A stretch of 58,137 nucleotides of DNA, taken from the IMG/VR virus record IMGVR_UViG_3300014499_000006, positions 1 through 58,137 of that record. One strand, given 5' to 3'. The DNA comes from a virus. Positions within the stretch are counted from its first letter, which is position 1; every line of letters begins with the position of its first letter. The position numbers were made by a program, and so were the translations under genes. Below are positions 1 through 58,137 of this stretch, in pieces. The notes under the pieces were generated by a model. It made no database searches. It had not been told where the DNA came from and worked only from the letters and a program-made list of their open reading frames with translations.

Positions 1-1387
1 AAATATTGATGTTATCAACAAAATGCCAGAACCCAGTTCCCAGATATAGCCCATTCGCACCTGCGTTTGTGGCTGCAACGGATTTGGCCAAGGTAAGGTT
101 TTTCACCGTTACACCGTAAGGCAGGTCAATCCCACTCCCGCTTATGTCGATGATGTCCGATGTAGCGCTATTGTTATTGATCTGGGAGTATCCCGAACCA
201 GTGGGCTGTGGCCCTTGTGTCTGCCCCGAATCTACTCCTATCAGCCCTGTATAGCTGGTGCTAAGAATGATGACGTTTGTTGTTTTATAGGACTTCCCAA
301 GAAGCTGGCACAACCCTGATTTGGTAAAATTGTTGGCGCAGGATGTGATAGGAATTGTATCGTCGGTTGAGTTATCGCCCTTCGCTCCAAACCACTCCGC
401 GTAATCGACAGGAGTTCCTGGACCGATAAGAAACTTCCCGGTTCCAGCTACAGTAAATATTGGCACAGTGGGAGCGTCGATCTTGCCATTGACTGTAACC
501 GTTACTCCAGTCGGGGCTACAAGCGTTGCCCCAGCGCCGAAGTGAAGCCCGCACGACACGGCATAGTTCGATGTGAACGCATACGCCCCAGCAGGCAACC
601 AGACTTCTGAGTTCGCGGCGCACGCTGAAGTCATGGCCGTGGAGTTGTCTGAAGTCCCATTTCCGTTGCCCCCGTAGTTCAGCAGAGACGCGGAAAACTG
701 GAGCGTGCTACTAGATGCCGTAATCGGAGAAGTAACCGCGCTATACGTTCCTCCCGAACCACAAGTATTCAAAAACGCACACGTCCCAAACGTACCCCCA
801 GCAGCCGCAATCAACGAAGAAAGAGTAGTCACGCTGGAGTTAGCCTTGGCATTCAACTGCGTCTGAATACTAGACGTGGGATCGACGAAGCCAAAAGTGG
901 TTGGGGTCACCCCGTCAATCGTCTGATTTGTCCATGTGTTAGCATGACTTAAAGCAAGCGAAACTGCGACTGCTCCTGTGTTGGGAGATATCGTCAGAGT
1001 TCCATCGCTGTTCGAAACAGAAGATACTCCTGTACCGGAAAATGTGCAAGCCGTGCTTGTACAAGTTACCCCAGGTCCGTTGAATGTAAACGCCCCGGCT
1101 ACGGTATTAATGGAAGTGACGCCCCCTGCTGCCGACCCAAACGGCACTGCGTAGATAGTTCCATTTGACCAGCACCATACATGGTTAGTTCCTCCGCCAA
1201 CAGTACAGTCGGTAGAATTTAATCCGTCACTGATAGAAAACGTGCGCCCTTTATTGGTTGCTGCTGATGGAAGTGTACCTACGGTCAAAGGAGGTGAGAG
1301 TGTCAAACTGTTACCGGTAATATTTTGCGCATCAGCCAAAGATGTTAGTGCAATAACTAAAGCGAGAAAGTAAATGCGAATTGACAT
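1..1387 (-). CDS. Tail spike, pectate-lyase-like (3' end outside window)
   Basis: Open frame entering from the left edge; its C-terminus is missing and 462 codons are visible. The ATG at 1387 overlaps the stop of the upstream fibre gene (TAATG), which fixes the start. The N-terminus looks like a cleavable signal peptide (Lys/Arg-poor start, hydrophobic FLALVIALTSL, then ADA), which is unusual for a virion protein. Two stretches resemble the entry of a parallel beta-helix of the pectate_lyase_3 / GDSL-spike type: NYGGNGNGTSDN near residue 238 and EWFGAKGDNSTDDT near residue 331. The family acts as polysaccharide-binding or depolymerising tail spikes. The beta-helix assignment is by motif; enzymatic activity is inference because the catalytic part may lie outside the window. 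Confidence 0.75.
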   Translation of the reverse strand, partial: MSIRIYFLALVIALTSLADAQNITGNSLTLSPPLTVGTLPSAATNKGRTFSISDGLNSTDCTVGGGTNHVWCWSNGTIYAVPFGSAAGGVTSINTVAGAFTFNGPGVTCTSTACTFSGTGVSSVSNSDGTLTISPNTGAVAVSLALSHANTWTNQTIDGVTPTTFGFVDPTSSIQTQLNAKANSSVTTLSSLIAAAGGTFGTCAFLNTCGSGGTYSAVTSPITASSSTLQFSASLLNYGGNGNGTSDNSTAMTSACAANSEVWLPAGAYAFTSNYAVSCGLHFGAGATLVAPTGVTVTVNGKIDAPTVPIFTVAGTGKFLIGPGTPVDYAEWFGAKGDNSTDDTIPITSCANNFTKSGLCQLLGKSYKTTNVIILSTSYTGLIGVDSGQTQGPQPTGSGYSQINNNSATSDIIDISGSGIDLPYGVTVKNLTLAKSVAATNAGANGLYLGTGFWHFVDNINI

Positions 1388-4300
1388 TATGGGGTCACCA
1401 TTCCTGGACCAACAGCAAGTGCATTGCTGCCGTCAAAATAAAATAACTGTGCTATTGTCTCGTTGGATCCTGCGGCCTGATCTGTCACACTTGCGCCGCC
1501 TTTAAAATTAGCGGGCCAGACAAATGTCCGACCACCTGTTCCGTCCTGCGTGATCTCAAAAGTGTAAAGACTTCCTGCCGTCCCATTTGTGAATGTGGAG
1601 CTGGTAACATTACCGGTCAGAGTTATTTTGAATCCACTATAACCAGTAGCGTTGAAAATTGGCGTTGCTGAAAAACTAACGGTACTTACTCCTAAAGTTG
1701 GAATGTCCGCCGCTACCAAGGCACGAGGAGCTAATACACCGCTGCTGCCATTAGGAGTAGCTAAGACCCAGTTTTGGGTCAAACTCCCCGCTGAAGTGAT
1801 GGCAAGCGTACCAGTGCCGGTTATAGGAGACCCGCTCACGGATAACCAGGCTGGTACGGTCATCGCTACAGAAGTAACTGTCCCACTACCAGATACAGTA
1901 GCCCAGCTACCATCTCCCCTCAAATAAGTGGTGGAAGACGGTGTGCCCGTGGCACTAATTGCTCCGACTGAGAGTTGCCCAAAAGAAGCATACGCAGATG
2001 AACCATTAGATAATAAAGGATACCCACTTGTAGAAGATGGCGCAATGCCTTCAATAGTAGTGCTGTTTACCCAAGTAGTTACAGCATATTGTGATGGTGA
2101 ATTAGTGGCGTTTACTCCACCGGACCCACTCGAATCGCTACAAACCCACGCGCCATTAACTCGATATGCAAAAGATCCTGTGCCACTACCTGTACAGGGG
2201 TTTGATCCAAAAGTACAATCAGAACAATATACTTCCATGCCATTCGCTGGGGATGATGGTAAAGTAGCAAATGTTACTGACTCTAGTTGTACAGGAACTT
2301 TGAACTGTTTAACTGATGATGTTAATCGTTCTTTCCAATTCGTACCGTCACCAATGTTTGCTATATAATGACTAATAGAAACTGGAGAGCCTATAGCAAT
2401 TGGAGCTACATTAGCGTAATATGGACCAATACCGTCAATTCCAATGAAACAATCAGAAGATGAATTGGGTGGACGATTTAATGCGTAAGCCCTGGTCAAT
2501 TGAGGATCAGAATCCACTAAAGTAATAATATGTCCGTTATTAACCTCTCCCGGGAAAGCTAACCCAGATGAGGCAAATTGCAAACGTCCTTTAAGATTTG
2601 CTGTTTGTGGTCCTTGATACCAGCCATCATTTAAAATAAGAGCTTGTTGTTCATATAAATCGTTTAAAGCGAAACTAGTAGCGGTAGATGCCGATATAGC
2701 TGGTGCCGCACCACTTCCGTGTCCTGGATATAAACAAATATTTGTCGGACTTCCACACGCCCCTGTACTATAAACATTAACAATATTGTCGCTGATAATA
2801 GGGGTTATTCCTACAGTAATCGCTTGTCCAGGCCAGAATAAAATATTACCTTGATAACTCCCGATCGGCACTGTAGGATAATTTGATGTGGGAACTGTAG
2901 TATTATCCACAAAAGTCTGAATAAAGCCAGATTGTTGAGCTTGCCCAGTCACTACACTTCCCATTGTGCTAACACTAGGGGGTGATTGTGTAACCCCACC
3001 AGGACAACCTCCAGTGTAAGGACCGATATTTGATACACTTCCTAATGTATTCGGAGAAACACGCAATACATCATATGTAATAGAATCTGTTCCATTTGAT
3101 ACTCGTGGCCAAGAAACTGTAACTGCCCCTCCGTTGGAATTCGCAATCATTACAGGCAGAGGGGCAGATGATGTGCCCGTTGTTGTATCATTAATTACTA
3201 CATAATAGAGATAGGATGTTGCACCTGCACCTACAGTTGGAAGTTGCCCTTCAACCCCCGTTCCTTTAATTCTAAAAGAAGCCGCTCCCGTGCTTGGCCC
3301 AAAAATTGCTCCTGCAATACCACAGCCTGCATAGGGGCTACGAACAGGGGAGGCTGGATTGGAGCTAGCGGAAGATTCAGAATACAAATTTTCCAAGTGG
3401 GCCCCTTGATAGTTACCTGTGGCATTAGACGTATACACCTGCCAAGGTCCGGTTGCTTGCAGAACTGTATCATGAATATAAACTCCGTTGGAGTTATAGA
3501 CTGTAACACCATTCGAGCAATTGGCCGTAATATTAGAATCTTTAAGGGTAATGACAGGGGCTAGTTGATTGGCAGCTAAAGGTAAACCGGAGGCTCCCCC
3601 AGACCATATAAAAGATCCTGTCCAGTTTACATTATTTTGTAAGGATCCAGCGTTATTATTGAAAGACTTTATTGTACAGCACTCGTCATCCCAAAGGTCA
3701 AAAAAATGATTGAAATAATATTCTTGATAAGCATTTGCAGAACTAATATCCACTAATTGACTGCCTCCAGCGTTATCTAATATCGCTACATAAGTAAGAG
3801 CAACCACCCCCGGTGTGGTTTGAAGAGCGATATTACCTACTGGTGGGTAAGCTTCAGCGGTAGACGGCTCTGATGGGTTAGAATAGTTAGTTGCGGTGAA
3901 GTTCGCTGTAAATCCTGTATATGTTGGGGGAGAACCGCTAGCCCCCAATAAACTTGCGACTGTCACTACTTTATTGTTAAGATAACTTTCAGATGTCCCC
4001 GCTAAAAGAACATTTTCCCCTACAGTAAAGCTATTATTCGCCATTATCGTAAGGACATTCGATGTGATAGAAGTTGCAGTAATATTACTTGCGGAATTCC
4101 CATTTAGCCAGCGTCCATATGTATAGGTAGTTGGACTAGTAACTGTTATGTAAGGAACATCCCCCCAAAAAGCTGAATTATCGGTCAGCATTTGAGTTAC
4201 GCGATCCCCAGTTACAAACCCGTGGGGTTCGCTGGTGGTAATTGTAGTAACCCCGTTCGTTCTTTGAGTGCTTGTAATTAAAGACCCAGAGTACGCTTGA

Positions 4301-5256
4301 TAAGCATAAGATAAACCTGATGCTGTTAAAATTGTGGTTGTCAATGTTATTTGAGTGTTGCTGTTGACAAATGCGATCGTGTAGGCAGTTCCATTAATTA
4401 ATATGTTAGACCCAGACGCCCAGTTTGTGCCGAATTTACTGATTCCGGCAGCTGTTACCACAGCTGTGCCATTTGTGTTAAGAGTTCCAGTTGCTGTCTG
4501 GTAAACAGGAGCCCGAAACATCATACCTTCTATTCTATTGCTCACATAATCGTTCGAACTGAGTAGATTTCCTAACTGTAGGCATGGGCCTCTTCCATAA
4601 TGATTTAATGTTGCTCCATACCCACTGAGGATACTTTGATTTGAATGGAAGTAGATTGTGTCATAAATATTGTATCCATTCATTCCACTCAATTCCCCTG
4701 ATGGAGGAATAACCACTTTACAGTTAGAGTTATCGTAGTAAGTTTGACTTGTACCGCAAGCTGTATTGATTGCTTCTTGGATTCCAGCGGTTGCTGAACT
4801 TAAAGTATAACCAGTTGGAGGACTACCGCCAGATACAGTATGATTATTAGCTGGAATAAATTGTATTGTCCCATTTGTCATACCAGGAGTACAAGTACCT
4901 CCTGTAATTTTAACAACCTCCGCTATTCCGTCTGATCCGGAGATATAAATCGAATAGGCCCCTTGTGGGCCACCTAAAATAGTAGATGCGCTTGTGTCAA
5001 CTCCTACAGGGCAGGTTGCTAAAGTTAAAGTAGCTGGCACACCAGCCGTAAGAGCCCCCCACCCTGCTTGATAATTCAAACTCCAGTTGTAATCACTGGA
5101 ATAAACAACATTATAATTAGCCCCCGATGCTCCTGCTCCGGGTTGCCACTGGCTTCCATTCCAAACCAGTACTTGCCCCGCAGTTGGGGTGGTAGAAGCT
5201 ACAGTATTTCCTTGTAGTGATAATGCGTTTTGAGCTTGTGGATAATTAAAAGACAT
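1387..5256 (-). CDS. Large tail fibre / receptor-binding protein (1289 aa)
   Basis: The N-terminus (MSFNYPQAQNALSLQG followed by a TAGQVLVWNGSQW segment) is typical of phage fibre proteins. Residues about 155-225 (GIQEAINTAC ... VVIPPSG ... ILSGYGATL) look like the start of a right-handed beta-helix. Most of the rest is Ser/Thr/Gly/Asn-rich beta-structure. Residues about 1100-1220 carry a fibre module (GTVTSV..VP.WL..SG.PI ... VLATP ... LAPRALVAADIP) also present in the next fibre gene, and the C-terminus holds FVWPANFKGG, a segment seen at phage fibre tips. The start is supported by an AAGGAAAA Shine-Dalgarno 4 nt before the ATG. The stop overlaps the next ATG, suggesting translational coupling with the spike gene. 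Role in host recognition is inferred from family and position. Confidence 0.8.
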   Translation of the reverse strand: MSFNYPQAQNALSLQGNTVASTTPTAGQVLVWNGSQWQPGAGASGANYNVVYSSDYNWSLNYQAGWGALTAGVPATLTLATCPVGVDTSASTILGGPQGAYSIYISGSDGIAEVVKITGGTCTPGMTNGTIQFIPANNHTVSGGSPPTGYTLSSATAGIQEAINTACGTSQTYYDNSNCKVVIPPSGELSGMNGYNIYDTIYFHSNQSILSGYGATLNHYGRGPCLQLGNLLSSNDYVSNRIEGMMFRAPVYQTATGTLNTNGTAVVTAAGISKFGTNWASGSNILINGTAYTIAFVNSNTQITLTTTILTASGLSYAYQAYSGSLITSTQRTNGVTTITTSEPHGFVTGDRVTQMLTDNSAFWGDVPYITVTSPTTYTYGRWLNGNSASNITATSITSNVLTIMANNSFTVGENVLLAGTSESYLNNKVVTVASLLGASGSPPTYTGFTANFTATNYSNPSEPSTAEAYPPVGNIALQTTPGVVALTYVAILDNAGGSQLVDISSANAYQEYYFNHFFDLWDDECCTIKSFNNNAGSLQNNVNWTGSFIWSGGASGLPLAANQLAPVITLKDSNITANCSNGVTVYNSNGVYIHDTVLQATGPWQVYTSNATGNYQGAHLENLYSESSASSNPASPVRSPYAGCGIAGAIFGPSTGAASFRIKGTGVEGQLPTVGAGATSYLYYVVINDTTTGTSSAPLPVMIANSNGGAVTVSWPRVSNGTDSITYDVLRVSPNTLGSVSNIGPYTGGCPGGVTQSPPSVSTMGSVVTGQAQQSGFIQTFVDNTTVPTSNYPTVPIGSYQGNILFWPGQAITVGITPIISDNIVNVYSTGACGSPTNICLYPGHGSGAAPAISASTATSFALNDLYEQQALILNDGWYQGPQTANLKGRLQFASSGLAFPGEVNNGHIITLVDSDPQLTRAYALNRPPNSSSDCFIGIDGIGPYYANVAPIAIGSPVSISHYIANIGDGTNWKERLTSSVKQFKVPVQLESVTFATLPSSPANGMEVYCSDCTFGSNPCTGSGTGSFAYRVNGAWVCSDSSGSGGVNATNSPSQYAVTTWVNSTTIEGIAPSSTSGYPLLSNGSSAYASFGQLSVGAISATGTPSSTTYLRGDGSWATVSGSGTVTSVAMTVPAWLSVSGSPITGTGTLAITSAGSLTQNWVLATPNGSSGVLAPRALVAADIPTLGVSTVSFSATPIFNATGYSGFKITLTGNVTSSTFTNGTAGSLYTFEITQDGTGGRTFVWPANFKGGASVTDQAAGSNETIAQLFYFDGSNALAVGPGMVTP

Positions 5257-5265
5257 TTATTTTCC

Positions 5266-7842
5266 TTAGTACAACCAATACTGTGTGCCATCCCATTGCA
5301 CTTCTATACCCTGACCTTGTATAGTTAAAGATATAGATGTTGTAAAATCTATGTTAGCAGTTGAAGAAATTGTGATTGTACCTACCCCTATATTTTTAAC
5401 ACGAAATTTCTTTCCTACCGCGATACCTGTAATAGGTAAAGTAACTGTAAAAGTTCCTGTACAGTTAATGGTAGAATCAGAATTCGTGACAGAATAAGTC
5501 GATAGCACAGTTTTAATGGGTCCCACAGTTGAACTTGGAGACCAACCAGTATTTCCTGATCCTGAAGTTTTTACATAAAAAGAATCTCCAATGGTGCTAT
5601 CCTGTCGAGAGAACATTGATCCCACAGCTGCGGTAAGAGACCCCTCAGGACTTCCCGTACCTCCATACCAACCATCATGCAAAACAATAGGGTAAGAAGA
5701 AAATGTTCCGCCGTGTCCGATAAAACTTCCCACCACTGTTTGATCATTCGCAACTATACCGGCTGTTTTACCGGTGGACAAAATCCCGTACCCATAAGTG
5801 GATGGGGTCGATGCTCCATAAGCAATCAATCCAATTTCATTTGTAACTGCACTTAAATTATTAAGTGTTAATCCTGCTGTTACGCCTATAGATGTGCCTA
5901 TAACCCCACCGCCAGTTGGGGAATCCATATAGATTCCGATATAATTTGTTACTGTTCCAAACACTTCAGGTAAGTAAAAATTCAGCCCTACTACATTCTG
6001 GACTGCCGTACTTGCTTGTACATTAGTGCGAATTTTTACACCATTAATTTGGGGTAATGTAACAGCAGAACCAGAGGCAAATATTGAAAATTCAGCAGCT
6101 TCCACAGGTCCCGCGGATGCGGAAGTATTGGAAGCAATCGTAGCCCCCACATTAACCTGCAACCCATCATAATTTGTTGCTGCCATTTGAGCATTCGTTT
6201 CTAAAAATATATTCAAACCTTTTCGTTTTAGGTTGTTTCCCCCGACTGAAAAATCCTGCATTACGATTTGGTTTTGAGCTTCAGTAACAGAGGCATCATT
6301 TTGCAGGTACGCACTAATAGAATTATAATAATCTGTACTTACTATTTTCGTAAATGTACATTCATAATTGGTTCCGTCAGATACAATCATAGCTGATTGG
6401 AATGTACCTAAAATTATATTGGGAAAAGTATTGATAGTAGATATAGTTGGAACAACTGTTACTTGTCCTATACCTAAATTTTGCATGAAGCAATACCACC
6501 CACTTAAAAATTGACTTGACGCTCCGGCTTGTGGGATAGTAACGGTTACAGCGGATGTATTTTTAAAAGATATATATTTGCCGTTATCGGAATTTGCGAA
6601 TAAATACGAAGTTCCAGTTTGTGCGTTTTGTGTGGTAGATGGTGTCACCCAAGTGGTTACACCCGATCCATTAGTTTGTAATTGTTGCCCTGATGTTCCG
6701 GCCGTCGGAGGCAAGGTCATAGTCCAATTAGATGTTGCCGCACCGGTTATAGTGGTTGTGAAAGCATTTGACTGACCTAATATTATCGACCCTACAACCG
6801 ATCCGGGCACCCCCAAAGTAAGAGTACCAACAGATGCTGTAACATTGGCGTTACCTGATACTGTAGTTCCAGTAGCGGAATAAAAAGCAAGTTGTCCCCC
6901 AGTTCCAGAGTTTACAGTGCCCGAGCCTGTTGAAAAAGTTTGCCATGTAGCGGTAGTTCCACTGGTAGCTACGAGAATTTGATTTGTAGTTGGAGGTGTG
7001 CTGCTTACAGTTACTCCTGAAACACCTGGAATATCTTTAGCTACCAATAATCTAGGACTCAAAATGCCAGTGCCAGAGATAGGTGTTGCGAGTACTTGAT
7101 TCGCTGCTAATCCAAGTGCCGAAGCGATGGTAAAAGTGCCATTATAAATAATTGGATTACTAGCACTGCTTATAGTCAGCCATGAAGGTACAGCTAAACC
7201 TACACTTGTAACAGTTCCTATGCCAGAATTTGGAAACGATGGGTTAAAACTTACGGTTACTACTCCACCCACATAGTTAGTGACCAGTCCCACAGACTGT
7301 CTTAAAGGTGAGTATGGTGGTGATGATTGACTTGCTGGGGTTGTGAGTGTGATAGCGCCTGGGCTGTGCAAGCCGTCTCCGGAATCCGCTAGCCATACAA
7401 CATCGCCTACACTATTAGCCGTAAACTCCCCGATTGTGTCTGTGTACTTAAAACTACCTGAAAAATATACAGTGCCGGTTACCCCATAATTGTAAGAGGC
7501 ATCAACAAACCCTAACGCGGGAGAATACCAGCCGTTGGGAGGTTCAGGAGCATTTACTCCGTGTCCAGTGGGAGATGCAGTAGATGGCTGCATAACTAAC
7601 ACACCACCACTTATGTACAAAGTCACCAAATTACCACTAGATAATCCAGTAAATGAGTTAACCAATGCGGATACACCACTGCTTGTAAGACTAGGATCAA
7701 TAACACCATTAGGATTCAGTACTACAGGAATACCCGCCGAAGCAGCGCCACTGGAAGGAACAATAACGCCATCAACTCCATTTACAATATCAAAAAGAGT
7801 GGATGTGGGATTGAATATAACTACTTTAGTTGGCGATGACAT
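5266..7842 (-). CDS. Tail fibre protein (858 aa)
   Basis: Ser/Thr/Gly-rich fibre protein. I place the start at the ATG at 7842 (MSSPTKVVIFNP), not the in-frame ATG 30 nt upstream, because AAGGAT lies 6 nt before it and the earlier ATG would overlap the upstream gene's end. Residues about 215-280 repeat the module of the neighbouring 1289-aa fibre (VTSVGLAVPSWL ... ANQVLATP ... LLVAKDIPG). The C-terminal third contains a NGVKIRTNVQ / VGLNFYLP / NYIGIYMDSPTGG beta-segment and ends in a compact tip domain. No catalytic motif is visible. Separated by 9 nt from the next fibre gene, so probably one transcript encoding alternative or successive parts of a fibre. Confidence 0.75.
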   Translation of the reverse strand: MSSPTKVVIFNPTSTLFDIVNGVDGVIVPSSGAASAGIPVVLNPNGVIDPSLTSSGVSALVNSFTGLSSGNLVTLYISGGVLVMQPSTASPTGHGVNAPEPPNGWYSPALGFVDASYNYGVTGTVYFSGSFKYTDTIGEFTANSVGDVVWLADSGDGLHSPGAITLTTPASQSSPPYSPLRQSVGLVTNYVGGVVTVSFNPSFPNSGIGTVTSVGLAVPSWLTISSASNPIIYNGTFTIASALGLAANQVLATPISGTGILSPRLLVAKDIPGVSGVTVSSTPPTTNQILVATSGTTATWQTFSTGSGTVNSGTGGQLAFYSATGTTVSGNANVTASVGTLTLGVPGSVVGSIILGQSNAFTTTITGAATSNWTMTLPPTAGTSGQQLQTNGSGVTTWVTPSTTQNAQTGTSYLFANSDNGKYISFKNTSAVTVTIPQAGASSQFLSGWYCFMQNLGIGQVTVVPTISTINTFPNIILGTFQSAMIVSDGTNYECTFTKIVSTDYYNSISAYLQNDASVTEAQNQIVMQDFSVGGNNLKRKGLNIFLETNAQMAATNYDGLQVNVGATIASNTSASAGPVEAAEFSIFASGSAVTLPQINGVKIRTNVQASTAVQNVVGLNFYLPEVFGTVTNYIGIYMDSPTGGGVIGTSIGVTAGLTLNNLSAVTNEIGLIAYGASTPSTYGYGILSTGKTAGIVANDQTVVGSFIGHGGTFSSYPIVLHDGWYGGTGSPEGSLTAAVGSMFSRQDSTIGDSFYVKTSGSGNTGWSPSSTVGPIKTVLSTYSVTNSDSTINCTGTFTVTLPITGIAVGKKFRVKNIGVGTITISSTANIDFTTSISLTIQGQGIEVQWDGTQYWLY

Positions 7843-7850
7843 ATTTATCC

Positions 7851-8534
7851 TTATCGTGTACGCGGCGGCCAAAATACTCTTTTATGTTTAAATTTTGCAA
7901 GTTCAGGGTAGTCATTTTCTGCTTCAAAATCTCCCATATTAGCTGGATTCATTGGGGTTCTATCGAGTTTTGGTGAATTCCCGGTATCCCATTGATGTCT
8001 ATCGTTTCCGCTAGTTCCACCTTGTTCCCCAATATTTCCTGATGTGTCATACCCGTAACCCAACTTCCTACTACTGTTTTCTTTATTTGCTTCAATTGTC
8101 AAACTGTCAAGTTGGTAATGAATTCTATCCAAAGCATAATTAAAATATACTAACGCCATCGCATAATCTGTAGTTTGAGCATAAGTAGTTGCTGTTTCGA
8201 AATCGTAAATAGCCGTTTGAATAGCCTTAGCAATATCCATACGCTGAGTACGCTCTTTGGATACTCCATCCATCCCAAGAATCAATTCGTGGAGCATAGG
8301 CTCTAGTTTTTTAAAAATTTGTCTATCTTTCTCTGGGTCGTAAGGATCGTTGGACTCAGATTCATGAACACCCCAGAGTAATTGAATATCTGTATAAAAA
8401 TCACGAAGATAATTTACACTTTGAGCCCAATTTTTATTTTTTGGGAGTAATAGGTCACTTCTAAATCGGGGGGCTGTTTTTAGGGGAGAAACGGATGAGG
8501 CAGCTAACCTGGAAGTAGGGATGTAATTGAACAT
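7851..8534 (-). CDS. Virion-associated protein of unknown function (227 aa)
   Basis: I do not recognise the family. The protein is mostly helical in its middle part (residues 30-150: WAQSVNYLRDFYTDIQLLWG, then LEPMLHELILGMDGV and a Tyr-rich helix) with a Gly/Asn/Pro-rich C-terminal 70 residues ending in basic WPPRTR. It is the first gene of the fibre cluster in transcription order and ends 8 nt before the fibre start at 7842, so a structural or fibre-assembly role is a reasonable guess from context only. The start codon directly abuts a hairpin carrying the ribosome-binding site. Confidence 0.65.
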   Translation of the reverse strand: MFNYIPTSRLAASSVSPLKTAPRFRSDLLLPKNKNWAQSVNYLRDFYTDIQLLWGVHESESNDPYDPEKDRQIFKKLEPMLHELILGMDGVSKERTQRMDIAKAIQTAIYDFETATTYAQTTDYAMALVYFNYALDRIHYQLDSLTIEANKENSSRKLGYGYDTSGNIGEQGGTSGNDRHQWDTGNSPKLDRTPMNPANMGDFEAENDYPELAKFKHKRVFWPPRTR

Positions 8535-8558
8535 AGGTTTCTCCTACTCAAGAAACCT
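8535..8558 (-). promoter_or_regulatory. RBS hairpin at start codon of 8534 gene
   Basis: On the minus strand a perfect 7-bp stem AGGTTTC/GAAACCT encloses a 10-nt loop holding the Shine-Dalgarno (GTAGGA); the ATG follows the stem without a gap. The hairpin could modulate ribosome access. Seen directly; the regulatory role is inference. Confidence 0.45.
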
Positions 8559-8589
8559 AAAGTTAAAAAGTCTGAAGTTGTTGATTCTA

Positions 8590-9159
8590 TTACTTACTAG
8601 CGCCTTGCTGCCAAACTAATGTATCCCAATCTTTTGGGGATAATCCGCGTTTTTTGCCTTCAGCGATAAAAGCCAACTCCAATTCTCTATATTTCTTTCC
8701 CGCTGGTGGAGTAGTTTTAGGGGCGTTATACCCATTATTTCGAAGCCAGCGCAAGATATGAGTATCCAATGGAATCATTTCCTGGTCGGGACGAGTATAT
8801 AGTAACAGCATACGCGCTGTCTTCGGTCCTAATCCAGGGATCTGCTCAAGTTCTTCCAATGTAACAGTCTGGGGATCAATTTTGATCATGCCGCGCATCG
8901 CTTTATTGATTCGTTTGTATTGACCTAATTTGTGCTTACGTAGAAAGTATCCCAGTTTTCCGCTTTTAATAGATCGACTCACAAGAACGAATGGGGTGAA
9001 TAATTCAGTACGAGTCTTAATTCGCATGTCGTCCAGTAAAGCTTCAATTTTCCTAGCGGTTTGACCTGCACCCTTCCCAGCTACACAAATCCCGAATAAG
9101 AACCATTCCTGAAGACGGCGTTGATCCCAAGGCTTAGTCAAATCATACGGATCAATCAT
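8590..9159 (-). CDS. HhH-GPD superfamily DNA glycosylase/AP lyase (189 aa)
   Basis: Base-excision-repair glycosylase fold. Around residues 105-145 it carries the helix-hairpin-helix (IPGLGPKTARML) followed by PLDTHILRWLR. In endonuclease III/OGG enzymes the Lys of the hairpin (here in GPKTA) and the Asp of the DTH segment are the Schiff-base nucleophile and activating acid, and both are kept, so a bifunctional glycosylase/lyase is expected. There is no C-terminal four-Cys Fe-S motif, which argues against a classical Nth and for an OGG/AGOG-like member; the substrate base cannot be read from sequence. Start at 9159 has CAGGTGAAAA before the ATG. Phages carry such enzymes for repair or to act on modified DNA. 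Confidence 0.8.
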   Translation of the reverse strand: MIDPYDLTKPWDQRRLQEWFLFGICVAGKGAGQTARKIEALLDDMRIKTRTELFTPFVLVSRSIKSGKLGYFLRKHKLGQYKRINKAMRGMIKIDPQTVTLEELEQIPGLGPKTARMLLLYTRPDQEMIPLDTHILRWLRNNGYNAPKTTPPAGKKYRELELAFIAEGKKRGLSPKDWDTLVWQQGASK

Positions 9160-9174
9160 TTTTCACCTGAATGT

Positions 9175-9471
9175 TTAACCCCCGGTCGATTCAATAAGTC
9201 CACCTTCACCTTCAATTGTAGGATTAGGATAATAACGCAAACTGAGTCTTTTGCGTTCTTCATCCTTCGTCTCAACCAATTCACCGAATGAAGAAAAATC
9301 TGCAAAATCTTCACTGGTAATGAAAATTTCGTATGCACCCCCAGATATTTTGGTGCCGTATTTTCGAACAAGTATAGCCAGTGCTACGAGTTTAGGGTCG
9401 TTATTGATGCTCCCAGACTTGAAGTCTGGGATTCCTGAACGGCTACACATAAGCGTAACCCTCGACGGCAC
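9175..9471 (-). pseudogene. Small phage gene truncated at its 5' end by mini-IS insertion
   Basis: The conserved-looking part starts at about 9410 (NNDPKLVALAILVRKYGT) and reads ISGGAYEIFITSEDF and a hydrophilic tail to 9175. Its original start is gone: upstream sequence from 9412 is the right end of an IS605-like mini-element. An in-frame GTG at 9471 and ATG at 9450 inside the element give a hybrid ORF of 98 or 91 codons, so the gene could still be expressed with a foreign N-terminus. I do not recognise the family. It lies 15 nt before the glycosylase gene and is probably co-transcribed with it. Confidence 0.5.
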
Positions 9472-9653
9472 ATCCTGCCGCGCTGAGTTCTATCTTCCTC
9501 ACCGCCCAGTTCCAAACAGAGGACAGGTGATAAAGAAACTGTTCGCATTGTTGTTCTTGCGACTTGCACATTCTCAACTTGAGTTGATACTGAATCATTG
9601 TGTCCTCCTTTCTAAAGTCAAAGGCATTCGCTAGCCCAGACTAAAAGTCTGGG
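9412..9653 (-). mobile_element. IS200/IS605-type mini-element (internal tnpB deletion)
   Basis: Two near-identical palindromes bound a 242-bp unit: CCCAGACTTGAAGTCTGGG at 9412-9430 and CCCAGACTAAAAGTCTGGG at 9635-9653. Subterminal hairpins of this kind, without inverted repeats or target duplications, are the ends recognised by IS200/IS605 (HUH) transposases. Inside is a short ORF whose N-terminus is that of TnpB. The element has no transposase gene, so it would need one in trans. Confidence 0.7.
9443..9598 (-). pseudogene. tnpB: TnpB N-terminal fragment (51 codons)
   Basis: ATG at 9598 is preceded by a strong AAGGAGGACACA. The first ~38 residues (MIQYQLKLRMCKSQEQQCEQ, then LSSVWNWAVRKIEL) match the N-terminal region of IS605-family OrfB/TnpB RNA-guided nucleases; after that the frame jumps to about 13 residues and a stop near the right-end hairpin. 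All RuvC-like catalytic residues are absent, so no nuclease activity is possible. The open frame is intact, so a micro-protein may be made. Confidence 0.65.
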
Positions 9654-9674
9654 ATTGCGCTCCTCAACTACCGT

Positions 9675-9863
9675 TCATGGCTTATAATATTTCACTATCA
9701 AATTCAAAGCGTCTAGATAGTAGCAGTCAGTGTGATGTTTTTTACTTTCTGTTACCCCACAAGATATACAGATTCCTTTTTTGTAAGGTAATCCCATAGC
9801 CATTACACCAGCCAAAGTTTTTAACAATAAAGCCGCCGAAGGTAGCTTATTTTTCTTCGCCAT
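9675..9863 (-). CDS. Small CxxC zinc-binding-like protein (62 aa)
   Basis: Starts at the ATG at 9863 (MAKKNKLPSAALLLK), overlapping the last 17 nt of the metallophosphoesterase gene, with GGAG about 12 nt upstream. A C-terminal CISCGVTESKKHHTDCYYLD segment has three Cys and two His that could bind one zinc. Small phage proteins with this layout are common and uncharacterised. The longer in-frame start at 9938 would lie deep inside the upstream gene and is less likely. Confidence 0.6.
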   Translation of the reverse strand: MAKKNKLPSAALLLKTLAGVMAMGLPYKKGICISCGVTESKKHHTDCYYLDALNLIVKYYKP

Positions 9864-10539
9864 GTGTATCACGGGGCTCCATATCAATAACCCAAGGGGC
9901 GTTAATCGGTTTGTACCGTTCATCGCAAATTGAAGCATTGATAAATGTGGTATTCACATGTTCCATTTTACCATACCCGCCATGTATATGTCCGAATACA
10001 TGGATTTTTGGTTTGGTGCGCTCCACCGCTTCCATAAGTTCTTCACAGCCTACATGTTCACTGCCTAAATGAGGGTCTGCTTGATCCAGTATACCACTGG
10101 GAGGACCGTGAGTAATTAATATGTCCAGACCTTCAGGGATCTTATCCCAATAGGGCTTAAGTTCTCCTCGGCGTACATTAAAGGCCCAATCAAAAAACCA
10201 AGGAGTTTGAGGACTTCCATGTATTTTTAAGCCATCAATTGTAACTCCACTATCTTGTAAATAGATGATTTTACCCGTAGCTTCTCCCATTGTACCTTGA
10301 TTTATCAGGCTTTCAGCCAAGGCTCTATTTTTCTGAAAAAGCCAATCGTGATTACCCGCGACGATCACGATAAATTTAAAACGTTTTTCCATTTCACGGA
10401 GCCATACGCCCAAGGCAGCAACTTCATTTATACGCCCTACATTAGTCATATCTCCAGCATGAACTAAAATATCTCCTTCGGGCACCTGCATCTGACCGTG
10501 TAACCCATGAGTATCTGAAATAAAAACTATTTTTGGCAT
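9847..10539 (-). CDS. Calcineurin-like metallophosphoesterase (230 aa)
   Basis: All five metal-ligand blocks of the family are visible in order: FISDTHG (residues 6-12), HAGDMT (about 27-32), AGNHD (about 60-64), ITHGPP (about 143-148) and FGHIHGGYG near residue 190. Length and the GHIHGGYG block resemble the MPPED/YfcE-like single-domain phosphodiesterases rather than Mre11. Substrate unknown; roles in RNA or nucleotide end-processing or cyclic nucleotide hydrolysis are possible. Preceded by two tandem 17-bp repeats. Confidence 0.8.
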   Translation of the reverse strand: MPKIVFISDTHGLHGQMQVPEGDILVHAGDMTNVGRINEVAALGVWLREMEKRFKFIVIVAGNHDWLFQKNRALAESLINQGTMGEATGKIIYLQDSGVTIDGLKIHGSPQTPWFFDWAFNVRRGELKPYWDKIPEGLDILITHGPPSGILDQADPHLGSEHVGCEELMEAVERTKPKIHVFGHIHGGYGKMEHVNTTFINASICDERYKPINAPWVIDMEPRDTHGEEK

Positions 10540-10543
10540 AAGT

Positions 10544-10577
10544 ACCCCATTATCTATAATACCCCATTATCTATAAT
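10544..10577. repeat. Tandem 17-bp direct repeat upstream of phosphoesterase gene
   Basis: Two exact adjacent copies of ACCCCATTATCTATAAT. On the minus strand each copy reads ATTATAGATAATGGGGT and places a -10-like GTATTATA just before the metallophosphoesterase start, so it may be a doubled promoter or operator. No -35 is obvious. Confidence 0.6.
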
Positions 10578-10593
10578 ACCGCATGTATTTAAT

Positions 10594-10767
10594 ATGGATG
10601 AAGTTTACTGTCAATACGGATGCGGTCAACCAGGTAAGGTGTGGGGGCAGCGAGGAGATTTACCACGTTGTGCTAAAAAAATGAGTGATTGCCCCGTGGT
10701 TAAGAGGGCAGCTAAAGTGGCGCATAACCCTATGACTAAATTACGGCAGAGATTACGAGGAAGATAG
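10594..10767 (+). CDS. Orphan zinc-finger module on plus strand (57 aa)
   Basis: One of the very few plus-strand coding candidates. It encodes a Cys-rich head (YCQYGCGQPGK ... RCAKKMSDCP) and a basic tail ending LRQRLRGR. The CxxxCGxxxx...CxxxxxxCP pattern resembles the small zinc finger found at the N-terminus of phage HNH or GIY-YIG homing endonucleases, so this may be a detached remnant of one. No good Shine-Dalgarno precedes the ATG. It sits in the gap between two minus-strand genes. Confidence 0.45.
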   Translation: MDEVYCQYGCGQPGKVWGQRGDLPRCAKKMSDCPVVKRAAKVAHNPMTKLRQRLRGR

Positions 10768-10789
10768 GCTGTGAGCCGTAATCAAAATT

Positions 10790-11149
10790 TTAAATCGTCA
10801 AATTAAAACGTGATCGCTCGTTAGCATCAAGCCCAAAACGGATAATATCTTTTTTAGACGATGCAACATCTCCGCTATTAGATGCACTGCAATCCCAGCC
10901 GGTGTAATCGCAGTCGCCACGAGCAACAAACCAGCGACCGTCTTTTAGTTTACCCCAACATACCCAACTTTGTTCATCATTTTCACCGTCAGATTGCCCA
11001 TAGAGTTTTTTTACATCCTCGCGGGAAAACGTACCAATGGATGTCTCCGTATCTTGTGGGGCACGATTTGGCTTGATCGAAAAGCAGTTTCCACCGCTTC
11101 CCTCACCAAATACTTCAGCCCAGTTGTAGTCGTTTAATTCCTTTAACAT
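10790..11149 (-). CDS. Hypothetical phage protein (119 aa)
   Basis: Start placed at ATG 11149 (MLKELNDYNWAEVFGEG) because AGGGGA lies just upstream and longer in-frame extensions would run into the tRNA-Ala gene. The middle shows a beta-rich pattern with conserved-looking aromatic residues (SWVCWGKLKDGRWFVARGDCDYTGWDC). Proteins with a similar GxCDYTGWDC segment occur widely in phages and bacteria without known function. No catalytic motif recognised. Confidence 0.65.
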   Translation of the reverse strand: MLKELNDYNWAEVFGEGSGGNCFSIKPNRAPQDTETSIGTFSREDVKKLYGQSDGENDEQSWVCWGKLKDGRWFVARGDCDYTGWDCSASNSGDVASSKKDIIRFGLDANERSRFNLTI

Positions 11150-11164
11150 ACATCCCCTAAATTT

Positions 11165-11240
11165 TGGTGGAGGTAGACGGGATCGAACCGACGACCTCAT
11201 CGTTGCAAACGATGCGCTCTCCCAGCTGAGCTATACCCCC
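11165..11240 (-). tRNA. tRNA-Ala(TGC)
   Basis: Cloverleaf with GGGGGTA/TACCTCC acceptor, GCTC D-stem, loop TTTGCAA giving anticodon TGC, T-loop TTCGATC, and encoded CCA. First complete tRNA at the downstream end of the array. Confidence 0.93.
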
Positions 11241-11386
11241 AATTCATCTTCCTGCCAATGTGTTTCTAAGTAACGCAAAAATTTCTTTTTCTTATTTTCA
11301 ATCTTGCGGGTCGCGGGGACTGGCACCCTCTCCCTGGACATTTCCTTCACGAGTTTGACCTTGCTTAGTCTCTTTAGTTTTCTCAT
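11231..11386 (-). CDS. Possible small basic protein ending inside tRNA-Ala (51 aa)
   Basis: ATG at 11386 opens a Lys/Arg-rich frame (MRKLKRLSKVKLVKEMSRER ... KKKKFLRYLETHWQ) whose TAG is formed by bases of the tRNA-Ala acceptor/D-arm junction. No clear Shine-Dalgarno. It fills the 195-bp gap between two tRNAs, which supports a real gene, but composition alone cannot exclude chance. Confidence 0.35.
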   Translation of the reverse strand: MRKLKRLSKVKLVKEMSRERVPVPATRKIENKKKKFLRYLETHWQEDELGV

Positions 11387-11435
11387 AACACACCATAAAG
11401 CGAAAATAAACTTTTGAATAGATTCGCATAAATGT

Positions 11436-11510
11436 TGGAGAGGGAGACGGGAGTTGAACCCGCGACCTGAATATTGGCAATATTCTGCTCTACCGCTGAG
11501 CTACTCCCTC
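11436..11510 (-). tRNA. tRNA-Gly(GCC), copy 1
   Basis: Acceptor GAGGGAG/CTCCCTC, anticodon stem GAATA/TATTC, loop TTGCCAA with anticodon GCC, T-loop TTCAACT, discriminator T, encoded CCA. Confidence 0.92.
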
Positions 11511-11517
11511 TCAATTC

Positions 11518-11595
11518 TGGTAGCGTTGACCGGAGTTGAACCGGCATTCCACTGATTGAAAGTCAGTTTTCCTAGACCATTTAGAAGACAACGCC
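11518..11595 (-). tRNA. tRNA-Glu(TTC)
   Basis: Acceptor GGCGTTG/CAACGCT, D-loop with GG, anticodon stem ACTGA/TCAGT, loop CTTTCAA with anticodon TTC, T-loop TTCAACT, encoded CCA. Confidence 0.92.
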
Positions 11596-11607
11596 ATATT
11601 TAAAAAC

Positions 11608-11683
11608 TGGTGCGCCGTGAGGGAATCGAACCCCCGATTTTCACCTTGTCATGGTGACGATTTTACCGCTAATCTAACAGCGC
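11608..11683 (-). tRNA. tRNA-Val(GAC)
   Basis: Acceptor GCGCTGT/ACGGCGC, D-stem GATT/AATC, anticodon stem TCACC/GGTGA, loop ATGACAA with anticodon GAC, T-loop TTCGATT, discriminator A and encoded CCA. Confidence 0.9.
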
Positions 11684-11686
11684 AAA

Positions 11687-11790
11687 TGGTGTAGGCTTGT
11701 GGGTTTCCCCACGCTGCCGTTCCCTGTTCAGCCCCTCATGAAGAGATGACCTCAGAACAACTGTCACCGAGGTATCCCTCGGAAGCCTAC
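11687..11790 (-). ncRNA. tRNA-like structured RNA in tRNA array (~104 nt)
   Basis: Exactly fills the spacer between tRNA-Val(GAC) and a tRNA remnant. On the minus strand an 8-bp stem GTAGGCTT/AAGCCTAC closes the molecule and is followed by ACCA, like a tRNA acceptor end. Within it are CCGAGG(GATA)CCTCGG, GTGAC/GTCAT, CTC(TTCAT)GAG, GCTG/CAGC and GTGGG(GAAA)CCCAC with a GNRA tetraloop next to the acceptor where a T-arm would be. There is no T-loop consensus and no normal anticodon loop. Not a known family that I recognise. Seen in sequence; function unknown. Confidence 0.6.
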
Positions 11791-11797
11791 GTAAACT

Positions 11798-11835
11798 TGG
11801 TGGAGCTAGTGAGATTCGAACCACCCCAATGCAGT
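11798..11835 (-). pseudogene. 3' remnant of a tRNA gene
   Basis: About 25 nt including encoded CCA, the acceptor 3' strand TAGCTCC and T-loop TTCGAAT are identical to tRNA-Ala(CGC) at 12076, but the T-stem 5' strand no longer pairs and no 5' half is found. Interpreted as a broken tRNA copy. Confidence 0.6.
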
Positions 11836-11844
11836 CCCACGGCC

Positions 11845-11988
11845 CTAAACTTTTTCTGGTGTGTAAATTACGCCATCATCATTAAAACGAATATCACAAG
11901 ACAGACAATGCCAGCGCCATTCATTGGTAGTAGAAATCCAACCGATTTCCCATTGTTCTTTCTTACCGCACTTTGGACACTCTCTCAT
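11845..11988 (-). CDS. Small zinc-ribbon protein (47 aa)
   Basis: ATG at 11988 lies just after tRNA-Gly(CCC). Sequence MRECPKCGKKEQWEIGW ... WHCLSCDIRFNDDG has two CxxC knuckles about 24 residues apart, the layout of a rubredoxin-like zinc ribbon. Longer in-frame versions run through the tRNA and are rejected. Likely a small nucleic-acid or protein-binding module within the tRNA array. Confidence 0.6.
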   Translation of the reverse strand: MRECPKCGKKEQWEIGWISTTNEWRWHCLSCDIRFNDDGVIYTPEKV

Positions 11989-11995
11989 AAAACGG

Positions 11996-12068
11996 AGCGG
12001 ATGGTCGGACTCGAACCGACAAATCTTTCGGTTGGGAACCGAATATTCTACCATTGAACTACACCCGC
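11996..12068 (-). tRNA. tRNA-Gly(CCC)
   Basis: Acceptor GCGGGTG/CATCCGC, anticodon stem TTCGG/CCGAA, loop TTCCCAA with anticodon CCC, T-loop TTCGAGT, discriminator T. The following bases are CCG, so the full CCA is not encoded. Confidence 0.9.
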
Positions 12069-12075
12069 AATAACT

Positions 12076-12151
12076 TGGTGGAGCTAGTGAGATTCGAACT
12101 CACGACCTTCTCGTTGCGAACGAGACGCGCTCCCAACTGCGCTATAGCCCC
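12076..12151 (-). tRNA. tRNA-Ala(CGC)
   Basis: Acceptor GGGGCTA/TAGCTCC, anticodon stem TCTCG/CGAGA, loop TTCGCAA with anticodon CGC, T-loop TTCGAAT, encoded CCA. Confidence 0.92.
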
Positions 12152-12152
12152 A

Positions 12153-12212
12153 CATGGAACGGACATTGAACCCGCGACCTTTCGGTTAGCCACCGACATC
12201 TAGGCATCCATG
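12153..12212 (-). pseudogene. Degenerate tRNA, Ser(GCT)-like, D-arm missing
   Basis: CATGGA/TCCATG acceptor-like stem, T-arm GCGGG-TTCAATG-TCCGT and an anticodon-like hairpin with loop TGGCTAA (GCT) are present, but only about ten bases separate the acceptor from the anticodon stem, so the D-arm is absent and total length is about 60 nt. No CCA. Read as a decaying tRNA; a functional D-armless tRNA is less likely. Confidence 0.45.
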
Positions 12213-12224
12213 AACTTCTAAACT

Positions 12225-12299
12225 TGGAGCGGAAGGCGGGATTTGAACCCGCGACCCCTTCCTTGGCAAGGAAATATTCTACCGCTGAACTACTTCCGC
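12225..12299 (-). tRNA. tRNA-Gly(GCC), copy 2
   Basis: Acceptor GCGGAAG/CTTCCGC, anticodon stem TTTCC/GGAAG, loop TTGCCAA with anticodon GCC, T-loop TTCAAAT, discriminator T and encoded CCA. Clearly different in sequence from copy 1 at 11436. Confidence 0.92.
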
Positions 12300-12305
12300 A
12301 AAATC

Positions 12306-12381
12306 TGGTGGAGCTAGTCGGGTTCGAACCGACGGCCTTAATCATGCCATGATTACGCGCTCCCAACTGCGCCATAGCCCC
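12306..12381 (-). tRNA. tRNA-Ala(GGC)
   Basis: Acceptor GGGGCTA/TAGCTCC, anticodon stem TAATC/GATTA, loop ATGGCAT with anticodon GGC, T-loop TTCGAAC, encoded CCA. Confidence 0.9.
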
Positions 12382-12389
12382 ACGGTTAT

Positions 12390-12445
12390 CAGCGGTTGTA
12401 CTGAGCCATGTCCCCCAACCGCTGACCTTGCCGAACATGGTCAGC
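12390..12445 (-). ncRNA. Two-hairpin RNA between tRNA-Glu and tRNA-Ala
   Basis: Minus strand shows GCTGACC/GGTCAGC (7 bp, 11-nt loop) followed, sharing CAGC, by CAGCGGTTG/CAACCGCTG (9 bp, 17-nt loop). The loops contain ATGT and ACAT, so a loop-loop kissing contact or an alternative fold is possible. No coding sense. Could be a processing signal or a small RNA; stems are seen directly, role unknown. Confidence 0.45.
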
Positions 12446-12452
12446 CAAAATC

Positions 12453-12528
12453 TGGTAGCGCACGCGGGATTTGAACCCACATTTCACACGCTGAGAACGT
12501 GGTTGCCTAGCCGTTAGCAGAGTGCGCC
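12453..12528 (-). tRNA. tRNA-Glu(CTC)
   Basis: Acceptor GGCGCAC/GTGCGCT, anticodon stem CACG/CGTG, loop TTCTCAG with anticodon CTC, T-loop TTCAAAT, encoded CCA. Same acceptor start and D-arm style as tRNA-Glu(TTC). Confidence 0.9.
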
Positions 12529-12539
12529 ATATCTAAACT

Positions 12540-12616
12540 TGGAGCGGACTACGGGCGACGATACCATTACCTCCGGTTTGGAAGACCAGCGCTCTACCAG
12601 CGTGAGCTAAGCCCGC
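12540..12616 (-). tRNA. tRNA-Gly(TCC), atypical T-loop
   Basis: Acceptor GCGGGCT/AGTCCGC, D-stem GCTC, anticodon stem CTGGT/ACCGG, loop CTTCCAA with anticodon TCC, discriminator T, encoded CCA. The T-arm reads ATGGTATCGTCGCCCGT rather than the usual TTCGAAT loop, so function may be impaired. Its first bases include the stop codon of the HNH gene. Confidence 0.8.
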
Positions 12617-13044
12617 TTTTTATTTCGCTTTTGTCGGCATTCTTTGCATTGCCTTTGTAAGCCGTTCCAAATAGCGGAATTTTTTTGAAATTCATCGACT
12701 GAAAGAAACTGTTTATGTTCCGTACACCAACTTGTTCCTTCCGGTCCTACTGATCTAAGACTCATTTTGGTCTTATTGATCTGTCTAGCTGCGCCCGAAT
12801 TACATGCGCGATGCGAAAAAGCAATATTTTCCAAATCCCAATATAAATCTGGGGATGCGTACAACCACGGTTTTTTATGCTCAATACTAAAATCTTCAAC
12901 CGTTTCAAGCTTTAGACCGCAGCGAAAACAGTTGTCCGCCCCAGCTTGCTGCATGTATTTGAAGAGTAAAAGACGCGCCAATCTGTAGTTGGCGGTTCCT
13001 CGACTCATTCCTAATTGTCTTTGAACTTCTTTTTGACTTGTCAC
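12607..13044 (-). CDS. HNH endonuclease, homing type (145 aa)
   Basis: Central HNH/zinc core at about residues 37-85: CFRCGLKL, then FSIEHKKPW (first His), DLENIAFSHRACN (Asn and His), followed by a C-terminal CxxH ... CKEC zinc knuckle. Residues before it (MSRGTANYRLARLL) look like a helix-turn-helix DNA-binding segment. Start chosen at GTG 13044 because GAGAGG lies 6 nt upstream and the hairpin ends exactly there; a TTG at 13080 is possible. Lies between the RNase P RNA and tRNA-Gly(TCC); its last two codons and stop overlap the tRNA. Phage HNH proteins of this kind are selfish nicking or cleaving endonucleases. Confidence 0.8.
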   Translation of the reverse strand: MTSQKEVQRQLGMSRGTANYRLARLLLFKYMQQAGADNCFRCGLKLETVEDFSIEHKKPWLYASPDLYWDLENIAFSHRACNSGAARQINKTKMSLRSVGPEGTSWCTEHKQFLSVDEFQKNSAIWNGLQRQCKECRQKRNKKRA

Positions 13045-13071
13045 GAGCGACCTCTCTAATATAGGTCGCTC
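13045..13071 (-). promoter_or_regulatory. RBS-sequestering hairpin of HNH gene
   Basis: Perfect 9-bp stem GAGCGACCT/AGGTCGCTC with a 9-nt loop; the Shine-Dalgarno GAGAGG spans loop and stem and the GTG start follows the stem directly. T4 homing endonucleases such as I-TevI are known to be silenced on read-through transcripts by this kind of hairpin. Confidence 0.55.
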
Positions 13072-13094
13072 ATAGTTCAAAAACTCATAAACTT

Positions 13095-13474
13095 GTACCA
13101 GTCCTATTAGCCGGGGTTCTGTTCCGCTTGCGCGGCGACAACCATTCGTCTAGGCGTTGAATTACTCCAACGCTCAAGCATGCTACCCGCTGATTCATAA
13201 CGGAACGAGTAGTTCCTGTCAGCCTATTTGCACTTGCTTCCCGTGAAGATTGCTCGTTTCACCCACATCAGGGGACTTGGTCGGGCATTTCACATCAACA
13301 CTACCGACGTGAATCTTACGCGCTTCCAAGCACACCTTCTGTGACTCGTCTCTGTAGCTCTAATTGTCAACGGCTTGCGCCGTCGCCGGGGAGTTACCCC
13401 GCACGGTACTCTATGAAGCCCCGAACTTTCCCTCCCGCAGAAACTTCCTGCCAGCGGTTGTCCCGAACTGGTAC
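13095..13474 (-). ncRNA. rnpB: RNase P RNA, bacterial type A (complete)
   Basis: A full catalytic RNase P RNA. P1 is formed by the ends GTACCAGTTC and GGACTGGTAC (10 bp). Conserved region I reads GGGAGGGAAAGTTCGGGGC then TTCATAGAG (13409-13435), followed by GTGCGGGGTAACTCCCCG. CAGAGACGAGTCACAGAA, the ACGAGCAATCT/GCAAATAGG block, the P15 loop CGGGTAGCATGCTTGAG with the GGT that pairs with tRNA CCA, CCTAGACGAATGGTTGTC, and the 3' core AACAGAACCCCGGCTAAT (P4 strand) are all present in the canonical order and spacing of E. coli M1 RNA. It would process tRNA 5' ends, normally with the host RnpA protein; no rnpA is seen here. Begins 3 nt after tRNA-Cys. Confidence 0.95.
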
Positions 13475-13477
13475 ATT

Positions 13478-13554
13478 TGGAGGATGGAGAGGGAATTGAA
13501 CCCCCGCATGACTCCCTTTGCAGGGGAGCGCCTTTCCTACTTGGCTATCCATCC
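13478..13554 (-). tRNA. tRNA-Cys(GCA), copy 1
   Basis: Acceptor GGATGGA/TCCATCC, anticodon stem CTCCC/GGGAG, loop CTGCAAA with anticodon GCA, T-loop TTCAATT, discriminator T and encoded CCA. Its CCA is separated from the RNase P RNA by only three bases. Confidence 0.92.
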
Positions 13555-13558
13555 AAAC

Positions 13559-13771
13559 TTACTTGCCGCGCACGATCTTCAAAACTTCACGCGGCGAAAC
13601 TTTTTCTGCTACCGTCTCCGACATCCGAGACATCATTCTCTTAGGAACGTCGTAGTGGTCTTTGTGAAACCAGCAACGCTTAATACCCAACTGCCGCGCT
13701 GCTTCATGTAGATTCTCTTTCGAGTACGGCACCGTGATCAGATGCCGCTGTTCATCGTAGAGAATCTTCAC
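13559..13771 (-). CDS. DUF4031-like protein (70 aa)
   Basis: Short protein whose centre, LHEAARQLGIKRCWFHKDHYDV, matches the typical DUF4031 pattern (LH.FA..LGI...WF....HYD.P). Starts with GTG preceded by GGAGAGAC. DUF4031 proteins are small, found in phages and bacteria, and have no established function. It ends 4 nt before tRNA-Cys and starts 7 nt after the GIY-YIG gene, so it is part of the array transcript. Confidence 0.75.
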   Translation of the reverse strand: MKILYDEQRHLITVPYSKENLHEAARQLGIKRCWFHKDHYDVPKRMMSRMSETVAEKVSPREVLKIVRGK

Positions 13772-13778
13772 GTCTCTC

Positions 13779-14429
13779 CTAAAATTTCATCCGGCGACCA
13801 ATCAACCAACCTTGTTCAATGTGGCTATTGATCTCGTCCGGTGAGACAGGCTTTGATCTCTGCGATTCGAGATGATACATCCACTGTTTTCCAAAGCGTC
13901 CGTTGCTCTTACCTTTATGCGTTTCGCTAAGTCTAGCCTTTGTCTCGGCGGTATGATGCTGTCCTGTCCACTTTTGTAACATCGAAGGAATTCGAGCTTT
14001 GTAGTCTTGAGTACGATACTGTCTAACTCGATTGATCCTGTCAGTAAATCGCTTCTTTACCTTTGGGTCAGTTTTTATTTTTCCAATTGTAACCCGATTT
14101 CCTTTCACGCCGTTCTCGTTCGAGTTATTCAATCCCTTACGATTGATCCAGTCAAACCCACCTTCACCGCCAGCTTTCAGGTTGTAACACAGTGGATCAA
14201 CTTTCGCTTCAACCACGAGTTTCTTTTCGAGATCGAAAGCTTCTCTCTGGATTTCAAAGACAGCCAAAATTTCCTTGCGAAAATTCTGCTCTCCGTACTT
14301 CGCAACGGCTCGTTTGATGAACTTCCCAGAACCAAGGTAGTCATCATTCGGATTGTCCGTCTTGTGGACACCGATGTAGAACTTGCCGTTGACCAGATTC
14401 ACAGTTTTGTAGACTGTGTATTTCATCAT
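13779..14429 (-). CDS. GIY-YIG homing endonuclease with NUMOD3 motif (216 aa)
   Basis: N-terminal GIY-YIG nuclease: the two signature strands appear as TVYK (residues 4-7) and KFYIGVHKT (16-24), then R and E in the helices (REAFDLEKKLV) and the YNL Asn. The linker is basic, and residues about 170-195 carry a NUMOD3-type DNA-binding motif (HTAETKARLSETHKGK). This is the architecture of T4 Seg/I-Tev-like free-standing homing endonucleases. Start at ATG 14429 with AGGAAGG just upstream, inside a hairpin. Sits between tRNA-Asp and the DUF4031 gene. Confidence 0.85.
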   Translation of the reverse strand: MMKYTVYKTVNLVNGKFYIGVHKTDNPNDDYLGSGKFIKRAVAKYGEQNFRKEILAVFEIQREAFDLEKKLVVEAKVDPLCYNLKAGGEGGFDWINRKGLNNSNENGVKGNRVTIGKIKTDPKVKKRFTDRINRVRQYRTQDYKARIPSMLQKWTGQHHTAETKARLSETHKGKSNGRFGKQWMYHLESQRSKPVSPDEINSHIEQGWLIGRRMKF

Positions 14430-14433
14430 GAAC

Positions 14434-14465
14434 CTTCCTGAGTACTCTACTTAATACTCAGGAAG
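14434..14465 (-). promoter_or_regulatory. RBS-sequestering hairpin of GIY-YIG gene
   Basis: Perfect 11-bp stem CTTCCTGAGTA/TACTCAGGAAG with a 10-nt loop; the Shine-Dalgarno AGGAAGG lies in the 3' strand of the stem, 4-5 nt before the ATG. The hairpin would hide the site on a full-length tRNA-array transcript. Confidence 0.6.
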
Positions 14466-14474
14466 TCACGAAAG

Positions 14475-14552
14475 CGGTGTGTACGGGATTTGAACCCGTG
14501 TGATATCTTCCGTGACAGGGAAGCGAGGAAGACCAGACTCCTCCAACACACC
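14475..14552 (-). tRNA. tRNA-Asp(GTC)
   Basis: Acceptor GGTGTGT/ACACACC, anticodon stem CTTCC/GGAAG, loop CTGTCAC with anticodon GTC, T-loop TTCAAAT, discriminator G as usual for Asp. CCA is not encoded. Confidence 0.9.
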
Positions 14553-14556
14553 AAAC

Positions 14557-14626
14557 TGGCGGGGGTAACGGGATTCGAACCCGCAACCATCGGCGCGACA
14601 AGTCTACCAGTTGGAACTATACCCCC
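14557..14626 (-). pseudogene. tRNA-like gene lacking an anticodon loop
   Basis: Seventy bases with a perfect acceptor GGGGGTA/TACCCCC, a normal T-arm (GCGGG-TTCGAAT-CCCGT), discriminator G and encoded CCA, but only 18 nt between the D-loop and T-stem, too short for D 3' strand, anticodon arm and variable loop. It could still be an RNase P substrate, but cannot decode. Read as an internally deleted tRNA. Confidence 0.6.
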
Positions 14627-14635
14627 AAATTTGGG

Positions 14636-14709
14636 AAGCGGATACGGGATTCGAACCCGTGCTTGTCTGCTTTGCAGGCAGATGCCTTTAACCACTTGGC
14701 TAATCCGCT
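14636..14709 (-). tRNA. tRNA-Cys(GCA), copy 2
   Basis: Acceptor AGCGGAT/ATCCGCT, anticodon stem TCTGC/GCAGA, loop CTGCAAA with anticodon GCA, T-loop TTCGAAT, discriminator T. Next bases are CCC, so CCA is incomplete. D-stem only 3 bp. Confidence 0.8.
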
Positions 14710-14717
14710 TATAAATT

Positions 14718-14793
14718 TAGCCGCGATGACTAAGGGGCTGATCCCCATTCCAGCGCTCCGAAGAGCTTTCTGGTATCTATCACCGTCGCGGAC
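14718..14793 (-). ncRNA. UUCG-hairpin structured RNA between tRNAs (~75 nt)
   Basis: Minus strand: closing stem CCGCGA/TCGCGG extended by TGA/TCA; inside it CCAG/CTGG stacked on GCTC(TTCG)GAGC with the very stable UUCG tetraloop, then GGGG(ATCAG)CCCC. It starts about 9 nt after a tRNA CCA and ends about 9 nt before the next tRNA, so it is tRNA-sized and would be released by tRNA processing. It has no T-loop or anticodon. I do not recognise the family. Confidence 0.55.
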
Positions 14794-14801
14794 GGCACAT
14801 T

Positions 14802-14877
14802 TGGTGTAGAGTGACGAGACTCGAACTCGCATTCTCCGGGTGCAAACCGAAAGTCCTCCCATTGGACGACACCCACA
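14802..14877 (-). tRNA. tRNA, probable Ala(TGC), acceptor imperfect
   Basis: D-stem GTCC/GGAC, anticodon stem TTCGG/CCGGA, loop TTTGCAC with anticodon TGC, T-arm GCGAG-TTCGAGT-CTCGT, and ACACCA at the end. The acceptor (GTGGGTG against CACTCTA) has mismatches at its first two pairs unless a bulge is allowed, so identity and function are uncertain. Confidence 0.65.
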
Positions 14878-14887
14878 CATTAAAATT

Positions 14888-14966
14888 TGGTATTCCGAGA
14901 GGGACTCGAACCCCCGATGATACTTGCTTGTAGGGCAAGTGGTTTCGCCGCTCACGCCATCGGAAT
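14888..14966 (-). tRNA. tRNA-Val(TAC)
   Basis: Acceptor ATTCCGA/TCGGAAT, anticodon stem CTTGC/GCAAG, loop CCTACAA with anticodon TAC, T-loop TTCGAGT, discriminator A and encoded CCA. D-arm is irregular. First tRNA at the promoter side of the array. Confidence 0.87.
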
Positions 14967-14979
14967 ACATTCACCGCAA

Positions 14980-15010
14980 AACAAAAAAGACGCCATTTTT
15001 TGATGGCGTC
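14980..15010 (-). terminator. Rho-independent terminator of the 35-aa gene
   Basis: Stem GACGCCAT/ATGGCGTC with a CAAAAA loop followed by TTTTTT on the minus strand, 26 nt after the stop of the micro-gene and just before the tRNA array. Confidence 0.85.
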
Positions 15011-15035
15011 CTCGGAATCTTTTAGGTTGAGTTAT

Positions 15036-15143
15036 TTAACCGTCCCAACCATCCGAGGACACAGTATCTCCTACCGCCGCAGCAGCGGCGACAGTACCGT
15101 GTTCCGTACAGACTGCGTTCGAGTTGGTGTGAATCTTATTCAT
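15036..15143 (-). CDS. Micro-gene encoding a 35-aa peptide
   Basis: Complete transcription unit of about 170 nt: consensus promoter at 15162-15190, ATG at 15143 with AAGG seven bases upstream, 35 codons, and a strong terminator 26 nt after the stop. The peptide begins MNKIHTNSNAVCTEHG, has a run of five alanines and ends SSDGWDG; it has one Cys, no membrane segment and no recognised family. The dedicated promoter and terminator argue for a real product, either a small regulatory or anti-host peptide, or a small RNA that happens to be open. No peptide-modifying enzyme is nearby. Confidence 0.6.
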   Translation of the reverse strand: MNKIHTNSNAVCTEHGTVAAAAAVGDTVSSDGWDG

Positions 15144-15161
15144 CTCTATACCTTAATACTG

Positions 15162-15190
15162 ATATTACTAAAACTTTGACTTATTGTCAA
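15162..15190 (-). promoter_or_regulatory. Sigma70-type promoter of the 35-aa gene
   Basis: -35 TTGACA, 17-bp spacer, -10 TAATAT on the minus strand. The -35 is part of a small inverted repeat (TTGACaataaGTCAA) that could be an operator. Confidence 0.8.
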
Positions 15191-15221
15191 GAAAAATTTT
15201 ATGGCTAACAAAACTTTCTAG

Positions 15222-15508
15222 AAAGCTTGGAGTCTGGCGCATTATGTCAACCCTAACATCAACCGCGAGGTTGAGATCGAATGCTTGAAGTCCTATGAGG
15301 ACAAAAGTGTTCCTGAATACGCGCAAAAAGCTATCGATGCGGTGTTCGAGTTTTATGTGTTGCTTGGCCGTCTTCGGAGGAGGGGCACCATCACTGCAAC
15401 GTGGTAGTGAAAGATTCAGGAATACAGAAGACAGTCGAGTGGATGCAGTCCGTATTGGAACGCAACCAAAAGGCTGGTTATCTACTCACGACCGTTGCCG
15501 TCAAATGA
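15222..15508 (+). pseudogene. Plus-strand gene remnant, two frames
   Basis: Frame from 15222 to 15407 lacks a start codon yet reads like protein (WSLAHYVNPNINREVEIECL, then SYEDKSVPEYAQKAIDAVFE). It stops at TAG, and a second frame from GTG 15401 to 15508 (VVKDSGIQKTVEWMQSVLER ...) continues in similar style, overlapping the 3' end of the methyltransferase. Best read as a frameshifted leftover from an imported segment on the opposite strand. Family not recognised. Confidence 0.35.
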
Positions 15509-16708
15509 TAGCGCGTATTGAGGCACCTTCGGGTTGAGCTTGGGAGCGTGGATCACTCTGGCGTCGTGCTCCTTCAATTCTGCGACCGCACTCTCCGCAC
15601 CACAAGCCCGAACCCGAGCTGCAACCTCAGAAGCCCACTGGGGATCAATCTCTATAGCGACTGCGCGGCGGTTTAGTTTAAGAGCAGCCAAGGCCGTACT
15701 TCCTGACCCTGCAAAACAATCCAGCACAATGTCGCCTTGATATGATGACGCCCCAATCACGTGTTCCAGAAGGGACGCAGGTTTCTCAGCAGGGTGCTTG
15801 CCTTTGTATGGACGGACAGATGGAAAATTCCAGACGTCAGTGAATTCTTTTGAGCCGTCCATGAAGAACGGGCGAACGGCGTCTTCGTATGGCGGCATCG
15901 ACTTCATCTTGCCAGTGGTGAGTATCGCCTCGCAGATTCTGCGATATTGTTCCCGGCTCGGGATGTTACGCCCAGCTTCCCAATTGCAGACCGCTCCACC
16001 GTGGTTGACATTCCCATACGCACCGATCAACCCAGCCAGTTCGTGAGCACTCATGTTCACGTTTTTCCTGGTCGCTCGCAGAAAGTCTCCAAACGGAGAA
16101 CGGTGCAGGTTGCCCTCTACCGCGATCTCTGCAAAGATGATTCGCTCCGAATGCGGATACCACTGCCGGAGGGATTCCTTCTTCATCTTGCCCTTCCAAC
16201 CGTCGAAGCCAGGGTCGTTGGGCTTCGTCCACGTGATGCTGGAGAGAATATTGAAATCCTTAGCGAGCATGACTTCAAGGCGTGCAGCCATCTCAGAAGC
16301 ACAGAAGCAATATAACGAGCCGTTGGGCCGCAGCACGCGACGCCACTCCTTCGCGTACTGCGTCATCCATTCAATATAGTGTTGGTCATGCCCAAACGAA
16401 GTGTCGCCGTAAATGTTGTCCTTCTTCGTTGAGTGGTACGGCGGATCGGTCAAAATGAGCGAGATGGATTGGTTAGGCAGCTGGCGGAGTATTTCCAGCG
16501 AATCGCCCTGCGCTACGAGTGCGTTAGCGGACGACAGGCACAGATGACGGCCAAGAGCCGCCTGAATGCCTGCAAATTCCTTGCTTCTGAAAGCCATATG
16601 AACAGACTTCGGGGCAGATTCTTTGGCTGGTGTTCTCTTCTTTTTTCTCATCATAGCAGATTCAAGACAGAGCGCGAAAATGCACAGCACGCAAAACGGT
16701 TTCCTCAC
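15482..16708 (-). CDS. DNA (adenine-N6/cytosine-N4) methyltransferase (408 aa)
   Basis: Beta-class amino-methyltransferase: catalytic motif IV LILTDPPYHS near residue 90 comes before the SAM-binding motif I VLDCFAGSGSTALAAL near residue 335, with the KHPAEKP segment just before it. Between them, about residues 205-265, is an inserted stretch resembling an XRE helix-turn-helix (MSAHELAGLIG ... VCNWEAGRNIPS), possibly contributing target recognition. Start at GTG 16708 with GAGGAAGCA just before it; an ATG pair at codons 19-20 is an alternative. The base composition looks more GC-rich than that of its neighbours and no restriction enzyme is adjacent. Probably protects or marks phage DNA. Confidence 0.85.
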   Translation of the reverse strand: MRKPFCVLCIFALCLESAMMRKKKRTPAKESAPKSVHMAFRSKEFAGIQAALGRHLCLSSANALVAQGDSLEILRQLPNQSISLILTDPPYHSTKKDNIYGDTSFGHDQHYIEWMTQYAKEWRRVLRPNGSLYCFCASEMAARLEVMLAKDFNILSSITWTKPNDPGFDGWKGKMKKESLRQWYPHSERIIFAEIAVEGNLHRSPFGDFLRATRKNVNMSAHELAGLIGAYGNVNHGGAVCNWEAGRNIPSREQYRRICEAILTTGKMKSMPPYEDAVRPFFMDGSKEFTDVWNFPSVRPYKGKHPAEKPASLLEHVIGASSYQGDIVLDCFAGSGSTALAALKLNRRAVAIEIDPQWASEVAARVRACGAESAVAELKEHDARVIHAPKLNPKVPQYALSFDGNGRE

Positions 16709-16711
16709 TGC

Positions 16712-17175
16712 TTCCTCACTTTCAGTTGCAGTATTACAAAGTGGAGAAGTGAGCCGGGGACCTCGTCAGTTGCTTTTCTACTGCTAAACAACGCCGCTCG
16801 TAAGTCCTATATAGCGTTCCCATCTCAGAAGTATCCATTCGCTGCCAGGACACTCCTTCGGCTGCTTACGACCACGATTCCGCGCCATTATTCCTGCGCC
16901 GTCACTTCTTTAAAAACTGATCGCCGATTCTTAGGAACCGGTTTCTCCTAGACGAGCGACCGATTTGTGCCACAAGGAGTCTAGCCCTGCGGTTTTTGTC
17001 GATCCTTATGCGACCAGTAAACCTAAAATTGTTACCCCCTGCGTCTTTCATCCCCGGTGAATACAGGGGCGTAAGTGGGGGCTGCGGCACTATGCAAGTG
17101 GGTTATTCACACCCTTTGCCCATCGGGTTGTTTCTCCATCCAGGGCGAATAGCGTTATTCCGCAGGCTTAACCTA
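16712..17175 (-). ncRNA. Long structured non-coding RNA or leader (~460 nt)
   Basis: No convincing ORF on either strand, GC-rich, and driven by a good promoter at 17181-17209. Minus-strand stems include GAATA/TATTC (17147-17160), GGGT/ACCC and CACT/AGTG (17088-17114), TTAC-CCCCTG type 10-bp stem (17032-17074), GGTTT/AAACC around GTCG/CGAC (16991-17023), CTAGAC/GTCTAG (16948-16984), a nested TCGTAAG/CTTACGA, GTCC/GGAC, AGCG/CGCT arm (16798-16871), and GTTG/CAAC (16769-16792). No terminator separates it from the methyltransferase; CTCACTT/AAGTGAG (16715-16753) pairs across its Shine-Dalgarno. It may be an ornate large ncRNA or a long regulatory 5' leader. Not 6S, tmRNA, SRP RNA or a clear intron. 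Confidence 0.6.
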
Positions 17176-17180
17176 AAAAC

Positions 17181-17209
17181 ATTGTCTCATATAGAATACC
17201 AAAAGTCAA
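17181..17209 (-). promoter_or_regulatory. Promoter of the long structured RNA
   Basis: -35 TTGACT, 17-bp spacer, -10 GACAAT on the minus strand; predicted start near 17173, immediately before the structured region. It lies just downstream of the stop of the small membrane-protein gene. Confidence 0.7.
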
Positions 17210-17212
17210 GTA

Positions 17213-17392
17213 TTATTTGAAAAAATAAAATCCGAGAATTATTCCGAACACAAACGATGGTATATCATAAACAAAGAAACGCCATCCTTTTGGAGGTACG
17301 AATCCGATTAAATGACACCAAATTGAACTAATAACGCCAAATGGAAAGGCCAATAGAGTTATCCACAACAAATTAATCAAAAAATGATGCAT
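17213..17392 (-). CDS. Small two-helix membrane protein (59 aa)
   Basis: ATG at 17392 (MHHFLINLLWITLLAFPFGV) preceded by GGTGAG. Two hydrophobic segments, residues about 4-28 and 42-58 (FVFGIILGFYFF), are separated by a short basic/polar loop VPPKGWR. Size and topology fit a holin, spanin-accessory or superinfection-exclusion protein, but no family can be assigned and no endolysin is adjacent. Confidence 0.6.
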   Translation of the reverse strand: MHHFLINLLWITLLAFPFGVISSIWCHLIGFVPPKGWRFFVYDIPSFVFGIILGFYFFK

Positions 17393-17446
17393 AGTCGTCT
17401 CACCGAAATAGAAACTCCAAATGCCCAGTTTTCATAGCTTGATACT

Positions 17447-17735
17447 CCCCACGCCTAAAGGCGAGGGATTCTAGGCGGCAAAGCCGCCCTTAACTGTTTC
17501 AACCAGCGCTGCTTGCTTTCGCAAGACTTACACACTGTCCGCAGTCGTTTAACGACTCCATGTATCCCGAGGCGACGATAATTCCCGAATGCAGCATTGA
17601 TTTAGCCAGCTTGGTTTTCGCAAGACTTTCAATGCTTATTTTGTAGCCTTCGAGTGCCATGCAAGAAATATACCACAACCTGCGATCTAATACAAGCACT
17701 TTCCGCCTTATATCCCCAGCCTGAAGGGCGTGGCT
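17447..17735 (-). mobile_element. IS200/IS605-type mini-element 2
   Basis: Bounded by imperfect hairpins CCCCACGCC(TAAA)GGCGAGGG at 17447-17467 and CCCCAGCC(TGAA)GGGCGTGG at about 17714-17732, with an extra GGCGGC(AAA)GCCGCC hairpin at 17474-17488 at the 3' side where tnpB guide RNA would end. Contains a deleted tnpB. Ends differ from those of the element at 9412, so it is a separate family. Confidence 0.6.
17499..17660 (-). pseudogene. tnpB: TnpB internal-deletion remnant (53 codons)
   Basis: ATG at 17660 (MALEGYKISIES) continues into LAKTKLAKSMLHSG, which resembles the (K)LAKSI.D.GW helix in the middle of IS605 TnpB, then jumps to ESLNDCGQCVSL, reminiscent of the TnpB C-terminal tail. The catalytic Asp/Glu motifs and zinc finger are missing. 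Non-functional as nuclease. Confidence 0.5.
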
Positions 17736-17811
17736 TCACGGCGTTTTTTGGTAATCAGATTATGGCGGGCCGGACTTAATATAATACTGATTTATTCCAT
17801 TTATCTCTTTT

Positions 17812-17850
17812 CAAAACAAAAGCCGTCAATTTTTAGTTGACGGCTTTTAT
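17812..17850 (-). terminator. Terminator after 312-aa gene
   Basis: AAAAGCCGTCAA/TTGACGGCTTTT hairpin followed on the minus strand by TGTTTTG; symmetrical A/T runs make it potentially bidirectional. Lies 55 nt after the stop at 17905. Confidence 0.8.
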
Positions 17851-17904
17851 AGTTGTGCAAATTCTATTACATGACTGTGTTTTGGGCCGGCATAATAATT
17901 GTGC

Positions 17905-18843
17905 CTAATAAATCTTACGGCCTGTTGATGGATCTGGAGAATGTTGATATCCAGGGGTAATCGTAGGCTTAGCAGGTGAAGTAAACGCACTTTTAATCGT
18001 AGTAGCTGGCACGCCCGCTGCCACCAGCGCAGCCAACTGAGCCTGCGTCAATGGCGACGTGTTAGATGCCGCCGGAACTTTGGCCGCCGTTAGCGCGTCC
18101 AACTGCGCTTGCGTCAATGTGGTTCCGGTAGCAAAATCGCCCGTGCTTCCGCTTGCAGGGTCGATGGGCAGGGGCGCGCTCACGCTGGATGGGTCGAATT
18201 TGTTGCCGAACGTGTCGCGATCATCGTACTGAGTAGTACCATCGCCAACAAACTCTCCCAGCCGGGTTATGCGTCCATCGCCGCGACCGATGATCGACGC
18301 ACGGTTACCGACTGTTTCCCCGTATTGCGAGGTCCCGTATTGCGAGGTCTCGTTTCGCGGCCCTACACCGCTGCTGTTTGTTGATACGGTGAACGCTGCT
18401 GGATTGTTGGAGTTGCTGACAACACTCAATGTTCCGGCATCCACAGATTGGGTTGTAGATTGTCCTACCAATCCACTAGCGATTGAGCAAGTAAAATCCA
18501 CAGCTTGTCCCCAGCCAGTTGGTGGTGGAACTGAAGGTGGTGTAACAGCGGAAGTTGTAGCTACAACAAAGGCCCCAGGGACCGCAGTGCTTGCAGTTGG
18601 AGGAGTAACTGCTACAACTTTAAATGCTGAAGGGCCTGGTGTACTGTCGCCAGCGGTAACCGTTGGAAGCGCTACACCTACTGGGTATAAATTGTTGAAC
18701 TGAGCGGCAGTGATCGGTAATCCATCGCTGTCTTGAAAAATTGCGTTTGTTGAAGCTGTGCCGTCATTATTGATGGTTTGTGTAACAGATAGGCCAATTG
18801 CTTTCTTTGGTCCTGATGCTTTTGGGGTATAATCGAAATTCAT
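17905..18843 (-). CDS. Probable virion or secreted repeat protein (312 aa)
   Basis: Low-complexity Ser/Thr/Pro/Ala-rich beta protein starting MNFDYTPKASGPKKAIGLSV. The C-terminal third has two copies of a LTQAQLxALxAAxVPA helix (residues about 245-285). No signal peptide or catalytic motif. The TVTAGDSTPG and VTPPT segments suggest Ig-like surface or decoration domains. Monocistronic: long leader upstream and terminator downstream. Function not known; virion association is a guess from composition. Confidence 0.6.
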   Translation of the reverse strand: MNFDYTPKASGPKKAIGLSVTQTINNDGTASTNAIFQDSDGLPITAAQFNNLYPVGVALPTVTAGDSTPGPSAFKVVAVTPPTASTAVPGAFVVATTSAVTPPSVPPPTGWGQAVDFTCSIASGLVGQSTTQSVDAGTLSVVSNSNNPAAFTVSTNSSGVGPRNETSQYGTSQYGETVGNRASIIGRGDGRITRLGEFVGDGTTQYDDRDTFGNKFDPSSVSAPLPIDPASGSTGDFATGTTLTQAQLDALTAAKVPAASNTSPLTQAQLAALVAAGVPATTIKSAFTSPAKPTITPGYQHSPDPSTGRKIY

Positions 18844-19049
18844 AAATTCTCCTTGTCTTTGGTTGGTTGACTGTAGTTTCCACGGCGAACCCTGTTAGTT
18901 GTGGGGTTTTGAAAGCTACGAGTTTCGCAGCAGACCAATTATTTCATCCTAGTATTTCAAATAATTTTTCTTCGCGTTCTCGTATCTACTTATGAAATGA
19001 AAAGTCCGATAAAAATTTAACAAGTGTAACGATAAAAAATATAGCCACG
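18844..19049. other. Intergenic leader with no gene
   Basis: About 200 bp upstream of the 312-aa gene. GGAG precedes its ATG. A possible stem GTAG/CTAC lies about 30-75 nt upstream. I see no ORF or convincing -35/-10 pair. Confidence 0.4.
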
Positions 19050-19084
19050 ATAAAAAATATAGCCACTATATTAGTGGCTATATT
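19050..19084 (-). terminator. Terminator after Lys-rich secreted protein gene
   Basis: ATATAGCCACTA/TAGTGGCTATAT stem followed by TTTTTT; the segment GTGGCTATATTTTTTATCG then occurs a second time in tandem on the minus strand, duplicating the arm and U-run. Confidence 0.8.
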
Positions 19085-19104
19085 GATGTTAATGTTAACG
19101 GTTA

Positions 19105-19740
19105 TTAGAATACTACAGTGATTCCAAATGGAACGCCTGGATATTCAGGGCAGTAAAGAGCATATCCGCCTTCATATTCATTGATATAGGTGTTGCAGCT
19201 GTACCAATCTAGAGGTAGATCCTCTCCTAGTACAAACCACGCACCGCCGAACATAAAGCGTGAGCCTGAATGGAATTGATTTCCCTGCCATTGAGCACTG
19301 CGAATACCAAAACCGTGCGATTCACCAAAGTTAGATTTAAAGTATTCTGGCTTAAAATTCTTACCGTTCCAATTTTGATGTGCTATCTCATTGGTACGAT
19401 CCTCTTTTTGAGTCTCTGGTTTTTCAGCCTTTACTTTTTCCTGCTTTTGGGCCTTTACAGCTGTAGGCTTTTCAGATCTTGCTTGCTTCTCAGCTTTTGG
19501 AGCCTGAGTCTTAGCTACTTTCTCTGTCTTTGGGGCCTTTTCTTGTTTCTCAGCCTTCGGAACTTTGGCTACTTTTTCAGCCTTTGGAACTTTTTCTTGT
19601 TTTGGTGCTGTTTGTTTTGCTGCGCCTTCATGTTGCGCTGCTTGGGGTCTAGCCGATTCATGTCCACCTTTTTCTTCTTGTGCAATAAGGGGAGTCATAA
19701 AAAGTGCTAGTGAAAGAACGGTAACAATTGATTTATTCAT
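19105..19740 (-). CDS. Secreted Lys/Ala-rich protein (211 aa)
   Basis: N-terminal signal peptide (MNKSIVTVLSLALFMTPLIAQ), then about 95 residues of charged, Lys/Glu/Ala/Pro-rich repeats built on KAEK, KVPKAEK and QEK units, then a compact C-terminal domain of about 90 residues rich in aromatics with two Cys (GGAWFVLGEDLPLDWYSC ... YCPEYPGVP). The plan is a flexible periplasmic or cell-surface spacer plus a small folded domain. Monocistronic, with its own promoter at 19815 and terminator. Not a virion gene by context; may alter the host envelope. Family not recognised. Confidence 0.65.
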   Translation of the reverse strand: MNKSIVTVLSLALFMTPLIAQEEKGGHESARPQAAQHEGAAKQTAPKQEKVPKAEKVAKVPKAEKQEKAPKTEKVAKTQAPKAEKQARSEKPTAVKAQKQEKVKAEKPETQKEDRTNEIAHQNWNGKNFKPEYFKSNFGESHGFGIRSAQWQGNQFHSGSRFMFGGAWFVLGEDLPLDWYSCNTYINEYEGGYALYCPEYPGVPFGITVVF

Positions 19741-19814
19741 ATTTCCTCTGGGGTTGAATTGTTATGGTTTACCACAATAAAGTGGCTTCATCGATAAATG
19801 TTTGCTATATATTT

Positions 19815-19842
19815 ATAATACCACAGTGAGGTTAAATTTCAA
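19815..19842 (-). promoter_or_regulatory. Promoter of Lys-rich secreted protein gene
   Basis: -35 TTGAAA, 16-bp spacer, -10 TATTAT on the minus strand, about 75 nt upstream of the ATG at 19740. Confidence 0.65.
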
Positions 19843-19943
19843 GGTTGTATGAATATAATTTTGAAAGTCTGAAAATTTCGGGATTGATTTTGTACCCCTA
19901 ACTAATTTTGATCAATACCCGCTAATAGGTCGATATGTTAACA

Positions 19944-20405
19944 TCAATCATTTCTTTTTCCAGTATTAAAAATTCTGCCGCGGGCTTTTCTTTCCTGTAG
20001 TTTATTTACTCCACAGGAATCACAATATTTAAGCTGGTCATCATCGCTATAAACCGGGTCATTCTCGAATGCTTTTGCTATATGAAATTTCTGGGACTTA
20101 TATACATAGTTCCCATATTTCTCATGTTTACAGGGAGTAATATCTTTCCAGTTATCAGATTTATCCCAGCAGTGTTGGTTCTCTCCTAGTTGAAGATAGC
20201 TCGCAAAAGGAAGATAAATAGGTTCATCATTCTTGAAAAAACAATGGATTTGAAACCTTTCAGTATTTCCAACTGCCTGTTTTAAATTATATTCAACATC
20301 TTCTTTTATCTGTTTGAAAAAATGATCAAAACAAACAGGAAAACCTTCTTCCCCGCACATAACAGCAAACGCTGGTTCACCGCAGCTACAATTATATTTA
20401 GCCAT
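19944..20405 (-). CDS. Cys-rich hypothetical protein (153 aa)
   Basis: Starts 2 nt after the exonuclease stop, so translationally coupled. Has an N-terminal CSCGEP ... CFDHF cluster (residues 6-27) and a C-terminal CDSCG pair, with His residues between, suggesting two zinc sites. The first cluster (Cys pair, about 15 residues, then CxxH) resembles that of the small tandem zinc proteins at 21388-21973. No enzyme motif. Possibly a replication accessory protein from its neighbours. Confidence 0.6.
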   Translation of the reverse strand: MAKYNCSCGEPAFAVMCGEEGFPVCFDHFFKQIKEDVEYNLKQAVGNTERFQIHCFFKNDEPIYLPFASYLQLGENQHCWDKSDNWKDITPCKHEKYGNYVYKSQKFHIAKAFENDPVYSDDDQLKYCDSCGVNKLQERKARGRIFNTGKRND

Positions 20406-20407
20406 AT

Positions 20408-21391
20408 CTATGAAATACTGTCGATCAAATCATCCGCATCTTCTTTGGTCATCGTGGTTTGGGTGAGAATGTCATCAGGAGGTACGATTTCTGCGAAGTC
20501 ATCTACAATTTCAGGCAGCGCTCCTAAACCTTCTCTTTTCAAAAGAGTGGCGAACTCTAGTTCTTTGTATAAAGAACTCAGAGCTTCAGTATTAGTTTCC
20601 CCTATTTTCATAGACGAAATACTAAGTTCTACGGGAGCATTGATTTCTATGGTCACTAATTGTTTGCTGAGTAGGATTTGAGCTTGATTATTTTTTAAGG
20701 ACTCTTTATATGATTTACGCTTCAATTCATCCGCTCGTACAAAAGCTTGTTCTAAAGAACCAAACTGCTTGATGATGTCTACAGACCCCTTCTTGCCGAT
20801 TCCCGGGGCTCCGGGCACATTGTCTGTGGTGTCTCCACGTAAAGCCATGACATCTACAACTTGTTCTGGGGGCACACCCACAATCTCAGTCACTTTTTCT
20901 ACATCACACACCAAGTCTTTCATAGGATTGATGGTAAATGTTCTGTCGTTTACCAACTGAAACATATCCTTATCACCGGTCACAATGTATACTTGATTTT
21001 CAGGATCTTCGGCGTAAATTTTACGCGCCAAGGTACCAATAATATCATCTGCTTCATATCCAGCCAACTCCATTTTAGAGATGCCGTAAGCTTCAATCGC
21101 CTTAAAAATGTGAGGAAGTTGGCGTACCAAGTCGTAAGGAGTTTCGCCCTTGCGATTGGCCTTATAATCAGGGGATAGTTTATCTCTAAAGGTTTCGCCC
21201 GGGGTGTCGCATATGGCGATGAGGTACTCGGGATTAAAATCTTTTTGTAATTTACGAAGCATATTACAAAAAATATAACTCGCCCCGGTAGGAAATCCTG
21301 CTTTAGTACTCATCATAATGGACTGATGTGCCGCAGCATGATAAGCGCGGTAGATAAAACTCATTGTGTCCAACAGAAATATCTTTTTCAT
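20408..21391 (-). CDS. 5'-3' exonuclease / flap endonuclease (327 aa)
   Basis: Stand-alone PolA-type 5' nuclease domain. Acidic metal ligands appear in LLDTMSFIYRAYHA (Asp 8), AICDTPGETFRDKL, GYEADDIIGTLA (Asp-Asp), IVTGDKDMFQLV, and the H3TH segment ALRGDTTDNVPGAPGIGKKG. Start at ATG 21391 (MKKIFLLD); the upstream in-frame codons belong to a duplicated intercistronic sequence. Function is removal of RNA primers and flaps during replication. No polymerase is fused or adjacent. Confidence 0.92.
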   Translation of the reverse strand: MKKIFLLDTMSFIYRAYHAAAHQSIMMSTKAGFPTGASYIFCNMLRKLQKDFNPEYLIAICDTPGETFRDKLSPDYKANRKGETPYDLVRQLPHIFKAIEAYGISKMELAGYEADDIIGTLARKIYAEDPENQVYIVTGDKDMFQLVNDRTFTINPMKDLVCDVEKVTEIVGVPPEQVVDVMALRGDTTDNVPGAPGIGKKGSVDIIKQFGSLEQAFVRADELKRKSYKESLKNNQAQILLSKQLVTIEINAPVELSISSMKIGETNTEALSSLYKELEFATLLKREGLGALPEIVDDFAEIVPPDDILTQTTMTKEDADDLIDSIS

Positions 21392-21600
21392 CTGACCCCG
21401 TTCCTTCTTAGAATTTTTGTAGACCACCCATCATCATCGGGGTCTAGGGCATCTTTAGCTAAATATTTAACTATAAAATCATAATGCTTCGCACAGTAAA
21501 ACTTTACTGCGGGCCCACAGATTGGCTGAGCTGTTTGCCCGCAGTAATCGATATGTGCGACAGCTGAATTTTCACAACGATTATAGTCACATTTTTTCAT
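21388..21600 (-). CDS. Tandem mini zinc-finger protein, copy C (70 aa)
   Basis: MKKCDYNRCENSAVAHIDYC ... VKFYCAKHYDFIVKYLAK: a CxxxxC and C-x-x-H pattern that could bind one zinc. About two-thirds identical by eye to the next gene upstream, with an extra Cys-containing insertion. Overlaps the exonuclease start by 4 nt. Role unknown. Confidence 0.65.
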   Translation of the reverse strand: MKKCDYNRCENSAVAHIDYCGQTAQPICGPAVKFYCAKHYDFIVKYLAKDALDPDDDGWSTKILRRNGVR

Positions 21601-21794
21601 CTGATCCCGTTCCTTCTTAGAATTTCTGTAAACCACCTTTGAATCCCCCATTCATCGGGGTCTTGGGCATATTTGGCCAAATGTTTAACTATTAAATCAT
21701 AATGCTTCGCACAGTAAAATTTTAAATTACTATTATAATAATCGATATGTGCGACAGTTGAATTTTCACAGCGAGTATAATCACATTTTTTCAT
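21597..21794 (-). CDS. Tandem mini zinc-finger protein, copy B (65 aa)
   Basis: MKKCDYTRCENSTVAHIDYY ... LKFYCAKHYDLIVKHLAK with the same ending ILRRNGIR as copy C. The intergenic sequence before copy C and before the exonuclease is also duplicated (AGAAGGAACGGG-TCAG), so the unit gene+RBS was duplicated as a block. Confidence 0.65.
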   Translation of the reverse strand: MKKCDYTRCENSTVAHIDYYNSNLKFYCAKHYDLIVKHLAKYAQDPDEWGIQRWFTEILRRNGIR

Positions 21795-21973
21795 CTGAGC
21801 TTATTCCTTTTCACCGCTTTTAAACAATCTAAGTCTTCCGCTGCCTGTTTCAGCCAACGCTTGGTTATGGAATCATAATGTTTTGCGCAATAAAATGATA
21901 TGGAATCATCACTAAACAGAAGAGAGTTAGTTGCTTGATTTTCACAGAGATGAATACTACATTTTTTAGGCAC
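21791..21973 (-). CDS. Tandem mini zinc-finger protein, copy A (60 aa)
   Basis: More divergent member: (V)PKKCSIHLCENQATN ... SFYCAKHYDSITKRWLK. GTG at 21973 with GGATGGG upstream aligns its N-terminus with copies B and C; the ATG at 21982 is an alternative. It overlaps the end of the 321-aa gene. Confidence 0.55.
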   Translation of the reverse strand: MPKKCSIHLCENQATNSLLFSDDSISFYCAKHYDSITKRWLKQAAEDLDCLKAVKRNKLR

Positions 21974-22931
21974 GAATCCCATCCACAAAACTAATGACCG
22001 GATACATCTTGTACAGGCGCTCGTATGCCTTTTGTAGATTCTCAAATACTACATCCCCAACAATCAAAATAGAATTCATACGAGGAATCATGATACAAGT
22101 CTCTCTGGTTATATTAACATCTCGGAAGATTTCATACATGATTTTTCTAGCAAAAAGAACATCTTGAATCACTTCTCCACCAGATTTTGAATGGAATTCA
22201 TATGATATGCCGTCTGCTTTAAATGTAGAGACAGGAACATCGTGCCCTGGTGGTGTGGTAATCCCGATAAATTGGGCTATTTGAGGAACTTGATTCCAAG
22301 TAATGTAATACGGTTTGAGGGATGATATCGTTTTAAGAAAGCGATCTCCCCCCAACCCTATCATACTGATATTACGACTGTCTGCGAAGGCCGGTGTAGA
22401 CCCTTTTGGGCTCACTCTGAAGCTAATTTGTGGAGTAAACTGAGTGATGATACGCAGGGCACGAAGAGCACTGATAGTTTGATTGTATTGTTTTTGTTCT
22501 TCGGTAATCGCTTCAGCCTGTTTCAGCATTTTAGCCTTTGGAGCAAAGGGGTCAAGTTTGTATGCTGAAGACCATGCTGATTTCATTCGCTCAATCTCAG
22601 CTTGGGCATCTCCGGTCATATAAAACATACCGGTGTATCCTTGGAGATTGAGAAGTACTTGAGTAAAAATATTGTAATCCAGAAGATGATGAAGATAACG
22701 CATAATTTGAAGTTTATCCATTCCTGTAGGTTCACACTTTACTTCAGGTCCTTTGTCTTTCCAGGAATCAGATAAAATTTTGTGGATGATACCGCTCCAG
22801 TGCTCTGTACGATCAAAGGGCAAACCTTCGTAATACTGTTTAAATGTGGTCTCTAGGGATTTTTCAGATTCAAACAGATGGTCAATTTTCTCTGCGAAAT
22901 CTGCCGCTACTCGTTCATAGATTTCCTTCAT
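21966..22931 (-). CDS. Hypothetical protein (321 aa)
   Basis: Start at ATG 22931 (MKEIYERVAADFAEKIDHL); longer versions would read into the tRNA at 22937. N-terminal 150 residues are helical and charged, the C-terminal half mixed alpha/beta with several Ile/Val strands (CIMIPRMNSILIVGDVVF). I see no catalytic or nucleotide-binding motif. Neighbours are the zinc-finger trio and 5' nuclease, so a replication-associated role is possible. Confidence 0.6.
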   Translation of the reverse strand: MKEIYERVAADFAEKIDHLFESEKSLETTFKQYYEGLPFDRTEHWSGIIHKILSDSWKDKGPEVKCEPTGMDKLQIMRYLHHLLDYNIFTQVLLNLQGYTGMFYMTGDAQAEIERMKSAWSSAYKLDPFAPKAKMLKQAEAITEEQKQYNQTISALRALRIITQFTPQISFRVSPKGSTPAFADSRNISMIGLGGDRFLKTISSLKPYYITWNQVPQIAQFIGITTPPGHDVPVSTFKADGISYEFHSKSGGEVIQDVLFARKIMYEIFRDVNITRETCIMIPRMNSILIVGDVVFENLQKAYERLYKMYPVISFVDGIRA

Positions 22932-22936
22932 AAATT

Positions 22937-23012
22937 TGGAGCCCTTGGGATGGAGTTGAACCATCCGACCCTTCCGTTGCACACGGAATGCTCTACACTG
23001 AGCTACAAGAGC
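22937..23012 (-). tRNA. Isolated tRNA, anticodon TGC (Ala-like), atypical
   Basis: Acceptor GCTCTTG/CAAGGGC, D-stem GCTC/GAGC, anticodon stem TTCCG/CGGAA, T-arm GGATG-GTTCAACT-CATCC, discriminator T and encoded CCA. The loop TGTGCAA has G instead of the universal T at position 33 and the D-loop lacks GG, so it may be a degraded or specialised tRNA. It lies alone, 8 kb from the array. Confidence 0.65.
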
Positions 23013-23019
23013 GCTCTGG

Positions 23020-25191
23020 TTAATTCACCGCAAAAACTAAATCATCATAATCATCATACTCTCCACCAGAAGAATTACCACAAGCCGATGGATTCACATG
23101 TCCCTCATATCGAAAATGTGCTCGTACAGCTTGTAAATTGCCGGAGGCTGGGAGAGTAAATGTAGTCGATAAAATATTTTGTGCATCTTTAGTGGGCTTA
23201 AGCGTAGCGATATAAACCCAAGTAGGATTTACAACATTTGAAGTAACGTAAAGGTCAAGAGAATCGCTTTCAAAATCCTTTCGAGCCCATACTGTGGCTG
23301 TTATCGTTGCTTTTGTACCCGCGGTTAACAACCCACCAGATACAGAAGCTACCGCAAGGCGATCATTTGATTCATAGGAGTGAAATACCCCCGAGTTCCC
23401 ATCCCCGCAAGAGTTATTGATTGTATTGGGGTGATTTTGTTCCGCACCGTTATGCACATTTCCGCGACCTAAAAGTAGAGTTGGGCCTGAATCACAGGAA
23501 TTACTGACAACTGTACATGCTGGAGTTTTATAGGTTGGATTATAAGTTGCTTGTAATCCTACTCCGGTTGGAGCGCCTGTTAAAGTATTGATTAAAGTTG
23601 CCCCATTAGGACTACCCCAACCAGTTACCATATCATACCCAACAGTAGCCGGATGCCCATTGCTCCCGCTTGTAATATCGTGAAAATTAATAGTGTACGC
23701 AGCACCGAAACCAATGGGATAAATCAAGGGATTCAAGAAACCTAAAGTAGTACCATGATTAGTCATGTTCTGCTGATTCACTAAAGCCATATAGCCAGCC
23801 CAGCGAGGCGCAGCATAGCTAGTACCCCCAGTTTGATTGTAAGTGCAAGCGCCATCATCACACATAATATTATCGAAATTTGCTTCTGCGGCAACATCCG
23901 GAACATTACGAATTGCTGTAGAAGCACCATTAGAATTTGCTACTCCTACTTGCCAGCTAGGAATTGCAAAACCATCGTCCGCTGGACCACCACTGCTATC
24001 CGACCAAGCCGTTTCTGTTTGCCAAGTTCCTCCAGCACCATTTGTAGTTAAATCCGTACCGCCAACAGCTACAACATACGGATCTTCAGCTGGGTAGCTG
24101 CTATCATTATTGTTATTTCCCGTATACTTACCAGCATCTCCAGAGGCTACAAAAAGATTTTGACCCTGTGCTGCGAATTCTTTAAAAATAGGGTCATCAT
24201 CAGTTATATCATCGGGACTCCAACCCCAAGAACAACTCAATTGTTTGGAAATGTTGTCCACAGCCATTTGATTAAAAATATCCACATCTCCGGTACCGAT
24301 GGCGGAATTGCCTGGGGCGATGTAAACCCGTACAGAAGTTAACCCCGGTGCCATACCGATAGCTTGAGCGATATCCAAAGCTTGCTCTCCATCATCTCCA
24401 TCAGAGCCAGCACTTGCACCATCGACAAGAATATTCTGTACAGGTACGGTATAAGCAACACCCCCCATATCAGAATTTACATCTGCGATATTATAACCAT
24501 CGAACTCTAACATGCCCACAGATTGACCGGTACCTGTCAAAGTACCTGATCCATAATATGCCGCTCGCATATCCGATGGACGGAAAGAACCGCTAGGACC
24601 AGACCCTGCAACTACATCTGATAGACGAGCGTTAAATGAACGCTTAATCAATCTACGACTAGGAATAGAGAAATTATTTAAACCAGCAATACGATAGATT
24701 GGAACATCTAAATCAAGAGACGGTTCTACATCTGGAGAATAAAAATTACGATTTTCAACAGGATGTTTATATAACCCCATTTTTACATTGAAAGCTTTTT
24801 CTATTTGTGCTGTAGATCCAGTGATATCAACAAGTATACGATTAGTGTGTTGTTTGTACACAAAAAACCCCTGCTTTATAGCAAAACGAACTACCGCTTG
24901 ATAATCCTGTTCCGTTGGACCAAACTCTTTAGTGAATTGTTCAGGCGTTAGAAACTGGTGATACAAAGGACTTGATGGGGTGTTTATTTGCTGTAAAAGA
25001 GCTGTTAAAGTTGACTCATTGCGGAGAGGCAACATAATAGCCATAATCAATTGACGATATGCTGGAAGGTCACTTACACGAGCAGCCGATGTAACTTCTT
25101 TGCGGACATGACGTTTCAATGGATGGTTTCTAGCAAAAACTGGGGTTACAAATAATACAAAAACGATAAGTGCGGATACAATACGATTCAT
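23020..25191 (-). CDS. Sedolisin-family (S53) serine-carboxyl peptidase (723 aa)
   Basis: Secreted pre-pro-protease. Signal peptide (MNRIVSALIVFVLFVTPVFA), then an activation pro-domain to about residue 190 (LTPEQFTKEFGPTEQDY), then the S53 catalytic domain. The Ser-Glu-Asp set is visible: E269 and D273 in GEQALDIA, oxyanion D352 in VASGDAG, and S458 in GGTSYAAP; spacing matches kumamolisin. Ca-binding FHDIT ... GYDMVTGWGSP follows, then a C-terminal beta domain of about 190 residues. The family works at acidic pH outside the cell. AGGAGGAAAT precedes the ATG. Unusual cargo for a phage; perhaps attacks envelope proteins or benefits the infected host. Confidence 0.92.
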   Translation of the reverse strand: MNRIVSALIVFVLFVTPVFARNHPLKRHVRKEVTSAARVSDLPAYRQLIMAIMLPLRNESTLTALLQQINTPSSPLYHQFLTPEQFTKEFGPTEQDYQAVVRFAIKQGFFVYKQHTNRILVDITGSTAQIEKAFNVKMGLYKHPVENRNFYSPDVEPSLDLDVPIYRIAGLNNFSIPSRRLIKRSFNARLSDVVAGSGPSGSFRPSDMRAAYYGSGTLTGTGQSVGMLEFDGYNIADVNSDMGGVAYTVPVQNILVDGASAGSDGDDGEQALDIAQAIGMAPGLTSVRVYIAPGNSAIGTGDVDIFNQMAVDNISKQLSCSWGWSPDDITDDDPIFKEFAAQGQNLFVASGDAGKYTGNNNNDSSYPAEDPYVVAVGGTDLTTNGAGGTWQTETAWSDSSGGPADDGFAIPSWQVGVANSNGASTAIRNVPDVAAEANFDNIMCDDGACTYNQTGGTSYAAPRWAGYMALVNQQNMTNHGTTLGFLNPLIYPIGFGAAYTINFHDITSGSNGHPATVGYDMVTGWGSPNGATLINTLTGAPTGVGLQATYNPTYKTPACTVVSNSCDSGPTLLLGRGNVHNGAEQNHPNTINNSCGDGNSGVFHSYESNDRLAVASVSGGLLTAGTKATITATVWARKDFESDSLDLYVTSNVVNPTWVYIATLKPTKDAQNILSTTFTLPASGNLQAVRAHFRYEGHVNPSACGNSSGGEYDDYDDLVFAVN

Positions 25192-25205
25192 ATTTCCTCC
25201 TGGTT

Positions 25206-25562
25206 TTATTCTACTTTAGTTGAATGTTTTAGGTCAAGACTGGCTTTAACCTTAATGACTAATTTAAGAAGTTCTGGGTAAAAATAAGTGTCGCCATTAG
25301 TACTTTCAAGTTGAATTTGTTTTGAATAGTTCAAAGCATCGAGAAGCTCCTCAAATAAATCGGTCATTGCGTCTCTACCATTATGCGCTTTTAAACGAGT
25401 TCCATACTTTTTTTCACCTAAGCGAATACGAGCTTCAACACATTCTGCAATGTTTTCTAGCCCCATCGCTTTTAGGTCTTTTGCAACTTCAATTGCTACA
25501 TCTATAGTTCCTCCCACTGGTAAAGGTTGAGGTGTAGCATCATACTTAACTTTTTCAAGCAT
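25206..25562 (-). CDS. MazG-like / dATP-dGTP pyrophosphohydrolase-like protein (118 aa)
   Basis: Resembles a phage all-alpha NTP pyrophosphohydrolase-type protein: basic KKYGTRLKAHNGRDAMTDLF followed by EELLDALNYSKQ, where the ExxD-type acidic helix would bind Mg. Only one clear acidic motif is visible, so assignment rests on the NGRDA...EEL.DA pattern. Would cleanse or adjust the nucleotide pool. Ends 14 nt before the sedolisin start. Confidence 0.6.
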   Translation of the reverse strand: MLEKVKYDATPQPLPVGGTIDVAIEVAKDLKAMGLENIAECVEARIRLGEKKYGTRLKAHNGRDAMTDLFEELLDALNYSKQIQLESTNGDTYFYPELLKLVIKVKASLDLKHSTKVE

Positions 25563-25602
25563 AAAAAATCCTTTCAGATTGTTAATACCAAGGATTGGAA
25601 GA

Positions 25603-25824
25603 CTAGCGAAGAATACGATCTAAAAGTCTTTGAGATAGGGGTTTGGAGTCCAGAATATCGGATATTGCTCCATCAACATGAAAAGCCATTAACCCACAGG
25701 CCAATACTTTGGAGGCAGTTGTCCGATGGTGACGAAATTCGTAAAAACCAATTCCAGCTATGAGTATATGCCAAGCCGCCTTATATACTCGTTCTTCCAC
25801 TACATCGCTGCGGCGAGTCTCCAT
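25603..25824 (-). CDS. Hypothetical protein (73 aa)
   Basis: METRRSDVVEERVYKAAWHI ... a helical His/Arg-containing protein with a hydrophobic centre (ILIAGIGFYEF, VLACGLMAF). No Shine-Dalgarno is obvious and no family is recognised. Supported mainly by filling the gap between two minus-strand genes. Confidence 0.5.
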   Translation of the reverse strand: METRRSDVVEERVYKAAWHILIAGIGFYEFRHHRTTASKVLACGLMAFHVDGAISDILDSKPLSQRLLDRILR

Positions 25825-25845
25825 GTTAAGAGGGATGCTTAGTGT

Positions 25846-26853
25846 TTATAAATCACACAGCTCTAAAATCAAATTCTCTAAATTGATATCCCCAGCACAC
25901 AACTCTTTAATAACTACTTTAGGATCATTGACTTCAATTCCCTGTACCGCAGCATCCATATCCGCAAAAAACGAAGTGATATCATCAGACTTTGCTATTT
26001 GCTCTACACCCTTATCTGCGGCTGCAAAAGCTATTTGCAAGGGTTTCACCGGAATTTCTTTTTCTCCATATTTGAAAGCACCGCTTGGTTCAAAGGAAAG
26101 AATAGCTGCGCACACTGGGCGTTCAACCTCATCATAAGTAAACGCTGCACGAGCCAAACTCCCTAAATTTATATGGGTGCAGCCGCCCACTTCTATAGTT
26201 TCATGTCTTGAATGATCATGCCCCCACAGCAGTATATCAAAGTCTGTACCAATCAATTCATTATAGCCTATTTTTCGGGTGCCAAACATTGAACCAGCGT
26301 CTCCAGGATACCCGTAAGCGTGTACAATGCCTATTCTATGGTCTACATGAGGTTGCCTAGGATCCGCGTTTTTGATATTTTGAATCGTAACATCCCCTTC
26401 AGCAAATGGAAAAGTTTCAACGGATACTCGTACAGTATCATCAGCATTAGTAAAAATAACAGGTTCAGTATTCAGGTCATGGTAAGCGCCTACAGCGATC
26501 AATAAACCCAATGGTTGACGAGGTAGTGTATCCATACGATCCCAGGATAAATCATGGTTTCCAATGGAACCAAATACTTTACCCTGAGGAAACTTTCTTA
26601 AAGCGTGCATCAAATCGATAATCAAACGGATGCTGTTTCCAGCATGTTTAGGGATTTTATAGTGAAAAACGTCACCTCCACATAAACCGGCTCCGTTAAG
26701 TTTTTCTACTAGATCACGAATGAATTCTATTTTTGCTAAGATAGCGTTACGATAATCATCTTTACGCCTAGCGGGTGGGATGTCAGTAAGGTGCCAGTCA
26801 GTTGACCAAACTAAGTTTACTCTGTTTTTTGGATCTTGGAGTTTAATCACCAT
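25846..26853 (-). CDS. Mre11/SbcD-like nuclease subunit (335 aa)
   Basis: Calcineurin-fold nuclease. Metal-binding blocks: WSTDWHLTD (residues about 14-22), CGGDVFHYK, GSIGNHDLSW, HAYGYPGDAG and ILLWGHDHSRHE, then NLGSLAR, typical of the Mre11/SbcD branch (T4 gp47). Start at ATG 26853 overlapping the previous stop. Partner of the Rad50-like ATPase encoded 2 kb upstream in the same operon; together they would process DNA ends for recombination-dependent replication. Confidence 0.85.
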   Translation of the reverse strand: MVIKLQDPKNRVNLVWSTDWHLTDIPPARRKDDYRNAILAKIEFIRDLVEKLNGAGLCGGDVFHYKIPKHAGNSIRLIIDLMHALRKFPQGKVFGSIGNHDLSWDRMDTLPRQPLGLLIAVGAYHDLNTEPVIFTNADDTVRVSVETFPFAEGDVTIQNIKNADPRQPHVDHRIGIVHAYGYPGDAGSMFGTRKIGYNELIGTDFDILLWGHDHSRHETIEVGGCTHINLGSLARAAFTYDEVERPVCAAILSFEPSGAFKYGEKEIPVKPLQIAFAAADKGVEQIAKSDDITSFFADMDAAVQGIEVNDPKVVIKELCAGDINLENLILELCDL

Positions 26854-27142
26854 ACAAATCTCTGTAGTAGAAATACTTGAACTTGGTACGGTATTCTTCA
26901 TTCATTTCTATCCAAACTTTACGGCACCCGTCTAAACCACCAAATTTAGTATCACAAGGTCTACATGTAAGGGGATTACCACCAGCATCAGTGTCATTCG
27001 TATAAGTTACTCGATATTCATCTCCAACAACGAACTTATACCCACAAAAGGCACAGAAAAACAACAACCCAGGTTTGCCGCAACTCCAGCGAGCTTTGCA
27101 TGTTTTTTCATCCGCTATATGAAATTCATTAAAAAATGACAT
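26843..27142 (-). CDS. Zinc-finger-like hypothetical protein (99 aa)
   Basis: Start chosen at ATG 27142 because GGAG lies 9 nt upstream. Contains CxxC-type pairs (FFCAFCGYKFVVGD and TCRPCDTKFGG), suggesting a treble-clef zinc fold similar to HNH-fold proteins but without their catalytic His/Asn. Overlaps both neighbours, so it belongs to the recombination operon. Confidence 0.55.
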   Translation of the reverse strand: MSFFNEFHIADEKTCKARWSCGKPGLLFFCAFCGYKFVVGDEYRVTYTNDTDAGGNPLTCRPCDTKFGGLDGCRKVWIEMNEEYRTKFKYFYYRDLYGD

Positions 27143-27371
27143 CAGCATTTTCTCCAATCAAGTTTAAATATTTACAACGAGCTTGGGATACTAAAAATTC
27201 ATCAAACATCTTTTGACCCAAAGGGCACAATTCTTCATCTTTAGCTTCTTGACATTCGATGCAATTATTGACATGCTGAAGAGTGTTTTCACAGATACTA
27301 ATATTACTTTTGAGCATTTCTATGCGTTTGGAAGAAGGTATTCGTAAATATTTATGCACCTTTATACCCAC
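27129..27371 (-). CDS. Hypothetical protein (80 aa)
   Basis: Helical protein with four Cys (ISICENTLQHVNNCIECQEA ... ELCPLG), possibly metal-binding. Start and stop overlap neighbouring genes by about 10 nt, which supports expression. No family recognised. Confidence 0.5.
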   Translation of the reverse strand: MGIKVHKYLRIPSSKRIEMLKSNISICENTLQHVNNCIECQEAKDEELCPLGQKMFDEFLVSQARCKYLNLIGENADVIF

Positions 27372-27913
27372 TCTATATCAACTTGCTTTGTATTGCAGGT
27401 TAAACAAACTCTCTTTTGTTTTATCCCGGATCTAATTTCACCTCTATTTACAACTTCCCATTTAGACCAGTCATGTAAATGAAATCCAAGAAATGATCTA
27501 CCTTTTATTTTTTGTTTTTTCTCGTAAGCCTCCACTGCATATCCACCATCAGATTGAGGAACCACGAATTTTTCTTTCAATCCGTACTCCGAAGCAATCT
27601 GCCGTTCTGCTGTTACTCCCGTAGAGGTCTCCCAACCATCGAGCGTGAGAATCCAAATTTCATCACAGCGTGAGAGCATACATTTATCGCAAGCTTCCCA
27701 AAAACTCCAAAAACCAGGAAGAGTACATACATCAGCGATAGGATGTGTATGAGCGATGGGAGAGTAAATCATTTGAACATCTGAAATGTTAACCATCAAC
27801 CACCCACAAGCTTTAACAGCCGCGATGAAGCGCTCTGTTTCTACTTCTCTGTTTTCGTGGGTATATGGCGATGCTAGATAAACCATTTTACCAAACGGGG
27901 TTTTATCGTCCAT
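27362..27913 (-). CDS. DUF1937-family protein, nucleoside-deoxyribosyltransferase-like (183 aa)
   Basis: The first 120 residues match the DUF1937 pattern: MVYLASPYTHENREVETERF, YSPIAHTHPIA, FWEACDKCMLSRCDEIWIL and GWETSTGVTAERQIA. The fold is related to nucleoside 2-deoxyribosyltransferases, so nucleotide metabolism or base modification is plausible. The C-terminal 55 residues add a basic HDWSKWE segment and a CLTC pair not usual in the family. Confidence 0.75.
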   Translation of the reverse strand: MDDKTPFGKMVYLASPYTHENREVETERFIAAVKACGWLMVNISDVQMIYSPIAHTHPIADVCTLPGFWSFWEACDKCMLSRCDEIWILTLDGWETSTGVTAERQIASEYGLKEKFVVPQSDGGYAVEAYEKKQKIKGRSFLGFHLHDWSKWEVVNRGEIRSGIKQKRVCLTCNTKQVDIEWV

Positions 27914-27939
27914 TTAAAACAACTCCGGTAAAATCGACA

Positions 27940-28491
27940 TTATTCCTCATCAATTTCTGGCTTAGTTGACTTTGATGGCTTTGTTGGTTTAGTGGGGAAC
28001 GGTACTGGATCTGGTACAAGAGGCTTTACAGCTTCCGCAGCTTTAGCTAATATTTTAGCTGCTTCCGATCGGGCTTCAGTTAAAAGTTGACGAGCTTCAT
28101 TTTTTGTATCTTCATAAAAAGCTTCAGCATTTGCTGTTACCTTTACGATTTCTTCTTTAGCCGCTGCCACAAGCTTATCCGCTTCTACCTTAGCATCAGC
28201 GATAATAACTTTAGCTTGATCCTGAGCTAGTTCCGTAGCCTTTTTAATATCAGCCTTAGCATCTGGTGCCGCGGCTTCCATCTCAGAAGCCAGTTTATCT
28301 ATTTTTGAATCTATATTTGAAGCTCCGTTAATGAAGGCTGCATAAGCATTTGCTAGGGATTCTCCAAAAGTCCAGTGACCAAAAGAAACTTGAGATACAT
28401 CTCCCCCTTCAGTATGCTGAATTCTTACCACATATGTGCCATCCGGTTGCTTTTCTACCACGGCTGGTTTTACCATCGGTATTATTGACAT
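27940..28491 (-). CDS. Ala/Glu-rich coiled-coil protein (183 aa)
   Basis: After about 55 N-terminal residues with beta character (GTYVVRIQHTEGG) comes a long heptad-like Ala/Lys/Glu helix from about residue 60 to 155, then a Pro/Lys/Thr tail ending EIDEE. Lies between the DUF1937 gene and the coiled-coil gene downstream of the Rad50-like ATPase. Could be a scaffold or accessory of the recombination complex; no family recognised. Confidence 0.6.
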   Translation of the reverse strand: MSIIPMVKPAVVEKQPDGTYVVRIQHTEGGDVSQVSFGHWTFGESLANAYAAFINGASNIDSKIDKLASEMEAAAPDAKADIKKATELAQDQAKVIIADAKVEADKLVAAAKEEIVKVTANAEAFYEDTKNEARQLLTEARSEAAKILAKAAEAVKPLVPDPVPFPTKPTKPSKSTKPEIDEE

Positions 28492-28492
28492 A

Positions 28493-28792
28493 TTAATTCT
28501 CCTGTTGCAATTCTTCGTATTGTTGAATCAACTTCTCGCCCTGCGCCAGCTGATCATTCAAAGCGTCTATTTTTTCTGCTAATTCATTTTTCTTTTGATC
28601 AGCCAGTGCTTGTAGTTCTTTCGCCGTCATTTTTTCAGGGTTAGCGATACCCAACTCTTTCAGTTTAACATAAGCTTCATCTCTTTTGCTCTCCTGAACC
28701 TTAAGAGTTCCAATGATTTCGTCTCTACTGCTCTGTAAGGCCTTTACCCTGGCTTGAATTTTCTTTAGATTTTCTTGTGTTATTTCTGACAT
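28493..28792 (-). CDS. Short coiled-coil protein (99 aa)
   Basis: Almost entirely coiled coil (LKKIQARVKALQSSRDEIIG ... LNDQLAQGEKLIQQYEELQQ) with one break at GIANPEK. Immediately follows the Rad50-like half ATPase (2 nt gap), suggesting it pairs with that protein's coiled coil. Confidence 0.6.
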   Translation of the reverse strand: MSEITQENLKKIQARVKALQSSRDEIIGTLKVQESKRDEAYVKLKELGIANPEKMTAKELQALADQKKNELAEKIDALNDQLAQGEKLIQQYEELQQEN

Positions 28793-28794
28793 GA

Positions 28795-29967
28795 TTATCC
28801 TTTACAAACATGAAACATTGGGGATCCACATTTGGGGCAAAGCCCTTTTTGAGCCTCGGTTTGCGCTACCAGAAGTTCACCTTCAACCCCGACCAATCGA
28901 TTAGTCGAATCCGATAGTTCGTCTAGTAGCGCTCCAAGTACCTCAAGTCTTTTAATACCGCCCCAAAGCCCAACAGTATCAGAATATAGAGTTTCTATGC
29001 CCTGTAAAGCTGCTTTTAGCTTATCTGTGGATACGATGTGCTTTCCTGCTTCTACAGTGCTTCCTAGCGCTTCGATCAGGTTCCAATGCCGTCTAGCCTC
29101 ATCCCACTGCCCAACGACCGCAGAAGTGATTGTAGACGGTTTTTTAAGCCATTTAGCGTAAGCTGTTGCTTCTGCTGCCTGGTCTGCCTTTTGAATTTGC
29201 TGGTACATCAGTTCTAAATCCGAAATATCGGGTAAAATGAGAGTTTCTTGAATTTCTCGAAGGGGGATTATACGCTGGCGACATGCAATAGCCTGTTCTA
29301 ACCAATGATTTTCCAGTTCCACGATTAAAATAGTCGCTTCCAGTTCCTGCAAAACAGTCTCTAAACTGTCACCTTGAGTTTGCAGGACGGTTAAAGCGGC
29401 CTTCCGTTCTTCAGCGTCTCGTATCTGAACAGCTAGAGTGCGAGCTTCAGCATCTTTTTGAGTCTTGCGTAGATTGGCTTCTTTCTTACCGTGTTCAAGT
29501 TTTTCAGTACCCCCAAATGCCCCTAAAATAGCATTTACTTCCGGAGGTTTGAATGTATCAGGATCAATAAGAAACTGAGGACTATTCTGCCGCCCAAATA
29601 TGGGGTCTACATCATATTCTCCGATAACCACATCACCAAATTTAAGCTCTTTTACTTTATCTGGTATAGCACCGGCGAGTTTAGCAAAAACTTTATCATC
29701 AATGGTGTATGTAGTAGAACCCTTAAGAGGGCGTTTCACTGTAACAATGTGGTTATCTAATTCAAGTCGAACTTCTAAAGATTCATCTTGATCATTTCGT
29801 ATCCAGTCAATAGGGAGTTCATTTCGTAATACGCCTTTTAAAGCACGAAAAATGGCGCTTTTCCCAGTGTCTGAAGGACCAGTTAATACAGTCAATCCAG
29901 CAAGCGTTAAATCAAATGCATCCCAGCTCTGGAAATTTTTCCCTGATAGTTTGATGCTCGTAGACAT
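28795..29967 (-). CDS. Rad50/SbcC-like ATPase, N-terminal half only (390 aa)
   Basis: N-terminal RecF/Rad50 lobe: FQSWDAFDLTLAGLTVLTGP with Walker A GPSDTGKSA (residues about 31-39) and the RLELDNHIVTVKRP strands. A coiled coil runs from about residue 160 to 370. It ends with CPKCGSPMFHVC, a CxxC resembling the Rad50 zinc hook. The second lobe (ABC signature, Walker B) that normally follows the hook is absent; the protein stops right after it. Together with the Mre11-like gene it resembles T4 gp46/47 but is only half of gp46. Confidence 0.75.
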   Translation of the reverse strand: MSTSIKLSGKNFQSWDAFDLTLAGLTVLTGPSDTGKSAIFRALKGVLRNELPIDWIRNDQDESLEVRLELDNHIVTVKRPLKGSTTYTIDDKVFAKLAGAIPDKVKELKFGDVVIGEYDVDPIFGRQNSPQFLIDPDTFKPPEVNAILGAFGGTEKLEHGKKEANLRKTQKDAEARTLAVQIRDAEERKAALTVLQTQGDSLETVLQELEATILIVELENHWLEQAIACRQRIIPLREIQETLILPDISDLELMYQQIQKADQAAEATAYAKWLKKPSTITSAVVGQWDEARRHWNLIEALGSTVEAGKHIVSTDKLKAALQGIETLYSDTVGLWGGIKRLEVLGALLDELSDSTNRLVGVEGELLVAQTEAQKGLCPKCGSPMFHVCKG

Positions 29968-29973
29968 TCGTTA

Positions 29974-31254
29974 TTAGTTCTCTTCCTCATCAAATGAAAC
30001 GATATTCTTACCTACCCCCACTGGAGCTAGAGCATCATCTCCTTCAAGCAACTCTAAATCTTCTGTTGTAAGAGTTGTATTAAAACGACCAGTGCTATCA
30101 GACCTTACAGCCTCTGCAACAAGAGATTTTAACTTCGCATGTACCTCAGGGTTTTTCTTTATCACCAAATCATCAATCGCTGCATCTTTGTTGGGATAAG
30201 CCTGGATAGCCTCATCTGCTGTTTTTCCGACAAACCACTTAGCCCCTTTATTTTGAATGAAACCATAATGACGCGCCAGCTCACGCACACTCATCAGATC
30301 ATCAATACCAGGACAAGGATGAGTTGCTGGACGAACCCAAATGAACCCCTCACGAAACCCAGCGCCCGTTACTTTATTTTTTAGGGTACGGACTCTTACT
30401 CTATTGACACATGGTTTATCTTTAGTCTCAGGAGTAGCGGACTCTACAATGAAACCATCTTTATCCGGTGTTATACCAGGTTTTCCATCATAGGGTTTTA
30501 CTTCTTTTACCATGCGCATTTCGATCATCACGGATGGGGTAAAGCGGGAAATACGTCCTCCTGGAAGCTGGTATGTTTTATTTGTATAGCTGTAATCATT
30601 GGCATACTTTGCTTCATTGCTGTCGTCAATACGAGCCCTGGTTTGATTAACCATGAACATATGCCCGTCTGCTTGTTGAACATAGGGGCGTAAAATTCGA
30701 TAGAAATTTCCCATGACTTGAGCTTGTTTACCATAGCTCGCTTTGAACACTTTGCCACTCATAATATCGGTTTCCTCTACCATAGAGTTCATGCAAGGAA
30801 TCGAATCATAAATGAAGAAACGGCAACCTTGCCGGATCAATCGAATGGTTTCCTTGACAGATTCTTCCATGCTAATGGGTTGAATCAATTTAACCATATC
30901 TAGGTCACATCCAATGCGTTCCAAGTAAGCGGGTCTACCTGTGCCCTCAAAATCAAATATACCCAATGGTTCTCCAGTATATTCTTGATAATTTTTAGCG
31001 ATGGTATAGGTGAGAGTGGACTTGCCAACGCCTTCGTCGCCGTGTATCTGCGACACACATCCGCGGCGAGCGATGCCGCCCAAGCCTAATACAGTATCAA
31101 ATGTGATCAACCCGTAAGGGGTCAATTCATCTACATAATCTTTGGTGAGTACTTGAAAATCTGGTTTATCTTCTTCTCTGCTTTTAAGAAAAAGTTCTCG
31201 ACGGGCTTCAACTGTTAAATTGCGGGTGTCTATGGGAGCTGTTTTTTTTGGCAT
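29974..31254 (-). CDS. RecA-family recombinase (426 aa)
   Basis: RecA core: PYGLITFDTVLGLGGIARRG entry, Walker A HGDEGVGKSTL (about residues 70-80), FDFEGTGRPAYLERIG, Walker B strand CRFFIYDSIP, and MFMVNQTRARI loop. C-terminal extension of about 120 residues ends in an acidic tail (SFDEEEN) as in RecA/UvsX. Strand exchange for recombination-dependent replication and repair. Sits at the head of the Rad50/Mre11-like operon with AGAGGAT upstream of the ATG. Confidence 0.9.
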   Translation of the reverse strand: MPKKTAPIDTRNLTVEARRELFLKSREEDKPDFQVLTKDYVDELTPYGLITFDTVLGLGGIARRGCVSQIHGDEGVGKSTLTYTIAKNYQEYTGEPLGIFDFEGTGRPAYLERIGCDLDMVKLIQPISMEESVKETIRLIRQGCRFFIYDSIPCMNSMVEETDIMSGKVFKASYGKQAQVMGNFYRILRPYVQQADGHMFMVNQTRARIDDSNEAKYANDYSYTNKTYQLPGGRISRFTPSVMIEMRMVKEVKPYDGKPGITPDKDGFIVESATPETKDKPCVNRVRVRTLKNKVTGAGFREGFIWVRPATHPCPGIDDLMSVRELARHYGFIQNKGAKWFVGKTADEAIQAYPNKDAAIDDLVIKKNPEVHAKLKSLVAEAVRSDSTGRFNTTLTTEDLELLEGDDALAPVGVGKNIVSFDEEEN

Positions 31255-31318
31255 TATATCCTCTGAGTCTCTGCTTTACCCGATGGGTTTTAAGTTGGAC
31301 TGTTAGTTTAATACTGAC

Positions 31319-32197
31319 TTATACTTCAAACCATATTTTCTGTAGCTTTTTTACTGGTTGACTGGCGTCTTTAAGGAGTAAGGTTCTCTTTTGATTCTGG
31401 TGGGCGTAAAAATATTCCGGTCTATACAATATACCCTTAGTGATAGTGTGTTGATTGCGCCCTTTACCTTTTATTTCTTGTTTTGAATCACAAAGTTTGT
31501 CCAGGAAAACACCAGGAACCTCATTCGGAAATCCTGTGAAAATAGAACAGACATAACGGCCTACCATCGCCAATAGAACAGCATCACAAGCATCACTATC
31601 CACTTCTGGAAATTCATCTTTTTTTAAAAAATCGTATGCCCTGGCGATGTTTTCTTTCTTGTTTTTAACCCCTCTTTGAGTAAGGTGCATCATATTACGA
31701 AGAGTGCTGGCGTTAACTAATAAAGTGTAAATATATTTAGCATCGACGGAACAACATTCCGGACTATTACAGGTATGCATGTCTCCTTTATCTGGGGTAT
31801 TTTCCATGTAAGAAACAAGCGCATGATCGGTAAAAAATTCCGAACGAACAACTTGAGAGATACCGTTTAAGAAATCATTTTTTGGGGTGCTGGCTTCAAA
31901 AACAAATAACACACCTGTATTTGGTGTGTTCAAAATCTTCCGTACTGCGGGAGTTAGAAGTGTATCCATCAACCCTTTAGCTATTAATTTACTTCTAACC
32001 CAAACTGGTGCTTTAGTAGATTCGGGTTTGATAGAACCTATCTTTAAAAATTTTGCTTCGGTTTGATCGGATGTTTTTTTCACATGCAATGCTGACCAGC
32101 CGGTGCGGGATAAAGATAAATCCAAACCAAAAACCAGCCATTGATCCATTACCATAGGAGCTGGAATATTAGGAATAACAAGAATTTCTTTCGCCAC
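31319..32197 (-). CDS. RuvC-like Holliday junction resolvase (292 aa)
   Basis: RNase H-fold nuclease: first acidic residue in FGLDLSLSRTGWS (D26), second in VLFVFEAST (near residue 100), last pair in DSDACDAVLLA (near residue 205), matching RuvC catalytic positions. About 80 residues longer than bacterial RuvC, with an insertion carrying CNSPECC that may bind zinc. Shares its ATG with the end of the exonuclease gene. Would resolve recombination intermediates before packaging. Confidence 0.75.
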   Translation of the reverse strand: MAKEILVIPNIPAPMVMDQWLVFGLDLSLSRTGWSALHVKKTSDQTEAKFLKIGSIKPESTKAPVWVRSKLIAKGLMDTLLTPAVRKILNTPNTGVLFVFEASTPKNDFLNGISQVVRSEFFTDHALVSYMENTPDKGDMHTCNSPECCSVDAKYIYTLLVNASTLRNMMHLTQRGVKNKKENIARAYDFLKKDEFPEVDSDACDAVLLAMVGRYVCSIFTGFPNEVPGVFLDKLCDSKQEIKGKGRNQHTITKGILYRPEYFYAHQNQKRTLLLKDASQPVKKLQKIWFEV

Positions 32198-32934
32198 TAG
32201 ATTACCTCAATTTCAAAACCCGCGGCTCGCGCAGCTATTCGCTCTGCGTCTAACTTGCACTCTTTAATTGGCATGGACCAGTAAAGAAATTTACCTTTTG
32301 AACCATCGGGTTTAGTTTCCCAGTTTGGGTGGTAACCTCGATTTTTAACCGCTTGATTTTGATCGAAAGTGATAAGAGCTTTAACAGTAAGGTTAGGACT
32401 TTTGGCCATTTCCATTACTTTATCAATATCGTAATGGTCAAGTACCTTTAACATAGTCATAACATCAAAAATAGCGCGGTGAGGAAAAGGGTTACAAAAT
32501 CCTCGATCTGCTGCCATGTAAATCAAACGATTGCTATTACCTATTGGTAGTTCCAAATCAGTTTTTGTATCTATCCATACTTTACTGGGTTGCCAATCCA
32601 AGTTATATTTTTTAGCCCACTTCTCTAACAGAGGGCGGTCAAATTTATTGCCGTTATGAGCGCAAGCTACATCCGAACTACCATACCAGCGAAGTGACCT
32701 TCTAGCTGCTTCCTCATCCGGCATGCCTAGATCACGGCATATCTCTGGAGTGAGGTTATTTACTTCTAATGCGCCAGGTTCCCAAATAACATCAGGCCCG
32801 GGATCTACAATTGTAGAGAATGATCGGATAGGGGAACGAGTTACTGTATCCCATATGATAATACCAACTTCTGTAACACCAATTGTTTCGATTTTTAAGC
32901 CCGAACTTTCAAAGTCTAATCCGCAGATAAGCAT
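32197..32934 (-). CDS. DEDDh 3'-5' exonuclease (245 aa)
   Basis: DnaQ-like fold: GLDFESSG gives Asp7 and Glu9, AHNGNKFDRPLLEKW the second Asp, and PHRAIFDVMTML the His/Asp pair of the DEDDh class. C-terminal 80 residues have no recognised domain. Likely proofreading or DNA/RNA trimming exonuclease; no polymerase gene in the window. Confidence 0.85.
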   Translation of the reverse strand: MLICGLDFESSGLKIETIGVTEVGIIIWDTVTRSPIRSFSTIVDPGPDVIWEPGALEVNNLTPEICRDLGMPDEEAARRSLRWYGSSDVACAHNGNKFDRPLLEKWAKKYNLDWQPSKVWIDTKTDLELPIGNSNRLIYMAADRGFCNPFPHRAIFDVMTMLKVLDHYDIDKVMEMAKSPNLTVKALITFDQNQAVKNRGYHPNWETKPDGSKGKFLYWSMPIKECKLDAERIAARAAGFEIEVI

Positions 32935-32935
32935 A

Positions 32936-32971
32936 TCTTCAAAAAAATAGGGTCGGAGTATTTCCGACCCC
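32936..32971 (-). terminator. Terminator between 283-aa gene and exonuclease gene
   Basis: GGGTCGGA/TCCGACCC stem with AATAC loop followed by TATTTTTTT on the minus strand. Confidence 0.85.
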
Positions 32972-32988
32972 TTTAATTTCTCCTCGTT

Positions 32989-33840
32989 TTATAGCTCTTC
33001 TAGGTTTTCTATTTTACTTTCTCCGACTCGCTTGGAGAGAAGCGCTTTCCATTCTGTTAAATTGAGTTTTTGACCGAGCTTAGAGCGCAACTTCCTTCCG
33101 TTATCCTTGATAAACTTTTGAGCCGCTGCTTTAACTTCATCGATCTTTGCTTGATCCCCCATCCAGCGCGGGGCGTTAGACTTACGGTTAAATTCATAAC
33201 CAAATGCCCTGCCCTCAGCATTTGTCATTACAATATCGATCTTGAAAGGATCGCTATCTTCATCAGGAAGTTTCTTGATCTGGCGCATGTTAAATTGAGA
33301 CAAACGTACAAATTGAATCTCAAACTCAATAGGCGGCCAATTGCCTTCTGCATCCTTAACATACTTCCCAGATACAGGGTCAGCGTTTGTGTATCGTACA
33401 ACCAAAGCTACAACTTCTACATCACCATCTTTATCTACGGCCACGCAGCAAAATTGAGGCTCTGCATTCGCTCCCATAGGAGTTAAACAACGATAGCGGC
33501 CTTTCTTTACATCCTTGCCATCCAGCGTCTCAATGAAATGGTTCTTGGCTGTTTGTGGAGCAAACCAATCCTTAGGGATGAAAGCGAATCGTGCTGCTTT
33601 ACCCTTGTCAGGTCTGCATTGATTGAGTTGTCCCGTACGGGCATATACTTTTTCATCGTCAAAATCCGTAGCAAGATCTTCATCATCACTTACTTTTGGT
33701 TTTGGTGTTTCTTCTTCTTCGTTTTCTACTGGTTTTTGTGTATGTGTTTTGGTTGAAACCGCGGGGGCAGCCGCAGCAGCACTTTTGGTTGTGCTTTGAA
33801 CGGGTAAATTTTCGAAATCATCATCAAATTGTTGTATTGG
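32989..33840 (-). CDS. Possible ssDNA-binding protein (283 aa)
   Basis: Start at ATG 33840 with GGAGAGA upstream. The first 70 residues are low-complexity and acidic (NEEEETPKPKVSDDEDL). The rest is an alpha/beta domain with strands such as FCCAVAVDKDG-like and IEFEIQFVRLSQFNMRQIKK. Located between HU and replication nucleases with its own terminator, as expected for an abundant DNA-binding protein, but the family is not recognised, so this is a context guess. Confidence 0.5.
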   Translation of the reverse strand, partial: PIQQFDDDFENLPVQSTTKSAAAAAPAVSTKTHTQKPVENEEEETPKPKVSDDEDLATDFDDEKVYARTGQLNQCRPDKGKAARFAFIPKDWFAPQTAKNHFIETLDGKDVKKGRYRCLTPMGANAEPQFCCVAVDKDGDVEVVALVVRYTNADPVSGKYVKDAEGNWPPIEFEIQFVRLSQFNMRQIKKLPDEDSDPFKIDIVMTNAEGRAFGYEFNRKSNAPRWMGDQAKIDEVKAAAQKFIKDNGRKLRSKLGQKLNLTEWKALLSKRVGESKIENLEEL

Positions 33841-33862
33841 CATATTTGTATCTCTCCTACTT

Positions 33863-34228
33863 TTATTTACTACTGTCTTTTGGATCATTTTTTGAATTCA
33901 CAGGATCACTTTCAGGTTCTGGTTCCGCTCTCCGCAATTCTCCCAATGGAGTAAATCTAATCTTTCTTTTATTCTTTGTTTGTTTTACTTCACGGGTAAA
34001 TGGGATGAATCTTACAATGCCGGTTTTATGCCGTACTGTAAATTTCCCGAAGGAACTCAGCTTCAAGGTGAAATCTTTTGTTTGGAGGTTACTTAAAAGA
34101 GTAGACTCAAGGGCCGCTACTACTTCGTTTATGATGTAATCAGCTTCCTTCTTGGTTTTGAGTTTGAGTCTACTTTGAACTTTAGATACTAACTCTTCAC
34201 GCCCGATTTTAGACTTGCTTGTAGCCAT
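33863..34228 (-). CDS. HU/IHF-family DNA-binding protein (121 aa)
   Basis: Classic HU dimer fold: REELVSKVQSRLKLKTKKEA, then LSSFGKFTVRHK, followed by the beta-arm region and FTPLGELRRAEP. A 25-residue acidic/polar tail follows the normal HU length. Bends and compacts DNA. The basic arm keeps many Lys/Arg residues (TREVKQTKNKRKIRF) but the usual RNPxTG Pro loop is not clear. Confidence 0.85.
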   Translation of the reverse strand: MATSKSKIGREELVSKVQSRLKLKTKKEADYIINEVVAALESTLLSNLQTKDFTLKLSSFGKFTVRHKTGIVRFIPFTREVKQTKNKRKIRFTPLGELRRAEPEPESDPVNSKNDPKDSSK

Positions 34229-34264
34229 AATTTCCTGCTTAGGTTTAATACTGCTTTTGCAGGG

Positions 34265-34270
34265 ATTATA
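34265..34270 (-). promoter_or_regulatory. Possible -10 element of the HU operon
   Basis: Perfect TATAAT on the minus strand 37 nt upstream of the HU ATG, directly after the terminator U-run. No good -35 at the right distance, so confidence is low. Confidence 0.3.
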
Positions 34271-34271
34271 G

Positions 34272-34305
34272 GCAAAAAGAAAAGCCCCGGTTTGATCCGG
34301 GGCTT
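34272..34305 (-). terminator. Terminator after outer-membrane-like gene
   Basis: AAGCCCCGG/CCGGGGCTT stem followed by TTCTTTTT on the minus strand, 20 nt after the stop at 34325. Confidence 0.88.
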
Positions 34306-34324
34306 AGGGAAGAAACAAGTACAA

Positions 34325-34987
34325 TTACCACACCAACTTTACACCGCCGCCGTATTGACCGACAGTTGCAGAATGCGTGGGGCTTACAATACCATCATAA
34401 TACGTTGTAAACTGTACAGGTACTACAACACGGATATGCTTGGTTGCAGCGAATTCTGTATTAACATTGAATTGCTGTTGTCCAGGAAGTGCATTAGCCG
34501 CAGGAATTGTGTAAGTAAAGATAGAGCGCAAACGACCAACTTGAACACCACCACCCACGAATGGATTAGCGGAATTTTGGACTAGTACAGCGCAACCCTT
34601 TACACCCGCTTTTTCACAATGATTGAAGTAAGTGCTAAAACTGTTTGAGTTTTCTACAAAACTAGCACCCCCGCCGAGCAATACATATCCGAACTTGGCA
34701 TAGGCTTGTGCTGTAAAACTACCAGAGTACCCACCGCCTGTAGCTTGGGTTGTATTGAAAAGACCATTAGCATCCACGTACAGATGCTCATAGTTAGATT
34801 CCACACCAGCCCCTACGCTGCCGTTTACTGTGTTATTGGATGTGGGGGTATTAGTGATAAAACCTTCAACATAGGGAGCGAAGTGGCTACCATAATACTC
34901 AGTAGCAGTTGTGGTTGGAGTAGTTTGTGCAAAAGCGACACCGACCATGAGGACGATTACCGCAAAGATATTAGCGAATTTATTCAC
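34325..34987 (-). CDS. Outer-membrane beta-barrel-like protein (220 aa)
   Basis: Signal peptide (MNKFANIFAVIVLMVGVAFA) followed by alternating Gly/aromatic strands (VNGSVGAGVESNYEHLYVDA, TAQAYAKFGYVLLGGG, NPFVGGGVQVGRL, HIRVVVPVQFTTYYDG) and a final strand ending in Trp (GQYGGGVKLVW), the usual signature of an 8-stranded outer-membrane barrel. Start is GTG 34987 with GAGGAG upstream. Monocistronic with a good promoter and terminator, so it can be expressed independently of lytic operons. Could mask a receptor or alter envelope permeability; function unproven. Confidence 0.75.
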   Translation of the reverse strand: MNKFANIFAVIVLMVGVAFAQTTPTTTATEYYGSHFAPYVEGFITNTPTSNNTVNGSVGAGVESNYEHLYVDANGLFNTTQATGGGYSGSFTAQAYAKFGYVLLGGGASFVENSNSFSTYFNHCEKAGVKGCAVLVQNSANPFVGGGVQVGRLRSIFTYTIPAANALPGQQQFNVNTEFAATKHIRVVVPVQFTTYYDGIVSPTHSATVGQYGGGVKLVW

Positions 34988-35001
34988 TGTGTTTCTCCTC
35001 G

Positions 35002-35015
35002 GGGAAAAATCCCCA
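35002..35015 (-). promoter_or_regulatory. Leader hairpin before outer-membrane-like gene
   Basis: GGGG(ATTTTT)CCCC immediately 5' of the GAGGAG Shine-Dalgarno. Could stabilise the message or affect initiation. Confidence 0.35.
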
Positions 35016-35022
35016 TAGCATG

Positions 35023-35051
35023 ATAATACTGCACTTGGCTGTATTAATCAA
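35023..35051 (-). promoter_or_regulatory. Promoter of outer-membrane-like gene
   Basis: -35 TTGATT, 17-bp spacer, -10 TATTAT on the minus strand; start would be about 30 nt before the GTG at 34987. Confidence 0.7.
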
Positions 35052-35112
35052 ATATGCCGCTTGATTATCTTAGTAACCAAACGACATATCTAAGAGTATC
35101 ATAGTCAAAAAA

Positions 35113-35895
35113 TTATCGCCAAATTTGAGATATTTTCATTATACAAATATATGGGTCATATTGGCGTTCTCGCCATATACTAAGCACCTCTAAGCTACTG
35201 TAAACTCTATCTTTAGGCAAAGCTAATTGTATTAAATTTTCAAATTTTTTTTGGTTCCAGCGCCCTTTTGTTTTTTTGTATCCACGTTCGTCTCCTAAGG
35301 CCGCAAAAACCCACATTACTAACTCCCAGTAAAGGGAATTAAGTCGATACCTGGGGTCTTCATCCCTTGGCATCCAAGTTAACCAATTTTCCCAAGGTCT
35401 TACCCATTTATTCTTTTCTACCACTGATCCGCTTAAAAGCCAAGCGGCCCACCAAATACTTGCTTTTATATCATAAATGTCATCTACAATTTCATCAGCT
35501 ATTTTTTGAGTTATAATTTTATCGGGTTTTTTAATATCTAAAAGTTGGGCCGCAAAACGAACAATAGCGTGAACGCCAGTGCTACCTTTCCGGATTATAT
35601 CAGTGGAAAAAATGCCTGTTTTTGTTTTAACATGTGGGGATATATCGATAAGGCCGGAACGCTCTACAAGATATAGTTGAGGTTCATCTTTACCTAAAAG
35701 ATGACTATCGTTAACTACAGGCATTTCCTGATGGTAAATTTTGGTGTTGTGTACGGTAGACAAAAATTGCTCAGCAAAACGAATCTGTGTAGTGTCGTTG
35801 CCGATCAAAATATTGTGCATTTTTACAGTTCGCTCTAAAAGAAGCGGGGTGGTGGGATATTCTACTCCGATTACACCGGTTTTCTTCACGCTCAT
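35113..35895 (-). CDS. Hypothetical protein (260 aa)
   Basis: ATG at 35895 overlaps the previous stop (ATGA), indicating coupling. Trp-rich helical centre (ASIWWAAWLLSG, WVRPWENWLTWMPRDEDPRY, YWELVMWVFAALGDERG) and basic KKTKGRWNQKKF segment. No known motif. Last gene of an operon of unknown small genes before the outer-membrane-like unit. Confidence 0.55.
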   Translation of the reverse strand: MSVKKTGVIGVEYPTTPLLLERTVKMHNILIGNDTTQIRFAEQFLSTVHNTKIYHQEMPVVNDSHLLGKDEPQLYLVERSGLIDISPHVKTKTGIFSTDIIRKGSTGVHAIVRFAAQLLDIKKPDKIITQKIADEIVDDIYDIKASIWWAAWLLSGSVVEKNKWVRPWENWLTWMPRDEDPRYRLNSLYWELVMWVFAALGDERGYKKTKGRWNQKKFENLIQLALPKDRVYSSLEVLSIWRERQYDPYICIMKISQIWR

Positions 35896-36365
35896 ATAGT
35901 TTGTTTAAAATCTTCCCAAGTATGAAAATGCTTCACTGGTTTAATGCCAGCGGCCTTCAAATCATCGGGGAGCGCATCACCCTGCAAAAATATAAAAACG
36001 GTATCGATATGGTCTCTATATTTTGGATTTTCAGGACCAATTACAATACATTGCTTCCCTAAAAAGAGAGCGCCTCCAAATTCTGCTAAACGGGTATTTC
36101 GCACCAGAGCTTTTCCAGGATTAAATTCGATTAAAATATCAGACGCAAGAATATTTCGCATATCTCTGATCGCGTAACTGATAGCAATATCTTTTTTATC
36201 TAACTGGGTGCCTCCGTCTTCATTTGTTATATCCGTTTCCCCGCCTTTATATTGCTCATCTAGCCAACGAGAAGTTACTTCAAACCCTAGTGTACGCAAT
36301 TCTTGTGCGTATACTTTCATTCGATCAATCCACTCAAATGGAGCTGCTAAATATACCTTCCTCAT
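35892..36365 (-). CDS. Nucleoside 2-deoxyribosyltransferase-like protein (157 aa)
   Basis: Start at ATG 36365 (MRKVYLAAPFEWIDRMKVYA). Pattern YLAAPF ... LGFEVTSRWLDE ... DMRNILASDILIEFNPG ... RLAEFGGALFLGKQCIVIGP follows the Rossmann-like fold of NDT/DUF4406-type enzymes, where the Asp after MxxxD and the Glu in AEFG are active-site candidates. Would act in nucleotide salvage or base modification. Second such protein in the window besides the DUF1937 one. Confidence 0.7.
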   Translation of the reverse strand: MRKVYLAAPFEWIDRMKVYAQELRTLGFEVTSRWLDEQYKGGETDITNEDGGTQLDKKDIAISYAIRDMRNILASDILIEFNPGKALVRNTRLAEFGGALFLGKQCIVIGPENPKYRDHIDTVFIFLQGDALPDDLKAAGIKPVKHFHTWEDFKQTI

Positions 36366-36369
36366 TTCT

Positions 36370-36945
36370 TTAAATACTAGTATCTGGGATTTTAGGCTGT
36401 AAATGGGAATGAGCTTCAATGATCTCTTCAACAAATTTTTGAGCATCTATCAAATGAAGCAGTACTCTCCGACCTACAACTGTAAGCGATATGGTATCAT
36501 TTTTTCCCCAGATAATCCCAAAATGTTCAGATAATACAGTAAATACTTTAGTTACTTTGTCGTTTAAATTGATTGTTTTTTGTCGGTCATCCAGTTGTAT
36601 CAAATAACGCAAATACGCATCTTTTAAATCGGGTTTTTCATCAAACAATTGCTTAGTAGCGTCAAGAATCAAAATACCTACTAACGCTGTAACCCCAAAA
36701 GTAGCCCCCCATTTAAATGCGCTGGAGGCGTTGGGCATAAGGCTGTATTCTGTAAGAGTGGGGTACCTGGCGTATTTCTCCAACACTTTAGATTCATCTT
36801 TTATGTATTGTTCAGCGGCTTTAGGTACACCATCGATCAATGCTTCTTGCACGCATTCTGCTTGAGCTGTTTTAGTTATAAGGGTTTGATGGGCTAAAAT
36901 GACTTTGATATCGTCTTCTGTGTTTATAGCGAGAGGAATGAGCAT
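36370..36945 (-). CDS. Hypothetical protein (191 aa)
   Basis: Mostly helical with one moderately hydrophobic stretch (ATFGVTALVGILILDA, residues about 80-95) that might be a membrane or buried helix. No family recognised. Overlaps the next gene upstream by one base (ATG/TAA type junction). Confidence 0.55.
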   Translation of the reverse strand: MLIPLAINTEDDIKVILAHQTLITKTAQAECVQEALIDGVPKAAEQYIKDESKVLEKYARYPTLTEYSLMPNASSAFKWGATFGVTALVGILILDATKQLFDEKPDLKDAYLRYLIQLDDRQKTINLNDKVTKVFTVLSEHFGIIWGKNDTISLTVVGRRVLLHLIDAQKFVEEIIEAHSHLQPKIPDTSI

Positions 36946-37238
36946 TACTTTAATCCTAACATACGCCGCAAATGTTTAATAGCAGATGACACCGAAGGAC
37001 AGGGTTGATTAAAATTGCGAGCCCCTACAACAAAAAAATCTCCATGATATACATCAACCGTCCAATCCACATCATAGGTAATGCATTGAAAACGGTAGTT
37101 TACAACCCCTTTCAAAGACTCGCGCAAACCATGGTTCGGACGAGCGTGCATAGGAATACATGCGGATAAGGCTCGCATCATCAGAACAATATCTTTTGCT
37201 TTAGGGATTCGCTTTTTTTGACGACGCGTAGGAAGCAT
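36945..37238 (-). CDS. Hypothetical protein (97 aa)
   Basis: Basic N-terminus (LPTRRQKKRIPKAKDIV), central beta region (YRFQCITYDVDWTVDVYHGDFF) and a C-terminal helix. No family recognised; supported by its place in a tight operon. Confidence 0.55.
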   Translation of the reverse strand: MLPTRRQKKRIPKAKDIVLMMRALSACIPMHARPNHGLRESLKGVVNYRFQCITYDVDWTVDVYHGDFFVVGARNFNQPCPSVSSAIKHLRRMLGLK

Positions 37239-37240
37239 GT

Positions 37241-37621
37241 CTATTGAATACTAACGATTCCACCATTTGCCTCTTGCCCAACATTGTCGGCGGATCGCTT
37301 CTTGGATTCGGCGTCCTTCCGTTGGAAGTCGATCTCCTTAAGATTGTAAAGCGCTGTGGCTTTCTCCTCTATCTCACTTCTGAGGACGGCCGAATCCCAT
37401 TCACCATTATTCTCTTCGCCGTTGAAGAGGAACGTGAATTCGTACCCGCCCTCGTTTGTGTCGAGATGCTTGTTGTCGAACATGAGACCCGCGAGGAACT
37501 CGGCGATCTCTCCTCGATCCATAGAGGATTTCCATTGAAAGTCCGAGGAATAGTGTGCCATGACACAGCCATGGCAGACATCCACGCCGTCCGACTTGTA
37601 TGCCAAGATGGTGACTATCAT
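37241..37621 (-). CDS. Hypothetical protein (126 aa)
   Basis: MIVTILAYKSDGVDVCHGCV start followed by acidic beta/alpha sequence (EFTFLFNGEENNGEWD). GC-richer than its neighbours and overlapped by a long open frame on the other strand, but the minus frame fits the operon spacing (2 nt to next gene, GAGAAACTAA before ATG). Family unknown. Confidence 0.5.
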   Translation of the reverse strand: MIVTILAYKSDGVDVCHGCVMAHYSSDFQWKSSMDRGEIAEFLAGLMFDNKHLDTNEGGYEFTFLFNGEENNGEWDSAVLRSEIEEKATALYNLKEIDFQRKDAESKKRSADNVGQEANGGIVSIQ

Positions 37622-37656
37622 TTAGTTTCTCTCCATATTTTTCTACCCTTCTTTTG

Positions 37657-37920
37657 CTATGCTGTTAGTAGAACAGCCATCAGGCGATAGGTTCCAGTCA
37701 AATCGAGAAACCTCATCCCGGCAGCTTGAGCCTCATAAGGCTTATCATGCTCCAGTTGATTTGCTATTGAGCTGACGCATTCCCACGCCCGCGCTGAATT
37801 AAGTCCCATTGCCTTACAATGCTCATAGGCTGCGCTCCTTGCTTGTTCACTGAGCGGCTTACCCATGCGATTGAAACCATCCAACTCTGGCTCTACTGTT
37901 TGATTCATATGTTCCGCCAT
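37657..37920 (-). CDS. Hypothetical protein (87 aa)
   Basis: Helical acidic protein with two Cys (EHCKAMGLNSARAWECVSSI). No known domain. Separated by 6 nt from the DnaJ-like gene; probably same operon. Confidence 0.5.
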   Translation of the reverse strand: MAEHMNQTVEPELDGFNRMGKPLSEQARSAAYEHCKAMGLNSARAWECVSSIANQLEHDKPYEAQAAGMRFLDLTGTYRLMAVLLTA

Positions 37921-37926
37921 ATTTTT

Positions 37927-38586
37927 CTACCTTTCTTTTCCTATTAAAACCCCTTTTGGAATCACTGGATTGAAAATTTCAATTTCACCCGTTCCTAAGC
38001 ATTTGTAACAGGTGTGATATTCAACTGCCTTTTCTTTAATTTGCTTCCCGCCGCTTCCATCGCATTGTCCGCACCGCACAACACGAGAAAATTCCTTAAT
38101 TCCCCGACCCAGGCACTGGGGACAAGTATTAGGAACCTGCTTAGGGCCATTTCCAGTGCCGCTACAGCGTAGACAAGGTTGCGAGTAGGCAAACCCCGCA
38201 AAACACCAAGAGCAGCGCTGGTAGCCCGTAGGATGATGTTCTGTGTACCCTTTGTGGTTACAATCCTTGCAATCAGTTCCGTTTTTTCGAGAACCCAGAC
38301 CCAAACCCAGGTCATTTAGGGGAGTACCTTCGACAGTTTTTGTTAAGGGAAGACTGTCTACAAACGCCCAAATCGGCTCTTGATCCAGCAACGCTGAATA
38401 CAAATCCTTCATGTGAATGAATTCTTCGTCATTCTGCTTATTGTTGGCTAAGTCAGGGCGAAGGCGTCTCACAGCATTTCGATACGCAGCTTTAAGTGCC
38501 TCGTGAGTCAGAGGTAGCTTGCATCCTAAAAGCATAACCACCAAATTTTCAGCTTCTCGCTGCTCCAGCTTCTCCAGCTTCTTCAT
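37927..38586 (-). CDS. DnaJ-like zinc-finger protein (219 aa)
   Basis: N-terminal J-like helices (LTHEALKAAYRNAVRRLRPD) where the HPD tripeptide is RPD, so Hsp70 stimulation is doubtful. Residues about 105-205 hold DnaJ-type cysteine repeats: CKDCNHKG, CSWCFAG, CLRCSGTG, CPQCLGRG, CGQCDGSG, CYKCLGTG, enough for two or three zinc centres of the DnaJ/anti-TRAP class. Likely a chaperone-like or nucleic-acid-binding adaptor. Confidence 0.7.
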   Translation of the reverse strand: MKKLEKLEQREAENLVVMLLGCKLPLTHEALKAAYRNAVRRLRPDLANNKQNDEEFIHMKDLYSALLDQEPIWAFVDSLPLTKTVEGTPLNDLGLGLGSRKNGTDCKDCNHKGYTEHHPTGYQRCSWCFAGFAYSQPCLRCSGTGNGPKQVPNTCPQCLGRGIKEFSRVVRCGQCDGSGGKQIKEKAVEYHTCYKCLGTGEIEIFNPVIPKGVLIGKER

Positions 38587-38833
38587 TCACAATCTCCTGA
38601 TATCCTTGTCCAGCGACTTCTTCTAAAGCAATATCCGTAGCACCCCTTACAGCCAAAGCCATCAAAGTCAAACCGAAATGTGCGGGTTTTTTACATTCAC
38701 CACAATTGAAGATATGGAAAAATAAAGTGGTCAATTTCGTATCTTTGACCAGCAGATCACTCTCTTTTTTTAGAATTACATCCCCTTTCGAACACACCAT
38801 TTCACGCATCAACCCCGCCTGTTTACTCATCAT
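38549..38833 (-). CDS. Hypothetical protein (94 aa)
   Basis: Starts MMSKQAGLMREMVCSKGDVI just after the preceding stop (ATGA overlap, GGAGGTGAAA before it) and overlaps the DnaJ-like gene by 38 nt. Contains FHIFNCGECKKPAHFG, a possible zinc knuckle, and an acidic Ala/Gly tail. Family not recognised. Confidence 0.55.
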   Translation of the reverse strand: MMSKQAGLMREMVCSKGDVILKKESDLLVKDTKLTTLFFHIFNCGECKKPAHFGLTLMALAVRGATDIALEEVAGQGYQEIVNEEAGEAGAARS

Positions 38834-39417
38834 TTCACCTCCATGGCTTTAAGGGCAATCGAAACAAAATCTAATTCTTTGCCTTTAGAAGCAGCATTAT
38901 AAGCAGCATAAGCAGCATAAGCAGCAGCATCAGCATACTTAGCAGCATTAGAAGCAGCATAAGCAGCAGAAGCAGCAGAAGCAGCAGCATAAGCAGCATA
39001 ATAAGCAGAAGATTTAGTACGATCCTCCCCGCTTAACCACTTATCTGCCCATTGGTTCCAACTTGAGTCCGTATTTATTTCTTTAGCACAGAGAATACCA
39101 AAGGCTACCTTTTGAACATTGGTTACTTCGGGAAGAGGAATTTGTCGAAGCGTAGTAAACTTTCTGAACCCGCACTTAAGGGGTTCAAATTTTGCTTCCC
39201 CTTCTCCATTTCCTTCCCAAAGGATGGGATTTTTTATCATCGCATGAGCCGGGTTCATGAGTATGGCGAGTAAGGGATGGGTGTACGCATGTATCCATGC
39301 ATTGGAGCATAAATCTTGCTCAATGTCTCCCGTAGCCTCATGAGTTACATTCTCGCCCCATTGGGTATTGTTTTGGGTCATTCCTTCTTGTGTCGTGAGT
39401 TTATAGTAGATTGTCAT
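38830..39417 (-). CDS. DUF7666-like phage protein with Ala-rich repeat (195 aa)
   Basis: The N-terminal 130 residues show the pattern of a common phage family: YKLTTQEGMTQNNTQWGENV, CSNAWIHAYTHPLLAILMNP, LWEGNGEGEAKFEPLKCGF, LRQIPLPEVTNVQKVAFGIL. Residues about 140-180 are a low-complexity tandem repeat of AAYAA/AASAA units followed by a short end SIALKAMEV. The repeat is encoded by GCAGCATAA/GCAGAA-type units at 38888-39015 and may vary in length. Function unknown. Confidence 0.65.
   Translation of the reverse strand: MTIYYKLTTQEGMTQNNTQWGENVTHEATGDIEQDLCSNAWIHAYTHPLLAILMNPAHAMIKNPILWEGNGEGEAKFEPLKCGFRKFTTLRQIPLPEVTNVQKVAFGILCAKEINTDSSWNQWADKWLSGEDRTKSSAYYAAYAAASAASAAYAASNAAKYADAAAYAAYAAYNAASKGKELDFVSIALKAMEVK
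38888..39015. repeat. Short tandem repeats encoding an Ala-rich tract
   Basis: Imperfect repeats of AGCAGCATA and AGCAGCAGA in the plus-strand reading within the DUF7666-like gene, a likely site of slippage length variation in multiples of three. Confidence 0.6.
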
Positions 39418-39494
39418 TGCGTTGTTTTCCCCTCCAACAATCGCTGCATCGGGCTCCGCCTATCGTTGGGATCAACATTTCTTGGTCGTTTCAT
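39414..39494 (-). CDS. Tiny coupled ORF (26 aa)
   Basis: ATG at 39494 with AGAGGC upstream opens a basic 26-codon frame (MKRPRNVDPNDRRSPMQRLL) whose TGA overlaps the ATG of the DUF7666-like gene. Good spacing on both sides suggests a translated leader or a real micro-protein. Confidence 0.4.
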   Translation of the reverse strand: MKRPRNVDPNDRRSPMQRLLEGKTTQ

Positions 39495-39498
39495 GCCT

Positions 39499-39672
39499 CT
39501 AATTTGATTGAATTAATTTCTCAGCTTGTTCCCATTGCTCATCAGTATAGTTTAGATGGGCTAAAGCACAAAGCAGAGCTAATCCATATTCAATGCAGCT
39601 ATGATCGTCCAGACTTCTGCAATTAGCCTGCATCTTTGCTTCTATCCAATCAGCTCGTTCTTCTATTGTCAT
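39499..39672 (-). CDS. Small hypothetical protein (57 aa)
   Basis: ATG at 39672 overlaps the previous stop (TGATG) with GGGGGAG just upstream. Acidic helical protein MTIEERADWIEAKMQANC ... DEQWEQAEKLIQSN. Similar short helical proteins are frequent in phages; function unknown. Confidence 0.6.
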   Translation of the reverse strand: MTIEERADWIEAKMQANCRSLDDHSCIEYGLALLCALAHLNYTDEQWEQAEKLIQSN

Positions 39673-39995
39673 CACTCCCCCTTGTTTCTGCGGACTTCTT
39701 CACGAACAGCTTTCGCGGTCAAAAGATGGGCGTATGGAAAATGGTACGAATCCCCATCATCCAGGTGAATTAATTTCACTGGCTTGAGTGAAAAAACGAC
39801 ATAACGCGCACTGCCGTCACCTACACCAAAGAAAATAATCTCTCCGGCGCATTCGCTAGAGCCGTTCGCTTTCGTCCATTCTTGCGTAGCTTTAACATAT
39901 TTCTCGCACGCGGCATTATATACTTTGTAATCGGAAAAATCCGAGAATTCCGGGCATACGATACTTGCTGGTGTACAACAAATTTTAGCTGCCAT
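39672..39995 (-). CDS. Hypothetical protein (107 aa)
   Basis: MAAKICCTPASIVCPEFSDF start, then beta-rich segment IIFFGVGDGSARYVVFSLKP and basic end REEVRRNKGE. Looks like a small SH3-like beta protein. No family recognised; in operon with its neighbours. Confidence 0.55.
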   Translation of the reverse strand: MAAKICCTPASIVCPEFSDFSDYKVYNAACEKYVKATQEWTKANGSSECAGEIIFFGVGDGSARYVVFSLKPVKLIHLDDGDSYHFPYAHLLTAKAVREEVRRNKGE

Positions 39996-39997
39996 AC

Positions 39998-40546
39998 TTA
40001 ACTCCCCGCTGCTTCGGATTTCAATTCAGCCATCGCTTCATCGTGCAGGATTGCGCAGGATTCACACAAAGTAACCACCTTGCCGCCGATCTTACGCCGT
40101 TCAGAAGCCAAACCGGCGCAGCTTGTATTCTGACAAGCCCCAAAAGAAGGCGAAACAACGGATGTTAAACTGGCAACTGCGCTTTCCGGAAGTTTGAAGG
40201 TTTTGCCGTCAGATATACGATCGGCAAGGATGGGATAACGCCACGAACTGAGGGATAGTCCGCTAATTTTATACTGCATCCCATTATAGGTAATGTAAAC
40301 CCCAAGGTGCTCTTCCTTCAAGCCGTATTGATGACAACAATGCTTAAATTCAGCCACTTTCTTGGTGTTGACTACTCCATCGGTAGAAACGGTAGCCACT
40401 TCAACTTTGAAGGTTGCCGCATCAGGAGAAAATCGGGCGCTGCCAACACGGAACTTCACACCATATTGCTTGGTTACCTGCTCCAGAGCGGATTCCATTG
40501 CGCTGCGTAGAGTCTTGAGATTGTTTTTGTCCAAAGATGTAATCAT
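39998..40546 (-). CDS. Hypothetical protein with C-terminal zinc pair (182 aa)
   Basis: Start at ATG 40546 (MITSLDKNNLKTLRSAMESA) with GGAGGGAA upstream. N-terminal domain with the pattern EQVTKQYGVKFRVGSARFSP ... FKVEVATV resembles small phage proteins of unknown function. C-terminal CQNTSC ... CESC cluster likely binds zinc. Confidence 0.6.
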   Translation of the reverse strand: MITSLDKNNLKTLRSAMESALEQVTKQYGVKFRVGSARFSPDAATFKVEVATVSTDGVVNTKKVAEFKHCCHQYGLKEEHLGVYITYNGMQYKISGLSLSSWRYPILADRISDGKTFKLPESAVASLTSVVSPSFGACQNTSCAGLASERRKIGGKVVTLCESCAILHDEAMAELKSEAAGS

Positions 40547-40637
40547 AGGGGTGTTGTTCCCTCCACTCCTAGTATACATTAGGAATACCGAAAAAGTATA
40601 TTTTTAAACCTTTTGTTTTCAGCGTGTTAAAAAATAT

Positions 40638-42431
40638 TTACCAGTGGATCGCATCGAGCCAGTACTTGGGTAGGATATGATTATTTTTTTGAATAAAAGT
40701 ACTAAAGCCAGAATCTAGTATAAAAGTATGGGAACGATCAGTTGCGCTTCGGTTGCTTCTGCCGGTTTGCTGAACCAGTTTTAAAGCGGTTTGCCATTGA
40801 TAATATGCAGGGTCACGTTGCATTCTAGCTTTATTGTACGGCGTAAGCGCTGGATAAGGAACCTTACAAACTATTTGCAATCGACTTAAATCCTCCCTAA
40901 GGTCGAGCCCCTCTGTCATAGACGGAGAAAATAAAATAGTAGGGTCTTTTTCTCTAGCTACTATATGTTGAAATTGCGCTTCTTCCCTTGCTCCAAAATT
41001 CGAATCATGAGTTATAATTCTATTCCCAAGTCCTCTATCCCGCAAATATCGCACCAAATAATTATTGATGTAATAGGATTGTGTGTGTACAATTCCTTTT
41101 TTAGTTGAATATCGAGCGTACTTTAAAATTTTTTCTACCTCTTCTGCCATTTTTGGGAGAGTTTCTTTAATATCTTTTTGGCGCATATTCCCTACCGGCC
41201 AATAAAATAGAGGACGATTTTCTATGGGAAATTCACTACCAATAGAAAGATACTCTGCATCGTTTGGATGTATCCCTAAACTACGCATGAAAGTATTGGG
41301 ATCAAGAATCGTAGCGGATGTAATCAATATTTTTTGGGCTTTAGAGAACAGAAGATCATGCGCAAATAAACGTGCGGTTAAAGGCTTAATACACAAATCT
41401 CCTGTACCCTGTTTAAATTGTTCATTCCAGTCGGACCAAACAAACCACTCACTTTTATCTTTTGCGTAACGAAAAAAATTCAAGCGTAAAATAAAATTCT
41501 CCAGTGCTGATTTTTTTCTTGCCGCGTCTAATGCTACTCTGTTTTTTTCAGATGTTAGCTGCGAAGCCAGATGCATTAATCGTTTAGAAATAGCGGGCAC
41601 CAAAATATTATCAAGCCAAAGCATAACCGCATCTGAATCATTATCTTTAAAAATGGGAAGTTTTTCAGATACACCATTTTTAGTACAATCTTTTTGAGTA
41701 ATTACTGTTTCCGTTAAGCCTAAAATTTGTTCTTCTGTGTTATGAGCCTCGTCTAAAATTAGTGTATTTCTTCTTGGTAATTGACCAGAGAGGTTTGATT
41801 CGTACAAATAGTATGCAAAATTTGTTGTACCAAAAGGGTAATGCATGAATTTATCTTTAGCAATGCGGTATGGGCAGGAACCACAACGTACCTCTGGAGA
41901 GGGATTTTGATCCACGAAATCGTCTGGCTCCTCTGGAGAGGGATTTTGATCCACGAAATTGTCTGGCTCCTCTGAAGGATTTTTATCTTGATCGGATATC
42001 TTCTTTCTCTGGGCTTCATTCATAGATGCCCCATCTTCACAATTTACTCTATCCCCCATTTGTTTTGACCAGCTCGCGCAGGTGTAATTGGTTCTCCCTT
42101 TGAGTTCAACTAAACCCAAAGGTTCAAAATCAGTCATATATTGTTGGGCTAGAGTTTTTTGAGGGGTGAGAATGTAGGCACCAGGTTTAAATTGTCCTTT
42201 TGATGTTTTAGCCCAAGATGCTTCCGCGATATTTATTGGGCTTTTCCCGAACCCGGTGGCCGCCTCAAGAATGAAAAATTTTTTATTGCTTTTATTCCAG
42301 ATTGCAAGCTTATCTAGAGTCTCGTTTTGATTTTCCCGTATAGTGTTAAAGGGGAAATGGTCACGCAGATCGGCGGATTTTTCCGAGATAAGATTTTTTA
42401 CTGTTGGCGCTACTACTGTAGATTCTTCCAC
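40638..42431 (-). CDS. DinG/XPD-like Fe-S DNA helicase (597 aa)
   Basis: Superfamily 2 helicase: motif I EAATGFGKSP (about residue 57), motif Ia TPQKTLAQQY, DEAH box LILDEAHNTEEQ (about 230), motif VI QQTGRSNRSATD (about 565). Four Cys of the Fe-S domain are visible (NYTC, VNC, RCGSC). A duplicated 13-residue acidic segment (PSPEEPDDFVDQN) is inserted between the second and third Cys. Starts with GTG 42431; a TATAAT lies just 5 nt upstream, so the message could be nearly leaderless. Unwinds DNA in replication or repair. Confidence 0.85.
   Translation of the reverse strand: MEESTVVAPTVKNLISEKSADLRDHFPFNTIRENQNETLDKLAIWNKSNKKFFILEAATGFGKSPINIAEASWAKTSKGQFKPGAYILTPQKTLAQQYMTDFEPLGLVELKGRTNYTCASWSKQMGDRVNCEDGASMNEAQRKKISDQDKNPSEEPDNFVDQNPSPEEPDDFVDQNPSPEVRCGSCPYRIAKDKFMHYPFGTTNFAYYLYESNLSGQLPRRNTLILDEAHNTEEQILGLTETVITQKDCTKNGVSEKLPIFKDNDSDAVMLWLDNILVPAISKRLMHLASQLTSEKNRVALDAARKKSALENFILRLNFFRYAKDKSEWFVWSDWNEQFKQGTGDLCIKPLTARLFAHDLLFSKAQKILITSATILDPNTFMRSLGIHPNDAEYLSIGSEFPIENRPLFYWPVGNMRQKDIKETLPKMAEEVEKILKYARYSTKKGIVHTQSYYINNYLVRYLRDRGLGNRIITHDSNFGAREEAQFQHIVAREKDPTILFSPSMTEGLDLREDLSRLQIVCKVPYPALTPYNKARMQRDPAYYQWQTALKLVQQTGRSNRSATDRSHTFILDSGFSTFIQKNNHILPKYWLDAIHW
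41891..41968. repeat. Two 39-bp tandem repeats in helicase gene
   Basis: Adjacent near-identical copies (one visible base difference, AAATC versus AAATT) beginning CTCTGGAGAGGGATTTTGAT in the plus reading; in frame, adding 13 residues per copy. Confidence 0.75.
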
Positions 42432-42443
42432 ACTATCATTATA

Positions 42444-42740
42444 CTACAAAACATGTGGCATCTTGAAATCTTTAGAATCTTCGATAAATTTGTCAAAAGC
42501 TTCCGGACTGTATCCAATAACGAGTTGAGTTGCTTCCCCAGCGTAGCACATAGTAATAGGAGTCTGTAATTCTTTTACTTCTAGAGAACGAGCAATACCT
42601 TGTTTTAGGAGTTCATCTACAATAACCACTTCAATGGGTACACCACGATCTTGGAAATATTTTTTCGTAGCGTCACAGGGCGCACAACCCAATTGTGTGT
42701 ATATACGAATAGGAGCGGGCATTTTTTGTTGTACTCTCAT
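42444..42740 (-). CDS. Glutaredoxin-like protein (98 aa)
   Basis: Thioredoxin-fold: IRIYTQLGCAPCDATKKYFQ holds the CxxC redox pair at residues about 19-22, LQTPITM the cis-Pro, and GYSPEAFDKFI the C-terminal helix, as in NrdH/phage glutaredoxins that reduce ribonucleotide reductase. Start at ATG 42740 with AGGTGAATT upstream. No NrdA/B in the window. Confidence 0.85.
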   Translation of the reverse strand: MRVQQKMPAPIRIYTQLGCAPCDATKKYFQDRGVPIEVVIVDELLKQGIARSLEVKELQTPITMCYAGEATQLVIGYSPEAFDKFIEDSKDFKMPHVL

Positions 42741-42776
42741 AATTCACCTGAACTTGCCAAGCGGAAGCCCCCCGTT

Positions 42777-42998
42777 TTAGCGGTGTATTGACTTTTTCAT
42801 AGGACAATTTAATTTGTGGGGAAATGGCCTTTCATCAATATCTGCTTCTCTACCGCAGGGATTGCAACGAAATCTCAATGAGGATCCCGGGATCAATGTA
42901 TAAGTGAGCCCATCATTAGCGTCTTGCACGGCGCGTTTGATGGTAGCTATATCTTTGGGAGAAAGCCCCCAATCATCTATATATTCTGGAGAATCCAT
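42777..42998 (-). CDS. Small zinc-binding-like protein (73 aa)
   Basis: N-terminal acidic helix (MDSPEYIDDWGLSPKDIATI) and C-terminal FRCNPCGREADI ... HKLNCPMKK with three Cys and one His suitable for one zinc. Unknown function; between glutaredoxin and the tail module. Confidence 0.55.
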   Translation of the reverse strand: MDSPEYIDDWGLSPKDIATIKRAVQDANDGLTYTLIPGSSLRFRCNPCGREADIDERPFPHKLNCPMKKSIHR

Positions 42999-43017
42999 AA
43001 TTAAGTACTTACCGTTC

Positions 43018-43674
43018 TCAAAATTGTAGGATCCAGCTGAAAATTATATCAACTCCGCTCGGAAGAATCAATGGTGGCAGTGTTTTGTAGTTTATAAGCA
43101 CTACGCTATCAGCTGGTCCTGGGGGGGTTCCCGTAGGATTAAAATATGGAGCTGTTTGCATGTCAGTGGGTTGTCCCCCTGCTCCAATTAAAGTCCCGCC
43201 TCCAATCAATCCCATTTCTCTAATTGCTTGCGTGATATTATCTGTGGTCGCATTTACCGTAGTTTGAAAATCAACCATGGTACTGAATGTGTTCAATGGG
43301 GTAAAATTCGTGTCCACATAATTGATACGGGTCAACTTTTTACGCAGGAATTGAGAAATCAAGGCGGTTTGAGTAGGAGTCGGGTCAGGTTGCGTCTCAG
43401 GGGCCCAGCTAGGGCTTCCAGAGCCTATTGCAAGCCCCCAGATGCCATAAAGGGGGTCAGCATACACCCCAGATTGCCCTAGCGTATAGGGCGGCTGCGG
43501 AGCGTTAGGAAGGGCATTTGCCATGAGCCGTGCAAAAAGCCATTTTACGGTATTCGTTATGACATTTTTTTGCTGCCAGAGAATTTCTCCGGTATCCGCC
43601 CTCATGATACGAATATAACCCGAGTCGATAGGTGGCTTTTGTGTATAAAACTCATCTTTATATTGAATTGGCAT
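43018..43674 (-). CDS. Virion tail protein (218 aa)
   Basis: Start at ATG 43674 (MPIQYKDEFYTQKPPIDSGY) with GAGGTTTCA upstream. Beta-rich, with DSGYIRIMRADTGEILWQ and a stretch MGLIGGGTLIG, typical of proteins in phage baseplate/tail clusters that describe an initiator-like fold. First gene downstream of the baseplate genes. Exact role unknown. Confidence 0.55.
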   Translation of the reverse strand: MPIQYKDEFYTQKPPIDSGYIRIMRADTGEILWQQKNVITNTVKWLFARLMANALPNAPQPPYTLGQSGVYADPLYGIWGLAIGSGSPSWAPETQPDPTPTQTALISQFLRKKLTRINYVDTNFTPLNTFSTMVDFQTTVNATTDNITQAIREMGLIGGGTLIGAGGQPTDMQTAPYFNPTGTPPGPADSVVLINYKTLPPLILPSGVDIIFSWILQF

Positions 43675-43698
43675 TGAAACCTCTTTATAAACCATTTT

Positions 43699-44007
43699 TT
43701 AAACCGTTCCGATATAAGGACACACTTTATTCAGTGCATACATACTATCGCCCTCTAACTGTGTCCATAAAGTTAGTTTACGAGCGTTTGGTGGTAAATC
43801 CGCGTCATCGGGTATCGTTATAAAAACTCTGGATACACATAATGGTGCAAAACCGCCTAAATCTATGTCTTGAGAAGAATTCAACCATGCTACGGCTAGT
43901 TTGCGACCTCTTACTAGCCAGGATTGAGTCTCATGATCCATGTCCACCAGCCAGTAAACTCTAAATTCATTTGTTGCTTCGTTATACAGCTCCACTTGCG
44001 TTTGCAT
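43699..44007 (-). CDS. Hypothetical tail-cluster protein (102 aa)
   Basis: Start at ATG 44007 (MQTQVELYNEATNEFRVYW), chosen because GGAGA is 7 nt upstream; it overlaps the end of the 480-aa gene by 26 nt. Compact beta-sandwich-like sequence. Function unknown; likely structural from context. Confidence 0.5.
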   Translation of the reverse strand: MQTQVELYNEATNEFRVYWLVDMDHETQSWLVRGRKLAVAWLNSSQDIDLGGFAPLCVSRVFITIPDDADLPPNARKLTLWTQLEGDSMYALNKVCPYIGTV

Positions 44008-45424
44008 CATCTTCTCCAATGGGTTTTGCCTCTCGAAATTCTTCCGCTGGAACAGGGCGTAAGCCTACGCGCCTTGCTTTTCCATCCCTTCTTAAATGAT
44101 ACACTGAAAAAGTACCATCGTCACGCTGTACCCCATATCTTCGAATAAAATACTGTGGGATGATCAATTTAAATTGACCTTCATATACTCCCCTATGCCC
44201 AATACGGTCAATTACCATCTTACCTTCAAAAATAGGTCTATCTGCTAACTTATCTCGCAGAAGTCGTTTCTTCAAAATATCCAAGGGTACTAAATCATCA
44301 TAGGTTTTCATAGGTTTTAAATACACTAAATCTTTTGTTACCTTATCCACCGATTCTGCTTGAACTGTATTTTTTAGTTTTTCTGAATCCTCATAGGCCG
44401 CTTCTTTCGGTTCTTCTTCGGGGATATGAGGTTTTGGCTGTTTCAAATAATTTTCTGGAATAGTTGTCCAGCGATATCGTTTAGTGGGTACGGGGAAATT
44501 TAATTGCCGCATTTTACGGAAAGTGGGGCGACCGGGGAATATTTGGGAACGACCATCTACGAACTTGACGATGTAATCTTGCGGTCCGTGATACAAACAC
44601 ATATCTCCCCCAGAAACAGACTCCGGTTGGTAAGTCATTCCGCCAACAGATATAGTGCGGGGAATACCGTTAAGCGGAGACGATTTCATTTCTTGTTCAT
44701 TGACAAAACTTACGGGCTCAGTAAAATCCACACTGCTCTTTTTCATCTTATGCAGCAGTTCATTTTTGAAATTTTTACCGGGGCCAACGAGAATAGTACC
44801 GGTGGGTCTACCCATTTGATTATACACGATTACATACATAGGACGAGGTTGCTGCTTGAGGCTGCGATTTCTATACTGCCGTATAACACGCGCTGTATCA
44901 ATAGCTTTGATCTTCTCTTTCGGAGAGTAAGTAAACTCAATATGACGAGTTGGTGGATCACGGCGTATTTTTGACGATGCTGTAGCTGATGTGGAAGCTG
45001 TAACCACCTTGCGCTGAGTTTCATTGATGAAGTCCATCGGAATATCGAATGTTCCTTCAAACATTTTCACCGTTGGATCTTGTCCCGATTCATCTTGTTC
45101 TTTAGATGTATCCGCTTCTTGACTCATGCCCTTAAAACATGTAAGTACAGTTGCATAAATAAGTTTGATTACTGCATCTTCATATTCCATGCTAAGCATA
45201 AAAGAGGCTACTTCATCCAGGAGCACATGGACAGATTCCGCTATGAGTTCTGACATAGCTTTAGGTTCCCCTTCAGCTAGAGGTAAGGTCATAGAAAAAA
45301 CGGTGAAATTGGGAATCCCCAAGTCTAAAGTGAGGGTCGCGCGGGGATTAGCGTCATGGATTAGGGTAAGAACCAATTCTCCATGTGGGGGGCTTACATA
45401 AGCGATTTTAGTTGCTTTTATCAT
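43982..45424 (-). CDS. Hypothetical protein in tail module (480 aa)
   Basis: Alpha/beta N-terminus (TKIAYVSPPHGELVLTLIHD), a flexible acidic linker (QEADTSKEQDESGQD), then a basic middle part (HIEFTYSPKEKIKAIDTARV, RQYRNRSLKQQPRPMYVIVY). No family recognised. Lies directly downstream of baseplate genes, so a structural or assembly role is possible. Confidence 0.5.
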   Translation of the reverse strand: MIKATKIAYVSPPHGELVLTLIHDANPRATLTLDLGIPNFTVFSMTLPLAEGEPKAMSELIAESVHVLLDEVASFMLSMEYEDAVIKLIYATVLTCFKGMSQEADTSKEQDESGQDPTVKMFEGTFDIPMDFINETQRKVVTASTSATASSKIRRDPPTRHIEFTYSPKEKIKAIDTARVIRQYRNRSLKQQPRPMYVIVYNQMGRPTGTILVGPGKNFKNELLHKMKKSSVDFTEPVSFVNEQEMKSSPLNGIPRTISVGGMTYQPESVSGGDMCLYHGPQDYIVKFVDGRSQIFPGRPTFRKMRQLNFPVPTKRYRWTTIPENYLKQPKPHIPEEEPKEAAYEDSEKLKNTVQAESVDKVTKDLVYLKPMKTYDDLVPLDILKKRLLRDKLADRPIFEGKMVIDRIGHRGVYEGQFKLIIPQYFIRRYGVQRDDGTFSVYHLRRDGKARRVGLRPVPAEEFREAKPIGEDDANASGAV

Positions 45425-45444
45425 CCTATTTAAGATTTTGTTAG

Positions 45445-47904
45445 CTAAAAAAGCCCAAATATGAAATCTTGATCCTGCGGATCACCCGATATCTCCCAAG
45501 TCTGCGAAAGCCTGGGAGCAACTAAACCATAAAGATGTAGAATGTCCCAATTACCTACTTCTCCGGTAAAAGGAACAAGTGCTGGAGGAATTATTTCTAC
45601 ATTAAAATTCAATATACCGACCCAATTTTTTGGATCAGATAATGTACTCATACCCAAATTTTGCCATGTAACTCCTTGTGATGTAATAATAGGATGAGGT
45701 AAACGAACTAGGTCAAACCCACCACCACCATTATCTTCAGTAGTTGCGTCTAATTCTGTAGACCAAATAGGACTAACGGAATTTGTAGTTCCACTATTTA
45801 AGGCTATTTGAGTGTATCCATTAGAATCTACAATCAACTGTCCGATAAACACACTCTCCCCAGGATTCCAGCTTTCTCCTTGTCCCGCTCCTGTTGTATT
45901 AATTGGAGCTTGCCCTAGTATATAATTTCCGTCCGAGTAGTAATACGCAGATTGCAGAGTTGGGGTTACTAACCCTGCCGATGTTCCGTCCTGAGTTTCC
46001 AATGCTATAACTTGAGCTAAAGGTATTTGAAAGGACGTAACCTCTGCTGTACCTGTATCCGCTGAATTAATATAAGAAGTTGGAGCACTCAATGGCGCAA
46101 TAGCGGTAAATCCTGTTGGACTGGCGGTAAGTACAACCACTTCTGTATCATTCAAAAAAGATTCAGCGGTATTAGCAAAATTAACAATAGCCCCTGGGTA
46201 TAAAAAATTAGAGTCGGTACTTACAGTTAAAGTACTAACAGGAGGCGAGCCCATAGTAGTGATATTTACTCCCGTCACATTGGCAACTAAATTTGTAACC
46301 TTATGTATCCTAGCGGTTACATTTAACGCTGGATTTGTAAACCCTGTTATGGTTAGCTGTTCCCCATCATGGAGAAATTGAGTGCGAGGAATATAAGTAT
46401 AGGTAGCGTTCATACCATCAGAATAGGCGCTTGTTACATCTACAAAAATATTAGGCAATATTGACCAGGCGCTCGGTGTAAGCGTAGGACTTAATAATCT
46501 TCCATACGCCGCAATTGTAGTAGACGGATTCGCTGGGTCTAGCACAGGAGCTTGTATCAACATCGGTCCCCACGGTGGAGTTTCAACTTGGCGCACATAA
46601 ATTCGCAAGATATCGTTAATTCCGGTAGATTGACAATTCTCATTTGTGTACTGTAACTGATATAACGCCTGCCACTGTAACGGTAAGGCAAGCCACTGAG
46701 TCGCTGTAATCACTGGCGGAAAAACAAAAGTTGCGGTACCTTGAGTTTCGGTAGTAGGTCCATAATTTGGCGGGGAGTTGATATAATTGTAGGCAGCTGT
46801 AAAAGTATTACCCGTTACAGAGAGTACAGTAAGAGCTACACCGTTCAAAAAAGTAGCGTACCCCAAATTTATCAAAGTAACTATATTTCCCAAACTCAAA
46901 GGGGCAGAAAAATTAAGGCTAACAGTAACTATATTGTTTTGTATTTCAATACTTGTCACCGCGGGGGAAATATTTGTCCATGTGAGTTGATTATCATTTG
47001 TCGTACCTTCTGATAAGGTATTCCAAACTGGTACAGTAACCCCTGTCTCCCCCAATCCTGTAGAACCGGTCACTAACTGAAAATTTTGATTCGAATCTAG
47101 AACCAAACTATTTAATAAATAGGTTGTATTTCCCAACCAAAATAATGGGGGATTGGTCGGAACATACCCAGTTTTAACATAGTACGCTTGTACACCCTGG
47201 GTCATTGTAATGTACTGCTGCTGGGTCAAGTATGTTGGACTTAGTATGCAGTCCAATTGCTCCCCTTCACTGAATACTGTAGTAAATTCCAACCCCACAT
47301 GTGCTGGTTTTGCTAGATCAATGGCTGTATATAAACTTTGAATGATAGTTTGAAGCTGTGCCAGAGATGTAATAGTTGTAAGAGGATTTGAACCCGCATT
47401 TCCCACATTCACACTAACCAGAAGAGAATTCCTATCAGATTGATCGTAAACTCCGTTCCCTATCTGTTTATACAATTCTTGTACCTGAATATCAATACCT
47501 GTGTAGGCATAAATTACATCTTGAATAGCTGCCACTGTGGTGCCTTGCTGATAAGCGGCAATCAACTCTACGAGCATGGCTTTAAACGCCAAATCAAACT
47601 GCCCTTGGCTGGGCCAGTTAGAACTTACATACAAAGGTGCTGCCCAGCGGCGACGAATATCCGTGGGAGTGAGAAAGCTGGGACTTTTATTGACGATATC
47701 ATAGGCATAATCATAATCTAGGGTTGCTAGCTCATCCGCCAAGGCTCGAAGAAAATTACCCCACGTAGATTGGTCATTACGAGTAGTGTAAAAATTCGCC
47801 ACAGCTTGTAAAAGTGAGTTCAGCCGACTGTCAGAAAATTGTAGTAAATCTTCTCGGCTACGGATATATAGTAAATCTGGGTTATTATTAATAAGATTAG
47901 CCAT
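45445..47904 (-). CDS. Baseplate/tail protein (819 aa)
   Basis: N-terminal 160 residues are helical with a tail-protein-I-like look (LLQFSDSRLNSLLQAVANFY ... RRRWAAPLYVSSNWPSQGQF ... AAIQDVIYAYTGI), followed by beta domains with repeated TATQWLAL / GLG / FTAIAPLS-type loops. A segment IVTVSLNF..PLSLGNIVTL ... TFLNGVALTV is also seen, in variant form, in the 1582-aa and C-terminal Ig-like proteins (SFLNGQVLTI). Starts at the base where the 1582-aa gene ends, so co-translated with the baseplate J protein. Confidence 0.65.
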   Translation of the reverse strand: MANLINNNPDLLYIRSREDLLQFSDSRLNSLLQAVANFYTTRNDQSTWGNFLRALADELATLDYDYAYDIVNKSPSFLTPTDIRRRWAAPLYVSSNWPSQGQFDLAFKAMLVELIAAYQQGTTVAAIQDVIYAYTGIDIQVQELYKQIGNGVYDQSDRNSLLVSVNVGNAGSNPLTTITSLAQLQTIIQSLYTAIDLAKPAHVGLEFTTVFSEGEQLDCILSPTYLTQQQYITMTQGVQAYYVKTGYVPTNPPLFWLGNTTYLLNSLVLDSNQNFQLVTGSTGLGETGVTVPVWNTLSEGTTNDNQLTWTNISPAVTSIEIQNNIVTVSLNFSAPLSLGNIVTLINLGYATFLNGVALTVLSVTGNTFTAAYNYINSPPNYGPTTETQGTATFVFPPVITATQWLALPLQWQALYQLQYTNENCQSTGINDILRIYVRQVETPPWGPMLIQAPVLDPANPSTTIAAYGRLLSPTLTPSAWSILPNIFVDVTSAYSDGMNATYTYIPRTQFLHDGEQLTITGFTNPALNVTARIHKVTNLVANVTGVNITTMGSPPVSTLTVSTDSNFLYPGAIVNFANTAESFLNDTEVVVLTASPTGFTAIAPLSAPTSYINSADTGTAEVTSFQIPLAQVIALETQDGTSAGLVTPTLQSAYYYSDGNYILGQAPINTTGAGQGESWNPGESVFIGQLIVDSNGYTQIALNSGTTNSVSPIWSTELDATTEDNGGGGFDLVRLPHPIITSQGVTWQNLGMSTLSDPKNWVGILNFNVEIIPPALVPFTGEVGNWDILHLYGLVAPRLSQTWEISGDPQDQDFIFGLF

Positions 47905-50900
47905 TATTGCCCCGCTATTTGATATGCGATCGTAACAGTCCCGGGGGATAGATATTCTGTGGGCGATACAGTTACATCGGACGCACCCCCTTCATTATAA
48001 ACTTGATAAGTACAGAAGTAACTATAATAAGACGGATTCAAAATATTTTCAGGGACTGTAGCGATAATTCTTTGAGAATAAGAATTGGGTAAAGACACCG
48101 TGGAACTAATCTCATCATTCTGCCCTATGATATAAAATGAGCCGGGAGTATCATAAGTAGCACCTGGAGGAACAGCGATATTTTGAACTGTCACAGGATT
48201 GGTTAGAAAATTTTGAATAGATAAAGCTCTTTGAAAAGCCTGTCCTTGATAAAGAAAATCTACAATAGCATCCACCGCCCCTCCAGATGGAATCGTAGTA
48301 TCCGGCAGCACGGGGTCCGCTGTAATCCAACTATTTTTTGGGGTACTAATACCGGCGAAAGCTGAGTCAGATGAAAGTGGAATCCATTTCGTGCCTGTGG
48401 GAATTACAACCCCGATATCATAACTGCCATCAGATTTAGCGCATCTCAAAAGAGGTATTTCAATATTTTGCACTCCGGTAATCGACTGGATTTGTGTAAT
48501 CAACTCAGATTGATATAATGTACCTACGGCGTTATCTAGCACAATATCAATGACTGTACGAATAATAGGATCCACAGTTGCTGGAGATGTGCTGGCGTTA
48601 AGGGTAACTGTAAGTGTAATATCAATAGGGTTACTTACCATAGCTTTAATCGCTACGTCTGCACAAGCAGACTGAGTTTGAGCGATGGCGGTTGCTAAAA
48701 CTTGTACAAAAGATGGATACTGGGTAGAAAATGTAAAAGTTTCCAAGGTAAAATACGATACATTAACTGTAGCGCCGTCAGGTATCTTACCAGTAAGAAT
48801 ACGAGTAATGGTTGCTGCCTTTGTTGTAGGATCGACGGTTAAAGTAAAATCTAAACCTTCTTGCATCACTACATCTAAAATTCCATTATTATATGTCACC
48901 TTGATATATCTAGAGGCATAAGGAACTTGATTACCCACTAGACCAGATGGATCAAAAGTTAAAGAACCCCCTGTATCCAAACCACCGTCTATAGTGTTAT
49001 ACTGCCCGTCCCATCCATCAAGTAGCAAAGAATACCCAAGCTGAGTAACGGGAAAAGTAGGTATCCCAGTTGTGTAACTCTGAGGCAACCATACATTATA
49101 TACAAAACCATCGTTATCCAACATAGTAGGAAGAGACCCGGTAAGTATCTGAGTTTCTTCGCTTACAAAGTTCAGGCGTTCATATAAGACAAATTTGTTA
49201 TATGTTACAGATACCTGTTGATTATTTTGAATGGCGCTGCCCATCGCTGTACCGCTATCTATACCGACATAGCTGGGATAAGTAAAGGTAGCTGTAAAAA
49301 ATGAAGACGTTGCTGTGGCGATTGTAAGAACTTGGCCGTTCAAGAAAGATGAGTTTGTAAACCCGTTTAATGTTACAGAAGATCCTATACCAAACTCATT
49401 ATTTGCTATGACTGTAATCACATTATTACTTATATTCACTCCCGTGACTACGACAGTAGAAGTAAGAACTTGCAAACCATACTGATGATAAGGACCGTAG
49501 GGAACGATAGTGTAGTCTGTTCCATAAATATAAGAAGTTGACATATCCTGACTAAGAACAGATAAAACATTCAAAGGATTTCCATTATTATTCAGGGGGA
49601 CATCCATCGCGGTGTCAATCAACACCGGATTCATAGTGCTGGCTGTAATAACATTTGTAATAGGTTGACTTTGTATTGCTACTTCAACCAGATCCCCAGC
49701 GTTGTTTGATCCACCGTTGAGTAAAAAATCTGATGTATGAATCAAACTCACAATATTCGAATTAACCACGCCTGTGCCAGTAGGAGTAGGTTCCCCTGTA
49801 ATAGAATTCACTTGAATTATAGGCTGTAACGCAGGAGCATGGATAAAAGTTGATTTTTCACGGAATAACAACTGAAAAGTGTAAGTATTAACCAAAGCAC
49901 CAGAGATAGCTGCTAAGGCGGCTTGATTTGTGGCTGGAACATTATTAATATTCAGCGCAACCTTAGCATATGTAATTGAGTTACCTGCATATTGATATGC
50001 TATATCATTGGGGTTTAGAATAACAGTGTTATTCACGAATTGGGCTCTATCTAATGACAGATAAAAACTCTGAGTAGATGAACGAGATACCAGTAGTTCC
50101 ACACCATCGTATGGAGGATACGCCAAAGTATTATAACCTTGAATTTGAAACTGAAGTGTCCCCGCTTGGTAAACGAGTGAAGAATAGGTATTATAGATGC
50201 CGTACGTTCCGTTGTTGGCGTACTGAAATGGGACAAACTCATTTTGCTCTGAGTATGTAGTACCTCGCACATAAATATCCACGCAGCCAAAGACATGCTT
50301 TTGTCGAGTAGGATCCCAGTCTCTGAGCATGTCCAAATCACCAGCTGCCACAATTTGAGCCCCAATGATACCGGGAGTGCTTAAAGCATTGACCAAATAC
50401 CCATTTCGTGAGCTATTATCAATTCCAGTTACCAAACGAGCTTGAATTCTAGCAGCAAATGCAGCATTGGTTTCTTGGTCTGTTCCGTATTGTGCGGCGG
50501 TTAAATTAGTAACACTCACCCCAGCCTGAACACCTGTGACTGTTTGAGTAATTGTACCAGCGCCTACATTGCCGATTGAACCTGGTTGCGTACATTGTAT
50601 GGGTACGCTTACTCCCCACCAGCCAGATTGGGAGTTGTAGAACGCGGATAGATTAGATAAATTAATAACCCCTTGCCCTAGAGTAGTGAAACTCACCGCG
50701 GCAGTGTTAGAATCCGGAGATGTGGCGATCACTGCCCCTTCGGGAATCGTAATGCTGGACTGCGGTTGCTGATAGGCGTAGAATGTAGCAACTCCGGTAG
50801 CTGTAGAAGCCCCCAAACGAGTTAACCCAGCCTGCCCACCCAATAAATCAAACTGCTGATTGATAAGGGTTTGAGTGCTTATTGCGGATAAACCAAAAGC

Positions 50901-52652
50901 CCTAGCGATTTGTTGTTTATATGGTGATGATTGAAATGGGTCGGATACGCCGTTTCCACTAACATTATCAACTTGAGAAATAGCGGAGATAGATTCTGAA
51001 ACCCTGGCGAACCATTCACGCACAGACATACTTGCTAGCTCAATCGAAAAAGGATCGATAAACATATCACGGATTTCTGAACGGGGTGACAAATCCAAAT
51101 TCGGAAGTTGCCGAGTAATTTGAGTAATCAATCTACCGGCAATGTCTTCTTTGCGTTGTAGAACGGGAAAATCTGTAGGATTAGCCAGTTGTAGGTTTAC
51201 AAAGCCGCAGGTTAAAGGTCCGTTTTGCACAGACTCGTACATTGTATTTGTTCCTGGGTCTTGAATTATCGTGGAAAACAGAGCATAAAATATGGAATTG
51301 TTAATAGTTGTATACGGAATCTCTACACTGCTATAATTTGTCTCCATTACTGTGCTTGTATTTGTAACAATGTTTGTGGATACGATACTTGTAGCCTGTC
51401 CTGTATCTGCTGCAATAAAGAGGGATGAAGTGGTAGGGTTAGGATAATTCAAAGATGTATAACTAGCTGTGAATTGAGACGGTGTGGTCGTCAATATAGT
51501 GACCGTTTCATTATCAAGAAAATCTGCGTTGGCTATATTAGAAAACTGAACCACTGTACCCGGGGTGAATGTATTTTGTGCTTGTACCGTCAAGACATTG
51601 TTAAAAATACCAATGCCGGTAATAATAACTTCAGACACATTGGTTGCACTGGTGGTTTCAGTATCAATAATTGTAGGTGCGGTGCTGCTGATGTTTGAAA
51701 CTAAATCCCCAAACTGAGTGTATGGGGGATTGATTCCAGCTGGATCAGTAGACAGCATCACTCTGACCCCGATGAAGCCCGGATAATTTGGAGTAACCCA
51801 CTGTATTAAACACTCTGATTGATTTTTACTAGCGGTAATACCAGAGGGCGGGGAAATCGCCATAGATAAATTACTTTGATACGCCAGTAATGAAAATTTA
51901 ACAATGGGGGTGACAGCTATAGGCCCTATGTTTGTCCATACAACCCCATTATCTAGGGTAATGGATTGGGCATAACCCGTATCCGGTTGAGCCAAATAGG
52001 TTAGAGGGGTATTAATTACAGCTACTTGAAATTGAGTAGGTGTTACTCCCGGTAAAACTACCACCAGTTGCCCGTTCAAAAATGAAGCGTTGGTCAATCG
52101 TGTAAGGTAAACATATTGTCCCGCTACAAAATTATTAGCGGCTGTGAGTGTAGCTATTACTGAAGTTCCATAAGCTAGGCTCACATATGTGATATTAGCT
52201 GGAATAGCGGTATTCCATGATGGTTGAACGATTCCCGTAGTGCCAGATGTGATATTTAAAGATAAAGGATTATTTACTAAAGTACCCAACACCACTTGAA
52301 CATTTCCGTTGGGGTCAGCAAAATCAAAATTTGGAGCTACGGATGTACTAGCGAGCCAGCCGTTAGGAAATTGTGTGGGATCATAATTACGCCCAATTAT
52401 CTGTACATTAGTATTTGCTGTCGTAAGAATTAAAGGTACACTTAAGGTAAACTGATTTTGATTGGTGTTTGTAGTGTAAGTATCAACCCCATAAACGGTA
52501 TTGTAGATGCCTATTTCTATTCTCGTTGTATCTAAACTAGCGTTAATAATGAACGGCAATACCGAAGAATCCGTAGACAATACCGTTGTACCCGGAGGAA
52601 GAACTGGGGTGACCAATATAAACGGCGATAATGTTGTGGCTGGTGATGACAT
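47904..52652 (-). CDS. Giant baseplate J-like protein (1582 aa)
   Basis: Residues about 480-850 contain the Baseplate_J/gp47-gp6 region: LDLSPRSEIRDMFIDPFSIE, LARAFGLSA-type loop, ATFYAYQQPQSSITIPEGAV, GSIGNVGAGTIT and TDQETNAAFAARIQARLVTG with SSRNGYLVNALSTPGI. N-terminal ~480 residues and the central part add beta domains of the FLNGQ.L.V type; about residues 1380-1450 carry a second J-like C-terminal segment (DIVLDNAVGTLYQSELITQI). Ordinary J proteins are 350-400 aa; this one is about four times longer, as in some large myoviruses. Confidence 0.8.
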   Translation of the reverse strand: MSSPATTLSPFILVTPVLPPGTTVLSTDSSVLPFIINASLDTTRIEIGIYNTVYGVDTYTTNTNQNQFTLSVPLILTTANTNVQIIGRNYDPTQFPNGWLASTSVAPNFDFADPNGNVQVVLGTLVNNPLSLNITSGTTGIVQPSWNTAIPANITYVSLAYGTSVIATLTAANNFVAGQYVYLTRLTNASFLNGQLVVVLPGVTPTQFQVAVINTPLTYLAQPDTGYAQSITLDNGVVWTNIGPIAVTPIVKFSLLAYQSNLSMAISPPSGITASKNQSECLIQWVTPNYPGFIGVRVMLSTDPAGINPPYTQFGDLVSNISSTAPTIIDTETTSATNVSEVIITGIGIFNNVLTVQAQNTFTPGTVVQFSNIANADFLDNETVTILTTTPSQFTASYTSLNYPNPTTSSLFIAADTGQATSIVSTNIVTNTSTVMETNYSSVEIPYTTINNSIFYALFSTIIQDPGTNTMYESVQNGPLTCGFVNLQLANPTDFPVLQRKEDIAGRLITQITRQLPNLDLSPRSEIRDMFIDPFSIELASMSVREWFARVSESISAISQVDNVSGNGVSDPFQSSPYKQQIARAFGLSAISTQTLINQQFDLLGGQAGLTRLGASTATGVATFYAYQQPQSSITIPEGAVIATSPDSNTAAVSFTTLGQGVINLSNLSAFYNSQSGWWGVSVPIQCTQPGSIGNVGAGTITQTVTGVQAGVSVTNLTAAQYGTDQETNAAFAARIQARLVTGIDNSSRNGYLVNALSTPGIIGAQIVAAGDLDMLRDWDPTRQKHVFGCVDIYVRGTTYSEQNEFVPFQYANNGTYGIYNTYSSLVYQAGTLQFQIQGYNTLAYPPYDGVELLVSRSSTQSFYLSLDRAQFVNNTVILNPNDIAYQYAGNSITYAKVALNINNVPATNQAALAAISGALVNTYTFQLLFREKSTFIHAPALQPIIQVNSITGEPTPTGTGVVNSNIVSLIHTSDFLLNGGSNNAGDLVEVAIQSQPITNVITASTMNPVLIDTAMDVPLNNNGNPLNVLSVLSQDMSTSYIYGTDYTIVPYGPYHQYGLQVLTSTVVVTGVNISNNVITVIANNEFGIGSSVTLNGFTNSSFLNGQVLTIATATSSFFTATFTYPSYVGIDSGTAMGSAIQNNQQVSVTYNKFVLYERLNFVSEETQILTGSLPTMLDNDGFVYNVWLPQSYTTGIPTFPVTQLGYSLLLDGWDGQYNTIDGGLDTGGSLTFDPSGLVGNQVPYASRYIKVTYNNGILDVVMQEGLDFTLTVDPTTKAATITRILTGKIPDGATVNVSYFTLETFTFSTQYPSFVQVLATAIAQTQSACADVAIKAMVSNPIDITLTVTLNASTSPATVDPIIRTVIDIVLDNAVGTLYQSELITQIQSITGVQNIEIPLLRCAKSDGSYDIGVVIPTGTKWIPLSSDSAFAGISTPKNSWITADPVLPDTTIPSGGAVDAIVDFLYQGQAFQRALSIQNFLTNPVTVQNIAVPPGATYDTPGSFYIIGQNDEISSTVSLPNSYSQRIIATVPENILNPSYYSYFCTYQVYNEGGASDVTVSPTEYLSPGTVTIAYQIAGQ

Positions 52653-52656
52653 ATAT

Positions 52657-53451
52657 TTAATTCATTGGTAATTCAAAATTCATTGGTACCGTCTGCCCAC
52701 TATAATTAGATACCGTAATTGTCAGTAAAATTGTGGTCGGATCAGTTGGGCTAATAATAGCGACTACATTTATGATATCTTTTAGAATCTCCCGTGGGTC
52801 AAGACTTTGTACTGTTCCCTGCGCTTGTTGAACTTGTTGCATCGTACTAAGAGTATTCACTACTTCTGTTTGAATATCGGTATCTGTAATTTGAGCCCCT
52901 AGTTTTCTCCCTAGATAATTTTTAATCTGACATATAAAAGTAGGGTAAAAGGGACACATTGATGCAAGAATCCATTTAAATGATTTTTGCACTAACTTAC
53001 TAGCTCCAGAAACATGTAAAAAATTACCTGAAGTAGATGGTTTTAAATCATTCACATACCCCGTAGCGCTGCACTTTAAGCAGAACCCTTGTATAGTAAT
53101 ATAAGATACCTCAATTAGTGGGATTACTAATCTGACCGATTGATTAAATACTATTTTGTAAAAAATACCCGCCGGTATTGAAGTATCTATCCGATTTGGG
53201 TCTATTACAACTTGCCAGCCGTAAACGGGATCATCGGAGAAAATCTCTTCTCCACTAATCCAAATTTGCACATTCGTACTTCCGTTAATTGGACCTCTCA
53301 TATTGAGAGTGGTGTTTCCAGCGTAGTTCAAAGTACGGAAATCGTTTTGATTTACTACCATCCGCTCAAAGGAGATAACGTGGTTACATGCTCCAATGGG
53401 AGCTTTAGACATTGGGTCGCTAGTCAATACATTGTAATCATATGTACCCAT
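52657..53451 (-). CDS. Baseplate-associated protein (264 aa)
   Basis: Beta-rich N-terminal half (VQIWISGEEIFSDDPVYGWQ ... YKIVFNQSVRLVIPLIEVSY) and helical C-terminal half (LSTMQQVQQAQGTVQSLDPR EILKDI) with a wedge-like ILLTITVSNYSGQ end. A CLKC pair in the middle may bind metal. Precedes the J-like gene by 4 nt, so structural role is inferred. Confidence 0.6.
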   Translation of the reverse strand: MGTYDYNVLTSDPMSKAPIGACNHVISFERMVVNQNDFRTLNYAGNTTLNMRGPINGSTNVQIWISGEEIFSDDPVYGWQVVIDPNRIDTSIPAGIFYKIVFNQSVRLVIPLIEVSYITIQGFCLKCSATGYVNDLKPSTSGNFLHVSGASKLVQKSFKWILASMCPFYPTFICQIKNYLGRKLGAQITDTDIQTEVVNTLSTMQQVQQAQGTVQSLDPREILKDIINVVAIISPTDPTTILLTITVSNYSGQTVPMNFELPMN

Positions 53452-53452
53452 T

Positions 53453-54121
53453 TTATGTCCCTAAATCCTGCATATTTACAGACGCTCCTGTACCCGCTGG
53501 ATTTGCTACTTGTTCAATCTCCCATTGTGTACGAGGGTTTAAATTATGCCAGCTATAACGAGGATTACTCGTCCCGGCTGGATAAACATTTGAAACATCG
53601 TCTACAAGTACAGTCTCAAAGCGAGGTTGCTTAAAATAACTGTTGATTTGAGTAATTAATGAAGCTATATCCCTGGTAGTATCAGTAGTAGCTATGTTAG
53701 CAATTTGAGCTTTATCTTCTGTTTTCTCAATGATATTGCGAAGCTGATTCATTGAAAATACACTTTCATCCATTCGTTGAAATTGTTCTCTCATATACGA
53801 TTTTATTTGGGACATAGCGACCATGGGTAGATGATCATCCCGAAATGGGTAGTAAAAGTGTCCTTGAGGTCCTGGTTTCCAAACCAATTTATTGAAAGTT
53901 GGGTTAAGTGGGATGTCATTTACTGTGGCGTAGAATTTTTCAAGTAAACCAGCGGTCTTCCGCAGTTGGGCGGCACGAATTTGATAATGTTGTTGAATCG
54001 CTGGGAAATTTTTAGTGCGAGCGTTAACGTAGCTCTGAAAAGCCTTCCATTGCGTTGCACTGAAATGCCCCAAAAAATTGAATGGTGGTCCCGCGTATCC
54101 GTAAACAAGATTGTCTGCCAT
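53453..54121 (-). CDS. Structural protein of tail module (222 aa)
   Basis: Helical N-terminus (ATQWKAFQSYVNARTKNFPA, then HYQIRAAQLRKTAGLLEKFY) and a conserved-looking HFYYPFRDDHLPMV. Fits a small baseplate or tail-assembly protein by position between baseplate and Ig-like genes. Not recognised by family. Confidence 0.55.
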   Translation of the reverse strand: MADNLVYGYAGPPFNFLGHFSATQWKAFQSYVNARTKNFPAIQQHYQIRAAQLRKTAGLLEKFYATVNDIPLNPTFNKLVWKPGPQGHFYYPFRDDHLPMVAMSQIKSYMREQFQRMDESVFSMNQLRNIIEKTEDKAQIANIATTDTTRDIASLITQINSYFKQPRFETVLVDDVSNVYPAGTSNPRYSWHNLNPRTQWEIEQVANPAGTGASVNMQDLGT

Positions 54122-56298
54122 TAGCTACTATACTCCGTGGAACTGTAATAAGTGGTAAACAAGGTACTAAGAGTATCAGTTGCTATATATCCCATAAGCA
54201 TATCCCCTAACCCGGTTGGTATAGTAACAGTCAGAGTAAAGGGTTTATAGTATACAGTCTTACCTCCCACGGTACCTGTATACGGAGTACCTAAAATACC
54301 AGCACCCAATATAGTAGATGTTCCACCAAGATAAGGTTGCCTAAAAAAGTTCAAAGTCACTGATCCCGTGTCTGTTGTATACACCGTTGCTGATAACTGA
54401 AATGTGCCAGCAACATTTCCAGATGCTGGTGTAGTACTAAAGCTGTAAGACACTGGCGCTTGATATTGACTGCCAACAACTAGGCATGGAATGGCGTAGT
54501 TATTAACATAGGTTAGAACTTTCGTAGTAAAATTTGTGCCATTCAAATAAGTAAGCGTACCACTAATATTAACGATGATGTTGAAATTAATGTTTGTGGT
54601 AGTAAGAGGGGTCTGCAAATAAAGAGTCCAACCTGTCAAAAACCCAGAGCTGTTAATATTTGGTTTAGTCGATGTTATTACCACACCTCCAGAGGCTGTG
54701 ATAGACGAGCTAATAGAATTCCCCGTGTCCCCTAAAGTTCCCTGTTGTTGAGGTGAAAAGGGCTTACTAAGAGTGATTGTACACCCTAGAGGGAAACTTG
54801 AACTCCAAAAAGATGTCGTAGATGATGTAACCGGAGGAGAATTCAAACCCGGATTAACCATGTAGTCTACTTCTAATCCAAAACTAATCGCCCCGTTGTA
54901 CCCATGGTAGTGAGGCGCGTAGGAATCGAAGGATTTATTTGCTGCATTATACCATGCCACATCATCAGCATATACTGTAAGTTGAGTATTTGCTACGCCG
55001 GAATCAAAACTTTGACCCCCGTAATTTAAGTCAAACCAATTGTTTGATGGATCGGCTGCAAGACTTAAACGACCCTGCCATGATGTGTTATTTCCTTGTA
55101 GATTTATAACCCCTTGTGTAGCGGCGGCGGTCAAGCTGACGCTGTTCCCGTTGTATGTGGGATAGATAAAATAATTCGGGTTAACGGAACTAACCCCATT
55201 TGACACATACAGAGACCCCTTTACTCCTTCGAAAATTGGACAATAAGGAAAAGATGTATAAATTACGTTTTGAACTACAAGAGTGAGTGTATCAGATGTT
55301 CCTTGCAGGGCTACACTACCAGTTGGTGTTAACACTAACTGTGCCGTGCCGGGATTGCTATTCGGCGGTGTTGATATTAGGGAAACTGGATATGACTGGT
55401 ATCCAACATTGGTATTATTATCTGGTTGCGTACCAGCTAAATAAACTATTTGAAAAGCTCCGTTTGAAGACCCCCCCGGATCAATTGAAGTTCTTTGCAC
55501 ATAAATTGCCTCGAATGGATAGACCCCGGGCGCTGGAAAATTTACATATATATAGCTGTATGGAGGATAAGTACCCAGGTTTGTACTTACTTGACTAGCT
55601 AGAGGAAATCCACTAACAGGTCCAACAGAAGGAAAAGGGTTGGGACCAATAACATTAGTTGCGGAACTTACCGTAGCCCCGCCTCCAATGTATACCCCGT
55701 AGTTGCCACTGTTCACAAAAGCCACAAAGAAAGTGTAAGTTCCTGGGGTACTAACCACGAAGCTACCCGTCATATCTAAAGTGAAACTCCCACCGGTTCC
55801 AGGTATTGCCAAATAACTAGCGTAAGCACCCGATGATGTTTGCTCTACGACGATCATTGGATTTAATTTATACCCACCTCCATCAGGAGTAGGATGCGAA
55901 GCGCCCCAAGGTACCAAAGTGTCATTAAATCCTGAAATCGGCCAGTTTTCATTTTCTTGGTTAAGAACTAGGGAATTACCTATCACAGGACCCCCTAGAA
56001 TACCGGTCAAACCAGGATAACCCACAAATCCATTAGGACAAGAGTAAGTAGTTATGGAAATAGGACCTACCGCCACTGTTCCGTTTGTTTGTTGCCATGC
56101 TACTTCTACCGGATTTGATGTATATCCGTGAGATGCCATAGATGCCGTAATTGTGTCCAGACCTGGGTTTACGCCGGTTAATGTAATACTTAGAGGACCA
56201 CCAGATCCAGTAGTTACATCCACAGGTAAAGAATATGTATAAGTATTTGGATTAGCTCCGGTTACTGTTACTTTAATTTGTTCTGTTACTGTTGGCAT
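54121..56298 (-). CDS. Virion surface/tail protein with beta domains (725 aa)
   Basis: Ser/Thr/Gly/Tyr-rich beta protein. Residues about 130-290 hold a PA14-like segment (GGSFTLDMTGSFVVSTPGTY TFFVAFVN ... YIYVNFPAPGVYPFEAIYVQ), known in carbohydrate-binding or adhesive proteins. The N-terminus TEQIKVTVTGANPNTYTYSL looks Ig-like. ATG at 56298 lies 4 nt after the stop of the upstream gene. Possible role in host attachment. Confidence 0.65.
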   Translation of the reverse strand: MPTVTEQIKVTVTGANPNTYTYSLPVDVTTGSGGPLSITLTGVNPGLDTITASMASHGYTSNPVEVAWQQTNGTVAVGPISITTYSCPNGFVGYPGLTGILGGPVIGNSLVLNQENENWPISGFNDTLVPWGASHPTPDGGGYKLNPMIVVEQTSSGAYASYLAIPGTGGSFTLDMTGSFVVSTPGTYTFFVAFVNSGNYGVYIGGGATVSSATNVIGPNPFPSVGPVSGFPLASQVSTNLGTYPPYSYIYVNFPAPGVYPFEAIYVQRTSIDPGGSSNGAFQIVYLAGTQPDNNTNVGYQSYPVSLISTPPNSNPGTAQLVLTPTGSVALQGTSDTLTLVVQNVIYTSFPYCPIFEGVKGSLYVSNGVSSVNPNYFIYPTYNGNSVSLTAAATQGVINLQGNNTSWQGRLSLAADPSNNWFDLNYGGQSFDSGVANTQLTVYADDVAWYNAANKSFDSYAPHYHGYNGAISFGLEVDYMVNPGLNSPPVTSSTTSFWSSSFPLGCTITLSKPFSPQQQGTLGDTGNSISSSITASGGVVITSTKPNINSSGFLTGWTLYLQTPLTTTNINFNIIVNISGTLTYLNGTNFTTKVLTYVNNYAIPCLVVGSQYQAPVSYSFSTTPASGNVAGTFQLSATVYTTDTGSVTLNFFRQPYLGGTSTILGAGILGTPYTGTVGGKTVYYKPFTLTVTIPTGLGDMLMGYIATDTLSTLFTTYYSSTEYSS

Positions 56299-56302
56299 AT
56301 TT

Positions 56303-58137
56303 TTATCCTACTGTTTGTGTTGGCAGTGATCCCGTTGCGGGGGCTACCACCATGACTCCATCGTTGTATACTGTCCATGTAAATGTTTTGGTAACACTAA
56401 CTCCTGAATCCACTACTGTTACACTTAAATTATTGACACCTAAAGATGCTAAGCTCAATCCCTCTGATGTTGTTTCACTTATTCTAAATGTAGCTACCCC
56501 GTTAACTAGACTGATGGGATTTGCATTAACATTGGGGTTACTTAATGTAATTACAAGGTTTGACAAACTGGTGGAAATTACCCCTGTTGCTATAACATAA
56601 AAAGACAAATTTGGGTTGGGGGTTATATCGTTAGTATTACCCGCCGCTGTTATATACCCTAAAGACAAAGTGTTTGTGCTGTCCGTATAGTCGATACCTG
56701 TCTGTAAATTCAACCCAGCTTTAACGACCAGAGGGAAGGTCGTATCTGAATAAGCACCGATACTATCCGTAACTCGCAGTGTCACATTTTCTGTGTATCC
56801 ACCTAAAGTAGTAGTACCAGATAAAACACCTGTACTTGTTAGAGTGATTCCGGTTGGTAGAGGGCTAGCCGTACGCGGAGACACAGAGAATGTATAAGGA
56901 GGGGTACCCAGTGCCGCGGTAATCTGTATCGGACCGTAAGCTCGACCGGCTATTACATTAGGTAGTACAACCGTTGTAATAGTTAGTCCAGATACTTGTG
57001 AAAATAGGGGTAAAATAATTGTAGATTGATTATAGATACTGTCCGTAACTGTAAAGCTACAATTCAAAGGATTTGGACTAAATAAAGATGAGGCTGCACC
57101 AGATATTTGACCTGATGTTGCTCCTGTCGCTGCGAGTATGAGGCCGTTTAACGGAAACTGTGGGCTATTCCAGGTGTATTGATTATAACCATCTGTATTA
57201 GTACCAACCGGTACTCCGTGGGTTGCGATAAGCTGAAGAGGACCATAAGGTGCTGTAATAATATCATTCGGTAAAGGAAAAGAATATCCGAAGGGGGAAT
57301 TCGATGGAGGTATAGTATCCCACCCTATGACAACTAAGTTAGTTCCTGTTATAAGGGGTATCAGAGCCTCCGCTGTATCACCTAAATTATCGACAGCGAT
57401 TACTCGTATGATATACCCCAATCCCGTAGCTGTTCCTGTATCCGCTGTGGGAAGAATTGTACCTGAGGCCACAGTATTAAATTTGAATAATGTATTAGAT
57501 GCTGGGAATGTACCATCTACAAATGTTACAAGCCATGTTCCATTCAGTGATGAATTAGATGAAGATGTTACTATAACATAATCCCCCACTTGTAATGTAT
57601 TATTAGCTGTGATAGTAGTCAAGGTTCCAGATCGAGCTACTTGTGTAATAGATATTCCGTCTATAGTTGTAGCTACATGAGGCACTCCTGAGTATGTCCC
57701 AGAAATAGTAGCCGTAGCCCCGTTACCACTAGCTTGTAAAGTTAATCCAGATAATAAAGTATTGGAATAAGCTGCTGTTGGAGCTATCTGCCATGCTACT
57801 GGGGGCTGAGTACATATCCCTATAAGAGTTCCTTGATATGGTTCTCCTCGTGGAATAAACCCTACAGTTCCAACACGAGGCTTAAATAAACTAAAACTAC
57901 CAGTTGAAAATTCAATCCCCGCTGTAAGTGATCCGGTTTGTATATTGAAAACCGCCGATGTAGTAACAGGGGTCGGGGAAGTACTATCCTGTACTGTAAT
58001 CGTAATTGGAGTTGCGACATATGGACTTCCAGTCCATATACCTGAAAACGCACCTAAAGAACTAAATGATATACCGCTAGGCAAAGTACCACCAGAATAA
58101 CTCCAGGAATACGGTGGATTTCCACCCGCTGCTTGCA
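56303..58137 (-). CDS. Ig-like (He_PIG) repeat virion protein (5' end outside window)
   Basis: Frame is open to the right edge, so the N-terminus is missing; the start-like codon at 58084 is a TTG inside the gene. Contains at least two or three putative-Ig repeats of the form PPYTFSVSP ... LPTGITLTSTGVLSGTTTLG and PPYSWSYSGGTLPSGISFSS, plus FNTV/LNGTWLVTFVDG-type insertion segments. Such repeats occur in large surface and tail proteins and mediate adhesion. Part of the same operon as the baseplate genes. Confidence 0.75.
   Translation of the reverse strand, partial: QAAGGNPPYSWSYSGGTLPSGISFSSLGAFSGIWTGSPYVATPITITVQDSTSPTPVTTSAVFNIQTGSLTAGIEFSTGSFSLFKPRVGTVGFIPRGEPYQGTLIGICTQPPVAWQIAPTAAYSNTLLSGLTLQASGNGATATISGTYSGVPHVATTIDGISITQVARSGTLTTITANNTLQVGDYVIVTSSSNSSLNGTWLVTFVDGTFPASNTLFKFNTVASGTILPTADTGTATGLGYIIRVIAVDNLGDTAEALIPLITGTNLVVIGWDTIPPSNSPFGYSFPLPNDIITAPYGPLQLIATHGVPVGTNTDGYNQYTWNSPQFPLNGLILAATGATSGQISGAASSLFSPNPLNCSFTVTDSIYNQSTIILPLFSQVSGLTITTVVLPNVIAGRAYGPIQITAALGTPPYTFSVSPRTASPLPTGITLTSTGVLSGTTTLGGYTENVTLRVTDSIGAYSDTTFPLVVKAGLNLQTGIDYTDSTNTLSLGYITAAGNTNDITPNPNLSFYVIATGVISTSLSNLVITLSNPNVNANPISLVNGVATFRISETTSEGLSLASLGVNNLSVTVVDSGVSVTKTFTWTVYNDGVMVVAPATGSLPTQTVG

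Follow-up and report, generated by a model that had tools for sequence, protein, structure and literature searches.

Phage tRNAs and RNase P

Few ribozymes are near-universal, and RNase P RNA, which is among them, has hitherto been treated as cellular. Phage T4 relies on the RNase P of its host to process its tRNA precursors (see the review PMC11143913), and phage tRNAs appear as substrates in a 2024 review of the enzyme. Two further systems are close to the one described here, namely the HDV-like theta ribozymes, which are associated with tRNAs in gut phages and have a proposed role in viral tRNA maturation (PMC10879173), and the huge phages, which carry translation genes, many tRNAs and tmRNA (PMC7162821); RNase P is not mentioned in the text of the huge-phage paper. 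The preliminary description of the present locus stated that no well-characterized phage rnpB was known, and this held: no earlier description of a phage or viral rnpB was found in the open literature searched (subscription papers and preprints being outside the scope), and a virus-encoded RNase P RNA is new as far as that literature shows, the class A fold itself being known.

Here we analyze a virus record of 58,137 bases (IMG/VR record IMGVR_UViG_3300014499_000006; the whole stretch is referred to as the window), in which a class A RNase P RNA gene lies within a tRNA array. Like T4, the phage has closely spaced tRNAs (3-nt spacers) that need RNase P, but T4 depends on the host enzyme, whereas here the RNA subunit is phage-encoded. 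As with the theta ribozymes, a phage ribozyme adjoins tRNAs; however, theta ribozymes are small, self-cleaving and concerned with tRNA 3′ ends, whereas RNase P RNA is a trans-acting ribozyme of the multiple-turnover type concerned with 5′ ends. The carriers resemble the huge phages in being large and in having many tRNAs and tmRNA. With cellular class A RNase P RNA (RF00010), the phage RNAs share the full-length covariance match, the conserved regions CR I-V, P4 with its bulged U, the P6 pseudoknot, P15-P17, P18 and the GGU, but they differ in their location inside phage tRNA arrays, in a P4 that is more variable, in having mostly lost P13/P14, and in the absence of rnpA from the same record. 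In our reading, a large, probably jumbo-class tailed phage likely encodes a working class A RNase P RNA that uses host RnpA, with expression and catalysis remaining inferred.

A Class A RNase P RNA Gene within the tRNA Array

The preliminary description, made from sequence alone, had placed a complete A-type RNase P RNA gene at 13,095–13,474 within a tRNA array, and named an Infernal search with RF00010 as the check and the loss of P4 or CR residues as a possible refutation. The identification held: cmscan assigns 13,474 to 13,091 on the minus strand to RF00010 with 169.1 bits (E 7.7e-53), far over the gathering score of 100 bits, and the alignment covers model positions 1–367 of 367. All of the listed sequence blocks were found and the catalytic core (P4, CR I-V, GGU) is intact; the 3′ end had been set 4 nt short of the actual limit at 13,091. 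The location held as well, with 15 tRNAs predicted by ARAGORN on the same strand. The features are as follows.

13,091–13,474, minus strand: class A RNase P RNA gene (rnpB), RF00010 169.1 bits, with an identical copy in contig G001
13,419–13,427, minus strand: 5′ strand of P4, AGU(U)CGGGG, with the bulged U at 13,424 and eight pairs with 13,109–13,116
13,109–13,116, minus strand: 3′ strand of P4, CCCCGGCU, with covariation among relatives
13,408–13,411, minus strand: 5′ strand of the P6 pseudoknot, GAGU, pairing with ACUC at 13,207–13,210
13,207–13,210, minus strand: 3′ strand of the P6 pseudoknot, ACUC, in L17, pairing with GAGU at 13,408–13,411
13,185–13,187, minus strand: GGU of the P15 internal loop, within a CGGGT present in all phage RNAs
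13,271–13,336, minus strand: P12 insert (GTGTGCTTGGAAGCG...CCGACCAAGTCCCC), with a related module in other phage RNAs
11,165–14,966, minus strand: array of 15 tRNAs (Val, Ala, Asp, Glu, Gly, Cys; ARAGORN)
13,478–13,554, minus strand: tRNA-Cys(GCA), CCA encoded, separated by 3 nt from the RNase P RNA that follows it
12,607–13,080, minus strand: HNH endonuclease ORF (PF01844, E 5e-5), adjoining the RNase P RNA downstream
13,779–14,429, minus strand: GIY-YIG (SegE-like)/NUMOD3 endonuclease ORF (PF19835 below cut-off, PF07460 above), upstream, within the array

The universal CR I-V nucleotides and the class A elements P16/P17 are present, and against dinucleotide shuffles the 384-nt RNA has a folding-energy z of -3.1. 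In P4 the helix has slipped by one base, leaving the layout of three pairs, U and five pairs intact. The RNA belongs to class A by its fold, although the class A elements P13/P14 are absent (P12 is also altered); this absence is not decisive for the fold class, because bacterial genes fetched with the same signature lack both elements too. In known RNase P, the GGU of the P15 loop pairs with the CCA of tRNA, and CCA is encoded in nearly all tRNAs of the window, which has one further tRNA outside the array, at 22,937. Promoter and terminator scans of the array gave hits at chance level only.

Viral Nature of the Record and a Probable Chimeric Join

A host chromosome fragment or a mis-binned contig, rather than a phage, would be the most immediate alternative, and the preliminary description had raised a host-chromosome origin as a possible refutation. 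The window encodes a baseplate J protein, a baseplate-wedge domain, a RecA/UvsX recombinase and a 5′-3′ exonuclease, and its UvsX and 1582-aa baseplate protein have about 44–45% identity to their counterparts in Tunturi_5, an isolated 309-kb jumbo phage with an Acidobacteriota host. Three IMG/VR contigs of 332, 456, and 463 kb (G003, G012, and G013) carry the array, the RNase P RNA, UvsX and the baseplate protein together, each with a weak terminase match. Among the first 12 relatives, the five longest all exceeded the RF00010 cut-off and the seven without a match were fragments of 20–76 kb.

In favor of the host or mis-binning alternative, the window appears to be joined at a repeat (17.44–17.69 kb). 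An independent contig of 102 kb (G001) follows the window below 17,686 and as far as 10,101 at least, with 99.7–99.85% identity over 10.1–17.7 kb and an identical RNase P RNA. G002 matches at 99–100% over the stretch between about 41 kb and 17,439, beyond which, as in relatives, it runs into another tRNA array (Tyr, Leu, Pro, Met). The repeat of about 250 bp (17,439–17,686) is common to G001 and G002, with one more copy in G001; its end (CCCCACGCCTAAAGGCGAGGGATTCTAG) may resemble those of IS200/IS605-TnpB elements. In nearly all relatives with known positions, the RNase P array and UvsX share a strand and the array lies about 16–26 kb upstream, whereas in the window it lies downstream. Because G001 and G002 diverge at the shared repeat and relatives place the array upstream of UvsX, the window is likely a chimeric join, at 17.4–17.7 kb, whose two parts come from one phage or from close relatives. 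This join leaves the RNase P conclusion untouched, as G001 provides independent confirmation of the RNase P side. This agreement, together with the gene linkage on the large contigs, led us to reject a host-fragment identity, which is all but excluded; the contig is a phage.

Distribution among Large Phages

The preliminary description had proposed a search for homologs in phage databases, and it underestimated the generality of the gene: at least 25 further IMG/VR records of up to 463 kb, from two or more lineages, have RF00010 matches. With the window, 26 phage records exceed the cut-off, representing 23 distinct RNAs. The search used exact-pattern scans followed by the covariance model, and 26 is hence a lower bound; the first viral pattern recovered just one true RNase P, and the count excludes 2-kb scraps as well as short contigs whose rnpB is host-like. 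Matches of 316–335 bits on short contigs (L038–L040, L046–L050, L053, L056, L057) were rejected as probable host rnpB beside prophages.

The RNase P RNA lies within tRNA arrays or next to them, and all tRNAs found on the stretch examined share its strand. In many relatives a neighboring tRNA is 3–17 nt away, and in ten distinct phages a tRNA lies within 4–11 nt downstream. Lineage 1, defined by UvsX and/or the baseplate protein as in the window, comprises G003, G004, G006, G012, G013, G015, G019, G023, G027, G028, G031–G034, and G036, and the place of the RNase P RNA in the array is conserved across it. G014 and G018 form another lineage, with Terminase_6N and a tail sheath, and their local order, with tRNA-Leu(CAA) before and tRNA-Arg(GCG) after the RNase P RNA, recurs in G021 and G024; further cases are G016, G017 (360 kb, with a terminase) and G030/G035. 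A tmRNA gene is found nearby in six phages with the RNase P RNA. Where tmRNA genes adjoin the RNase P RNA and tRNAs (L042, L043, L059, L060, L062, L063), their tag peptides include VESEFALAA, AEQEFALAA, and AKPLAMYAMA.

Tunturi_5, LR745208 and Bacillus phage G have no RF00010 match. Tunturi_5 has 43 tRNAs but no match, and the gene is therefore not essential to this kind of phage. In INPHARED, the window RNA had no relatives and the other phage RNAs gave partial matches only, to host-looking or unannotated fecal DNA records, so that no convincing phage RNase P RNA was found in 50,697 deposited phage records with four query RNAs.

Selection on the Fold

Selection maintains the fold of the phage RNase P RNAs. 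In an RNAalifold alignment of 14 lineage-1 RNAs, 51 of 66 predicted pairs have compensatory double changes. P4 consists of eight pairs and a bulged U in all 23 distinct phage RNAs, in variants including AAG(U)CCGGG, AGU(U)CGGGG, ACU(U)CGGGA, AAG(U)CGGCG, and AAG(U)CCGAA, and its sequence is more variable than in the bacterial genes fetched; eight pairs and the bulged U were reached in 0.09% of control trials with shuffled strands and in 20% of those with swapped partners. The P6 pseudoknot, which is outside what the folding program can predict, is retained in 22 of the 23 RNAs with several different tetramers, whereas permuted partners match in 8.4 on average and none of 10,000 permutations was as good as 22/23 (fixed register, with 5′ tetramers read by eye; an any-match version was dropped as too loose). 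CR I-V and the GGU are conserved across the phage RNAs, as is CGGGT in all. P13/P14 are lost in nearly all and kept in G004; one batch of records was found by a pattern that presumes this loss, yet among the others all but G004 still lacked them.

It could be argued that the RNA is a decaying passenger gene acquired together with host tRNAs, as homing endonuclease ORFs surround the locus and Tunturi_5 lacks the RNase P RNA. Against this reading stand the compensatory changes throughout the fold and the P6 pseudoknot in 23 divergent RNAs, as well as the array position conserved across lineage 1; it is very unlikely, being already contradicted by covariation.

Two structural observations stand apart from this question. 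In the 360-kb phage G017 (L079, 1501–2150), an HNH endonuclease ORF is situated inside the RNase P gene, at the site of the lost P13/P14. A small conserved module (GTGTGCTTGGAAGCG...CCAACCAAGTCCCC; window 13,271–13,336, L037, L064, L217, L219), which matches no Rfam family, occupies P12 in the window, P9 in G012, G023, G032, and G034, and a position near P3 in G036.

Proposed Function and Alternatives

The presence of the gene, its intact core, the selection on its fold, its viral location, the same-strand linkage to tRNAs and the lack of a detectable rnpA are directly supported, and co-transcription, release, the use of host RnpA, cleavage and any benefit to the phage are inferred, there being no expression or cleavage data. 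In the mechanism we propose, the RNase P RNA would be one unit of a multi-tRNA transcript and would be released by processing of the flanking tRNAs; where a tRNA lies 4–11 nt downstream, the RNase P cut at its 5′ end would also create the 3′ end of the RNase P RNA. The released RNA would then bind the host RnpA protein, and together they would remove the 5′ leaders from dozens of phage tRNAs and, in some phages, from tmRNA, with substrates recognized by the GGU of the RNA through the encoded CCA of the phage tRNAs. The benefit may be a tRNA supply that is kept up during infection, and the 51 and 64 tRNA matches in G003 (332 kb) and G012 (456 kb) could be a plausible load for a dedicated enzyme. 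The role as a tRNA-processing ribozyme, suggested in the preliminary description, thus has support in the sequence, with catalysis remaining inferred, but the independence from the host enzyme that was raised there as one possibility is not shown. The use of host RnpA is proposed because rnpA (PF00825) was found in 0 of 23 phage records searched, compared with 10 of 14 control genomes, so that host RnpA is probably still required. Most of the phage records are fragments, and the missing rnpA could reflect this or a diverged protein.

The absence of a phage rnpA is also compatible with two other readings. The RNA could bind host RnpA as a decoy or regulator that slows host tRNA maturation without cleaving phage pre-tRNAs, as any action would go through the host protein or through none. 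However, the metal-binding P4 bulge, the CCA-pairing GGU and the T-loop-binding region are conserved, which a protein decoy would not need, and the RNA is located among CCA-encoding tRNAs, hence we consider a decoy unlikely. Alternatively, the RNA could be active without protein or with an unrecognized phage protein, as a fully host-independent RNase P. At high Mg2+, class A RNAs are known to cleave unaided by protein, but the reduced S domain (P13/P14 mostly lost) makes protein-free efficiency less likely, and the regions on the RnpA side (CR IV, J18/2) are conserved; this reading is likewise improbable. RNase P RNA is under selection in many large phages, and under the preferred reading, a ribozyme working with host RnpA, tRNA 5′-end processing joins the functions supplied by viruses. 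These phages supply natural RNase P RNAs with an altered P4 and a reduced specificity domain, and make replacement of, versus competition with, host tRNA maturation testable.

Origin

The phage RNAs nearest to the window RNA share 79–81% identity with it, and the closest member of a bacterial set, which is pattern-biased, reaches about 75%. In a tree of 61 sequences (272 columns, with the same bias in the bacterial sample) the window RNA falls inside no bacterial group. With this sample, neither the identities nor the tree give any sign of recent capture from a host, and the data neither establish nor exclude a single clade comprising every phage RNA (AU p 0.54, 272 columns). A bolder reading combines an ancient viral lineage of the ribozyme, which moved independently of hosts from one large phage to another, unrelated one, with a dedicated RNA-maturation system that comprises tRNAs and tmRNA and takes over host RnpA; taken jointly, we hold these to be possible but more doubtful than credible.

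Further Features of the Window and Its Relatives

The tRNA arrays are sorted by amino-acid set, and the sorting is conserved across relatives (L080–L083, L085–L091). Apart from Cys, the codons read by the RNase P array (window 11,165–14,966) are all GNN (Val, Ala, Asp, Glu, Gly); other arrays in relatives are Tyr-Leu-Pro-Met-Phe, Ser-His-Arg-Asn-Lys-Gln, and Thr-Ile-Gln. G012 (L080) and G003 (L087) each have two tRNAs with a CTA anticodon, reading TAG, beside Gln, Ile, and Thr tRNAs. This suggests TAG suppression in these phages. In the window, however, TAG serves as an ordinary stop, and a recoded genetic code was rejected there, as read-through gains little. The window also encodes a 723-aa Pro-kumamolisin/subtilase-like protease that matches GEVED weakly (23,020–25,191), here in a phage, and a small DnaJ-like protein (37,927–38,586) with J-domain and zinc-finger matches under the curated cut-offs.
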